Source: Candidatus Saccharimonadota bacterium (GTDB taxonomy: Bacteria > Patescibacteriota > Saccharimonadia > Saccharimonadales > JAGQNK01). From it: a DNA stretch of 39,703 nt. The notes under the pieces are model-generated. The model was given only the letters and a program-made list of their open reading frames with translations. It was not told the origin of the DNA and did no database searches. This document shows, in pieces, positions 1 through 39,703 of this stretch; positions within the stretch are counted from its first letter, which is position 1, and the number at the start of each line of letters is the position of its first letter. Position numbers and translations under genes: made by a program. Where the stretch lies: positions 1 to 39,703 of the forward strand of contig JAGQNK010000022.1 of the NCBI GenBank assembly GCA_020428105.1. Direction: 5' to 3'.

Positions 1-32
1 ACTAGGTTTTAACTGGTCTTGTACCTAGATTT

Positions 33-1319
33 TTAGATACATAAAGAACCGTCAGGCTTATGCGGATTACCACTATCAAGATTCTCTCCTGTTTCAATGA
101 CCGTATTTCCTTTTCGATGCCAGCCATCTGTAGGACCACCATAATATGGAGACCATTCGGATCTGAAAAACCATGCCCCATACTTGCCAATACAATTATT
201 GAAGTAGTTACTAAAAGAGTTATCGTTCATCTGTACATCTGTTACGCTAAACCCACCAACACCCTGGCCGCCACTCGTAGGGTTACTAACTGAAGGATTC
301 CTATCGTAAACATAAACCGCAAACCCACCCCCAGCAATTAAATTATTACTTACCTTATAATTTGTAACGCTATTTGAATTATTCCAAATCGCCATTGCAC
401 TGTTTAGGGTACCGCCTTCAACATGGACGTCGTTCAATCTTTTAGTAATTTTAAATGTATTGCCTTTTATGACTCCATTTGATGTCCCCTCGGTCTGAAA
501 ACCATCAATATGCCCATTCGCAGCTCCCTCAGTAAAGTCGTGAAAAAAACTGTTTTCTATTATGAAATCACTGGCTGTATTTGGATACTTACTAGGATAT
601 CTACTACCCGGGCCAGAAAACCAATTAAATATTCCGTCATTGGTGTTATGGCAGTTAACTTTTCTTACTACCATACTGTAAGGGAGAGATATCCCTTTAA
701 CCCCTAGATTAAACACACAAGCATGGGTACCGTTCAGGCCGTCAAGTTCTACTTGGTCTATAGTTGCACTTGCATCGTCAAATATTTTAATAACTCCTGT
801 TCCACCGACGCCCAAACCACCACCAGCATTATAGGTAACTTTGCTATTTTTTATTGTTACGTTCTGTGCGTAAACTCTTAGCCCACCGATTACATTTTTA
901 CATTCAATAACTGTGTTTGCAGTCCTAATGTCAATATAGTCAGTTGATTTTGCCCCTAGCTTTGTCAGTCCATTGGGACATTTTGTAGTATCAACACCTG
1001 TATTCTTTGTTCCCACCCATCCACACGATTCTAAGTTTTCCCACAAATATGTTCCACCACTTTTACATTGAGCCGGTAAGCTGTTTTTTGTATCTCCAAA
1101 TACAACTGCCTTGCCGTTCGAAGCATTTGAGTCATTGACTATCTTTGCGTCGCCCGTAAGGACACCTGATTCTACCTCTAGCCCTACTGATGTTGTAGCT
1201 GCTTTTGTAACTATAAGTAACACTGAACCAACAACTATCCAAGGTATGACAAAAATATAAACTTGTAACTTCTTTTTAAATATTTCAACCCTTAACATAC
1301 TTTGTGGGCTCTTATTCAT
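33..1319 (-). CDS. Membrane-anchored parallel beta-helix surface protein
   Basis: The protein has 428 residues. Residues 18-37 form one hydrophobic membrane segment after a short basic N-terminus, so the rest should lie outside the cell. After the membrane segment comes a LEVESG...ASNGKAVVFG stretch resembling the start of CBM6/35-like carbohydrate-binding modules. From about residue 100 onwards there are repeated short strand-turn units (IECKNV, VTIKNSKVTYN, FIIENSFFHDF, GVIKGNTFKI, VSNNLIAGG), the pattern of right-handed parallel beta-helix proteins such as pectate-lyase-like folds. A polysaccharide-binding or -cleaving role is an inference; no catalytic residues can be assigned. I chose the ATG at 1319 rather than the in-frame ATG at 1358 because a TATACT box lies 9 nt before it and the upstream codons would contain this box. 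The stop codon is close to the window edge but is present. Confidence 0.75.
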   Translation of the reverse strand: MNKSPQSMLRVEIFKKKLQVYIFVIPWIVVGSVLLIVTKAATTSVGLEVESGVLTGDAKIVNDSNASNGKAVVFGDTKNSLPAQCKSGGTYLWENLESCGWVGTKNTGVDTTKCPNGLTKLGAKSTDYIDIRTANTVIECKNVIGGLRVYAQNVTIKNSKVTYNAGGGLGVGGTGVIKIFDDASATIDQVELDGLNGTHACVFNLGVKGISLPYSMVVRKVNCHNTNDGIFNWFSGPGSRYPSKYPNTASDFIIENSFFHDFTEGAANGHIDGFQTEGTSNGVIKGNTFKITKRLNDVHVEGGTLNSAMAIWNNSNSVTNYKVSNNLIAGGGFAVYVYDRNPSVSNPTSGGQGVGGFSVTDVQMNDNSFSNYFNNCIGKYGAWFFRSEWSPYYGGPTDGWHRKGNTVIETGENLDSGNPHKPDGSLCI

Positions 1320-1328
1320 GATAATTTT

Positions 1329-1334
1329 AGTATA
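1329..1334 (-). promoter_or_regulatory. -10 box (TATACT) close to the start of the beta-helix gene
   Basis: TATACT on the minus strand lies 9 nt before the ATG at 1319, which leaves a 5' leader of only a few bases. No clear -35 hexamer is visible at the usual distance. It is one of a dozen similar arrangements in the window. Confidence 0.45.
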
Positions 1335-1359
1335 CAGTATCTGTATCAGAATAATCACT

Positions 1360-1594
1360 GCGGGGGAATTTCAAAAGTCACGCATGGGTTTCTGTACGGG
1401 GATGTTCGCATTTTACGCGTACGGATTGTGAAGTTGATTTCACGGAATATCTTTATTCTTGCGCTTCACGTCTGTTTTTGTCTGCAGGTCTCTGTTAAAA
1501 TAGGTTTTAGCATAAAAAATACGTTCGACGATGTTGAAAATTCGTGACTAATCTGTTAGGCTATTGATAATTGCACAATAAAAGGTAGGATAAT
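1360..1594. other. Intergenic region between the beta-helix gene and rpmG
   Basis: This 275-bp gap (1320-1594) separates divergent genes. Besides the two promoters, the only structure I see is a weak inverted repeat, GTGAA/TTCAC around 1428-1443, with no adjoining T-run. I find no gene or RNA that I can support. Confidence 0.4.
1534..1562 (+). promoter_or_regulatory. Promoter of rpmG
   Basis: TTGAAA at 1534-1539 and TAGGCT at 1557-1562 are separated by 17 nt. The predicted transcript would start near 1569 and carry the AAAGGTAGGA ribosome binding site just before the rpmG ATG. The -10 match is only moderate. Confidence 0.4.
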
Positions 1595-1792
1595 ATGGCA
1601 AAAAAAGGTGACAAGCGCAAAGTAATCGGTCTCGTTTCAGAAGAAAGCGGTGGCCGACACTACTACACTCGCAAGAACACAATGAACACTCCAGACAAGC
1701 TGGAGCTCCGCAAGTATGACCCAGTACTGCGCAAACATGTTCTATACGTCGAGACAAAGAAAAGTCTCGGTCGCAACGAAGTTAAGAAATAA
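1595..1792 (+). CDS. rpmG: 50S ribosomal protein L33
   Basis: A 65-residue basic protein containing the L33 core (YYTRKN, PDKLELRKYDP, HVLYVETK). It sits on the large subunit near the E site. The two CxxC pairs of zinc-binding L33 are absent, so this is the cysteine-free (C-minus) form. It is about ten residues longer than typical L33 because of a GDKRKVIGLVSEESGG start and a basic tail. The ATG is preceded by a weak AAGG-type ribosome binding site. It appears to be transcribed alone: a hairpin follows the stop codon and the next gene has its own promoter. Confidence 0.95.
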   Translation: MAKKGDKRKVIGLVSEESGGRHYYTRKNTMNTPDKLELRKYDPVLRKHVLYVETKKSLGRNEVKK

Positions 1793-1794
1793 TC

Positions 1795-1820
1795 AAATCT
1801 GCTAATTCAGATTTATATAT
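1795..1820 (+). terminator. Probable terminator after rpmG
   Basis: AAATCTG (1795-1801) and CAGATTT (1808-1814) form a perfect 7-bp stem with a 6-nt loop, followed by TATATATT. The stem is AT-rich and the U-tract is interrupted, so termination may be partial. Confidence 0.5.
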
Positions 1821-1857
1821 TCAATCATGCATCATGTATCGCACTAATGGTTTTACA

Positions 1858-1866
1858 TGTTAGAAT
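1858..1866 (+). promoter_or_regulatory. Extended -10 promoter, leaderless start for the ABC ATPase
   Basis: TG-T-TAGAAT ends at 1866 and the ATG of the ABC ATPase is at 1874, 7 nt downstream. Transcription should begin at or next to the A of the ATG. No ribosome binding site precedes this ATG, which fits a leaderless mRNA. Confidence 0.6.
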
Positions 1867-1873
1867 TAATTTT

Positions 1874-2596
1874 ATGAGTGAAATAGTCACCTTGCACGAT
1901 GTGGTCAAAACTTACAAAAAGGGCGACCAGCCCGTCAAAGCTCTCAAAAATGTTAGCTTGACGATAGCCGAAGGGGAGTCCGTGGCTATCATGGGGCCAA
2001 GCGGCTCTGGCAAATCAACGCTGTTACAGCTACTGGGCAGCCTGGACAAGCCAACTTCTGGCGATATTCAGATTGACGGCAAATCCCCCCAGAAACTGTC
2101 TGATGCCGAGCGTTCAAAGTTCCGCAAAAACACCATTGGTTTTGTGTTTCAACAATTTTACTTGCAGCCATTTCTGTCTGCCTTGGACAATGTAGCACTA
2201 CCGATGCGACTCAATGGTATGAAAGCAAAACCTGCCCGTGCCGCAGCTAGTGAATTGCTAGAAAATGTAGGGCTTGCGGCCAAGACCAAACACGCACCAT
2301 CGGAGCTATCCGGCGGGGAAATGCAACGCGTAGCAATTGCCAGGGCCATGGCCAATAACCCCAAAATCCTGCTTGCCGACGAACCAACTGGCAACCTAGA
2401 CCGGAAAAATGCCGACTCGATTGTTGAGTTATTCCAGAAGCTACGGGTTGATGGAACGACAGTTATTGTAGTGACGCACGACGAAAAGGTAGCTAATGCC
2501 TTCCAACGGGTCATACACATAGAAAACGGCAGTCTGCAGCCTGCCAATATCAACACACAGGAAACCGCGCCAGTTCTAGAGGAGATGCAAGCATGA
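1874..2596 (+). CDS. ABC transporter ATP-binding protein (MacB/LolD family)
   Basis: A 240-residue ABC ATPase. Visible motifs are Walker A GPSGSGKST (residues 41-49), a Q-loop VFQQF, the signature LSGGEMQR, Walker B ILLADEPTGNLD and the switch His in VVTHD. The DEPTGNLD and FQQF forms are typical of the MacB/LolD/FtsE group, which power FtsX-like permeases that act on substrates in the envelope rather than by ordinary transmembrane transport. Its stop codon overlaps the start of the permease gene (ATGA at 2593-2596), so the two are translationally coupled. I chose the ATG at 1874 over the upstream in-frame 1847 ATG because the domain starts at MSEIVTL and a -10 box lies between the two. Confidence 0.95.
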   Translation: MSEIVTLHDVVKTYKKGDQPVKALKNVSLTIAEGESVAIMGPSGSGKSTLLQLLGSLDKPTSGDIQIDGKSPQKLSDAERSKFRKNTIGFVFQQFYLQPFLSALDNVALPMRLNGMKAKPARAAASELLENVGLAAKTKHAPSELSGGEMQRVAIARAMANNPKILLADEPTGNLDRKNADSIVELFQKLRVDGTTVIVVTHDEKVANAFQRVIHIENGSLQPANINTQETAPVLEEMQA

Positions 2597-4419
2597 GTAT
2601 GCCACTTGGCTTTTCTGTAAAGGTCAGTTTGTTCAGCATGCGCAAGCGGTTGATCAGAACCATATTGTCACTTATCCCGGCGGTCATTCTGATTGCCATT
2701 ATGTTCGTCGGGTCAACCATCCCGAATGGCCTAGTGAATGAACTCGACGAGCAGGTACTAAAAAAGGTAGAGACACGGCAAGAGATTGTTGCTCTAGACG
2801 AATATTTGTTCAACCAGCCAGGAATTGGTGCAGCAATGGGCTCCAGTGGTATGCCGGAGTTTGAGTTTAATGAAGCCGCCTTTAAGACCGCCGTGAACTC
2901 ACCACTAATTAAGGAAGTTTACGAACAGTTTGGAGCAATCAGTGGACAGGCCGACAACATAGGCAATGTTAAGAATCCGAGCCTGGGACTAAAAGGCATG
3001 AGCGCCGAATTTTCCAAACTCTATTCTGGTAAGCCGTTCGAATACCGAGCAGGCGAACCAATACCAATAATCCTCAACCCTCGGTCGGTTAGCGTTCAGT
3101 CCTACAATTTTGGCAACAAAACAACCATGGAATTAGACTACTCAAACGAGAAAGACACAGCCAGCAAGCTCGCCTATACCGAGCTTCGTAAACCAGAAAC
3201 GGTAGTTGGACAAACATTCACCATGGAATTTGGTAAGTTTCCAGCCTACCCAGAGGCATTTGAAGAACAGCAGCAAACGTCCGGCTTTGCGCCTCCAAAG
3301 TCCAAGATCATCAAACTCACTACAAACGACCAAACGATTCTCGACAAACGCGTAAACGAGATCTACTCACCCTACTGGCGCGTAGAAGAGCTGCGCAAAC
3401 CAACTAGTTTACAGTTTGTGGTCATCGGCTTGACAAACGGCGAAGACCCAAACGCCGGCGGCTACATTCCAAATAATGCCGTCATCGCCATTTGGAACAG
3501 CCTATACCAAAAACAGCTCGGGGCCAGAACCACCAAGCCACTCGACAAAGAATTTCTGTCAAAAGAGGCAAATAAGATCTCTGTCAAGCAAGGTAAGTTA
3601 TCTGTTCAGCCTTTCTTGAGTGGGGGTCCGTCAACCTGGACAAAAGAAAGCCCAGAGATCAGTACTTGGGAAATACAACTACAGAATATCGGCGTACCGG
3701 CACTGCTAGTGGCCACATCCAAGAACGCGCGAGGCGAAACTGAGTATAGTGAAGCTGCTAAGCAAGATATCGACAAAGACAGTTTTGTTGCTACTTCTGC
3801 AATTGTAAAACTTCATTCCGCCGACGATAGGGAGGCTTATCTGGCCTATCTAAAAACAAACAACCTGGAAGTATTTGACAATAGCCCATTAGCGATGATT
3901 CGCTCCATCCGTTCCGGTGCGAATACCTTTGTCACGTGGCTAACCATCATCCTGGGAGCAATCGTGGCACTTATCCTGATGACGACTGTCAGCCGCTTTG
4001 TTGCCGATTCCAGGCGAGAAATTGGCGTCTGGCGGGCAATTGGCGCCACTAGAACTGACATCACCAAGCTGGTACTTACTAGATCATCAGTGTTGCTAGT
4101 CATAGGTGTTGGTATTGGTGCATTGATTGGTCTGGGTACTTCGGTGTGGTTGGCAAGCGAAATAGCTCAGCAAATTAGCAGTGCAACGAGCGGCTTCAAT
4201 CCGTACGCCAACCAAGGTTTCGTAGGCAGCCTGATCGTGTCGCTTATGGGCGGTGAGGTGCCGGCGCTAGACGCAGCAAACCTAGTACGGCCAGATTGGC
4301 GACTGTTGTTCTCGCGGCTTGGACTACTCGCCGGCATTACATTGCTAATTTCGACGATCCCGGCATGGCGTGCTTCCAGAATCAGCCCAGTCACCGCCAT
4401 AAGAGACAGCGACGCCTAA
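2593..4419 (+). CDS. FtsX/MacB-like ABC transporter permease
   Basis: A 608-residue membrane protein partnered with the upstream ATPase. One N-terminal membrane segment (about residues 20-42) is followed by about 400 extracytoplasmic residues, and then three C-terminal segments with the FtsX-type signature after the first of them (SRREIGVWRAIGATRTDI). This is the MacB-like topology: one helix, large external domain, three helices. The external domain is larger than in typical MacB permeases. Its substrate cannot be told from sequence. The start overlaps the ATPase stop codon, and a GAGGAG ribosome binding site lies inside the end of the ATPase gene. The protein ends in RASRISPVTAIRD, the usual end of this family. 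Confidence 0.9.
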   Translation: MSMPLGFSVKVSLFSMRKRLIRTILSLIPAVILIAIMFVGSTIPNGLVNELDEQVLKKVETRQEIVALDEYLFNQPGIGAAMGSSGMPEFEFNEAAFKTAVNSPLIKEVYEQFGAISGQADNIGNVKNPSLGLKGMSAEFSKLYSGKPFEYRAGEPIPIILNPRSVSVQSYNFGNKTTMELDYSNEKDTASKLAYTELRKPETVVGQTFTMEFGKFPAYPEAFEEQQQTSGFAPPKSKIIKLTTNDQTILDKRVNEIYSPYWRVEELRKPTSLQFVVIGLTNGEDPNAGGYIPNNAVIAIWNSLYQKQLGARTTKPLDKEFLSKEANKISVKQGKLSVQPFLSGGPSTWTKESPEISTWEIQLQNIGVPALLVATSKNARGETEYSEAAKQDIDKDSFVATSAIVKLHSADDREAYLAYLKTNNLEVFDNSPLAMIRSIRSGANTFVTWLTIILGAIVALILMTTVSRFVADSRREIGVWRAIGATRTDITKLVLTRSSVLLVIGVGIGALIGLGTSVWLASEIAQQISSATSGFNPYANQGFVGSLIVSLMGGEVPALDAANLVRPDWRLLFSRLGLLAGITLLISTIPAWRASRISPVTAIRDSDA

Positions 4420-4467
4420 GATCCCAATAAAAAGCTAGATAGTAGAATTCTAGCAAAAATATCCATT

Positions 4468-4544
4468 TGGCAGGGGCGGAGGGATTCGAACCCGCGGCCT
4501 TCGGTTTTGGAGACCGACGCTCTAACCAACTGAGCTACGCCCTT
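4468..4544 (-). tRNA. tRNA-Trp (CCA), copy 1, with acceptor-stem mismatch
   Basis: The minus strand folds as a cloverleaf of 77 nt including an encoded CCA end; the anticodon loop CTCCAAA gives anticodon CCA (Trp). It is identical to the copy at 7160-7236 over 75 nt from the CCA end. At the 5' end it has A instead of G at position 2 of the acceptor stem, which faces a C and breaks the second base pair. It could still work, or it may be a decaying duplicate. Confidence 0.9.
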
Positions 4545-4674
4545 CAGGTGATTTCAGTAATTAAACAGAGATTCATACAATATGTCCAACATATTGTTCA
4601 GACGGCTAAGATGAGACAAGTTGCATAATTGTATGATCGTATTATTGCCATCATAAAACTCCGGAGACAGAGTC

Positions 4675-4703
4675 TTGACATGTAGCATATAGTAAAATAG
4701 AGT
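4675..4703 (+). promoter_or_regulatory. Promoter of the GH114-like gene
   Basis: A consensus TTGACA at 4675-4680 is followed after 17 nt by TAGAGT at 4698-4703. The predicted transcript would start near 4710, giving a short leader with an AAAAGGAAA ribosome binding site before the ATG at 4731. Confidence 0.65.
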
Positions 4704-4730
4704 TAATATATCGATACAAAAGGAAAAAAA

Positions 4731-6719
4731 ATGAAAAACACCACAGGACGTCCCACCGGTAAAAAACATAATAACAGAGTATTATCAATAAACAATAGTA
4801 GTTTCACTCCTGAAAGGAGAAAACATCTACTATTCGTTGCCCTGTTCGCCATGATAGGTGGCTTAATACTGATGCGCGTTAATGCTTCTCCCGCCATGTG
4901 GACTCCGACAGCTGATAAACCCCTAAGGCTTGCCTGGATTCTAGAAGAAGGCCTAACAACTGATAATATTCAAACACTTCAGTTAAAAGATCTTAAAGGC
5001 AACCCGATACCCGAAGCTGATGTCTATGACATTGATGGTGAAACTACATCGAAAGAAGTAGTAGACCTATTACATGCTCGTGGCAAAAAGGTCATCTGCT
5101 ACTTTGATGCAGGGGTATACGAGGATTATCGTACCGATGCGAACAAATTCCCTAAAAGCGTGATTGGTGCCAAAGATGAAGGGTGGGATGGATCATACTG
5201 GCTAGATATTCGTCAGATATCAGTATTAGAACCAATAATGCGCGCTAGAATCCAGATGTGTAAGGATAAAGGTTTTGATAGTATTGAACCCGACGAGATC
5301 ACTAATTGGAGTAATAACCCCGGTTTCCCGATCACCTACGCTGACCAAATAAAGTATAATAAAGCCCTGGCTGGATGGGCCCATGAAGCGGGACTAAGTA
5401 TTGGTCTGAAAGGGGATCTAGAGCAAGCCCATGACTTGGCTGATACCTTTGATTGGACCTTGAATGAACAGTGCTACGAATATAATGAGTGCACCTTAAT
5501 ATCGAATGAAGGTCCTGGCGCAGACGGAAAAGATCATCCTGGTCTACAAGAATTCGTTAAACGCAACAAAGCAGTTTGGATAGCGGAATACCCTAAAGGC
5601 GATAATGGAGGCGGTGGAAGTGGCTGGAAGGCTAAGGATAAAGACTCAAGCACTACAAGCTATCTAACTAAAGCAAAAACCGACTCTATCTGCAATGATT
5701 CGATAAAAAATCGTTTCAACACAGCATTTTACGTAACAGGCTTGCCGCTGAATGGAGGCCGAACTGACTGCCCGCAATTTGCACCACGTGACGGAAGTAG
5801 TGGAGGCGGCGGTCCAGTTACACCTGTTAAACCTATCGTTTCTTTGAAGTCATCTAACACCAACACAAATGCTCCAGCGACGTTCACGCTAACCGCAACT
5901 AGCAATCTACCATCGACTATTGATATATCTCAAAATAATAGCGTTATAGCGTCATGCTCAGCCACAACAAATTGTGTATTTACAGCAAAAAATTTCCAAG
6001 CAGGCACCTATACCTTCACGGCAAAAGCAGTTACATCCGAAGGAGGTGTCGGAACATCATCGAACCAGGTTGTAACAGTCGGACAAGGAACAACTCAACC
6101 ATCAAATAAAGCACCTGTAATAAACTTGTCAGGGCCCGATACCAGCTTAACAGCGCCAGCTACCATTACGTTGTCGGCTCAGGCAAATGACCCGGATGGC
6201 ACTGTTGCTAAAGTGGAGTTCTTCAAAAACGGGACAAGTATTGGGTCTGTATCAAAAGTACCGTTCACGTTTGGTATAAAAAATGTTTCGGAAGGAACGT
6301 ATAGCTTCATGGCAAAAGCTACCGATAACTCGGGTGCAGTCACAGATTCTAATATCGTAAAAGTGACCGTCGCTAAGCAACCTCCTTCAAATACAAGCAA
6401 GCCAGCCGCGCCAGTAATTTCGGATGTATCATTAGGATACCAATGGTGGAAAGGTCAATGCTCATTAAAAACAAAATGTACCATGAAGATAAAGTGGGTG
6501 CCTGTTCAAGCAGCTACTTCTTACGTCATACGTAGTGACGGTGACTTCCTCGATAAAGTTGTTGCAAGTGAATTTACGGATGTTGAAATCCGTGCTGGAG
6601 TTGACTACAATTACGAAATATATGCAAAGAATAGTGCTGGACTTTCCTCTCCAACAAAAATAAACAATAAAGTTACATGCCTGGGCCCTATATGTAGCGT
6701 GAGCATGACACAAAGATAG
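4731..6719 (+). CDS. Membrane-anchored GH114-like glycosidase with Ig-like and Fn3-like domains
   Basis: A 662-residue protein. A basic N-terminus is followed by one membrane segment (about residues 32-50). Residues 65-345 resemble GH114 (endo-alpha-1,4-polygalactosaminidase-type TIM barrels): the strings VICYFDAGVYEDYR, GFDSIEPDEIT and TLNEQC carry the acidic residues expected at barrel strand ends. After a Gly-rich linker come a bacterial Ig-like domain (about 368-455), a second Ig-like domain with the NDPDGTVAKVEFF motif (about 467-550) and an Fn3-like C-terminus (about 560-650). The family is known to cut galactosaminogalactan-like polymers; here the substrate is unknown. The gene is alone between two tRNA-Trp copies, which suggests accessory cargo. 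It has its own promoter. Confidence 0.85.
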   Translation: MKNTTGRPTGKKHNNRVLSINNSSFTPERRKHLLFVALFAMIGGLILMRVNASPAMWTPTADKPLRLAWILEEGLTTDNIQTLQLKDLKGNPIPEADVYDIDGETTSKEVVDLLHARGKKVICYFDAGVYEDYRTDANKFPKSVIGAKDEGWDGSYWLDIRQISVLEPIMRARIQMCKDKGFDSIEPDEITNWSNNPGFPITYADQIKYNKALAGWAHEAGLSIGLKGDLEQAHDLADTFDWTLNEQCYEYNECTLISNEGPGADGKDHPGLQEFVKRNKAVWIAEYPKGDNGGGGSGWKAKDKDSSTTSYLTKAKTDSICNDSIKNRFNTAFYVTGLPLNGGRTDCPQFAPRDGSSGGGGPVTPVKPIVSLKSSNTNTNAPATFTLTATSNLPSTIDISQNNSVIASCSATTNCVFTAKNFQAGTYTFTAKAVTSEGGVGTSSNQVVTVGQGTTQPSNKAPVINLSGPDTSLTAPATITLSAQANDPDGTVAKVEFFKNGTSIGSVSKVPFTFGIKNVSEGTYSFMAKATDNSGAVTDSNIVKVTVAKQPPSNTSKPAAPVISDVSLGYQWWKGQCSLKTKCTMKIKWVPVQAATSYVIRSDGDFLDKVVASEFTDVEIRAGVDYNYEIYAKNSAGLSSPTKINNKVTCLGPICSVSMTQR

Positions 6720-7159
6720 TAACTATTAACAATTAGCATTTTTCGAATTTAAAATGTCATGCCGTCCAACAAACATAATTGATTAATTGCTATAGTTACT
6801 CTCGAATCGCCTATGTAAACTCAGGTAGAGCAACGCATCAAGACTTTTGCTCTGCAATAATGTAAATATCTAAAAAATCTTCGGAAAACTAGCTTGATGA
6901 TATTTCAAGTGTTCGACCATATGATTTCTATGGCATATTAGACCGTTTCACAAAAAGTATTGCTCATCTTACCATAACATCCCATTCAGGATGGAATCGT
7001 ATCTGTTAAATACACCAAACTAACACAAGCAATAGTACTTATAATGCTCAGTCAAAGAATATTTAGAATATGGCAAATAACGTTAACTGAAACTATAAAA
7101 ATACCCAAGTTTCAGGGTAAACTAACAGCAAAAGAATAATATTTGCTTCTCGTTCTGTA
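6720..7159. other. AT-rich intergenic region with no supportable gene
   Basis: 440 bp without any credible ORF on either strand. A perfect 8-bp inverted repeat, CTGAAACT (7087-7094) and AGTTTCAG (7108-7115), lies about 45 nt downstream of tRNA-Trp copy 2 in its direction of transcription, but has no T-run. A shorter repeat (AGAGCA/TGCTCT) lies around 6827-6854. The region may be remnant sequence from a past insertion. Confidence 0.4.
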
Positions 7160-7236
7160 TGGCAGGGGCGGAGGGATTCGAACCCGCGGCCTTCGGTTTT
7201 GGAGACCGACGCTCTAACCAACTGAGCTACGCCCCT
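7160..7236 (-). tRNA. tRNA-Trp (CCA), copy 2
   Basis: A 77-nt minus-strand cloverleaf including encoded CCA, anticodon CCA in loop CTCCAAA. The acceptor stem AGGGGCG/CGCCCCT is fully paired, unlike copy 1. An 8-bp palindrome (7240-7260) lies 3 nt outside its 5' end. This copy is more likely the working gene. Confidence 0.95.
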
Positions 7237-7239
7237 TTG

Positions 7240-7260
7240 CCTGTAAAATGAATTTACAGG
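7240..7260. repeat. Inverted repeat next to tRNA-Trp copy 2
   Basis: CCTGTAAA and TTTACAGG form a perfect 8-bp palindrome around a 5-nt spacer, ending 3 nt from the 5' end of tRNA-Trp copy 2. It is absent beside copy 1. It may be a processing hairpin, an operator or part of an old recombination site. Confidence 0.5.
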
Positions 7261-7302
7261 TTATATCATATCATAAATCTCAACTTTTAGCAGGTGTATG
7301 TA

Positions 7303-7317
7303 CAGTATAATATACTG
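7303..7317. promoter_or_regulatory. Palindromic -10-like element
   Basis: CAGTATA-A-TATACTG is a perfect palindrome that contains TATAAT on the plus strand and TATACT on the minus strand. It lies between tRNA-Trp copy 2 and the gene at 7360 and could serve as a -10 box for either; no matching -35 is evident. Confidence 0.35.
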
Positions 7318-7359
7318 CCAACCATTGTATTTTTGGAACAGGTATGGCATAACTTATGC

Positions 7360-7749
7360 ATGTCAGAAATATTAGAACTCGCTACTCATAATATTGATCT
7401 GGTGGCAGTTGATTCATATATTACAGACCTCACCCAATCAGCTCCGGATGATACAAGCAGACTCGTTCATGCTTGGTGGAATGTACTCAGTGATGATCAC
7501 CGGACTCCTTACCAGCAGGATACGAGAGCAAATTACATTGAACGACATGTTCCATTCGCCGAAAATACAGATTTAACTTTGCACTGTGCATATATTGGAT
7601 ATATTCCTGAACAGGGAGAGTCATTTACTGGCTTCATCATGCAGGCTGCAATTATTGCCTCTGATTCTTCAGGCATGATCTTGTCAATTGAGGATCGCCA
7701 GCTCCAAACTTTGACGTTGCCAAGGACCCTTTCGCTTCGCTGGTTTTAG
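7360..7749 (+). CDS. Protein of unknown function, 129 aa
   Basis: I do not recognise this protein. It is acidic and soluble-looking, with no signal peptide or membrane segment, and begins MSEILELATHNIDL. The middle is rich in Asp and His (DDHRTPYQQDTRANYIERH). I chose the ATG at 7360 because upstream codons are promoter-like: a TTGTAT/CATAAC pair with 17-nt spacing would place the transcript start on this ATG. A perfect palindrome, GCATAA-C-TTATGC (7347-7359), touches the ATG and could be an operator. The ORF ends just after LSLRWF. Whether it is a free-standing gene or accessory remnant is unclear. Confidence 0.5.
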   Translation: MSEILELATHNIDLVAVDSYITDLTQSAPDDTSRLVHAWWNVLSDDHRTPYQQDTRANYIERHVPFAENTDLTLHCAYIGYIPEQGESFTGFIMQAAIIASDSSGMILSIEDRQLQTLTLPRTLSLRWF

Positions 7750-7822
7750 AATATTTTATGCATCATTTTACTAGAAGGCAACGTGAAAATACTGATTTTA
7801 TAAACACACAGATTGCGAAGTT

Positions 7823-8272
7823 ATGAAAATCAATACTGATACTCTGACAAAACTATGCATAGATTATCATGAAATATCTAAGTATCTAGGTGCGACCATA
7901 CTAACATCTACATTGGATGAAAGCCTAAAAAAGCCCATAGACCAAGAACTAGGTAGAATATTGGGGAGTTATATTTATCAAGGATCCTCCTTGTCTGTCG
8001 TAGGTGGCTTATCTGCACGTGGCGATATGAGAAGTGTGTCAATCACCGACTATCCTAGCTTTATTGGTATCAACCCCACCCTCGATTCGATCGCATACCC
8101 ACAAAGTTCCTTGGGCAAGCTTGGGCTAATACCTTCGCTCGTCTTTGATACTTACGAATTAGAGAACTCCGAAGGAGTGACCTACGGAGTCTCTACATTA
8201 TTTTCTTGTGTAGCCTTGCCCCTAACTGAACCACATGATCTTGAAGTGATTAGTCCATATATCCGAAACTGA
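7823..8272 (+). CDS. Protein of unknown function, 149 aa
   Basis: I do not recognise this protein. It has no signal peptide and no clear membrane helix, but a Gly/Ser-rich middle (QGSSLSVVGGLSARGD) and a pattern of alternating hydrophobic residues that suggests a mostly beta fold. It follows the unknown gene at 7360 on the same strand after 73 nt and ends 7 nt before the convergent Rpf gene. A TATAAA lies about 25 nt before the ATG; a GCGAAG stretch is a weak ribosome binding site. Confidence 0.55.
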   Translation: MKINTDTLTKLCIDYHEISKYLGATILTSTLDESLKKPIDQELGRILGSYIYQGSSLSVVGGLSARGDMRSVSITDYPSFIGINPTLDSIAYPQSSLGKLGLIPSLVFDTYELENSEGVTYGVSTLFSCVALPLTEPHDLEVISPYIRN

Positions 8273-8279
8273 CGCTAGT

Positions 8280-8927
8280 TTATCTTATGCCAAGTTTTGC
8301 AGTACACGCTGGCCAAGCTCCCCAGCCCTGACGGGCTTGTAGCAATTTCCCACGTGTTATTTGCTCAGCCTTACTTGCTTGATGCGGATATCCCTGGCCA
8401 CCCACAGCTTGCCAGCTAGACAAGGTGAACTGTAGTCCACCATAATAACCATTTCCGGTATTGATAGCCCAGTTGCCACCAGCCTCACACGCTGCCAAAC
8501 GATCCCAAACATCACTAGACGCCTCGCTGACAGGAGGCACATACTGCAAGGAGTGGCCTTGTTGATTACCATTTGATACATATTTAGTTGTTGAATACGA
8601 CCGACTACTGGTCTGGTTGATCGAACTTGCAGGAATAATTCGCTCTTTCAACTTTTCGTCAGCCTTAGGAATGCGAAGTTTATCGTTCGGATAGATCAAG
8701 TCTGGAAACTTGATTTTCTCGTTTGCATTATATATCCGCTGATAAGTTGTGTCGTTCTCTTTAGCAATCTTGCTCAAAGAGTCACCAGGCTTTACGGTTA
8801 CGATTTTGGCCTTTTGTTGTTCTTTTGGTTTATCTGTTTGTGATTTCTCGGCCGATGCCGATGGACTGTTTGTTGCAAAAACCAAAAGTGCAACAAATAC
8901 AGCCGCTGTCATAGCGACTAATCGCAT
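8280..8927 (-). CDS. Secreted LysM-Rpf protein (resuscitation-promoting factor-like transglycosylase)
   Basis: A 215-residue exported protein. Residues 1-26 form a signal peptide ending in SASA. Residues 42-88 are a LysM peptidoglycan-binding domain (VKPGDSLSKIAKEND, YPNDKLRIP). Residues 138-213 are an Rpf-type lysozyme-like domain, with the catalytic Glu in LAACEAGGNW, the GGLQF segment, and two Cys (CEAGG and PACTA) placed for the family's disulfide. Rpf enzymes cleave glycan strands and wake dormant Actinobacteria. A strong GGGAGGA ribosome binding site lies about 7 nt before the ATG. It converges with the unknown gene at 7823. Confidence 0.92.
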   Translation of the reverse strand: MRLVAMTAAVFVALLVFATNSPSASAEKSQTDKPKEQQKAKIVTVKPGDSLSKIAKENDTTYQRIYNANEKIKFPDLIYPNDKLRIPKADEKLKERIIPASSINQTSSRSYSTTKYVSNGNQQGHSLQYVPPVSEASSDVWDRLAACEAGGNWAINTGNGYYGGLQFTLSSWQAVGGQGYPHQASKAEQITRGKLLQARQGWGAWPACTAKLGIR

Positions 8928-9369
8928 ATATAGTTCCTCCCTTAGATAACCATAACCAAGCTACATCTTCACACAATTAAAATATTCAGTGTCCACCTGT
9001 GCGAGTCTTCAATTCGTTAGCGCCAGCTACGTTGAATGACCTGCGAGATATCGGCTGAATATTAACTCTTGATTGTAGTAGACATACTATACTTGGTTGA
9101 ACCCCGTGGATTACCCTCACATTAATTAATATTTCTAAACTTTGGATAATCGGGTTTTGTGGTGTTACTTGCAAAACTTTGCAAAAACACAAAGACCAAG
9201 ATATCGTTTATGCTATATTGTGTCAACACCCAGACCACGACTCCATATATAGCGTATCTGTTATTGGGCGTGTTGTAAGATTTCCATTTTGTTTATGTCG
9301 GAACCATATGGGCCATCTTGTTTCAAGTGTTTGAAAATATTTATAAATTGTTATAATTTAGACATACGT
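8928..9369. other. Divergent intergenic region between Rpf and kinase genes
   Basis: About 440 bp. It holds the Rpf ribosome binding site (8932-8941) and the kinase promoter at 9349-9357. Between them I see a near-direct repeat TTGCAAAAC/TTTGCAAAAAC (about 9173-9187) and an unassigned TG-C-TATATT extended -10-like site near 9209-9217, but no gene or structured RNA I can support. Confidence 0.4.
9349..9357 (+). promoter_or_regulatory. Extended -10 promoter of the P-loop kinase gene
   Basis: TG-T-TATAAT ends 12 nt before the ATG at 9370, giving a leader of about 5-6 nt with no ribosome binding site. A TTGAAA lies upstream at 9331-9336 but only 15 nt away, so the extended -10 probably dominates. 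Confidence 0.55.
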
Positions 9370-10032
9370 ATGAGCAAACTCACTTTGAACAAACCAACGC
9401 TAATTATGCTGTATGGGTTTCCAGGCTCCGGTAAGACGTTTATAGCCAGACAGCTCTGTGAAGACCTTAACGCTGCACATGTTCAGGGCGACCGTATTAG
9501 ACACGAGCTATTTGAAAAACCAAGGTATGATAAACAAGAAAACGAAGTAGTTAGTCATCTGATGGAATATATGGCCGAGGAGTTCCTGAATGCTGGTATG
9601 AGCGTTGTCTACGATACAAATGCAGCTAGAATTGGACAAAGGCGCGCACTTCGTGACCTTGCCCGAAAAGTGAAAGCCATTTCACTTCTGACGTGGATTC
9701 AAATTGACGCCGAAAGTTCATTCACTCGTAGCATTAAGAGAGATCGACGACGCTCAGATGATAAATACACCCCACAATTAGACAGAACAACCTTTGATAG
9801 TTTACTCGCAACTATGCAAAACCCCACACCTACAGAAGAGTTCATGGTTATCAGTGGTAAACATTCATATCAGACTCAGAGGAGTGCTATCGTGAAGCGA
9901 CTTTTTGACCTTGGGCTTATCACGCCAGACGTTGCAAGCAACAACTTGGCAAAACCTGGTCTTGTAAATCTAGTTCCAAATCCGATGGGTGGTCGTGTGG
10001 ACAATTCTAGACGCAATATTGTCATTCGTTAG
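9370..10032 (+). CDS. Predicted P-loop (AAA_33-type) kinase
   Basis: A 220-residue protein with Walker A GFPGSGKT (residues 16-23) after a hydrophobic strand (TLIMLY), and a QGDRIRHELF segment followed by VVYDTNAAR and basic RDRRRSDDK. This is the layout of the zeta-toxin/polynucleotide-kinase-like predicted kinases (PF13671 type), which phosphorylate small molecules or nucleic-acid ends. Its substrate is unknown. The C-terminal 40 residues (NPMGGRVDNSRRN) are likely disordered. The gene is followed after 9 nt by the YgjP-like protease, so they form an operon. I chose ATG 9370 because an in-frame upstream ATG at 9289 lies before the promoter box. Confidence 0.8.
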   Translation: MSKLTLNKPTLIMLYGFPGSGKTFIARQLCEDLNAAHVQGDRIRHELFEKPRYDKQENEVVSHLMEYMAEEFLNAGMSVVYDTNAARIGQRRALRDLARKVKAISLLTWIQIDAESSFTRSIKRDRRRSDDKYTPQLDRTTFDSLLATMQNPTPTEEFMVISGKHSYQTQRSAIVKRLFDLGLITPDVASNNLAKPGLVNLVPNPMGGRVDNSRRNIVIR

Positions 10033-10041
10033 GCAAATGAA

Positions 10042-10749
10042 ATGGCACACAAAACTGTAGATGTCCAAGGGCTTGGTGTAGTTAAGTTACACAAAAGAAG
10101 AGGCGTGCACAGCTTGAAACTTAGTGTGAGTCCAGATGGACTAATTCGTATTAGCATGCCATTTTGGGTTCCTTATTCTGCTGGTGCAGAATTTGCTCGA
10201 AATAAACGCGCGTGGATATTAGGCCAACTACTAGAACAACGAATCCTATCCAATGGCGACTTAATTGGCAAGACTCATAGACTGGAGTTTGTTACAGACA
10301 ATCATGCTCTAAACATCAGAACACGTATTACTTCTAAAGGCCAAATTCGAGTGCTCTATCCGGCACACCAGACTTTTTCCGACAAAGCTGTTCAGTCCGC
10401 TGCACACAAAGCTAGCCTTCGCGCCCTCAAACAGCAAAGTGAGAAGATTTTGCCAGTTCGTCTTCGTTCTCTGGCGACAGATCATGGGTTTAGTTATAAA
10501 AACGTTCGAATTAAACAATTGAAGAGCCGGTGGGGAAGTTGCTCTTCGGACAAAGAGATCGTTTTGAATAGTTTTCTAGTGCAGCTACCTTGGCATTTAA
10601 TCGACTATGTATTGCTGCATGAGTTGGTCCATACACGCATCATGGCGCATGGCAACCCATTCTGGACTGAGCTGAGCAAATATGTGCCAAATCTGAAGTC
10701 AGTTAGAAGAGAAATCAAGTCGCACAAACCATTTTTGCTGACAGAATAG
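10042..10749 (+). CDS. YgjP-like (WLM/DUF45) metallopeptidase
   Basis: A 235-residue protein. The C-terminal half has RWGSCSS, then LLHELVHTRIMAHGNPFW with zinc ligands H193, H197 and a third His near 203 and the catalytic E194. This is the signature of the YgjP/DUF45 family of intracellular zinc peptidases, often found with restriction-modification or DNA-repair genes. The N-terminal half (IRISMPFWVPYSAGAEFARNK) matches the family's usual opening. It overlaps no other gene but lies 9 nt after the kinase, probably on the same transcript; a possible ribosome binding site is weak. Confidence 0.88.
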   Translation: MAHKTVDVQGLGVVKLHKRRGVHSLKLSVSPDGLIRISMPFWVPYSAGAEFARNKRAWILGQLLEQRILSNGDLIGKTHRLEFVTDNHALNIRTRITSKGQIRVLYPAHQTFSDKAVQSAAHKASLRALKQQSEKILPVRLRSLATDHGFSYKNVRIKQLKSRWGSCSSDKEIVLNSFLVQLPWHLIDYVLLHELVHTRIMAHGNPFWTELSKYVPNLKSVRREIKSHKPFLLTE

Positions 10750-10766
10750 AAAAGCACAAGTATAAT
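10738..10766 (+). promoter_or_regulatory. Promoter giving a leaderless histidine kinase mRNA
   Basis: CTGACA (10738-10743), a 17-nt spacer and a perfect TATAAT (10761-10766) are followed by 7 nt and then the ATG at 10774. The -35 overlaps the last codons of the upstream gene. The start point falls on the start codon. Confidence 0.7.
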
Positions 10767-10773
10767 ATCGTGC

Positions 10774-11892
10774 ATGAGCAAACGTACACCTCTGCCATTT
10801 GTTGCTACGGCCAAAACTGTCCAACTTGAACGAGAACGACTCAATAGCCTGATAAACAGCATGGGTGATGGTGTCATCGCTATTGATGAGAACCTGAAGG
10901 TAGTGATAAGCAATGGCGCAGCACTAAACATTCTGGACATCAATTCTAGTCTGAAGGGTAGGGACATTGCCAAGGTACTGCACCTGGTGGATAACAACGG
11001 TCAGATATTGAATCTCAGGGAGATCATTTGCCAGACCAAAACCTCACAAGCTTCGCGCGAGTGGAAGCTCATCTATCCTGATAACGAGAGTATCAACCTA
11101 TACGTATCTATAGCTCCTGTAAGGCTTGGCTACGGACAACACGGTCAAAAGGGGTATGTTTTACTACTTCGCGATATCACCAGAGAAAAATCATTGGAGG
11201 AGGAGCGGGATGAGTTTATAAGTGTCGTTAGTCACGAATTACGCACACCAATCGCTATAGCTGAAGGTAACCTCAGCAATGCTCGATTCATCTTCGATCA
11301 ATCAAAGATTAAAAACATTCCAGTAGAGGAAGCCCTCAAAGAAGCGCATTCACAACTAAATTTCTTATCTGCGATGATCAATGATCTGGCAATGCTCTCT
11401 AGAGCCGAGCGCGGAACATTGACATTAGAAATTGAATCAATAAATGTTCATGACCTGATAATGGAGTTGTCCAAAGCCTATCTTCCACAGGCTGAAGCCA
11501 AAAATCTAAGCCTAAAAACTGATATAGACGAATCATTAGAATTACTGACATCATGTAAACTATATGTACGAGAAGTCCTGCAAAATTTCATTACAAATGC
11601 CATAAAGTACACTACCAAAGGCCATGTTACCATAGGAGCCAAGACCAGAAAGTCAGGAGTTGAATTTTTTGTATCTGACACTGGTGTAGGCATTAGCAAA
11701 ACCGACAAAGAAAAAGTCTTTGATAAATTTTTTCGGGCTGAAAATTTCCAAACCCGGGAAACCAACGGTACAGGACTTGGCCTATATGTGACCATGAAAC
11801 TGGCTAGACTTCTGCACGCTGAAATAAATGTCGAGAGCGAGCTCGACAAAGGCTCAACCTTTACAATATTTGTTCCAAATATTGGAAGCTAA
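10774..11892 (+). CDS. Soluble PAS-domain histidine kinase
   Basis: A 372-residue kinase without membrane segments. Residues 20-137 form a PAS-like sensor domain (NSMGDGVIAIDENLKVVISN, ending LLLRDITREK). The HisKA domain carries the phospho-acceptor H154 in VVSHELRTP. The ATPase domain shows the N box (LQNFITNAIKYT), G1 (DTGVGIS), F box (FDKFFRAE) and G2 (GTGLGLY). All catalytic motifs are intact, so it should be active. No response regulator lies in the window, so it is an orphan here. It has its own leaderless promoter and ends 7 nt before the convergent GT2 gene. Confidence 0.93.
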   Translation: MSKRTPLPFVATAKTVQLERERLNSLINSMGDGVIAIDENLKVVISNGAALNILDINSSLKGRDIAKVLHLVDNNGQILNLREIICQTKTSQASREWKLIYPDNESINLYVSIAPVRLGYGQHGQKGYVLLLRDITREKSLEEERDEFISVVSHELRTPIAIAEGNLSNARFIFDQSKIKNIPVEEALKEAHSQLNFLSAMINDLAMLSRAERGTLTLEIESINVHDLIMELSKAYLPQAEAKNLSLKTDIDESLELLTSCKLYVREVLQNFITNAIKYTTKGHVTIGAKTRKSGVEFFVSDTGVGISKTDKEKVFDKFFRAENFQTRETNGTGLGLYVTMKLARLLHAEINVESELDKGSTFTIFVPNIGS

Positions 11893-11899
11893 TTGCGAA

Positions 11900-13396
11900 T
11901 TATTTATCGGATATTCGTGGCAATGTCGGAACAACATGCATAACAGGAATACATATATTTCTGCCTTTCCACTCAATAGTCGAGAACTCGAATTTGTACG
12001 TAGATATGAATATTATGCCGATGTCTATCAGTGCGGATATAGGTAAACTCAACAGCATTATGATCGTCTTGATGCTAATTTTGCTAGTGGTTGCATGAAT
12101 TAATGCATGGGTAATTAGCAACAGTACAATCGTAACCATGGATGGAATAATCGGGACTGGTCTTTGTTCATGCATCAAGGTAGCGGCCAGGACGATAAAC
12201 GGTAAAATGAAAAAAACAAATTCCAAGAAGGCGACGATGACTGACATTTCAAGGCGCCTCCGTAGCTGAGGATATCTTGTTCGAATGGCAGACTCAAATA
12301 TCGAATTCGCATTCTTCGCTTCGGAAATACCGAGTTTATGATTCGCACGAAGAAATGAATACTTGCCGGCTTTTGCTAGTTCACGCGCAAAATAGGCTTC
12401 CAACAGTATAGTGTGCCTTACAGATTTGAACCCACCGAGTCTCATCAATGTTTCGCGGTTTACTATCCAGCAAGCGCTGGAAACAGGCTGCCTGCCAAAA
12501 CGACTCCGTGGTAGCCCAAACTCCCACCAGGCGCGCAATACTTGAAACAATAGCAAAACCGTTCTTTGCGGGTTATTGCGTATTGGCCAAACACTTACCA
12601 TCTCAAAGTTGCCTTCTACTAAACTCAAAACCAATGTACGAATGCTAGTTTTGTCTAATCTTGTATCTACCCCACAAAACATAACAAATTCACCGGTTGA
12701 TTCTTGCAAAAGCTTTTCATATGCTTGGTTTCTTGCAAGCCAGTGTTCCTGTGGTTCAACTCCTTTAACAAACCTAACGCCATCGTGCGCAAAGGAGCGT
12801 ATGATCTCTGGTGTTCTATCGTGAGAGCAATCATCCAACACTAATATTTCAAGTTTGGGATAGTCGTTATCAATAATCGATTGCAGACATTGTTGTAGCT
12901 CTGGTGTTTCGTTGCGCGCAGGTATGGCAACAGTTACCGTTGGTAAATCGGCGTCGGGTATACCTTCAGTAGATTTCACGAATCTAGACTTAAGTAAATT
13001 TTCCACCACAAAGAATAACATAGCTGCCGCTGCCAAGACTTGGAGCCACGGCAACCATTTGGCTACGCCCTGGATGGAAAAAGCAAAATTCTGAACTATG
13101 AACAAAGCAATTAAATACACTGACCCGAGGATAAAGCCTGTGCGTCGTGTTTTCTGCAAAAGGTAGTTTTCGTGCATTCTTGCATAAGCTATGCGAAACA
13201 AATTCACAAGTCTAAACAAAGCAATCCCTGCACATATTACAGTAGCCGGACTTAGATCATTCATCAATAATGCAGTACTACTGAAAGAAACAAGCACCAC
13301 AGGCATACCAACATACCAGACACGTTGCGCCCAAAATCCAGGTATATATATTAGCCACTCGGCTGCTACGCTTAGGATAGCCAATAGCACAATCAT
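11900..13396 (-). CDS. Membrane-bound family 2 glycosyltransferase
   Basis: A 498-residue protein. Several hydrophobic helices occupy residues 1-130. The GT-A catalytic domain follows (about 148-370) with TVAIPARNE, the nucleotide-binding VLDDCSHDRT, a metal-binding-like CGVDTRLD (a DxD variant), and a QVLRAWWEFGLPRSR stretch where processive GT2 enzymes carry their acceptor motifs. At least three helices follow near the C-terminus (FLEFVFFILPFIVLAATL, IPSMVTIVLLLITHALI, IKTIIMLLSLPISALIDIGI). It probably transfers a sugar from an activated donor at the inner membrane face to a lipid or polymer. It is divergent from secE; its own promoter is leaderless. Confidence 0.85.
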   Translation of the reverse strand: MIVLLAILSVAAEWLIYIPGFWAQRVWYVGMPVVLVSFSSTALLMNDLSPATVICAGIALFRLVNLFRIAYARMHENYLLQKTRRTGFILGSVYLIALFIVQNFAFSIQGVAKWLPWLQVLAAAAMLFFVVENLLKSRFVKSTEGIPDADLPTVTVAIPARNETPELQQCLQSIIDNDYPKLEILVLDDCSHDRTPEIIRSFAHDGVRFVKGVEPQEHWLARNQAYEKLLQESTGEFVMFCGVDTRLDKTSIRTLVLSLVEGNFEMVSVWPIRNNPQRTVLLLFQVLRAWWEFGLPRSRFGRQPVSSACWIVNRETLMRLGGFKSVRHTILLEAYFARELAKAGKYSFLRANHKLGISEAKNANSIFESAIRTRYPQLRRRLEMSVIVAFLEFVFFILPFIVLAATLMHEQRPVPIIPSMVTIVLLLITHALIHATTSKISIKTIIMLLSLPISALIDIGIIFISTYKFEFSTIEWKGRNICIPVMHVVPTLPRISDK

Positions 13397-13403
13397 TGTT
13401 ATG

Positions 13404-13412
13404 ACTATACCA
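13404..13412 (-). promoter_or_regulatory. Extended -10 promoter of the GT2 gene, leaderless
   Basis: On the minus strand TG-G-TATAGT is followed by 7 nt and the ATG at 13396, so transcription should start at the start codon. Confidence 0.6.
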
Positions 13413-13466
13413 TGTGAATATCTTCTTTCATATTATGTAACACTGTGATAGTATTGACTTATTCGG

Positions 13467-13486
13467 AACTACCATTCATGGTAGTT
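13467..13486. promoter_or_regulatory. Perfect 20-nt palindrome between GT2 and secE (operator candidate)
   Basis: AACTACCAT-TC-ATGGTAGTT is a 9-bp perfect inverted repeat lying in the divergent region. A TTGACT -35-like hexamer (13454-13459) directed toward secE lies just before it. No gene is transcribed into it from either side, so an operator is likelier than a terminator, though TTTT follows it on the plus strand. Confidence 0.5.
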
Positions 13487-13521
13487 TTGTAATTTTGAAG
13501 TCCTGGAGTAAGGGGAAAATA

Positions 13522-13944
13522 ATGGCAACAGATAAACAATCAAAACGCCGTACAATTAAGAAAACAGAGACAATTCGTGAAAAACAGGCAAAAGCAGGCA
13601 ATAAACAGCCAAAGAAACGTCAGATTAAAAAAGCCGCAAGTAAATTGAGCGTGCCTTTTTCATTCGTTTTCGGCTTCGCAGCTCGCATACTGCGTCCATT
13701 TCGGTTTGTACTTCGACCCTTCAAAACACGTCCAATGAAATTTACAGGACGTTTATTATACAAAATATTGGGTATTGGCTACTTCAGAAACAGCTGGCGG
13801 GAACTTCGAGAGGTTAAGTGGCCATCAAGAAGCGAAACCATCAAATTAACTATTGCTGTGTTCGTCTTTGCAACTGCCATTTCACTTGTCGTTGCAGTTC
13901 TGGACTATGGACTAGATAAGATTTTCAAACAATTACTTACTTAA
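13522..13944 (+). CDS. secE: Protein translocase subunit SecE with long basic N-terminus
   Basis: A 140-residue SecE. The C-terminal 60 residues hold the family signature (WRELREVKWPSRSE) and one membrane helix (IAVFVFATAISLVVAVL). SecE clamps SecY in the translocon. About 75 residues of Lys/Arg-rich sequence precede this core, making it twice the length of short Gram-positive SecE. I chose ATG 13522, preceded by AAGGGGAAAA, rather than the upstream in-frame TTG. nusG follows after 23 nt, the universal secE-nusG order. Confidence 0.95.
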   Translation: MATDKQSKRRTIKKTETIREKQAKAGNKQPKKRQIKKAASKLSVPFSFVFGFAARILRPFRFVLRPFKTRPMKFTGRLLYKILGIGYFRNSWRELREVKWPSRSETIKLTIAVFVFATAISLVVAVLDYGLDKIFKQLLT

Positions 13945-13967
13945 ACTGATCGAGAAAGGGTAGATAA

Positions 13968-14510
13968 ATGTCAAAAAAATATGATTCAAAAGCTCAATGG
14001 TATGCTATCCATACCTATAGCGGTTACGAAGAAAAAGTTGCGGAGAGTATTCGTCAACGAGCTGAAAGCCTAGATATGACCCTAAAGATTCTTCAGGTCC
14101 TGGTGCCTAAAGAAAAAATGATCGAGGTCAAAAACGGCAAACGCAAAGTTGTAGAAAAGAAAATATTCCAAGGCTACGTCATGGTACAGCTAAAAATGGA
14201 TGAAGAAGCTTGGTATATAGTGCGCAACACTCCTTCTGTCACCGGCTTTGTAGGTTCCGGTGCAGATCCAACACCCGTCAGTGATGAAGAAATGGAAAAG
14301 ATCATGAAACGCATGGGTCGTGAAGAACCTAAGCACAAAATCGATTACAACGTTGGAGAAGTGGTCAATATCATCGATGGACCGTTCAAGGGCTTTGATG
14401 GAACAATTAGCGAGATTGATATAGCCAAAGGCAAACTAAAAGTTCTAGTGAACATGTTCGGTCGCGAAACACCAGTAGAGCTTGATAGTCTGCAGGTAAA
14501 AAGAGTCTAG
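13968..14510 (+). CDS. nusG: Transcription termination/antitermination protein NusG
   Basis: A 180-residue NusG. The N-terminal NGN domain spans about residues 8-115 (WYAIHTYSGYEEKVAESI, GYVMVQLKMDEEAWYIVRNTP, GFVG). The C-terminal KOW domain follows (VGEVVNIIDGPFKGFDGTI). It binds RNA polymerase and couples it to ribosomes or Rho. Length and motifs are normal. GAAAGGG before the ATG is the ribosome binding site. Confidence 0.97.
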   Translation: MSKKYDSKAQWYAIHTYSGYEEKVAESIRQRAESLDMTLKILQVLVPKEKMIEVKNGKRKVVEKKIFQGYVMVQLKMDEEAWYIVRNTPSVTGFVGSGADPTPVSDEEMEKIMKRMGREEPKHKIDYNVGEVVNIIDGPFKGFDGTISEIDIAKGKLKVLVNMFGRETPVELDSLQVKRV

Positions 14511-14517
14511 GCAAATC

Positions 14518-14718
14518 ATGAACATCAATCAAGAACGAGATGACAAAGGCGTAGGTCAAATCGTTGAAGCAATCACCGTTTCTGCAGGAGCAACTACATT
14601 GGGTTTAATAGCACAAGAAGTAGCTACCAATCATAATGTTTTGGCTGGTACGGGTACAGTTGCGGCCGTAGGCATTGGTTATACTGCCATAAAATATGCA
14701 TTCAGCAGAGAAAAATAG
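14518..14718 (+). CDS. Small Gly/Ala-rich membrane protein of unknown function
   Basis: A 66-residue protein starting 7 nt after nusG. Two short hydrophobic Gly/Ala-rich segments (ITVSAGATTLGLIAQEV and LAGTGTVAAVGIGYTAIKYAF) suggest a small helical hairpin in the membrane. I know no family for it. Its tight spacing behind nusG suggests co-transcription with secE-nusG; the rplK promoter follows it. It may be a lineage-specific insertion in an otherwise universal gene order. Confidence 0.6.
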   Translation: MNINQERDDKGVGQIVEAITVSAGATTLGLIAQEVATNHNVLAGTGTVAAVGIGYTAIKYAFSREK

Positions 14719-14751
14719 CATTACTTCATTTCATTATACTTGATGCATCAC

Positions 14752-14780
14752 TAGACAACAGAGGTAATCTGTAGTAAAAT
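14752..14780 (+). promoter_or_regulatory. Promoter of rplK-rplA
   Basis: TAGACA (14752-14757), 17-nt spacer, TAAAAT (14775-14780). The predicted leader of about 70 nt has a CTACT/AGTAG hairpin (about 14795-14807) and ends with AAGGAG before the rplK ATG. It separates rplKA from secE-nusG transcription. An L1 autoregulatory site would be expected in this leader but I cannot identify it. Confidence 0.65.
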
Positions 14781-14859
14781 TATCAAGTTACGCACTACTA
14801 AAAGTAGGAGAATAGACAGAAGCTTCAATCTGAGCTATTCGCAATAAGGAGAAACTATC

Positions 14860-15288
14860 ATGGCCAAGCCGGTCAAGGCAAACCTCAAAATGAAGATCAA
14901 AGGCGGTCAAGCGAGTGCAGCACCACCAGTAGGAAGTACTCTGGGTCAACATGGCGTGAATATGATGGACTTTATTCAGCCTTTCAATGCTGAGACAAGC
15001 GATCGCATGGGACAGGATCTGACAGTCCATATCACGATTTATGAAGACCGTACTATGAGCTGGCGTGTTGTCGGTACGCCAACCGATGATCTGATTCGCA
15101 AAGCTTTAGGTATTCAAAAAGGTTCCGGCAAACCTAACACTGAAAAGATTGCCAAGAAGCTCTCAGATGCACAGTTAACCGAAATCGCTGAAGCAAAAGC
15201 TAAAGATATGAATACTGATGACATTCCAGCAGTCAAAAAGATGATTGCCGGAACTGCTCGTAGTATGGGTGTAGAGATAATAGAATAA
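14860..15288 (+). CDS. rplK: 50S ribosomal protein L11
   Basis: A 142-residue L11 of normal length. The N-terminal domain has the conserved KLKI-type start (LKMKIKGGQASAAPPVGSTLGQHGVNMMDF), and the C-terminal rRNA-binding domain ends in GTARSMGVEI. It forms the GTPase-associated centre with L10 and L7/L12. A clean AAGGAG lies 8 nt before the ATG. rplA follows after about 60 nt. Confidence 0.98.
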   Translation: MAKPVKANLKMKIKGGQASAAPPVGSTLGQHGVNMMDFIQPFNAETSDRMGQDLTVHITIYEDRTMSWRVVGTPTDDLIRKALGIQKGSGKPNTEKIAKKLSDAQLTEIAEAKAKDMNTDDIPAVKKMIAGTARSMGVEIIE

Positions 15289-15351
15289 GATTAAGCATTG
15301 TGGGACCTGCTGACACGTTATCGCAGGGCTAGTACCACGAAAGGATTTGCA

Positions 15352-16317
15352 ATGACGAAGAAGACTGAATTATTAGAAGAAGCCAAAAGTCTGAAGCTTG
15401 ACGTTTCAGCGAAAAACACTATTGCCGAAATTGAAGCAGCTATTGCAGAAACAGGTAGCGACACGAAAGTAGATGCTACTAAGGCCAATACGGCAAAAGC
15501 TGGCAAAAGAAGTGCAAAAGCACAGGCTGAAGCTGAAGAAAAAGAAGCCAAAGAAGCTCGCAAAACAGAAGCAAAGACAGAAGAAGACAAGAAGCCAAAA
15601 CAAATCCAGCGCGTCCGAAGCCGATTAGAGCGTAGAGGAAAGAACTTCCAGAAGGTTGCTGCTCTGGTAGACAACGATAAAAATTATGATCTGAAGCAAG
15701 CCCTTGAATTGGCAACTAAGACTAATCCTACAAAGTTTGATGCTTCTGTAGAAATGCATATTCGACTAGGAGTTGACCCCCGACAAGCGGACCAGAATAT
15801 TCGCGATACTATCGTGTTACCAGCCGGTACCGGGAAATCTGTACGTGTAGCTGTTTTTGCGGATACGGATGACCTTGCAAAAGCAAAGAATGCAGGTGCA
15901 GACATTGCCGCAGCAGATGAATTCTTGCAACAACTAGATAAAGGTATTGTAGATTTTGATGTACTTATTGCTGTTCCAACTCTTATGGCTAAGCTTGGTA
16001 AATACGCACGGTTGCTCGGACCAAAAGGTCTGATGCCAAACCCAAAAAGCGGTACAGTAACAACAGATATCGTCAAGGCCGTGAAAGAAGCAAAGGCCGG
16101 GCGCGTCGAATATCGCGTGGATAGCACCGGCATTATTCATGTCGGTATTGGAAAAGTCAGTTTTGGTGCAGATAAACTAAGTGAAAACGCCAAAGCCCTA
16201 ATCACATCCATCAAAGGCAATAAACCTACAAGTATCAAGGGTACCTATGTCAAGTCATTGTATATTGCGACTAGTATGGGACCAAGTATTCCGGTTGAGC
16301 TCAGCGACGTAGCCTAA
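15352..16317 (+). CDS. rplA: 50S ribosomal protein L1 with N-terminal HeH/SAP-like extension
   Basis: A 321-residue protein; ordinary L1 is about 230. The L1 core starts near residue 85 (RRGKNFQKVAALVDNDKNYDLKQAL) and includes GPKGLMPNPKSGTVT. The first 35 residues (KKTELLEEAKSLKLDVS, then a second helix IAEIEAAIA) look like an HeH/LEM- or SAP-like helix-extended-helix that often binds nucleic acid. An Ala/Lys/Glu-rich linker joins the two. L1 builds the mobile stalk and in other bacteria represses its own operon. I chose ATG 15352, preceded by AAAGGA, over the in-frame upstream start. rplJ does not follow directly, which is unusual. Confidence 0.95.
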   Translation: MTKKTELLEEAKSLKLDVSAKNTIAEIEAAIAETGSDTKVDATKANTAKAGKRSAKAQAEAEEKEAKEARKTEAKTEEDKKPKQIQRVRSRLERRGKNFQKVAALVDNDKNYDLKQALELATKTNPTKFDASVEMHIRLGVDPRQADQNIRDTIVLPAGTGKSVRVAVFADTDDLAKAKNAGADIAAADEFLQQLDKGIVDFDVLIAVPTLMAKLGKYARLLGPKGLMPNPKSGTVTTDIVKAVKEAKAGRVEYRVDSTGIIHVGIGKVSFGADKLSENAKALITSIKGNKPTSIKGTYVKSLYIATSMGPSIPVELSDVA

Positions 16318-16371
16318 AGCCAAAACAACATTATTTTACAGTAGCTTAATCTGTACAATCCGATGCAGTCC

Positions 16372-16380
16372 TGCTATAAA
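16372..16380 (+). promoter_or_regulatory. Extended -10 promoter of the HIT-family gene, leaderless
   Basis: TG-C-TATAAA ends 6 nt before the ATG at 16387, which places the transcript start on the start codon. There is no ribosome binding site. Confidence 0.6.
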
Positions 16381-16386
16381 TAATTC

Positions 16387-16818
16387 ATGACCACGCGTTC
16401 ACGTAAAACCGAGTTAGCATATCGGAAACAGAAAAAGAGCATCCCGAAGACTACGATATGTAAGTTTTGTGATATTTCTGTTGGGCATAAGGAATTTGTT
16501 GAAGAAGGTATTCACTTTAAAGTTATAGTCAACCTATTTAAATACAATTATTGGGACGAACAAGGTGTGGTAGATCAAGTTATGCTTGTTCCAAAAACTC
16601 ACACCGAAAGTCTGCGTACGTTACCTGTTGAAGCTGCCGAGGAGTTCCTGACTTTTATCGGAAAATACGAAGAGAAGGGCTACAGCATCTGGGCGCGTAC
16701 ACCAAGCTCGCCCACCAAAACTGTACCTCACCAACACACACATCTAATAAAAACTGACGGCAATCGCACCAAAGTGATGTTTTACAGCAGAAAACCTTTT
16801 ATCTTATTTAGCAAATAA
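16387..16818 (+). CDS. HIT-family nucleotide-binding protein
   Basis: A 143-residue protein. TVPHQHTHLIK carries the HxHxH signature of the histidine-triad family, whose middle His acts as nucleophile on nucleotide phosphoramidates or diphosphates. The preceding VDQVMLVPKTHTESLRTLP matches the usual strand and helix before the triad. An ICKFCDI motif near residue 21 carries two Cys, a remnant of the zinc site seen in many HIT proteins. The basic N-terminus is unusual. Function within the family (hydrolase or transferase) is not clear. It stands alone, just upstream of the dcd operon. Confidence 0.85.
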   Translation: MTTRSRKTELAYRKQKKSIPKTTICKFCDISVGHKEFVEEGIHFKVIVNLFKYNYWDEQGVVDQVMLVPKTHTESLRTLPVEAAEEFLTFIGKYEEKGYSIWARTPSSPTKTVPHQHTHLIKTDGNRTKVMFYSRKPFILFSK

Positions 16819-16860
16819 TTATATCTCAAATACACTGTAGTTGTAATTTTGTAACCTCTC

Positions 16861-16890
16861 TTGCCTAGTAAATCGTTTCATAGGTACAAT
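16861..16890 (+). promoter_or_regulatory. Promoter of the dcd-tmk/thyX operon
   Basis: TTGCCT (16861-16866), 18-nt spacer, TACAAT (16885-16890). It is followed by a nearly full-length Shine-Dalgarno sequence (AGGAGGTGAT at 16903-16912) directly in front of the GTG start. Confidence 0.55.
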
Positions 16891-16912
16891 ATATCAAAAT
16901 ACAGGAGGTGAT

Positions 16913-17626
16913 GTGGGGGTATACAGCAACATTCAGATATTAAAAGCGTTAGAAGAAGGCCATATTATTTGTACGCCCTTCAACTCAAAGCACGTCGCTC
17001 ATGCCAGTCTAGACGTCACGTTGGGCTACTATTACTACAGGACCGGACAAGCTAGTCGTGGATTTGTGTACAACCCATTCGATGAAAATGATGTTAAGCG
17101 CTATTTTGGAGATACCCATCAAGCTGTACCACACCAAGATTGGTGCAACGCTAACAACGTTAAACTACTGGAAAACATCCCTCTTGACCATCCAGTCATT
17201 CCTCTTCGACCTGGCGAGCGCATCCTAGCTCATACTCATGAATTTTTTGGTATCAAACCTCCTGGAGCTTATCAGGTCAAAGCACGCTCATCATGGGGAC
17301 GCAATGGCGTTTCAGTGTGTTTTGATGCAGGATGGGTTGACCCCGGATATATAAATCGACTTACGCTAGAAATCTACAACCTAAATGAACATGAAACGGT
17401 CTTGCTACCAGTTGGCGAACGAATAGCCCAAGCAGTATTTTTGGAAACTGGACCAGTAGAAGGCAGCTATGGTGAAGGCCGCGACAATGGCTTTAGTGGC
17501 AAATACCAGCAAGGGACAGACCTCGACTCAATTATTGCAACCTGGCGCCCGGAGATGATGCTTCCCAGGGCATACAAGGACAAACGCACACTCCCCGAGG
17601 AGATTAAAGGTTTAAAAGCACGATGA
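16913..17626 (+). CDS. dcd: dCTP deaminase-like protein
   Basis: A 237-residue member of the dCTP deaminase/dUTPase fold. The conserved core reads YQVKARSSWGRNGVSV...DAGWVDPGYINRLTLEIYN; the RSS motif, the aromatic/Asp loop and the catalytic Glu in LEIYN (E153) match Dcd. It converts dCTP to dUTP (or to dUMP if bifunctional), feeding dTMP synthesis. There is an extra segment around residues 50-90 compared with compact Dcd. The start is GTG, set by an unusually complete AGGAGGTGAT. The stop overlaps the next ATG (ATGA), coupling it to the Tmk-ThyX fusion, which supports the pathway assignment. Confidence 0.88.
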   Translation: MGVYSNIQILKALEEGHIICTPFNSKHVAHASLDVTLGYYYYRTGQASRGFVYNPFDENDVKRYFGDTHQAVPHQDWCNANNVKLLENIPLDHPVIPLRPGERILAHTHEFFGIKPPGAYQVKARSSWGRNGVSVCFDAGWVDPGYINRLTLEIYNLNEHETVLLPVGERIAQAVFLETGPVEGSYGEGRDNGFSGKYQQGTDLDSIIATWRPEMMLPRAYKDKRTLPEEIKGLKAR

Positions 17627-19986
17627 TCGGGCGTAGTAAAACCCAACAAGGCGCCTTTATAGTTATAGAAGGGACTGACGGCTCCGGCAAAGGCACCCAA
17701 TTCAAACGACTCATATCTAGACTAGAAGAACAAGGTTACGATGTAGCCACCTTTGACTTTCCGCAATACGAACAACCGTCAAGTCATTTTGTGCGTCAGT
17801 ATTTAAATGGACAGTACGGCACCGCAGACGAAGTCGGACCGTATACTGGCTCATTATTCTATGCTTTAGATCGTTACGAAGTAGCTCCAAAGATTAAGCA
17901 AGCCCTAGCAGAAGGAAAAGTCGTATTGGCAAATCGTTTCACTGGTTCGAACATGGCTCATCAGGGAACGAAATTTACCAATGCAGAGCAACGTCGTGGT
18001 TATTTTATCTGGCTCGATAATCTTGAGTTCCAGATGTTAGGCATACCCAGGCCCGACAAAAGTATTGTACTGCGCGTGCCAGCAGATATTGCCCAGAATC
18101 TAGTCGATCAAAAAGAAGCAAGGTCATACACCGACAAAAAGCGTGACATCCATGAAGCAGATCTAAACCATCTACAGCGTTCAGTAGAAGTGTACGATGA
18201 TCTGTGTCAGCTGTTCCCGAAAGATTTTACAAGAATCGACTGTGTTCGCAACCGTACACTTATGAGCATTGAACAGATAGAAGAACAGCTTTGGCAAACC
18301 ATTCAACCTCTCTTGCCAAAGCCATCGAAGAATCCAAGACGAGTCGTAAAACAGGAGATTGCCATGTCTAAAGTTAACGAAAACCCATATATCACCAAGA
18401 CAGACTCTGGCTGGAAGATTACAAAGGCAGGCAAAACGTTCTTGGAAGATGCCGTTACTGAAAGCGAAGGTAATGTGTACGCATTCTCAGACAAACTAAA
18501 TACGTTGACAATTGCCGCAGCAATGGCTCGCCTTTCGAGGCGCGGTGACGATATGCGCATTACGATCCTTGATGAATTTGCCAGTGCTGTCGGCAAGGAT
18601 GACGCCCTCCTCAAACGTGTCATCACAGCATTTGGCGATGATTCAGTACAACAGCTGGTCGGACAACATATAGTGGTAGAAAATGCGTCGAATCTGCTAA
18701 CTAAACAGTTGGAGTGGGGGAGGCTAGCGGCCTACCTAGAGCAATCGACACGCTATATCTACTTCGATCAAAAAGATAGCAAGGGCAATTTCAAATACTA
18801 CACACCAGAACACCTAGATGAGCTTACGACGCTCAAATACAACACGGCTATGGACAGTATCTTTGAGGCATATTCTACTATGGTCCACAATTTGACTGAT
18901 TATCTGCAAATCAATTCATCTACACCAAAAGACGAGCAAGACGGGGCATGGCGAAGCGCAATACGAGCCCAAGCATGTGACGCAATCCGTCCAGTCTTAC
19001 CAGTAGCAACCAAATCCACAGTCGGGATTTTTGCAAGTGGACAAGCACTAGAAGCCCTCATTATGCGATTGCGCGCGAGCGAAAGTAGGGAAGCTCAGCA
19101 AACGGGTGACGCAATTCTTGCCGAGGCACGAAAAGTAATACCAACGTTCCTGGAAAGAGCCGACAAACCTGACCGGGGTGGCGCTACAACAGCCTATATG
19201 GCAACCACAAAACAACAGGTTAGCGAACTTTCTCATAAATACTTGCCCAATACATACAGCGTTTCGCAGCAGCCCGTTTCGCTAAGGCAAGTATGGCCGC
19301 GTAACGAGTTAGATCTCGTGCCACATATGCTATATGAGTTTAGTAGCCTATCTCTGGAAGAAATTCAGACAATTGTCGCAAATTGGCCAATAGATAAAAA
19401 AATCGAAGTTTTCGATGCCTACATGGGTGAAAGGCTCAACCGCAGGCACCGTCCAGGACGAGCGCTGGAGCAAGCTCACTATACTTGGGACTTGGTGTGT
19501 GACTATGGCATATTCCGTGACTTACAGCGACATAGAATGGTCGATGACCTACAATGGCAACAATTAACACCTCGTTATGGATATGAGGTACCTAGGCTTG
19601 TCGAAGAAGCTGGCCTATCTGAACTGTTCGAAAAATGTTTCGACCTATCGGCTCAATTATACTCTGTATTACAAGAGGCAGGCTATGGATATGAATCACA
19701 ATACGCAACATTACTAGGACACCGCATGCGCTGGAAAGTTACCTATAACGCGCGTGAGGCATTTCACTTCCATGAACTCCGCACTAGTCCGCAAGGCCAC
19801 CCCGGCTATCGTAAGTTGGTAATGCAGATGCATGAAAAATTAGCAGAGGTTCATCCAATGCTTGCGGCTCACATGCGATTTGTGAACCAAGACGAGGACC
19901 CAGAACTCACTCGTCTTGCGGCCGAGCGAGCAACTCAATTCAAGCTTGAACATTTGGATCATCAAGAATCGTTACCAAAAAAATAA
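17623..19986 (+). CDS. Thymidylate kinase fused to a tandem ThyX-like thymidylate synthase
   Basis: A 787-residue ORF with no internal stop. Residues 1-247 are a dTMP kinase-type P-loop domain (IEGTDGSGKGTQ, ALDRYE, NRFTGSN). From about residue 248 two ThyX-fold units follow. The first (about 285-520) has AYLEQSTRY, resembling the second half of the ThyX motif, but EWGR instead of RHR. The second (about 600-770) has an intact QRHR followed by QQLTPRYG, and NAREAFHFHELR. Together they would make dTMP from dUMP with flavin and then dTDP. An in-frame ATG at 18364 (M248) has AGGAG 6 nt upstream, so a separate 540-aa ThyX could also be made. It is coupled to dcd by an ATGA overlap. Confidence 0.9.
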   Translation: MIGRSKTQQGAFIVIEGTDGSGKGTQFKRLISRLEEQGYDVATFDFPQYEQPSSHFVRQYLNGQYGTADEVGPYTGSLFYALDRYEVAPKIKQALAEGKVVLANRFTGSNMAHQGTKFTNAEQRRGYFIWLDNLEFQMLGIPRPDKSIVLRVPADIAQNLVDQKEARSYTDKKRDIHEADLNHLQRSVEVYDDLCQLFPKDFTRIDCVRNRTLMSIEQIEEQLWQTIQPLLPKPSKNPRRVVKQEIAMSKVNENPYITKTDSGWKITKAGKTFLEDAVTESEGNVYAFSDKLNTLTIAAAMARLSRRGDDMRITILDEFASAVGKDDALLKRVITAFGDDSVQQLVGQHIVVENASNLLTKQLEWGRLAAYLEQSTRYIYFDQKDSKGNFKYYTPEHLDELTTLKYNTAMDSIFEAYSTMVHNLTDYLQINSSTPKDEQDGAWRSAIRAQACDAIRPVLPVATKSTVGIFASGQALEALIMRLRASESREAQQTGDAILAEARKVIPTFLERADKPDRGGATTAYMATTKQQVSELSHKYLPNTYSVSQQPVSLRQVWPRNELDLVPHMLYEFSSLSLEEIQTIVANWPIDKKIEVFDAYMGERLNRRHRPGRALEQAHYTWDLVCDYGIFRDLQRHRMVDDLQWQQLTPRYGYEVPRLVEEAGLSELFEKCFDLSAQLYSVLQEAGYGYESQYATLLGHRMRWKVTYNAREAFHFHELRTSPQGHPGYRKLVMQMHEKLAEVHPMLAAHMRFVNQDEDPELTRLAAERATQFKLEHLDHQESLPKK
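18353..18366 (+). promoter_or_regulatory. Internal ribosome binding site and start inside the Tmk-ThyX fusion
   Basis: AGGAG at 18353-18357 lies 6 nt before an in-frame ATG at 18364, exactly at the junction between the kinase and ThyX parts (MSKVNENPYI). The spacing is optimal for initiation. Confidence 0.55.
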
Positions 19987-20010
19987 CACTTGGCTTGGTG
20001 AACTAGAAGA

Positions 20011-20412
20011 TTAATGCTCCGTGATATTTTCGGATCTAGCCCAGTATTGTACACCATAGCAGGAATACGGATCTTGTTGATCATAGAAATGCCCCATTTG
20101 CCACAGCGATACATCGTCGTCATTGTAAACACATCTCGGCTCAGCGGTCACATCAATAAAATTTGATATACCCAACTTATTCACAAATTCGTCGTGAGTA
20201 TCTCTATGAAATTGATCTTCTAACATAAAATATCCCACGTGGTACATGTCAGCGTCTGTAAAGCCTGCACACCTGATTTTATCAATCATATTGTGTGCCC
20301 ATTGCTCGGCGGTTGCTTTCGGGTCACGAGTAACGCTGTCAAGCTGATCTCTTGCTATCGAATTATAATAGTCGTGAGGCATCTTCTCAAAATCTTGTTC
20401 TGTGATGGTCAT
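20011..20412 (-). CDS. Protein of unknown function, 133 aa, behind an attenuator-like leader
   Basis: I do not recognise this acidic, soluble protein. It is rich in Asp, aromatic residues and His (DYYNSIARDQLDSV, GYFMLEDQFHRDTHDEF, GHFYDQQDPYSCYGVQYW) with no signal peptide or membrane helix. A DxxxE-rich surface and several His/Asp could bind metal, but I assign no function. It converges with the Tmk-ThyX gene. Its transcript would start near 20609 and run through a leader with a 26-codon ORF, competing hairpins and an intrinsic terminator before reaching the ATG at 20412, so expression is likely conditional. The ribosome binding site is weak (AAAAGATG). Confidence 0.6.
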   Translation of the reverse strand: MTITEQDFEKMPHDYYNSIARDQLDSVTRDPKATAEQWAHNMIDKIRCAGFTDADMYHVGYFMLEDQFHRDTHDEFVNKLGISNFIDVTAEPRCVYNDDDVSLWQMGHFYDQQDPYSCYGVQYWARSENITEH

Positions 20413-20461
20413 GGCATCTTTTGAAACCGCTTGTAACTAAAAACGATCCCGACTCCTTATT

Positions 20462-20490
20462 AAAAAACCAGATTCCTTGCTGGAATCCGG
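20462..20490 (-). terminator. Intrinsic terminator inside the leader of the 133-aa gene
   Basis: On the minus strand CCGGATTCC (20490-20482) pairs with GGAATCTGG (20476-20468), 9 bp with one G-U pair and a 5-nt loop, followed by six T (20467-20462). The gene start lies about 50 nt further on, so this terminator sits between promoter and gene: an attenuator position. Confidence 0.75.
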
Positions 20491-20530
20491 TCTGTTACAT
20501 TTTTCGCGTGTTGTAAGCGACAGATTCCAG
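20480..20530 (-). promoter_or_regulatory. Competing (antiterminator-like) hairpin in the same leader
   Basis: On the minus strand CTGGAATC (20530-20523) is a perfect complement of GATTCCAG (20487-20480), and inside it TTACA pairs with TGTAA. The 3' arm GATTCCAG is also the 5' arm of the terminator, so the two structures exclude each other. Confidence 0.65.
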
Positions 20531-20575
20531 GTTATTGAGCCATAATGAGCACAAAACCGTAGCTTCGGCACACAT
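20495..20575 (-). CDS. Possible leader peptide, 26 aa
   Basis: An ATG at 20575 opens a 26-codon ORF (MCAEATVLCSLWLNNLESVA...) that ends with TAA at 20495, inside the competing hairpin and just before the strand shared with the terminator. It holds four Leu, one Trp and two Cys within residues 2-16. Translating ribosomes would cover strand CTGGAATC and favour the terminator. No ribosome binding site is obvious, so translation is uncertain. Confidence 0.4.
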   Translation of the reverse strand: MCAEATVLCSLWLNNLESVAYNTRKM

Positions 20576-20615
20576 ACTTGGCTGAAATTTGAATCAAGTT
20601 TTTCACAACTATTTG

Positions 20616-20644
20616 AATGTATCGCTTTTATTTAACATTGTCAA
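20616..20644 (-). promoter_or_regulatory. Promoter for the leader of the 133-aa gene
   Basis: On the minus strand a consensus TTGACA (20644-20639), a 17-nt spacer and TACATT (20621-20616). Start expected near 20609. The -35 overlaps the opposite promoter's -35 within TTGTCAA. Confidence 0.65.
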
Positions 20645-20666
20645 TACATATTAAATGTAGTATTGT
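20638..20666 (+). promoter_or_regulatory. Promoter for the leucine-rich leader peptide and 2-isopropylmalate synthase
   Basis: TTGTCA (20638-20643), a 17-nt spacer and TATTGT (20661-20666); 7 nt later comes the ATG of the leader peptide, so this RNA also seems leaderless. The -35 is shared with the divergent promoter. Confidence 0.65.
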
Positions 20667-20673
20667 AGCCGTT

Positions 20674-20751
20674 ATGAGAACAAATCTGTTGAAGCAACTC
20701 CTCCTCAGCCTAAACGGGCTGTGCTTCAGCATGGTTGAAGCCTCGGAATAA
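20674..20751 (+). CDS. Leucine-rich leader peptide, 25 aa
   Basis: The peptide starts MRTNLLKQLLLSLNGLC and has 7 Leu in its first 16 residues, including three CTC codons in a row. It is too short to be a regular gene, has no ribosome binding site, and starts exactly at the predicted transcript start. Leu-codon runs before leucine biosynthesis genes are the known hallmark of ribosome-mediated attenuation. It ends 70 nt before the synthase ATG and its 3' half lies within the alternative hairpins. Confidence 0.65.
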   Translation: MRTNLLKQLLLSLNGLCFSMVEASE

Positions 20752-20801
20752 ATCCGCCAGCACAGCCCAGACACTAGGCTTCGCCACGAGGTCTGATTTT
20801 A
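20716..20801 (+). promoter_or_regulatory. Alternative hairpins between leader peptide and synthase gene
   Basis: GGGCTGTGCT (20716-20725) is perfectly complementary to AGCACAGCCC (20759-20768), 10 bp. It competes with GCTTCA/TGAAGC (20723-20728 with 20736-20741). Downstream, CAGAC (20768-20772) pairs with GTCTG (20791-20795) around GGC-TTC-GCC and is followed by ATTTTATATA, a weak terminator-like unit sharing its first base with the long stem. Confidence 0.5.
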
Positions 20802-20821
20802 TATATCAAGAAAGAAGCACT

Positions 20822-21991
20822 ATGTCAGAAGTTTATGTTGAAATATTCGACACCACTCTGCGGGATGGAGCTCAGTCTTTACCGCAAAACAATCAATTCC
20901 CTACAGGATCAAAGCCAGAGATTGCAAATATGATCGCCGAGTTGGGAGTTGGCGTCATCGAGGCCGGTTTTCCGGCTACGCCAGGTGACCAAGAGGAAGT
21001 CAGAGAAGTCGCCAAAAATATCGGCAATAATTTGTACGAAGTACAATCATGGACGAACTCAGAACACGATTCTCGAACTACTCGTTATAAACACCCCGTA
21101 ATTGCAGGTCTTTCACGCACAAAAGCCGAGGACATTGAAGCGGCATGGTCGGCAGTTCATGTCGCGCAAAGACCTAGAATCCATACTTTTATATCTACCG
21201 ATCCGGAGCATATGTCAGCAAAATTTCCCGACCAATCCCCAGAGCAGGTTTTGCGTCTTGGTGAACGATCAGTAAAGTTTGCCAAATCAATATCTTCAGA
21301 ACATAAGGACGCAACAGTAGAATTTTCTGCAGAAGCAGCTACTACCACCGACATCGACTATCTGGAAAGAGTGGTTAAGTCGGCAATCGATGCGGGAGCA
21401 GATATAATCAACCTGCCTGATACCGTCGGGCAAAGAAACCCCGTCTGGATGATGACGTTCTATCGCAGAGCCATTCGCTGGGCAAGAGAAACAAACCCCA
21501 ATATAATAGTATCTGCCCACAACCACAATGACTTAGGCGCTGCAGTGGTTAACAGCTACGCGCTTATCCAGGCAGCATCAATTGAAGCCGACCATTCTGA
21601 ACATGACGTCAAAGTACAAGTAGAATCAACAATTTGCGGATTAGGGGAAAGAGCAGGTAATGCCGATGTGTTTTCGGTTGTTGCACAGTTGTTTAAATTT
21701 GGAGACGAAGAACAATCACGCATAAGTTGGGAGTTTAACCCAGCGAGGTCAGTTGAGATAGCCCGCACAGTCATGGCTTTTGCTGGATTGGATGTACCGA
21801 GACAATGTCCAATTGTAGGCAAAGATACAAATGTACACAGATCAGGTATACACAGCGATGGCGTCATAAAAGGCGGATACCAGATATACACTCCTCACAA
21901 CCCGACATTCTGGGGTCACCCTACAGAAGCACGGCACGAGGAAGGAAGATACCAGGGTACAAATGGACGCCGATTCGTGGCGACAGCTTGA
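20822..21991 (+). CDS. leuA: 2-isopropylmalate synthase-like enzyme, catalytic domain only
   Basis: A 389-residue DRE-TIM enzyme. FDTTLRDGAQS (residues 9-19) is the substrate/metal motif; HNHND (H233 and H235) and the N-terminal Asp bind the divalent metal; GLGERAGNAD follows. These fit 2-isopropylmalate synthase (acetyl-CoA plus 2-oxoisovalerate), the first step of leucine synthesis. Citramalate- or homocitrate-type activity cannot be excluded from sequence. The roughly 120-residue C-terminal LeuA regulatory domain, which binds leucine in classical enzymes, is absent. No other leucine gene lies in the window. The start is ATG 20822; an in-frame TTG further upstream lies within the leader hairpins and is rejected. 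Leucine control is inferred from the leader peptide. Confidence 0.85.
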   Translation: MSEVYVEIFDTTLRDGAQSLPQNNQFPTGSKPEIANMIAELGVGVIEAGFPATPGDQEEVREVAKNIGNNLYEVQSWTNSEHDSRTTRYKHPVIAGLSRTKAEDIEAAWSAVHVAQRPRIHTFISTDPEHMSAKFPDQSPEQVLRLGERSVKFAKSISSEHKDATVEFSAEAATTTDIDYLERVVKSAIDAGADIINLPDTVGQRNPVWMMTFYRRAIRWARETNPNIIVSAHNHNDLGAAVVNSYALIQAASIEADHSEHDVKVQVESTICGLGERAGNADVFSVVAQLFKFGDEEQSRISWEFNPARSVEIARTVMAFAGLDVPRQCPIVGKDTNVHRSGIHSDGVIKGGYQIYTPHNPTFWGHPTEARHEEGRYQGTNGRRFVATA

Positions 21992-22098
21992 CAAGCAGTC
22001 TCATAAGGAATATCGTGATCATATGTTGTATAAGAAAGTAGCAACGATTATTATCACATCCCACCATTTGCGGGTGTAAGATTTAATATTTGTTAATC

Positions 22099-22128
22099 AA
22101 CGACCCCGCAAGGGGTCGTTTTAATTTC
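22099..22128 (+). terminator. Strong intrinsic terminator after the synthase gene
   Basis: AACGACCCC and GGGGTCGTT make a 9-bp GC-rich stem with a GCAA tetraloop, followed by TTAATTT. It closes the synthase transcript and lies just before the small gene at 22140. Confidence 0.85.
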
Positions 22129-22139
22129 AGGAGATGATT

Positions 22140-22406
22140 ATGTCAACGAGTATAATAGAAAAAACGGAAAATTTGACCCAAACACGTTGTTTAAGCGCTG
22201 CACCCATGGTTACACATGTAAAAATTGGCGGAGTAGCCTGTGCGGTATGGGATCTTCCTAAGCTCCACGGCTTTACGTATGAAGAAAGAAAGCAAACCTT
22301 AGACCAAAATTCACAAATTTCAACACATTGTCGACTGGGAGGTGTTGCTATCTCGCTCGAGCAATTTGAAACAGACTATCCGCATATACAACTTGGCCAA
22401 GAATAA
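22140..22406 (+). CDS. Small protein of unknown function, 88 aa
   Basis: I do not recognise this protein (MSTSIIEKTENLTQTR...). It contains three Cys (TRCLSA, VACAVW, THCRLGG) and no membrane helix. An AGGAG 6 nt upstream sets the ATG at 22140 rather than the ATG at 22134. It lies between a strong terminator and the L10 leader, so its transcription probably starts in the short gap after the terminator, or by readthrough. The L10 leader begins right at its stop codon. Confidence 0.6.
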   Translation: MSTSIIEKTENLTQTRCLSAAPMVTHVKIGGVACAVWDLPKLHGFTYEERKQTLDQNSQISTHCRLGGVAISLEQFETDYPHIQLGQE

Positions 22407-22550
22407 TTGACTTTTGACGCCGTCACGGGTATCCTAGATAAGTTACCAAAGACAGCGACGGGGAAACCTTGATAAAGTCGCCTAGGTGCGAGTCAAATTT
22501 GTTTTTACGAGCACACTATTGACCTTTGATAACAAAGGTCAATTTTTATT
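22407..22550 (+). promoter_or_regulatory. L10 leader (r-protein autoregulatory RNA) with attenuator
   Basis: Nested stems precede rplJ: TTGACT/AGTCAA (22407-22412 with 22491-22496), CCTAG/CTAGG (22433-22437 with 22482-22486), and GCGAC/GTCGC (22455-22459 with 22477-22481) with an internal GATAAA loop that resembles the kink-turn bound by the L10(L12)4 complex. An 11-bp terminator hairpin (22518-22543) followed by TTTT comes next. This matches the known L10 leader arrangement, in which excess L10-L12 stops transcription. Confidence 0.7.
22518..22548 (+). terminator. Attenuator terminator of the L10 leader
   Basis: TTGACCTTTG and CAAAGGTCAA pair perfectly around ATAA, extended by one A-T pair, and are followed by TTTTATT. 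It lies 65 nt upstream of rplJ. Confidence 0.8.
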
Positions 22551-22612
22551 GGTAAAAGCCAGGACCGGGTCGATGTCTGGCTCATAGATACATAAACAAG
22601 GAAGAAGCACAT

Positions 22613-23137
22613 ATGGCTTTAACCAAAGATAAGAAAAACGAAGTCATAAGCGAAGTCAGTCAATTACTGACAGATTCCAAAATGACTGTCGTAGCTGAAT
22701 ATCAAGGCACGCCCGTGAAAGCTATGCAGGAACTACGTCGAAACGGTCGCGACAATGGAACGCAACTAAAAGTCGTCAAAAACCGTTTGGTCATCAAAGC
22801 ACTTCAGGGAAACGAAACCCTCAAAGACGTAGACACCTCATGCTTAAATGGAATGCTTTTGTACGCTTTCAACAGCGAAGATGAAGTTGCCCCGGCTCAA
22901 GTTTTGGCAAAATTCGCCAAGACCCAGCCAAGTATCAAGTTTGTTGGTGCTTTTAGTAGCGAAGGTAAGTTCCTAACAGCCGATGAAGTTAGCGCATTGG
23001 CAACACTGCCAAGCAAGAACGAACTAATCGCACAAGTTGTTGCAACACTATTCTCACCAGTCAACGATGTCACAAACGGCCTTTCCGGCAACTTGCACGC
23101 ATTACTTGATGGCATAGAAACAAAGGCAGCTGCCTAA
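22613..23137 (+). CDS. rplJ: 50S ribosomal protein L10
   Basis: A 174-residue L10 of normal length (ALTKDKKNEVISEVSQLL; VVAEYQGTPVKAMQELRR; VVKNRLVIKAL; GMLLYAF), ending in the helix that carries L7/L12 dimers (NDVTNGLSGNLHALLDGIE). It is preceded by AAGGAAG. rplL follows after 22 nt. It is about 6.3 kb from rplA, whereas these genes normally adjoin. Confidence 0.97.
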   Translation: MALTKDKKNEVISEVSQLLTDSKMTVVAEYQGTPVKAMQELRRNGRDNGTQLKVVKNRLVIKALQGNETLKDVDTSCLNGMLLYAFNSEDEVAPAQVLAKFAKTQPSIKFVGAFSSEGKFLTADEVSALATLPSKNELIAQVVATLFSPVNDVTNGLSGNLHALLDGIETKAAA

Positions 23138-23159
23138 CATTAATTAAAGGAGATTAACC

Positions 23160-23540
23160 ATGGCTGATGTAAAGAAATTAGCAGAAGAGCTGACAAAGCT
23201 CACAGTACTAGAAGTAAACGAACTAAAAACTATTCTGAAGGATGAATACGGTATTGAGCCAGCTGCTGCTGCAGTAGCTGTTGCTGGTCCAGCAGCCGGT
23301 GGCGACGCCGCTCCTGCTGCTGACGAAAAGAGCGAATATGATGTCGTTCTAAAAGACGCTGGCGCACAAAAGGTAGCCGTAATCAAAGCTGTTAAGGACA
23401 TCACCGGTCTTGGACTAGGTGAAGCCAAAGCTATTGTAGACGGTGCCCCAAAGCCAGTTCTAGAAAAGGCAAAGAAAGAGGATGCAGAGAACGCCAAGAA
23501 AGCCCTAGAAGAGGCTGGCGCAACGGTCGAACTTGCTTAG
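23160..23540 (+). CDS. rplL: 50S ribosomal protein L7/L12
   Basis: A 126-residue stalk protein. The N-terminal dimerisation part ([20 protein letters not shown]) is followed by an Ala/Gly hinge and the C-terminal domain ([32 protein letters not shown]) that recruits translational GTPases. AAAGGAG lies 7 nt before the ATG. A strong terminator follows. Confidence 0.98.
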
Positions 23541-23559
23541 TAATATCTACTAGAACATC

Positions 23560-23593
23560 AAAACCGTCCATTATTACTTTGGGCGGTTTTGTT
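23560..23593 (+). terminator. Intrinsic terminator of rplJL
   Basis: AAAACCGTCC and GGGCGGTTTT form a 10-bp stem with one G-U pair and an 11-nt loop; the 3' arm provides the T-run. Confidence 0.8.
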
Positions 23594-23636
23594 ATCTCTA
23601 TAAACTATATATTTTTCCACAGTTTTAGCAGATATT

Positions 23637-23666
23637 TTGACAAATAGTTGACATCCGTGGTACTGT
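23637..23666 (+). promoter_or_regulatory. Promoter region with two TTGACA hexamers
   Basis: TTGACA occurs at 23637-23642 and again at 23648-23653. The first pairs with TACTGT (23661-23666) at 18 nt; a TATAAA at 23679-23684 is too far from either for a standard promoter. It drives the gene at 23715. Confidence 0.45.
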
Positions 23667-23714
23667 TGGCAGTAAGTGTATAAAATCAACACTTATCGAA
23701 AGAGGCCAGGGGAG

Positions 23715-24224
23715 ATGGCAGATATACCAGATAAACAAATCAAAAGATTAAAGACTCTTATAGCAGAGTCAGAGACAAGCTTGGCTGCAGCAAAAGAATT
23801 GCTGCTAAGTTTGGTTGGCGAAGAAGACTCCAACGTTCTGACTAAAAGCGAAGAAAACCTCGGCAAAATAATCGAGGGGGTTTTTGATGGCCAAAACATG
23901 GTTGGATCGGACGGTAAGACATATCCGGTTCCGGCAAACTATGCCAGCAAATCCAAGCTCGTTCAAGGCGATATCCTTAAGCTGACAATTGCTGACGATG
24001 GCGCATTTATGTACAAACAGATTGGGCCAATACCTCGCAAACAAATCGTCGGCGTACTAACGCAGGAAAACGGTCATTACTTTGTAGAAGTTGGTGCACG
24101 TCAATATCGAGTCTTGCTTGCTAGCGTAACCTATTTCAAGGCAAAGCCCGGTGATCAAGTTAGCGTAAACGTTCCCGAAGACGATAGTCATGCTGAATGG
24201 GCTGCTCTCGAAGCAGCTCTGTAA
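23715..24224 (+). CDS. Conserved-looking protein of unknown function with N-terminal coiled coil
   Basis: A 169-residue protein. Residues 1-50 are a charged helix (KQIKRLKTLIAESETSLAAAKELLLSL), likely a coiled coil. Residues 60-165 look like a compact beta domain (VGSDGKTYPVPANYASKSKLVQGDILKLTI, YKQIGPIPRKQIVGVL, YRVLLASVTYFKAKPGDQVSV), with a bipartite OB- or SH3-like feel. I recall similar proteins in CPR genomes but know no function; nucleic-acid or ribosome binding is a guess from the fold and location after rplL. The start at 23715 has AGAGG about 9 nt upstream. The next gene follows after about 50 nt. Confidence 0.7.
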   Translation: MADIPDKQIKRLKTLIAESETSLAAAKELLLSLVGEEDSNVLTKSEENLGKIIEGVFDGQNMVGSDGKTYPVPANYASKSKLVQGDILKLTIADDGAFMYKQIGPIPRKQIVGVLTQENGHYFVEVGARQYRVLLASVTYFKAKPGDQVSVNVPEDDSHAEWAALEAAL

Positions 24225-24275
24225 AACTTATACTTGGACATACAGCCACTTCATTATTTTAAGGAATTATTCAAG

Positions 24276-24980
24276 ATGGGAATCTTCAAGAAATTTGTTG
24301 GAGCAGCTCAACAGGACGGTCAACCACTGACTCCAGCTTCTGACAAGCTAATCACTCCAGCAAACGCTATGACGGCAACCAGACCAATGTTAGCCATAAA
24401 AGCAGCTCAAATGCTCATAAATGGCAGGTCGGGCGTTGGTCCAGTAGTTGCTATTATGGCAGCCACCGATATGGAGGGCAGCGTCGCGAGATTCATCGAC
24501 AAACAATGGCCAGACAGTGGGCTAGGCACAAGTACTAAAGGTACAAAGGCTGACAAGTACGCAGATGCTGTAGCGCTATTGACCGTAGCAGGTGCGTCAT
24601 TGCTTGCGCCCAGAATCAGCAAATCTGGCAAACTTGCCGTCGGCACCATTCTTACCCAAGAAGGTTACAAAACAGTCTGGGCGGGTATTCGTGCGGCTCA
24701 GTTCGCTAACGAAACAGGTCAGTTACTGGAAATTCCCGTAACTATGGAGGGCAAAGAGGCAATGGCCGAGAAATTTGTCGCACTAGAAAGCGCCGTCCTC
24801 ACAGGAGACACTGATAATCGGCTACTTCGAAACGTACTCGGCGGTACGGCTTTGGCATTTGCAGGTATTGGGGCATATCGAGGTGAAAAAGTCAGATCCC
24901 AATACGAAACAGTGTATCAAGATCTACTTTCCGAACACTTACCTTTATCTATTGCACAATCCGTTATACCGGAGGCATAA
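24276..24980 (+). CDS. CDP-alcohol phosphatidyltransferase-like protein, divergent
   Basis: A 234-residue protein. TDMEGSVAR followed after a long loop by GTKADKYAD resembles the CDP-OH-P signature (DG-x2-AR-...-G-x3-D-x3-D), but the first acidic pair is altered: E replaces D before G, and the D three residues earlier is T. Hydrophobic stretches (VGPVVAIMAATDM, ADAVALLTVAGASLLAP, LLRNVLGGTALAFAGIGAYRG) suggest a membrane protein with fewer clear helices than usual. Known members make phospholipid headgroups. Activity is uncertain because of the changed motif. ATG 24276 has AAGGA upstream; earlier in-frame ATG lacks support. It is followed by dnaX under a separate promoter. Confidence 0.6.
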   Translation: MGIFKKFVGAAQQDGQPLTPASDKLITPANAMTATRPMLAIKAAQMLINGRSGVGPVVAIMAATDMEGSVARFIDKQWPDSGLGTSTKGTKADKYADAVALLTVAGASLLAPRISKSGKLAVGTILTQEGYKTVWAGIRAAQFANETGQLLEIPVTMEGKEAMAEKFVALESAVLTGDTDNRLLRNVLGGTALAFAGIGAYRGEKVRSQYETVYQDLLSEHLPLSIAQSVIPEA

Positions 24981-25012
24981 TAAACTACAACGAAACCCAC
25001 CAAATCCTAACG

Positions 25013-25018
25013 TATAAT
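25013..25018 (+). promoter_or_regulatory. -10 box (TATAAT) of dnaX
   Basis: A perfect TATAAT ends 9 nt before the dnaX ATG at 25028; the expected leader is only about 3 nt. No ribosome binding site and no clear -35 are visible. Confidence 0.55.
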
Positions 25019-25027
25019 GTATGAGCA

Positions 25028-26524
25028 ATGGGTGAAGCATTATATCGAAAATATAGATCTAAACGATTGGCCGATATTGTTGGACAAGAGCATATTACCA
25101 CCGCTCTACAGAACGCACTCGAAAACGATCGCATTGGTCATGCATACCTATTCACTGGTCCAAGAGGCGTTGGCAAAACATCAATTGCCCGTATTTTGGC
25201 ACACGAGGTTAATCAACTACTATATGATGAAACCGTAAATCACCTAGACATCATAGAAATCGATGCAGCATCGAACCGTAGGATAGACGAAATTCGTACG
25301 CTTCGCGAACGAGTACACAATGCCCCGACAAGCGCAAAGTACAAGGTCTACATCATAGACGAGGTTCACATGCTCACCAAAGAAGCATTCAACGCCTTGT
25401 TAAAAACACTAGAAGAGCCACCGTCACACGTCATCTTTATTCTGGCGACTACTGAAGTTCATAAGCTACCAGAAACAATCATCAGCCGTACCCAGCGATA
25501 CACCTTTAAACCGGCGGGTATCCACGAAACCGTAATCCATCTCAAAACAATTGCCAAAGCTGAGAAGATCGACATTGATGATGAAGCACTTAAACTTATT
25601 GCCACTCATGGTCGTGGTAGTTTTCGTGACAGCATATCGTTACTTGATCAAATAGGCAACGCTGGCGGTAAGATAACTATCGATAAAGTTGAGCGAAGCC
25701 TAGGAATTGCACCAGAGGCACTCCTTGACGAGCTCGTTTCGTCTATAAGTCATGGAAAGCCTGCCGATATAATCGCTCAGCTGGATTCTCTTAATCAGCA
25801 AGGGCTACAAGCCGCACAAGTTGCAAGGCAATTGATACAGAAATTGCGAGACAAAATATTAAACGAAAAACTCGACATAAACCCCGTTACCGCCGCTGAG
25901 CTAATACAGAAACTTATCGAAGTCCCAGCTTCTCATGATCCACTGACACGTCTGGAAATAATACTCCTAGAACCGGTGTTGGCAAATAGTACCGTATCGA
26001 TACCAAAACCTGCAACTGTGGCCGAAGTGCCCAAAACTAAAATATCAAATGAGCTCGACTCTCTGGAACCAGACAAACCAGTTGTCAAAAGTCCTCCAAA
26101 ACCCCAGAAAATGGAAAAGACCAAGGAGCCTGTAACAGGTATCGAAATACCTGTCAACGCAAAAATATCCGACCTGAATGAGTCAGCCTGGCAGCAAATC
26201 TTGCTAACCTTAAAGCAAAAACACAATACTTTGTATGGTATTGCCCGCATGGCAGTTCCAATGTTTGAAGAAGACAAGTTAACCCTAATTTTTAACTTTC
26301 CTTTTCACCAAAAACGCTTCAACGACAGCAAGAACACTAAAATCCTGGTAAACCTTATCAAAGACCAAACTGGCAAAAACGTAACCGTAGAATGCATCGT
26401 AGACAAACAAAAAGCCAGCAATACTTCACCTAAGCCAAGCAGTTTAGACCAGGATGATAATAAAGCCACCAAACCACTTGACACAATCAACAGCATATTT
26501 GGTGGTGGTGAAATTATTGAATAG
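25028..26524 (+). CDS. dnaX: DNA polymerase III subunit gamma/tau, lacking the zinc module
   Basis: A 498-residue clamp-loader ATPase. Walker A GPRGVGKTS (residues 44-52), Walker B IIDEVHML, sensor 1 LATTEVHKLPETIISRTQ and the RFR-like GRGSFRDSISLLDQ are all present. The insert after Walker A, where other DnaX proteins carry four zinc-binding Cys, reads AHEVNQLLYDETVNHLD with no Cys. The C-terminal 170 residues hold a Pro/Lys-rich linker and a small domain. It loads the sliding clamp at replication forks. dnaB follows after 17 nt but has its own -10 box. Confidence 0.96.
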   Translation: MGEALYRKYRSKRLADIVGQEHITTALQNALENDRIGHAYLFTGPRGVGKTSIARILAHEVNQLLYDETVNHLDIIEIDAASNRRIDEIRTLRERVHNAPTSAKYKVYIIDEVHMLTKEAFNALLKTLEEPPSHVIFILATTEVHKLPETIISRTQRYTFKPAGIHETVIHLKTIAKAEKIDIDDEALKLIATHGRGSFRDSISLLDQIGNAGGKITIDKVERSLGIAPEALLDELVSSISHGKPADIIAQLDSLNQQGLQAAQVARQLIQKLRDKILNEKLDINPVTAAELIQKLIEVPASHDPLTRLEIILLEPVLANSTVSIPKPATVAEVPKTKISNELDSLEPDKPVVKSPPKPQKMEKTKEPVTGIEIPVNAKISDLNESAWQQILLTLKQKHNTLYGIARMAVPMFEEDKLTLIFNFPFHQKRFNDSKNTKILVNLIKDQTGKNVTVECIVDKQKASNTSPKPSSLDQDDNKATKPLDTINSIFGGGEIIE

Positions 26525-26528
26525 ACTA

Positions 26529-26534
26529 TAGAAT
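26529..26534 (+). promoter_or_regulatory. -10 box of dnaB, leaderless
   Basis: TAGAAT ends 7 nt before the ATG at 26542. It lies in the 17-nt gap after dnaX, with no ribosome binding site, so dnaB may be read from its own leaderless RNA as well as from dnaX readthrough. Confidence 0.45.
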
Positions 26535-26541
26535 ATATATT

Positions 26542-27909
26542 ATGGCGGAGCAAAGACCGAACGGAGAGCCTGTCCCGTTGCCTTATGATATAGATACCGA
26601 GGCAAGTGTTCTTGGTGCCGTACTAATTGACAACGACTCTCTGATAAAGATCGCAGATTCGCTCGATGCAGAAGACTTTTACGACCAGCGGCACCGCAAC
26701 ATCTACCAGTCAATCATGGAACTTTACGAAGCCAATAAGCCTATCGACGTCCTGACGCTATCTGACAGACTGAAGGCAAACGGCGTACTGGCAGACATTG
26801 GTGGCGCAGCCTACTTAACAGAGCTGACCAACTTTGTGCCAACTGCCGCCCATATTGAAACATACGCAAATATCGTATCCGAAAAGGCACTTCGTCGTCG
26901 TCTACTAGAGGTCAATAAAGACCTGGCTAGCCTGACCCTAGACGAAACCAAAAGCCTGAGTGAATTAATAGAACAGTCTGAATCACAGATTTTTCGTCTT
27001 AGCCAAAGGCATATCAAGGAAAATATCGTCAGTATCGAAGACGTATTGAGTGCCAGCTTCGAACGGCTTGACGAACTTCACAAAGACAGCGGCAAACTTC
27101 GAGGTATCACAACAGGCTTCAAATCACTCGACAACATCCTAGCCGGACTGCAACGGTCTGACCTGTTCATTTTGGCCGCTCGTCCTGCTATGGGTAAAAC
27201 CGCCATGGTGCTCAACTTGGCTCACAACGTCGCCACAAAGGCCGAAGAACCAGTATTGATATTTAGTCTAGAAATGAGCAAGGAACAGCTGGTAGACAGA
27301 ATGCTATCACGTGAGTCTGGTGTCAATGCTTGGGCACTCCGTACCGGAAACTTGACCGACGACGATTTCGAAAAAATCGGATTAGCCATGGGTACGCTGT
27401 CAGAAGCTCAGATATATATCGACGATACGCCAGGGCTAACCATTTCAGAACTACGAACTAAAGCCAAACGAGAAGCCCATCGTCATCCACTCGGATTAAT
27501 CATCGTTGATTATCTACAGCTGATGAGTGGTGGGTCGAGATTCAGTGGACAAGCTAACCGCGTACAAGAAATTTCAGAGATCTCCCGTGGACTAAAAGGT
27601 GTGGCACGTGAGCTAAACGTTCCTTTGATTGCTCTTAGTCAGCTGAGCCGTTCAGTAGAAAGCCGAAGCCCACAAATCCCGCAGTTGTCAGACCTACGAG
27701 AATCCGGATCGATCGAACAAGACGCTGATGTGGTATCTTTCTTGTACAGAGAGGATTATTACAATCCAGAAACCGACAAGCAAAATATCCTAGAAGTCCA
27801 CATACGCAAACACCGCCATGGTGAGGTTGGCAACATAGAGCTATATTTTGACCGAGAAAAACAACGCATTACAGATGTCGATAGAATCCACACACCGTTT
27901 GATGCATAG
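26542..27909 (+). CDS. dnaB: Replicative DNA helicase DnaB
   Basis: A 455-residue hexameric helicase. The N-terminal domain (PYDIDTEASVLGAVLID, FYDQRHRNIYQSIMEL) is followed by the RecA-like motor with GFKSLDNILAGLQRSDLFILAARPAMGKTA, then IIVDYLQLM, LIALSQLSRSVE and the ending DLRESGSIEQDADVVSFLYRE. No intein is present. It unwinds DNA ahead of the polymerase and recruits primase. Confidence 0.98.
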   Translation: MAEQRPNGEPVPLPYDIDTEASVLGAVLIDNDSLIKIADSLDAEDFYDQRHRNIYQSIMELYEANKPIDVLTLSDRLKANGVLADIGGAAYLTELTNFVPTAAHIETYANIVSEKALRRRLLEVNKDLASLTLDETKSLSELIEQSESQIFRLSQRHIKENIVSIEDVLSASFERLDELHKDSGKLRGITTGFKSLDNILAGLQRSDLFILAARPAMGKTAMVLNLAHNVATKAEEPVLIFSLEMSKEQLVDRMLSRESGVNAWALRTGNLTDDDFEKIGLAMGTLSEAQIYIDDTPGLTISELRTKAKREAHRHPLGLIIVDYLQLMSGGSRFSGQANRVQEISEISRGLKGVARELNVPLIALSQLSRSVESRSPQIPQLSDLRESGSIEQDADVVSFLYREDYYNPETDKQNILEVHIRKHRHGEVGNIELYFDREKQRITDVDRIHTPFDA

Positions 27910-27931
27910 TACTGCAACTTAAGACGCCAAA

Positions 27932-27940
27932 TGTTATACT
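27932..27940 (+). promoter_or_regulatory. Extended -10 promoter of the GT-C-like gene
   Basis: TG-T-TATACT ends 10 nt before the ATG at 27951, leaving about 3-4 nt of leader and no ribosome binding site. Confidence 0.55.
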
Positions 27941-27950
27941 TAAACTCAAG

Positions 27951-29132
27951 ATGAAAAAAGTGGGAAATTGGTTCTCTGCACAATGGTCTAGGATTTTAAT
28001 AAGTTTTTTTGTATGTACACTAATCGTTTCCGTGCTTTGGGTTGGTCAAGCTACCCTATTGCCGGGACTAAGCACCAATGAAGTTGCACAGGCAACAAGC
28101 TCACAGACAATCCATCAGATCATCAATAACCCCATTGGACTACCGCACAAAATATTGCAGTTTGCTACACAGCAACTCTTGCCTGGTCCGCTGGGCGTTC
28201 GTTCAGCCAGTGCTTTACTGGGCGCAATAACGCTTGGCTGCTTCTTCTATGTCTTAAAACACTGGTACTCGTCACGTATTGCCATTCTGGGAACACTGAC
28301 TCTTGGTACATCTAGCTGGTTTTTGAACATTGGCCGACTAGGTACGGACGCCAGTATGTACTTCTTGCTATTTATAGCTATCGCCTGCGTAACCTGGATC
28401 CGCAAATCACACGCTAGCATACTTTCATTGCTAGTCAGTGCATTTGTAGTCACCATGCTACTTTATGTGCCAGGTATGATATGGATAGTAATTCCTGCAG
28501 TACTATGGCAAATCATTCAACTAGCTGATCGACTAGAAAAGCATAATCCGTTTCTACTGACTGCTATAAGTATACTGATTATATTAGCACTAGCGCCGAT
28601 TGGTTGGACATTATTTAAACAACCAGACTTGGTAAAAACTTACTTTGGCATACCGCAAACGTTACCAACGCTAGATGTTGTGGGCAAAAACTTCTTAAAC
28701 ATTCCTGTCCAGCTCTTTTATCAAGGGCCGAACAATCCGGAAATATGGCTCGGTAGATTACCTTTGCTCAACATATTCTCGACGGCAATGTTTGCAATCG
28801 GTTTGTATGCCTATACAAAGAAACGCCGACTAGACAGAACATGGTTTACACTCTTTGTATTCATATTTGGTGGAGCGCTCGTTAGTATACAAGGGCCTGT
28901 AACTACCTCGATCTTGACACCTTTTATCTACTTAATGGTAGCAGCGGGCATAGCATTGCTCCTGCAACAATGGTTTACGGTTTTTCCACGCAATCCTTTT
29001 GCTCGAACAATCGGTACTGTGCTAATGACACTAGTAGTACTGATCACCTCGTACAATGGCTTGCATCAATACTTCATTGCCTGGCCAAATGCACCAGAAA
29101 CCAAAGTCGTTTTTTCGCAAAAAATCAACTAG
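27951..29132 (+). CDS. Polytopic membrane protein, GT-C glycosyltransferase-like
   Basis: A 393-residue protein with about ten hydrophobic helices. A first helix, then an external loop (LLPGLSTNEVAQATS), then many helices and a short C-terminal external tail is the layout of ArnT/PMT-type GT-C enzymes that use lipid-linked sugars. The usual acidic residues in the first loop are reduced to a single Glu (TNEV), and GRLGTDASMYFLL resembles the second conserved loop. Function as a glycosyltransferase is an inference. It is the last gene before ybaB and has its own promoter. Confidence 0.65.
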   Translation: MKKVGNWFSAQWSRILISFFVCTLIVSVLWVGQATLLPGLSTNEVAQATSSQTIHQIINNPIGLPHKILQFATQQLLPGPLGVRSASALLGAITLGCFFYVLKHWYSSRIAILGTLTLGTSSWFLNIGRLGTDASMYFLLFIAIACVTWIRKSHASILSLLVSAFVVTMLLYVPGMIWIVIPAVLWQIIQLADRLEKHNPFLLTAISILIILALAPIGWTLFKQPDLVKTYFGIPQTLPTLDVVGKNFLNIPVQLFYQGPNNPEIWLGRLPLLNIFSTAMFAIGLYAYTKKRRLDRTWFTLFVFIFGGALVSIQGPVTTSILTPFIYLMVAAGIALLLQQWFTVFPRNPFARTIGTVLMTLVVLITSYNGLHQYFIAWPNAPETKVVFSQKIN

Positions 29133-29257
29133 AGCAGAATGAAAACCTCTGTTACAATGAATAATAGCCAAGACACTAGGGCAAGGTGTGATACTTAATG
29201 ATTTTCAAGATTACATCAATAATTAGCTAAATAATGTAGAATATACGAGGAAATAAT

Positions 29258-29554
29258 ATGGGACGATTCGACCAAGCAAAAATGCTACTGCAAGTAAAAA
29301 AACTTCAGAAAGAACTTCAAAAAATGGTCATAACCGCCGAACAAGGTGACGGAGCAGTAAGAGTGGAGATTACGGGAGAACAAAAAATCAAAAAAATCCA
29401 CATCGACCCAGACCAAGTAGACCTAGATGACATCCATCAGCTTGAAAGATGGGTTGAAGATGCAGTCAAAGACGCAATCCAGCAAAGCCAAAAGATTGCC
29501 GCTGAAAAGATGCAGCCATTCATGGGCGCACTCAGCGAACTTGGCCTAGGCTAG
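29258..29554 (+). CDS. YbaB/EbfC family nucleoid-associated protein
   Basis: A 98-residue protein with the family layout: N-terminal helix (AKMLLQVKKLQKELQKM), central sheet (DGAVRVEITGEQKIKKIHIDP) and C-terminal helix (LERWVEDAVKDAIQQSQ). It binds DNA as a dimer. It lies 9 nt before recR, the conserved dnaX-ybaB-recR neighbourhood, here with dnaB and a GT-C gene inserted. CGAGGA precedes the ATG. Confidence 0.93.
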   Translation: MGRFDQAKMLLQVKKLQKELQKMVITAEQGDGAVRVEITGEQKIKKIHIDPDQVDLDDIHQLERWVEDAVKDAIQQSQKIAAEKMQPFMGALSELGLG

Positions 29555-29563
29555 GATAAGCTT

Positions 29564-30172
29564 GTGGCTCAAGTTTTACCACCGTCACTCACGGCATTGA
29601 TTGAAGCGTTTGGTGTTTTGCCTGGTGTTGGGCCACGTACCGCTGAACGATACGCTTACTTTATGCTAAAAAACACATCTGGAGCACCGCAACTGTTGGC
29701 CAGCAAACTGCTTGCACTCCATGCAGGCATTGCATACTGCAAAAAAACCTTTGCCCTGACTGAAAGTGGCAAAGAACTCTCTGACCTATACACCGACCCT
29801 TCACGTGACAAGCAAATTGTAGCGGTAGTTGCCGAACCTTTCGACATTGTTGCCCTCGAAAATACTGCACAGTACAAAGGCACCTACCATGTGTTAGGAG
29901 GCTTGGTTTCGCCAATTGACGGTATAAGTCCAGAACAATTGCACATCAAAGAACTCATCCAGCGTATTGACGACGACAAAGTTACAGAAATTATCCTCGC
30001 CACCAACGCAAGTGTCGAAGGTGAATCTACTGCGCTTTACATTCAGCAACAAATCGGTGACCGAGATGTCAAAATATCTCGCCTAGCCAGAGGTCTGCCC
30101 GTTGGAGTTGACCTAGAATACGCCGACCAAATTACTCTAGGTCGAGCCTTAGAGGGTAGGACACAGCTTTAG
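29564..30172 (+). CDS. recR: Recombination mediator RecR, zinc finger degenerate
   Basis: A 202-residue RecR: helix-hairpin-helix (FGVLPGVGPRTAERYAYFML), then the zinc-finger region, then the Toprim domain (VAVVAEPFDIVALENT, YHVLGGLVSPIDGI, EIILATNASVEGESTA) and the C-terminal Walker-B-like region (RLARGLPVGVDLEYADQITLGRALEGR). In the finger only one of four Cys remains (YCKKTFALTES, ELSDLYTD). RecR forms a ring clamp with RecO/RecF in gap repair. The start is GTG 29564, just after ybaB; a GGATAAG stretch precedes it. Confidence 0.95.
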   Translation: MAQVLPPSLTALIEAFGVLPGVGPRTAERYAYFMLKNTSGAPQLLASKLLALHAGIAYCKKTFALTESGKELSDLYTDPSRDKQIVAVVAEPFDIVALENTAQYKGTYHVLGGLVSPIDGISPEQLHIKELIQRIDDDKVTEIILATNASVEGESTALYIQQQIGDRDVKISRLARGLPVGVDLEYADQITLGRALEGRTQL

Positions 30173-30184
30173 CATCTGATACTC

Positions 30185-30193
30185 TGATATACT
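30185..30193 (+). promoter_or_regulatory. Extended -10 promoter of the DHH phosphoesterase gene, leaderless
   Basis: TG-A-TATACT ends 7 nt before the ATG at 30201, within the 28-nt gap after recR. There is no ribosome binding site. Confidence 0.6.
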
Positions 30194-30200
30194 AAAGTTA

Positions 30201-31220
30201 ATGAAACAAGAACTACAACAGTTCATTAATGATGCAAACAGTATTGTTGTACTGCAAGCCGACAACCCTGATGCAGATAGCCTAGGATCTGCCCTCGCTC
30301 TAGAACAAATATTGGGAGAGATGGGAAAATCTGTGAGCCTGTACTGCGGTGTCGATATCCCAGGCTATCTGAAGTATTTGCCAGGCTGGGACAGAGTAGG
30401 CACCGAACTGCCCCACAATTTTGACCTGAGCATTATAGTTGACGCCAGTACGATTACATTATTCGATAAACTACAGCAAACCAATCAGCAAAATTGGGTC
30501 GCTAGTAAACCATGTATAATTTTCGATCATCACACCGAGGTAAATAACATAATTCCTTTTGCTACCGTAAATCTTACAGATGACACCGTTTCGTCAACTG
30601 GTGAACTGATCTATAATTTGGCCAAAGAACTAGACTGGCCCATAGATATAATCTCTGGCGAATACATAATGACAGCTATCCTTGGCGATACTCAAGGCCT
30701 GAGTAACAATTTGACAACCGCACAAACTTACCGCATCATGGCAGACCTGACAGATCTCGGTGTTGATCGACCAATCCTAGAGGAAAAACGCCGCGAAATA
30801 TCCAAAATGCACCCCGAAATCTTGCGCTACAAGGCCAAATTGATTGAACAGACTATATTGGATGTCGATGGTCAACTCGCATTAGTTCATATTCCACAAG
30901 ACGATATCACCAAATACAGTCCGCTATACAACCCGAACGCACTTATACAACCAGAACACCTACAGACTCAGGGAGTACGGATTTCAGTTGCTGTCAAAAG
31001 CTATTCTGATGGACGCATTACTGCAAGTATTCGTTGCAATTCTGACGCGCCTATTGCCAGCCAATTAGCCGAGCATTTTGGGGGTGGCGGACATAAATAC
31101 GCCGCTGGGTTCAAGATTTTGTCAAGTAAAACTCCTGCTCAAGTCATCGCAGAATGTACAGAACAAACTAGTAAATTACTCGCTACAATAGCTAACGTAC
31201 AAGAGTCAAGAGAGAGTTAA
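30201..31220 (+). CDS. DHH-family phosphoesterase (NrnA-like)
   Basis: A 339-residue protein. Metal-binding motifs of the DHH family are visible: DNPDADSLGSA (residues 22-32), IIVDAS, IFDHH, and the DHHA1 motif GGGGHKYAAGF near the C-terminus. NrnA-type members degrade short RNA oligonucleotides and pAp or cyclic dinucleotides. GDTQGL fits the fourth motif. cysS starts 4 nt after its stop, so the two form an operon. Confidence 0.92.
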   Translation: MKQELQQFINDANSIVVLQADNPDADSLGSALALEQILGEMGKSVSLYCGVDIPGYLKYLPGWDRVGTELPHNFDLSIIVDASTITLFDKLQQTNQQNWVASKPCIIFDHHTEVNNIIPFATVNLTDDTVSSTGELIYNLAKELDWPIDIISGEYIMTAILGDTQGLSNNLTTAQTYRIMADLTDLGVDRPILEEKRREISKMHPEILRYKAKLIEQTILDVDGQLALVHIPQDDITKYSPLYNPNALIQPEHLQTQGVRISVAVKSYSDGRITASIRCNSDAPIASQLAEHFGGGGHKYAAGFKILSSKTPAQVIAECTEQTSKLLATIANVQESRES

Positions 31221-31224
31221 TATT

Positions 31225-32601
31225 ATGAAACTATACAATACCTTATCACGCAAGATTGACGAATTCCAAACATTAGATCCCGCCCAGGTGCGGATGTATT
31301 CGTGTGGACCAACTGTTTATGATCATATTCACATCGGCAATCTTAGCGCCTTCATAGCTGCTGATACGTTACGGCGCGTACTTAGAGCCAGTGGCTATGA
31401 GGTACGGCATATTATGAATTTTACTGATGTTGATGATAAAACCATTCGCCGAAGCGCTGAACGCTATCCAGCTCTATCGCCAGAGGAAGCGTTAACTAAA
31501 CTAACCGATGAATACAAGCAGATCTTTCTAGACGATATGGCTGCAATCGGATGTGACATATCTCAGATGCAATTCATCAGTGCGGTTGACAGTATCGAAG
31601 GCATGCGTAGACTAATTACTGAACTACACAGCGACGGGTTCGCCTATATCGCTGATGATGGTGTCTATTTCTCGATACAAAAATATATTAATAGTGGCAA
31701 GAAATATGGACAATTATTGGAGCTAGACTTGAGTGCTTCTTCGGCTTCTAGAATTGACAATGACGAATATGACAAAGAAACAGCTCAGGACTTTGCTCTA
31801 TGGAAAACTCGCAAAGCAGATGAACCGGCATGGGACTTCGAACTAGATGGTCAAAATCTACTGGGTAGACCAGGCTGGCACATAGAGTGTTCGGTCATGA
31901 GCGCAAGCGCCCTGGGTCAACCGTTCGATATTCATACAGGTGGAATTGACCTCATATTCCCGCATCATGAGAACGAGATTGCACAAAGCACAGCCGGCAA
32001 GGGCGATACATACGCCAAATACTTCATTCATAACGAACATTTGTTAGTCGAAGGCAAGAAAATGAGCAAATCACTCGGCAACTTCTACACCCTGCAAGAT
32101 ATTAAAGAGAGGGGCATCGAACCTCTGGCCTTCCGCCTCATGATTTTACAATCTCATTATCGCCATCAGAGCAACTTTACCTGGGAGAATCTAAAAGCCG
32201 CACAAAACCGGCTACGCCACTGGCAAAGCGTAGCCGATCTCAAATGGCAACCAGATGTTGTCCAAAATGATGAACAGGATATTTCTAGTGGACTGATTGA
32301 AACCTTGCAAAATGATCTAGCAACCCCTCAAGCTATAGCACTGATCGACAACTATTTTGATAAACTAGAATCCACTACTTCTATGCCTTCTGACAAAACA
32401 CTACATACAATCAACTCGGTGTTTGGAATTAATCTACTTACGGACGATATCACTAGCGAGCAAAAACAGTTAATCACTGAACGTCTATCAGCTCGCAGCT
32501 CCAAGGATTGGAAAAAATCCGATGAACTACGAGATCAGCTAGAGAAACAAGGCATCGGCATCAAAGACACTCCGAAGGGGACAATATGGCACAGACTTTA
32601 G
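31225..32601 (+). CDS. cysS: Cysteinyl-tRNA synthetase
   Basis: A 458-residue class I synthetase. MYSCGPTVYDHIHIGNL (HIGH-like motif, zinc ligand C27), WHIECSVMS (second Cys ligand), GGIDLIFPHHENEIAQS (His/Glu ligands) and KKMSKSLGN (KMSKS) are all intact, so this enzyme keeps its zinc site. The anticodon-binding DALR-like region follows. It charges tRNA-Cys. It lies 4 nt behind the DHH gene and converges with the AI-2E gene. Confidence 0.97.
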   Translation: MKLYNTLSRKIDEFQTLDPAQVRMYSCGPTVYDHIHIGNLSAFIAADTLRRVLRASGYEVRHIMNFTDVDDKTIRRSAERYPALSPEEALTKLTDEYKQIFLDDMAAIGCDISQMQFISAVDSIEGMRRLITELHSDGFAYIADDGVYFSIQKYINSGKKYGQLLELDLSASSASRIDNDEYDKETAQDFALWKTRKADEPAWDFELDGQNLLGRPGWHIECSVMSASALGQPFDIHTGGIDLIFPHHENEIAQSTAGKGDTYAKYFIHNEHLLVEGKKMSKSLGNFYTLQDIKERGIEPLAFRLMILQSHYRHQSNFTWENLKAAQNRLRHWQSVADLKWQPDVVQNDEQDISSGLIETLQNDLATPQAIALIDNYFDKLESTTSMPSDKTLHTINSVFGINLLTDDITSEQKQLITERLSARSSKDWKKSDELRDQLEKQGIGIKDTPKGTIWHRL

Positions 32602-32655
32602 GCTTAATAACCTTGCTTGAGCTTCTCACTACATATACTTATTGTCGTGGCTTCG

Positions 32656-33771
32656 CTACTTAGTACTTGATTTGACAGGTAGACCATTTTCTAGATATTT
32701 ACGGCTATTCAAATAATCCAACAGTACAACTCTTAGACAGCCTGCTACCGGAATTGCTACCAGACCGCCGAGTATGCCACCAAAACTAACACCGATAATC
32801 ACTGATATAAATACCAGTAGCGGTGACATGTTGGTTGAGTTGGCCTGGATAGTTGGCTGTATGACGTAATTTTCTATCTGTTGGTACAATATGTAGTACC
32901 CCAAGATTATCAGCGCATCTATTGGTGAAGTAAATAGCGCAACCGCAGTAACTATGGTGGCACCAATAAAATGCCCTACCATTGGAATAAGCCCACAAAC
33001 AAACACCACTACCATAAGGGCAATCGGGTAACTGATCTCTAGCACAAACAACGGTACCAATATTAAAATAGCTGCAGTTGCTGCCAAAAGTACTTGTCCA
33101 TTGACATAGCCACGCACAACCTTGTACATATCACCAATCAGAAAATCTACGTGTTCACGCTCCTCTACTGGCACGAGTTTACGAAAGATCTGTAGCCAAA
33201 GCGGGCCTTCTACCAAAATCATAAATGTCAGCACTAAGACAGTAAGAGTAGAAAATGCACTACCACCGACTTTTGACGCCGTCGTAAGGGCCTTGCCACC
33301 CGCACCTTGGAGCTTGTCGTCTAGCTCTTCAGAAAATGTATCAACGTGCTGTTCCAGATGGTTCCGTCGAATAAATTGACCTAGGCTACTGTTCTCATCT
33401 CTGAGATCGTCAACTAACTCTGGAGCTGCTCCGATAAAGCTACTCGTCTGTCTGACCAAAGGCGGGACAATACTAGCCAAAAATCCGCCCAAAAGGGCTA
33501 CGATTATTACAAATGAAACTCCAGTACCTAGACTACGGTTGCCACGCATCTTGCCTGGCAACTTAATAGCAATCCAATTTACTGGCGCATTCAAAGCCAG
33601 GGCCAAAAATATGGCAATAAATATAAGAGTCAAAGCATGTGCTGCCTGACGGACGGCAACCAGTGCCAAAAATGATGCCACTACAAGTATAATGACACGC
33701 AATACCGTGCGATTTGACACAGTTAGTTCAATTTGTGCGTGTTTTTCTTTCTTCAGCCAATCTAACATCAT
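32656..33771 (-). CDS. AI-2E family (PerM-like) permease
   Basis: A 371-residue membrane protein with about eight helices. The family pattern is clear: RVIILVVASFLALVAVRQA, LIFIAIFLALALNAPVNWIA, a central soluble part with the LRDENSSLGQFI region, then ILVPLFVLEISYPIALMVVV, GLIPMVGHFIGATIVTAVALF and the end GGILGGLVAIPVAGCLRVVLLDYL. Members export signals or ions; the substrate is unknown here. GAGGAAAG lies before the ATG. It is the last gene of the minus-strand envelope cluster, 24 nt after a GT4 gene. Confidence 0.9.
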   Translation of the reverse strand: MMLDWLKKEKHAQIELTVSNRTVLRVIILVVASFLALVAVRQAAHALTLIFIAIFLALALNAPVNWIAIKLPGKMRGNRSLGTGVSFVIIVALLGGFLASIVPPLVRQTSSFIGAAPELVDDLRDENSSLGQFIRRNHLEQHVDTFSEELDDKLQGAGGKALTTASKVGGSAFSTLTVLVLTFMILVEGPLWLQIFRKLVPVEEREHVDFLIGDMYKVVRGYVNGQVLLAATAAILILVPLFVLEISYPIALMVVVFVCGLIPMVGHFIGATIVTAVALFTSPIDALIILGYYILYQQIENYVIQPTIQANSTNMSPLLVFISVIIGVSFGGILGGLVAIPVAGCLRVVLLDYLNSRKYLENGLPVKSSTK

Positions 33772-33795
33772 ACTTTCCTCATCTACTGTAGGTAA

Positions 33796-34932
33796 TTATC
33801 TCATTTTAAATTTTGATTTCAACGCCTGCTGATAAACCTTAAGTATTTGTTTGCCGACATTTTCTACATCATACTGTTTGGCGCGTTGAGCCTGCCACTT
33901 CTTTGCACTTTTGCGGGCATTCTTGCTTGATATGAATTCCTTCAATAAGTCTGCAAATTCTGTGGTCTTGGTCGGATCAATTAACTGATCTCCGTGACCA
34001 GTCATCACAGTTCTATACCCTGTATTGTCACCGGCAATCACAACATCTGCACCCGCAGCCATAGCCTCTACTAGTACAATTCCGAAGCTCTCACCACCTA
34101 TACTTGGCAATACAGCGATATCTGCAGATGCAAGAATATCGGGTTTGTCCTCTTCGGAAACATAACCAACGAATTTGACCAGCTTAGTTAATCTATTGTC
34201 TCGAACAAACTTCTGCAAGCTCGACAACAAAGGGCCCTTGCCAGCAATGATGACATGAACGTCCTTCAACGCTTTTTGTTTTTTTAGCTCCCTTAAAGCC
34301 ATTAGCAAATACATACAGCCTTTGCGTTCCACTAACCTACCAAGATACACAATAGTAAGCTTACCATCTGATCGTTGCCAGATCTTCTTGCCACGATAGA
34401 ATCTCCGTACGTCCACTGCATTGGGTACTACACTACTCACCTGACCAAAGTATGACAAGGCAAACTCTGCTGCAGGCTTCGATACGCTCAGCACGCGATC
34501 AAATCTTTTCCTAGAACCATACAATATGATAGACAGCAATCTCGTAGCTAGTGATTCTAGCCTGGAGTATGGCAGTATATGAAAAGTGCCGATGATCGCC
34601 GTGTTCTTTGGCGCACATTTTATAACACGACCAGCCAAAAATGGACTGTACGGCATCTGGACATGCAATACATCAAAATGCTGCTCCAATAGTAACTGCT
34701 TAATCTTTCGGCGACTTGCAGGCAAGGGCGTGGTCATATAGTTCTGATTAAAACGTACTCCCATATTTCGACTCAGGCTATGAATATTTGAAATATCGGT
34801 CCGGTTTGTTTGACCAGTAATATAATGCACTTCGTGACCGGTATTTGACAACCATTGCCCCAGAGTTAGAACATACTGCTGAACTCCGTCGGTTTTGTCC
34901 AAACTATCGTCTAGTACAAAGCCAATTTTCAT
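33796..34932 (-). CDS. Family 4 glycosyltransferase
   Basis: A 378-residue GT-B enzyme. The N-terminal half starts KIGFVLDDSLDKTDGVQQYVLTLGQWL and contains FDVLHVQMPYSPF. The C-terminal half has TIVYLGRLVERKGCMYLLMAL, VIIAGKGPLLSSL, VKFVGYVSEEDKPDILASAD and the E-x7-E motif GGESFGIVLVEAM. It likely transfers a sugar from a nucleotide donor onto a glycolipid or polysaccharide. Its ATG overlaps the stop of the next GT4 gene (ATGA), so the pair probably acts in sequence. Confidence 0.93.
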   Translation of the reverse strand: MKIGFVLDDSLDKTDGVQQYVLTLGQWLSNTGHEVHYITGQTNRTDISNIHSLSRNMGVRFNQNYMTTPLPASRRKIKQLLLEQHFDVLHVQMPYSPFLAGRVIKCAPKNTAIIGTFHILPYSRLESLATRLLSIILYGSRKRFDRVLSVSKPAAEFALSYFGQVSSVVPNAVDVRRFYRGKKIWQRSDGKLTIVYLGRLVERKGCMYLLMALRELKKQKALKDVHVIIAGKGPLLSSLQKFVRDNRLTKLVKFVGYVSEEDKPDILASADIAVLPSIGGESFGIVLVEAMAAGADVVIAGDNTGYRTVMTGHGDQLIDPTKTTEFADLLKEFISSKNARKSAKKWQAQRAKQYDVENVGKQILKVYQQALKSKFKMR

Positions 34933-36038
34933 GACTGCATTACAAACTGTTTATAAATAGATTCATATTGGTCAACGATTGTAGCATACTCAAATTGCTT
35001 GACGTAATTCGTAGCCCACTTTCGCCAAAGAGCGGCAAGCTCTTTGTCATATAACATCAACGCCAATCGCCTTGCAAACTGGTCGGTATCCGTCGGCTCA
35101 ATCAAGGATATAAGACCACGACCCTGCATAACCGACACATAGCCTGGATTATTAGCAGCGACAGTTGGCGTGCCACAAGCCATAGCCTCAAGGAGCACAA
35201 TCCCAAAACTTTCGCCATATATTGCCGGAGAACAGAACACGCTCGCCTCACGAAGCAGACGAATCTTTTCAGATTCTTCTACATATCCCAAAAACTCCAC
35301 ATTGCCCAAATTTCGAAGCCGAACTTGGTTTTCTAGCTTTTCACGATCTGGACCATTGCCTGCTATAAGTAATCTACAATCCGCATCACCTAGTCGTGCA
35401 AAAGCATCGATCAAGTGATTGACCCCCTTACGTCGCTCGAGCCTACCGATGTATAAAATCGTCTTATCTGATGGCTTTCCAGCTCGAAGAGGTCTATATT
35501 TCTTTAGATTTACCCCATTTGGAATTATCTTGATACTCTGGTCAGTGAGACTCCGCACATATTGAGCAGCTGGTTCCGATACGGCCGTCAAAGCATCAAA
35601 TGATTTCAGGATAGATTTGGTATATGGCGTGATAACTTTTTCGATGGTTTTAGTCATCACACCGTCAGGCATACGAGCATGAAATGTAGCAATATTAATG
35701 CTTTTGCTTTTGCTCAATAATTGTCGCGACAGCATCGGTACCCACGGCTCATGAAAGTGAAGAATATCAAATCTGTATTCATCGATAATTCTTTCTAGTT
35801 CTTCCGGGTTTACACTGGCAGAAATCTGAGCAGTGGTAGAGAAGGGGGATCGTACATCGGTGCCTGCACCAACCAAGATTGTATTCTTGGGTGGATTATC
35901 TCGCACAGCACGTGACCTTGGAGTGATAATATATGCTTCGTGACCACGTTTCTTTAATTCTACCTGCGTAGCCATCACGCATTCTTGAACACCGCCACCT
36001 AAGCCTATGTTGTATGGACAAACTAAACCAATCTTCAT
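34929..36038 (-). CDS. Family 4 glycosyltransferase (PimA-like)
   Basis: A 369-residue GT-B enzyme. It begins KIGLVCPYNIGLGGGVQECVMATQVELKKRGHEAYIITP, close to phosphatidylinositol mannosyltransferase PimA/PimB-type enzymes, with FDILHFHEPWVPMLSRQLL and, in the C-terminal half, ILYIGRLERRKGVNHLIDAF, LLIAGNGPDREKLE and the E-x7-E motif GESFGIVLLEAM. PimA-like assignment is by overall resemblance only. It is translationally coupled to the following GT4 gene. Confidence 0.93.
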   Translation of the reverse strand: MKIGLVCPYNIGLGGGVQECVMATQVELKKRGHEAYIITPRSRAVRDNPPKNTILVGAGTDVRSPFSTTAQISASVNPEELERIIDEYRFDILHFHEPWVPMLSRQLLSKSKSINIATFHARMPDGVMTKTIEKVITPYTKSILKSFDALTAVSEPAAQYVRSLTDQSIKIIPNGVNLKKYRPLRAGKPSDKTILYIGRLERRKGVNHLIDAFARLGDADCRLLIAGNGPDREKLENQVRLRNLGNVEFLGYVEESEKIRLLREASVFCSPAIYGESFGIVLLEAMACGTPTVAANNPGYVSVMQGRGLISLIEPTDTDQFARRLALMLYDKELAALWRKWATNYVKQFEYATIVDQYESIYKQFVMQS

Positions 36039-36093
36039 CTACAATACCAGCAAATTGAAACAAACATTATCAGGTATTATAGCAAATCCTGCT

Positions 36094-37023
36094 TTAGCTC
36101 TTATTCAAGAGTGTGCGTAACTTAGCGGGAATGAGCGGTGCTGCAGATTTCATATCTGCAACAACGCTTGGCGCATGGCCATCCATCCTAGAACGGTACT
36201 CCGTAAAATCACCAAAAATTACACGCATGTGTTGCTCTACTGTATGATTGTCGAAGTACCTGTCTGCCTGAACAGTTACATGATGAAGTGGCAGGTCTAT
36301 ACGCTTCTGACAGTTATCCAGCTTGAGAAACTCGGATGTCGTAAACATATGTGTACGAACATCGTTCGCATGCCAAAGCTGAACCTCGAAATCCATAACC
36401 TTTTTAAAGTCCGCATCATCTACGTCCTTGAACTTATCCTTAGCATTATGTGTCCTTGCGTATGCTATACGCAATACCAGTGGATGCAACAATACATTGC
36501 GAAAGAAAATCGCCGGCAAGCGAAATGACACGGTTTTGGCGGCGAGTTTGTAAAACATCATGCGAGTACGACTGAATGTAAAATCTTGATAATGCGAGAA
36601 ACCAACCACGCTGATTAATGTATCCACGCGTCCGACAAGGTCGGGGTACCGTTGTAACATACGAGTTACCACCACAAACCCAAAAGACAGACCAACAATC
36701 GTCACGCGCTTGCGTTTATATCGCAACTTGATAAAAGCAGCTAGGTAGTCTGCTAGGGTATCGATATTGGGCTTCTCACCAATCTTGTACAAACTTTCCA
36801 TGCCACCAAAGCCGGGTAAATCTGGCATCGTTACAGCACCATATTTGTTCAAATCCTGCACAACTCCCCACCACCTCTCTAGTGAAGAGTGATGTCCGTA
36901 CACAAATAAAATTTCTTTTTTCTTATTTTTGGACGACGGAAGTCGTAACATACGACCCTGCAAACCATTCATTTCCAGGGGTACAATAAAATCAGCGACA
37001 TTGCGCTCTTGTCTTTTTGCCAT
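36094..37023 (-). CDS. Alpha/beta hydrolase
   Basis: A 309-residue hydrolase. ILFVYGHHSSLERWWGVVQDL is the oxyanion strand region, TMPDLPGFGGME follows, and GLSFG holds the nucleophile S113. A late Asp (VQADRYFDN) and His (DGHAPSVVAD) complete a likely triad. Substrate unknown. The ATG at 37023 (MAKRQERN) fits the domain start; an in-frame ATG at 37050 would add nine residues and cannot be excluded. It lies 49 nt after the VanY-like gene and 55 nt before the PimA-like gene, in the same cluster. Confidence 0.85.
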   Translation of the reverse strand: MAKRQERNVADFIVPLEMNGLQGRMLRLPSSKNKKKEILFVYGHHSSLERWWGVVQDLNKYGAVTMPDLPGFGGMESLYKIGEKPNIDTLADYLAAFIKLRYKRKRVTIVGLSFGFVVVTRMLQRYPDLVGRVDTLISVVGFSHYQDFTFSRTRMMFYKLAAKTVSFRLPAIFFRNVLLHPLVLRIAYARTHNAKDKFKDVDDADFKKVMDFEVQLWHANDVRTHMFTTSEFLKLDNCQKRIDLPLHHVTVQADRYFDNHTVEQHMRVIFGDFTEYRSRMDGHAPSVVADMKSAAPLIPAKLRTLLNKS

Positions 37024-37072
37024 TATGCTATGAACTTTAGAGCAAAACACCTACTCTAGGCAAGCATTAGCA

Positions 37073-37939
37073 TCAATTCACTACTAGCTCTTTACCAACC
37101 CAGACGTATTCCCAAGGCTCTGGCTCTGGTCCTTGAGAGCCAGCTCCATCAGGATAACTTGGTATCCAACCAGTTATTTTGGCATTATAGTAATTATCTT
37201 TACTAATCCAGTCGAAACACTTGCTTGAAAGAAAAGCACTACTACCATCTTCACACCAAAGGTCAATTGTGTATCCAGTGTGGTGTCTAGAATAGCCAGG
37301 TACCGCCGCCTGGCTGAGTATTGTATTGATCTTTGCGTCTGCATCTCCGGATACGATCTGACTTGTTGTTACACCAAGAGACTTAAGTCGCCCCATAAAC
37401 AAGTTTCTCTGGTATTCAGGCGATCGATACGCAGAAATAAGTGTCAACGGAATAGAGTCTCGTCTTGCTGCTGCTTTAAGATCACGCCATGCGATCGCTG
37501 CTAGTGGCTGAAGCAAATCATCATTCTCTAGACGTGGTTCATTAATCTTTTCAATCGATGTCTCCGGAATACTAGTCATCACATATCCACGTTCTTCAGC
37601 CAGCTTTCTAATCCGCGCATCCGCAACACTATCGCCAGTTATGTATGGCGGCTCCAAGAACAATTGAGTATTTGGATACTTCACCGAGCGAGCAAGTTCT
37701 TTGAACTGTTCCCCTGTAAATTTCATAACAGCACCGGTATTCGGTACAGTACTGCTCGGTAGATTACGCTGTTCATTATTCGATGGCTTTGTAACATTCT
37801 GACGACTATCGCGAGACATGAACTGAGTCACTAATACAAATATCACAAGCGCACACCCGATAAGCAAAAGCCACTTTCTGCGATGTTTCACTCTTTTGCT
37901 TGATCGTTTATTAAATTGACGCATGTCCACAACAGGCAT
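37073..37939 (-). CDS. Membrane-anchored VanY-like (M15B) peptidase with altered zinc motif
   Basis: A 288-residue protein with one membrane helix (about residues 24-40), then an extracytoplasmic linker and a VanY/DacB-like D-Ala-D-Ala or LD-carboxypeptidase domain: LISAYRSPEYQRNLF, SRHHTGYTIDLWC (zinc ligands His and Asp) and PEPWEYVWVG. In VanY-type enzymes the last motif is EPWH with His as third zinc ligand; here Glu takes its place. It should trim peptidoglycan stem peptides if active. The open frame extends 66 codons further upstream but runs through tRNA-Gln on the other strand, so I chose M at 37939; M at 37945 or 37924 are alternatives. Confidence 0.85.
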   Translation of the reverse strand: MPVVDMRQFNKRSSKRVKHRRKWLLLIGCALVIFVLVTQFMSRDSRQNVTKPSNNEQRNLPSSTVPNTGAVMKFTGEQFKELARSVKYPNTQLFLEPPYITGDSVADARIRKLAEERGYVMTSIPETSIEKINEPRLENDDLLQPLAAIAWRDLKAAARRDSIPLTLISAYRSPEYQRNLFMGRLKSLGVTTSQIVSGDADAKINTILSQAAVPGYSRHHTGYTIDLWCEDGSSAFLSSKCFDWISKDNYYNAKITGWIPSYPDGAGSQGPEPEPWEYVWVGKELVVN

Positions 37940-37948
37940 AACCATTTC

Positions 37949-37954
37949 AGTATA
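37949..37954 (-). promoter_or_regulatory. -10 box of the VanY-like gene
   Basis: TATACT on the minus strand ends 9 nt before the chosen ATG at 37939 (3 nt before an alternative ATG at 37945). It probably drives the whole minus-strand cluster down to 32656. Confidence 0.5.
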
Positions 37955-38012
37955 CCGCAAAATTTGATTAACAGAGTAGATTGAGTTAAAATCAATGAGC
38001 AAAATCAAATAC

Positions 38013-38087
38013 TGGGACGTCGCCAAGTGGTAAGGCACATGGTTTTGGTCCATGCATTCGGGGGTTCGAATCCCTCCGTCCCAGCCA
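38013..38087 (+). tRNA. tRNA-Gln (TTG)
   Basis: A 75-nt cloverleaf including encoded CCA. The acceptor stem TGGGACG/CGTCCCA is fully paired, and the anticodon loop TTTTGGT gives anticodon TTG (Gln). A truncated reading frame begins immediately downstream. Confidence 0.97.
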
Positions 38088-38090
38088 TAA

Positions 38091-38357
38091 ACGAGATTAA
38101 TTCTTAGATTTTGTCGTATTAAAACTGATTTTCCAGACACCTACGTTGATTATTTTATAGGTTCTGAACTCAAAGAGGGCAAGAAAGCACCTTGGGTTGA
38201 GATACAACTGGAAAATATCGGACAAATCAAAGAACATACATGGGAAGAAATGTATAACTTTGCGATTAACTATCAGCTCCGCGATCCTCGTTTTGTGGTG
38301 GCGATACTGCTTCTTGCTAAGCAGAAAGATATGCTCAAAAAATACGAACTCATATAG
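38091..38357 (+). pseudogene. Truncated gene fragment directly after tRNA-Gln
   Basis: An 88-codon frame, open from 4 nt after the tRNA end to a TAG at 38357, encodes protein-like sequence (DFPDTYVDYFIGSELKEGKK, APWVEIQLENIGQIKEHTWE, RDPRFVVAILLLAKQKDM) but has no ATG, GTG or TTG until codon 54. The composition is that of a real C-terminus: mixed charged and aromatic residues, and an amphipathic helical end. I do not recognise the family. It reads as the 3' remnant of a gene cut at the tRNA, as expected at an integration or deletion junction. Confidence 0.55.
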
Positions 38358-38410
38358 TAACGTAAGCAAATAAAAACTGGTGCAGAATTTTGGAACATAT
38401 CACCAAATAT

Positions 38411-39703
38411 CTATAGTGGATATGGAACGTAATCTTGGGCACGAGCTGTGCCATTTTCAAAAGCTTCTTTCAGTTCACTAAGGCTATCAGCAAATTCAAA
38501 GAACTCTTTTACTTTTGATGGGTCAAGACCAGCATCTTTAGCCCACTGTTTAACTTGTTCAACGTTCTCACTAGATGCCATAATAGCAAATAATTGTTCT
38601 GGATGCGTCTCGAAATCAACATTACCCATTAACATGCTTCTGCCTGCGTCAGCATCTTCTTTTGACTCTGGCAAAACGACAAACACACAACCCGCAGGTA
38701 CCTCATAGCCTCCCTCAATCAATCCTGTATAGCTATCAAGCGTTGTTCGGATAGTTTCAGGCACTGTAACAGATACCTGTCCAGCCACATCATAGCTAGT
38801 TTCTATGCCGATACGATCAACAGATGATGACAATCCTTTTGAAGCAATAATTTCTTGAGAAGTAAAGATAGGTGCACCATGAAAACGTAGAGGTAATTCT
38901 GGCGGGCAGTTCTCTAGGATTTTGGCTGGTAGCTCACTAGCAACTCTCTGCCTGTATGCTATGTCTTCCTCGGATGTAGGTCGCATAAACTCAAGTCGTT
39001 GCTCATCATGCTGAATACCAAGTTCAGCACCTGCCGTAAGAGCCGTAACCCACTCAGCAGAAGGAGATTCGCTATATCGTTCCTCATACGCTTGTATTCT
39101 TCGTGGCACGACCACGTCTTGCAAATGCGTAAATCGCTCTCGTTTTGACCGCAAAGAACGCTCTAGTCGTGCTTTTGATTCCTCAAATTTTTGTTGAAAT
39201 TGCTCATTAACTGGATTTTCAGCTGTGCTGATTTGGTTCTCAATCTCTTGTAGTCTAGTATCCAGAGTCTCTCGCACACTCGCTTCCATAGTTTCACTTA
39301 TTGGCATACCGTAAACGGCGTGCGCGAAACCCTCCGCAAACGCCTCATGGTCTTTGTTGTCGCTGTGCCACTCATCAGTTTCGCGTCCGTACTTTGTTGG
39401 GCTTTCGTTGGCGGCAACGCGATGATAGGCTTCACCGGTTTTCGTTTGTCCGTCAAGAATGTGTCCAATTTCATGTACAAGCGTATATTCCAATGCACCG
39501 CCAGGTCGTTGTTCGTCAGGAAAACCGACAAGTTCCTCATCTCTGTACGCGCCACTTGCTTGCCGCATTTCGGCAATGCTCAGAAGCATTTTTCTCCCGT
39601 TTAGCAGTACCACATTTTCTTCGGCAACTGCCTTTGCGCCACCTTCTGCAACATCTTCGCCAATTTTAATATGCAGACCTGTAAAAATATCGGCAGCTTT
39701 ACC
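38411..39703 (-). CDS. Zinc-protease-like protein with unknown C-terminal domain (partial at window edge)
   Basis: The frame is open to the last base of the window, so the N-terminus is missing; 430 residues are visible. Near visible residues 70-125, LVHEIGHILDG (HExxH) is followed by KDHEAFAEGFAHAVYG, the zincin layout in which a downstream Glu provides a third metal ligand. A Lys/Arg/Glu-rich helical stretch (about 150-200) comes next. The last 160 residues form a separate domain (LRFHGAPIFTSQEIIASKGL, SYTGLIEGGYEVPAGCVFVVLP, AIMASSENVEQVKQWAKDAG) that I cannot name; HGAP followed by GLSSS faintly resembles an ADP-ribosyltransferase opening. It could be an effector, phage-related or surface protein. 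It converges with the fragment after tRNA-Gln. Confidence 0.65.
   Translation of the reverse strand, partial: GKAADIFTGLHIKIGEDVAEGGAKAVAEENVVLLNGRKMLLSIAEMRQASGAYRDEELVGFPDEQRPGGALEYTLVHEIGHILDGQTKTGEAYHRVAANESPTKYGRETDEWHSDNKDHEAFAEGFAHAVYGMPISETMEASVRETLDTRLQEIENQISTAENPVNEQFQQKFEESKARLERSLRSKRERFTHLQDVVVPRRIQAYEERYSESPSAEWVTALTAGAELGIQHDEQRLEFMRPTSEEDIAYRQRVASELPAKILENCPPELPLRFHGAPIFTSQEIIASKGLSSSVDRIGIETSYDVAGQVSVTVPETIRTTLDSYTGLIEGGYEVPAGCVFVVLPESKEDADAGRSMLMGNVDFETHPEQLFAIMASSENVEQVKQWAKDAGLDPSKVKEFFEFADSLSELKEAFENGTARAQDYVPYPL

What the first reader, a model, noticed from the sequence alone, without database searches (positions are those of the whole stretch)
20460..20612. Leader RNA with a 26-codon ORF and mutually exclusive hairpins upstream of an unknown gene
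On the minus strand, between a TTGACA/TACATT promoter and the 133-aa gene, three segments compete: CTGGAATC (20530-20523), GATTCCAG (20487-20480) and GGAATCTGG (20476-20468). Segment 2 pairs perfectly with 1, or with 3 to make a terminator followed by six T. A 26-codon ORF ends right before segment 2. That is the architecture of transcription attenuation, but the controlled gene is of unknown function and no known riboswitch or T-box consensus is recognisable. A 5' part (AGCCA...TGGCT enclosing GCCG/CGGT) could also be a ligand-binding fold.
Basis: partly seen in the sequence, partly recalled or inferred. Interest (0 to 1): 0.85.

Follow-up and report, generated by a model that had tools for sequence, protein, structure and literature searches.

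The report
Leaderless attenuator guarding a changing gene
Upstream of an unknown gene in what looks like a Saccharibacterium (a tiny bacterium that lives on other bacteria) there is a genuine RNA switch in which a ribosome translating a 24-codon mini-gene decides whether transcription stops early; the switch is conserved across the order although the gene behind it changes beyond recognition.

Summary
The translated ORF is in another frame: GTG 20606 to TAA 20532, MKNLIQISAKYVCRSYGFVLIMAQ*. It starts 9 nt after the -10 box, so the mRNA is predicted to be leaderless. I found 27 such leaders in the order, nearly all at one locus, convergent to a tmk-thyX fusion gene. Helices 1:2, 2:3 and 3:4 each coevolve (swap test, p about 5e-5). 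A simple ribosome model gives the antiterminator in about 4% of states with a ribosome at the stop codon, and 60-80% with one stalled upstream. So this is a ribosome-mediated transcription attenuator. It has no Rfam match, and I found no paper on one in Saccharibacteria. The gene behind it falls into several unrelated small-protein groups; two genomes of one genus keep the leader (73% identity) but have unalignable cargo. The sensed signal is unresolved: 24 of 27 leaders carry a Cys codon, mostly at codon 12-15, and codons 3-6 before the stop are strongly hydrophobic, but no single-amino-acid run exists. A divergent Leu-codon attenuator for a leuA-like gene shares the -35 box.

The parts
20616..20644 (-). 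Promoter: -35 TTGACA (20644-20639), 17-nt spacer, -10 TACATT (20621-20616). The -35 overlaps the -35 TTGTCA (20638-20643) of the divergent plus-strand promoter
   Evidence: the overlapping -35 arrangement also in G001 and G027, start codons 65-68 bp apart
20532..20606 (-). Leader ORF, 24 codons plus TAA: GTG start, MKNLIQISAKYVCRSYGFVLIMAQ*; predicted leaderless (predicted transcription start about 20609)
   Evidence: Homologous peptides in G001, G027, G028, G049, G009 and others; -10 to start 6-9 nt in most members with a clear promoter; period-3 signal
20539..20598 (-). Segment 1 and inner protector hairpin: GATTC early in the leader ORF, then GCCA-AGTATG..GCCG..CGGT..TGTGCT..TGGC (20582-20539)
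   Evidence: 1:2 cognate swap p 5e-5; in this window's own leader 1:2 is weak (z -1.3)
20519..20530 (-). Segment 2 (CTGGAATCTGTC), 1 nt after the stop codon; covered by a ribosome sitting at the stop
20480..20492 (-). Segment 3 (GACCGGATTCCAG): pairs with segment 2 (antiterminator) or segment 4 (terminator)
20462..20490 (-). Intrinsic terminator 3:4: CCGGATTCC-AGCAA-GGAATCTGG-TTTTTT
   Evidence: -13.3 kcal/mol, z -4.5; only match to this terminator pattern in the genome
20011..20412 (-). Regulated cargo gene, 133 aa, no significant Pfam, NCBIfam, PDB or PADLOC match; distant relatives at the same locus in G020 and G078

Best explanation
A ribosome-mediated transcription attenuator whose leader peptide is read from a predicted leaderless mRNA. 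RNA polymerase starts at about 20609 and a ribosome loads on the 5'-terminal GTG. If it translates freely to the TAA, it covers segment 2, so segments 3 and 4 form the terminator and the 133-aa gene is off. If it slows or stalls several codons before the stop, segment 2 is free, pairs with segment 3, and transcription runs into the gene. The conserved 1:2 hairpin probably paces RNA polymerase and, in some members (such as G027 and G049, less clearly here), favours termination when nothing is translated. The gene is therefore induced by a translation-slowing signal, most likely shortage of an aminoacyl-tRNA read in the leader. Cysteinyl-tRNA at codon 13 is a candidate, unproven. Shown by sequence: ORF, helices, coevolution, locus conservation. 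Inferred: leaderless start, order of events, inducing signal.
For: 27 leaders. In a joint scan of 109 flanks with one set of thresholds, candidates were found in 23 genomes on this strand (four or five doubtful by eye), versus 6 hits in 545 shuffled flanks. Cognate segment pairing beats non-cognate for 2:3, 3:4 and 1:2 (each p 5e-5, also after thinning to 21); 2:3 was not part of the covariance model's structure. Reading frame: in the block of codons 3-6 before the stop, T at codon position 2 is 0.69 versus 0.19 and 0.39 at positions 1 and 3, and 0.29 at position 2 elsewhere. -10 to start codon 6-9 nt in most members with a clear promoter. Ribosome model: P(2:3) 0.04 at the stop versus 0.6-0.8 upstream, highest 10-12 codons before the stop, where the Cys codon usually lies. 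At the same locus other leaders carry codon runs that match their gene: Leu for leuA-like, Ile for threonine-dehydratase-like.
Against: No run of one control codon. Cys is absent in G033a, G029 and G043 (Ser or Phe at the aligned position), and Cys is not more frequent overall than in the other two frames. Without a ribosome many members, this one included, still favour 2:3, so the untranslated state may read through. No RNA-seq, no start-site mapping. Members were found with a model or scan that requires a terminator (and, in the scan, an antiterminator), so 3:4 and partly 2:3 are selected for. The 1:2 helix of the window's own leader is not significant alone. About 5 of 27 leaders have weak 2:3 in the fixed window used, partly because segment 2 overlaps the end of the ORF.
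Confidence: 0.85

Rival explanations
1. Same attenuator, but the signal is cysteine shortage: the single conserved TGC codon (codon 13, 10-13 codons before the stop) is the control codon, as in the leaderless poly-Cys attenuators of mycobacteria.
For: 24 of 27 leaders have a Cys; 17 of the first 25 have it in one 4-codon window (expected 3.7), in peptides that share little else; stall there gives the highest modelled antitermination.
Against: One codon, not a run; lost in three leaders; frames 1 and 2 contain as many Cys codons (0.054 and 0.049 per codon versus 0.038), so a TGC at the hairpin may be an RNA constraint; the codon is usually in a predicted stem; no Cys-related gene downstream.
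Confidence: 0.3
2. Same attenuator, but multivalent: Val/Leu/Ile (plus Met, Phe) codons 3-6 before the stop sense branched-chain or general hydrophobic amino acids, like the ilvGMEDA leader.
For: 69% I/L/V/M/F in that block versus about 29% elsewhere; neighbours at the locus are Leu and Ile attenuators of branched-chain amino acid genes.
Against: Phe and Met are as enriched as Ile, Leu and Val relative to codon number; stalls that close to the stop free segment 2 less; the block could serve the nascent peptide.
Confidence: 0.22
3. Same attenuator, but a general sensor of slow translation (any starvation, an antibiotic, or a nascent peptide that arrests with a ligand), like erm or ABC-F leaders.
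For: No codon run; hydrophobic C-terminal motif GFVLIMA; modelled antitermination is high for stalls at most codons.
Against: The cargo shows no resistance family; peptides diverge strongly outside one clade, which is unlike a specific arrest peptide.
Confidence: 0.3
4. A ligand-binding riboswitch or protein-binding leader; the ORF is incidental.
For: Inner hairpin well conserved in the closest clade; 2:3 and 3:4 are also the layout of riboswitch expression platforms.
Against: Period-3 signal, conserved start and stop; little sequence outside the helices is conserved across distant members; no Rfam match even at permissive thresholds.
Confidence: 0.07
5. A terminated small RNA or small protein gene, with the cargo read from another promoter.
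For: A strong terminator follows a complete small ORF; a TTGAGA-TATAAT box lies at 20390-20362, but inside the cargo ORF.
Against: 2:3 antiterminator is maintained by coevolution; in most loci the cargo start lies 3-30 nt after the U-tract with no room for a promoter.
Confidence: 0.06

Closest known systems
trp/his/leu-type ribosome-mediated transcription attenuators (enterobacteria)
   Same: Leader ORF ending next to segment 2; 1:2, 2:3 and 3:4 alternatives; intrinsic terminator before the gene
   Different: Predicted leaderless GTG start; no run of one control codon; controls an orphan gene; 1:2 hairpin variable in strength
Leaderless poly-Cys attenuators of mycobacteria (Canestrari 2020, cited in PMC9031893)
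   Same: Leaderless short ORF with Cys in the leader, attenuating the gene behind it
   Different: One Cys codon instead of a run; intrinsic terminator with conserved antiterminator; different phylum and cargo
LEU element of actinobacterial leuA (PMC1262725)
   Same: Leu-rich upstream ORF before leuA: relevant to the divergent plus-strand leader here, not to the finding itself
   Different: The actinobacterial element is a pseudoknot whose base stem pairs the Leu codons with the leuA Shine-Dalgarno box; here there is a terminator hairpin
Antibiotic-induced attenuators (ermK, msrD, bmrCD)
   Same: Ribosome position on a short ORF picks antiterminator or terminator
   Different: No resistance gene behind it; no drug-arrest motif tested

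Membership tests
Ribosome-mediated transcription attenuator (trp type) | Short translated leader ORF with stop codon next to segment 2 | tested here: met
   27 leaders, period-3 signal, stop within a few nt of segment 2 (overlapping it in a minority); translation itself not observed
Ribosome-mediated transcription attenuator (trp type) | Mutually exclusive antiterminator and intrinsic terminator | tested here: met
   both conserved by cognate pairing
Ribosome-mediated transcription attenuator (trp type) | Protector/pause hairpin 1:2 | tested here: met
   met for the family (p 5e-5); weak in the window's own leader (z -1.3)
Ribosome-mediated transcription attenuator (trp type) | Run of codons for the regulated amino acid | tested here: not met
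   no single-residue run; positional Cys and hydrophobic block only
Ribosome-mediated transcription attenuator (trp type) | Readthrough changes with charged-tRNA level | not testable with these tools
   Needs reporter assays
Leaderless poly-Cys attenuator (mycobacteria) | mRNA starts at the leader start codon | tested here: inconclusive
   -10 to start 6-9 nt in most members; no 5'-end data
Leaderless poly-Cys attenuator (mycobacteria) | Contiguous Cys codons | tested here: not met
   one Cys codon as a rule
Known riboswitch or T-box (Rfam 15) | Match to a covariance model | tested here: not met
   only L10_leader and tRNA elsewhere
Actinobacterial LEU element | Leu-codon run base-pairing with the leuA Shine-Dalgarno, pseudoknot | not tested
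   Concerns the divergent leader only; described from PMC1262725

The most novel reading that the evidence does not exclude
A conserved expression slot: across the order, one chromosomal position next to thyX keeps a leaderless leader-peptide attenuator while the small gene behind it is repeatedly replaced or evolves without recognisable limit, so that host-dependent bacteria switch on interchangeable, perhaps host- or phage-facing proteins when the supply of some amino acid runs short.
Probability: 0.25. Interest if true: 0.8.

Novelty: new variant of a known kind. Interest (0 to 1): 0.62.

Why it matters
How Saccharibacteria and other Patescibacteria regulate genes when nutrients from the host run short is almost unknown (PMC11665869). 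This gives a concrete, testable switch, predicts that they couple transcription and translation and use leaderless mRNAs, and offers a natural regulator for genetic tools. Leader peptides with matching codons at the same locus also offer a way to read which amino acids these auxotrophs monitor.

Tried and rejected
Riboswitch or T-box: no Rfam hit. Protein search for the cargo in GTDB genomes: no relative. Exact DNA pattern for the leader: only G001 and G027. Cargo function: no significant Pfam, NCBIfam, PHROGs, PADLOC or PDB match. AlphaFold: window protein unusable (pLDDT 46); G027 cargo a helical bundle (pLDDT 75) without any significant fold match. G106, G113, G015, G033b and G069 leaders left out of the main statistics as uncertain or differently built. 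CM hits L056, L062, L071, L072: no leader of this type recognised at the hit; L070 is a leucine leader. Full-length equilibrium folding with a ribosome gave inconsistent answers because it ignores the order of synthesis; replaced by folding before segment 4 exists. My same-strand 'control' scan was no control: it found the Leu and Ile/Val leaders.

Full report
What was checked. The terminator alone is -13.3 kcal/mol, with none of 200 shuffles as good.

Where it lies. It is G000:C46, 39703 bases of a 910-kb, 63-contig genome. The leader and its 133-aa gene lie on the minus strand, convergent to a tmk-thyX fusion gene (17623-19986) and divergent from a leuA-like HMGL gene (20735-21991).

The right ORF. 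DNA search found the same region in a genome of the same genus (G001, 73% identity, E 8.5e-12) and in another family (G027). The GTG is 9 nt from the -10 box, so the mRNA is predicted to be leaderless; 6-9 nt is the rule in members with a clear promoter.

The family. A covariance model from those three found more members in 387 genomes of the order. Reading the hits showed leader ORFs ending at segment 2, and then that the loci share the thyX neighbour. I therefore took the thyX flanks directly: 198 genomes, 124 with thyX, plus 38 more, and scanned 109 flanks for a promoter with a start codon just after the -10, a short ORF and a terminator with an antiterminator. One joint scan gave candidates in 23 genomes on this strand against 6 hits in 545 shuffled flanks; I judged four or five of those 23 doubtful by eye. 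With the model hits this makes 27 leaders. The scan did not use the residue content of the ORF.

Tests. Segment swap test: a leader's own segments pair better than segments of other leaders for 2:3 (-14.5 versus -9.6), 3:4 (-15.9 versus -9.7) and 1:2 (-11.9 versus -7.8 kcal/mol), each p about 5e-5 (the floor of 20,000 permutations), and likewise after thinning to 21. Related sequences are not independent and the scan required a terminator and an antiterminator, so the p-values for 2:3 and 3:4 are optimistic. With only three sequences, column covariation was not significant. Coding: in codons 3-6 before the stop, T is at codon position 2 in 69% of codons, versus 19% and 39% at positions 1 and 3 and 29% at position 2 elsewhere. 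Ribosome model: folding the RNA before segment 4 exists, with a ribosome footprint blocked, gives an antiterminator in 4% with the ribosome at the stop and 60-80% with it 3 or more codons upstream, highest (81%) 10-12 codons upstream. The footprint (24 nt 5' and 12 nt 3' of the end of the A-site codon) is my assumption.

What it senses. Two in-frame regularities were found after looking, so they are exploratory: one Cys codon in 24 of 27 leaders, mostly at codon 12-15, and the hydrophobic block. Cys is not enriched overall against the other two frames, is usually in a predicted stem, and is Ser or Phe in three leaders. I therefore name cysteine as a candidate and not a conclusion. At the same locus, leaders on the other strand do carry codon runs that fit their genes: Leu before leuA-like genes, and Ile/Val before two PALP (threonine-dehydratase-like) genes and a RidA gene. 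This supports the general mechanism in these bacteria.

The cargo. The genes behind the 27 leaders fall into several groups that share no detectable similarity: {G000, G020, G078}, {G001, G027, G028, G049, G060}, {G167, G176}, {G141, G163} and singletons. Within one genus, thyX (74%) and the leader pair (73%) align between G000 and G001, while the cargo between them does not. Replacement and very fast divergence are both possible. No database gives a function, and a usable model of the G027 cargo is a helical bundle with no significant structural match. In this window the gene's ATG lies 55 nt after the U-tract and the AAGGAG at about 20455 has no start codon at the usual distance, so its start is uncertain.

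Known or new. Rfam has no family for it, and seven searches of the open-access library found no report of leader-peptide attenuation in Saccharibacteria; most subscription papers and preprints were not searched. It works like a trp-type attenuator. It fails one classical feature (a codon run), so I call it a new variant of a known kind.

Noticed in passing
window 20674-20804 (+): Divergent leader peptide MRTNLLKQLLLSLNGLCFSMVEASE* with Leu codons, then a terminator, before the leuA-like HMGL gene; about ten further genomes have the same kind of leader (LLLLxLxGLCFSMVEA), apparently leaderless too. Not in Rfam.
   Followed up: partly
window 20638-20644: The two divergent promoters use the same 7 bp TTGTCAA as -35 box in opposite directions; same arrangement in G001 and G027, start codons 65-68 bp apart.
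   Followed up: partly
thyX flanks: L131 (G087), L141 (G049), L115 (G053), L086 (G167), L080 (G027): Ile/Val-rich leader peptides (MVKQSAIIEIIAPPKR, MTQQGIISIIIMPPQARR, MNKIVAIIDIIDPLTR, MYKKQILVKVVILNPN) with terminators before PALP (threonine-dehydratase-like), RidA or small orphan genes.
   Followed up: partly
L067 (G069:C19) 1480-1740: Another leader (MVKTTANYSKNLVSSSLLIIALE*) with a 10-bp terminator before a 72-aa protein of unknown type, with no thyX within the locus.
   Followed up: no
window 22428-22557 (+): Ribosomal protein L10 leader (Rfam RF00557, 48.3 bits) before the L10 gene; also present near the same locus in L055, L057 and L058.
   Followed up: no
window 22134-22406 (+): 90-aa ORF between the leuA-like gene and the L10 leader with no Pfam or NCBIfam match.
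   Followed up: no
window 20413-20455 (-): AAGGAG shortly after the U-tract has no ATG, GTG or TTG at the usual distance; the 133-aa gene's ATG is about 38 nt further on, so its start may be misread or decayed.
   Followed up: no
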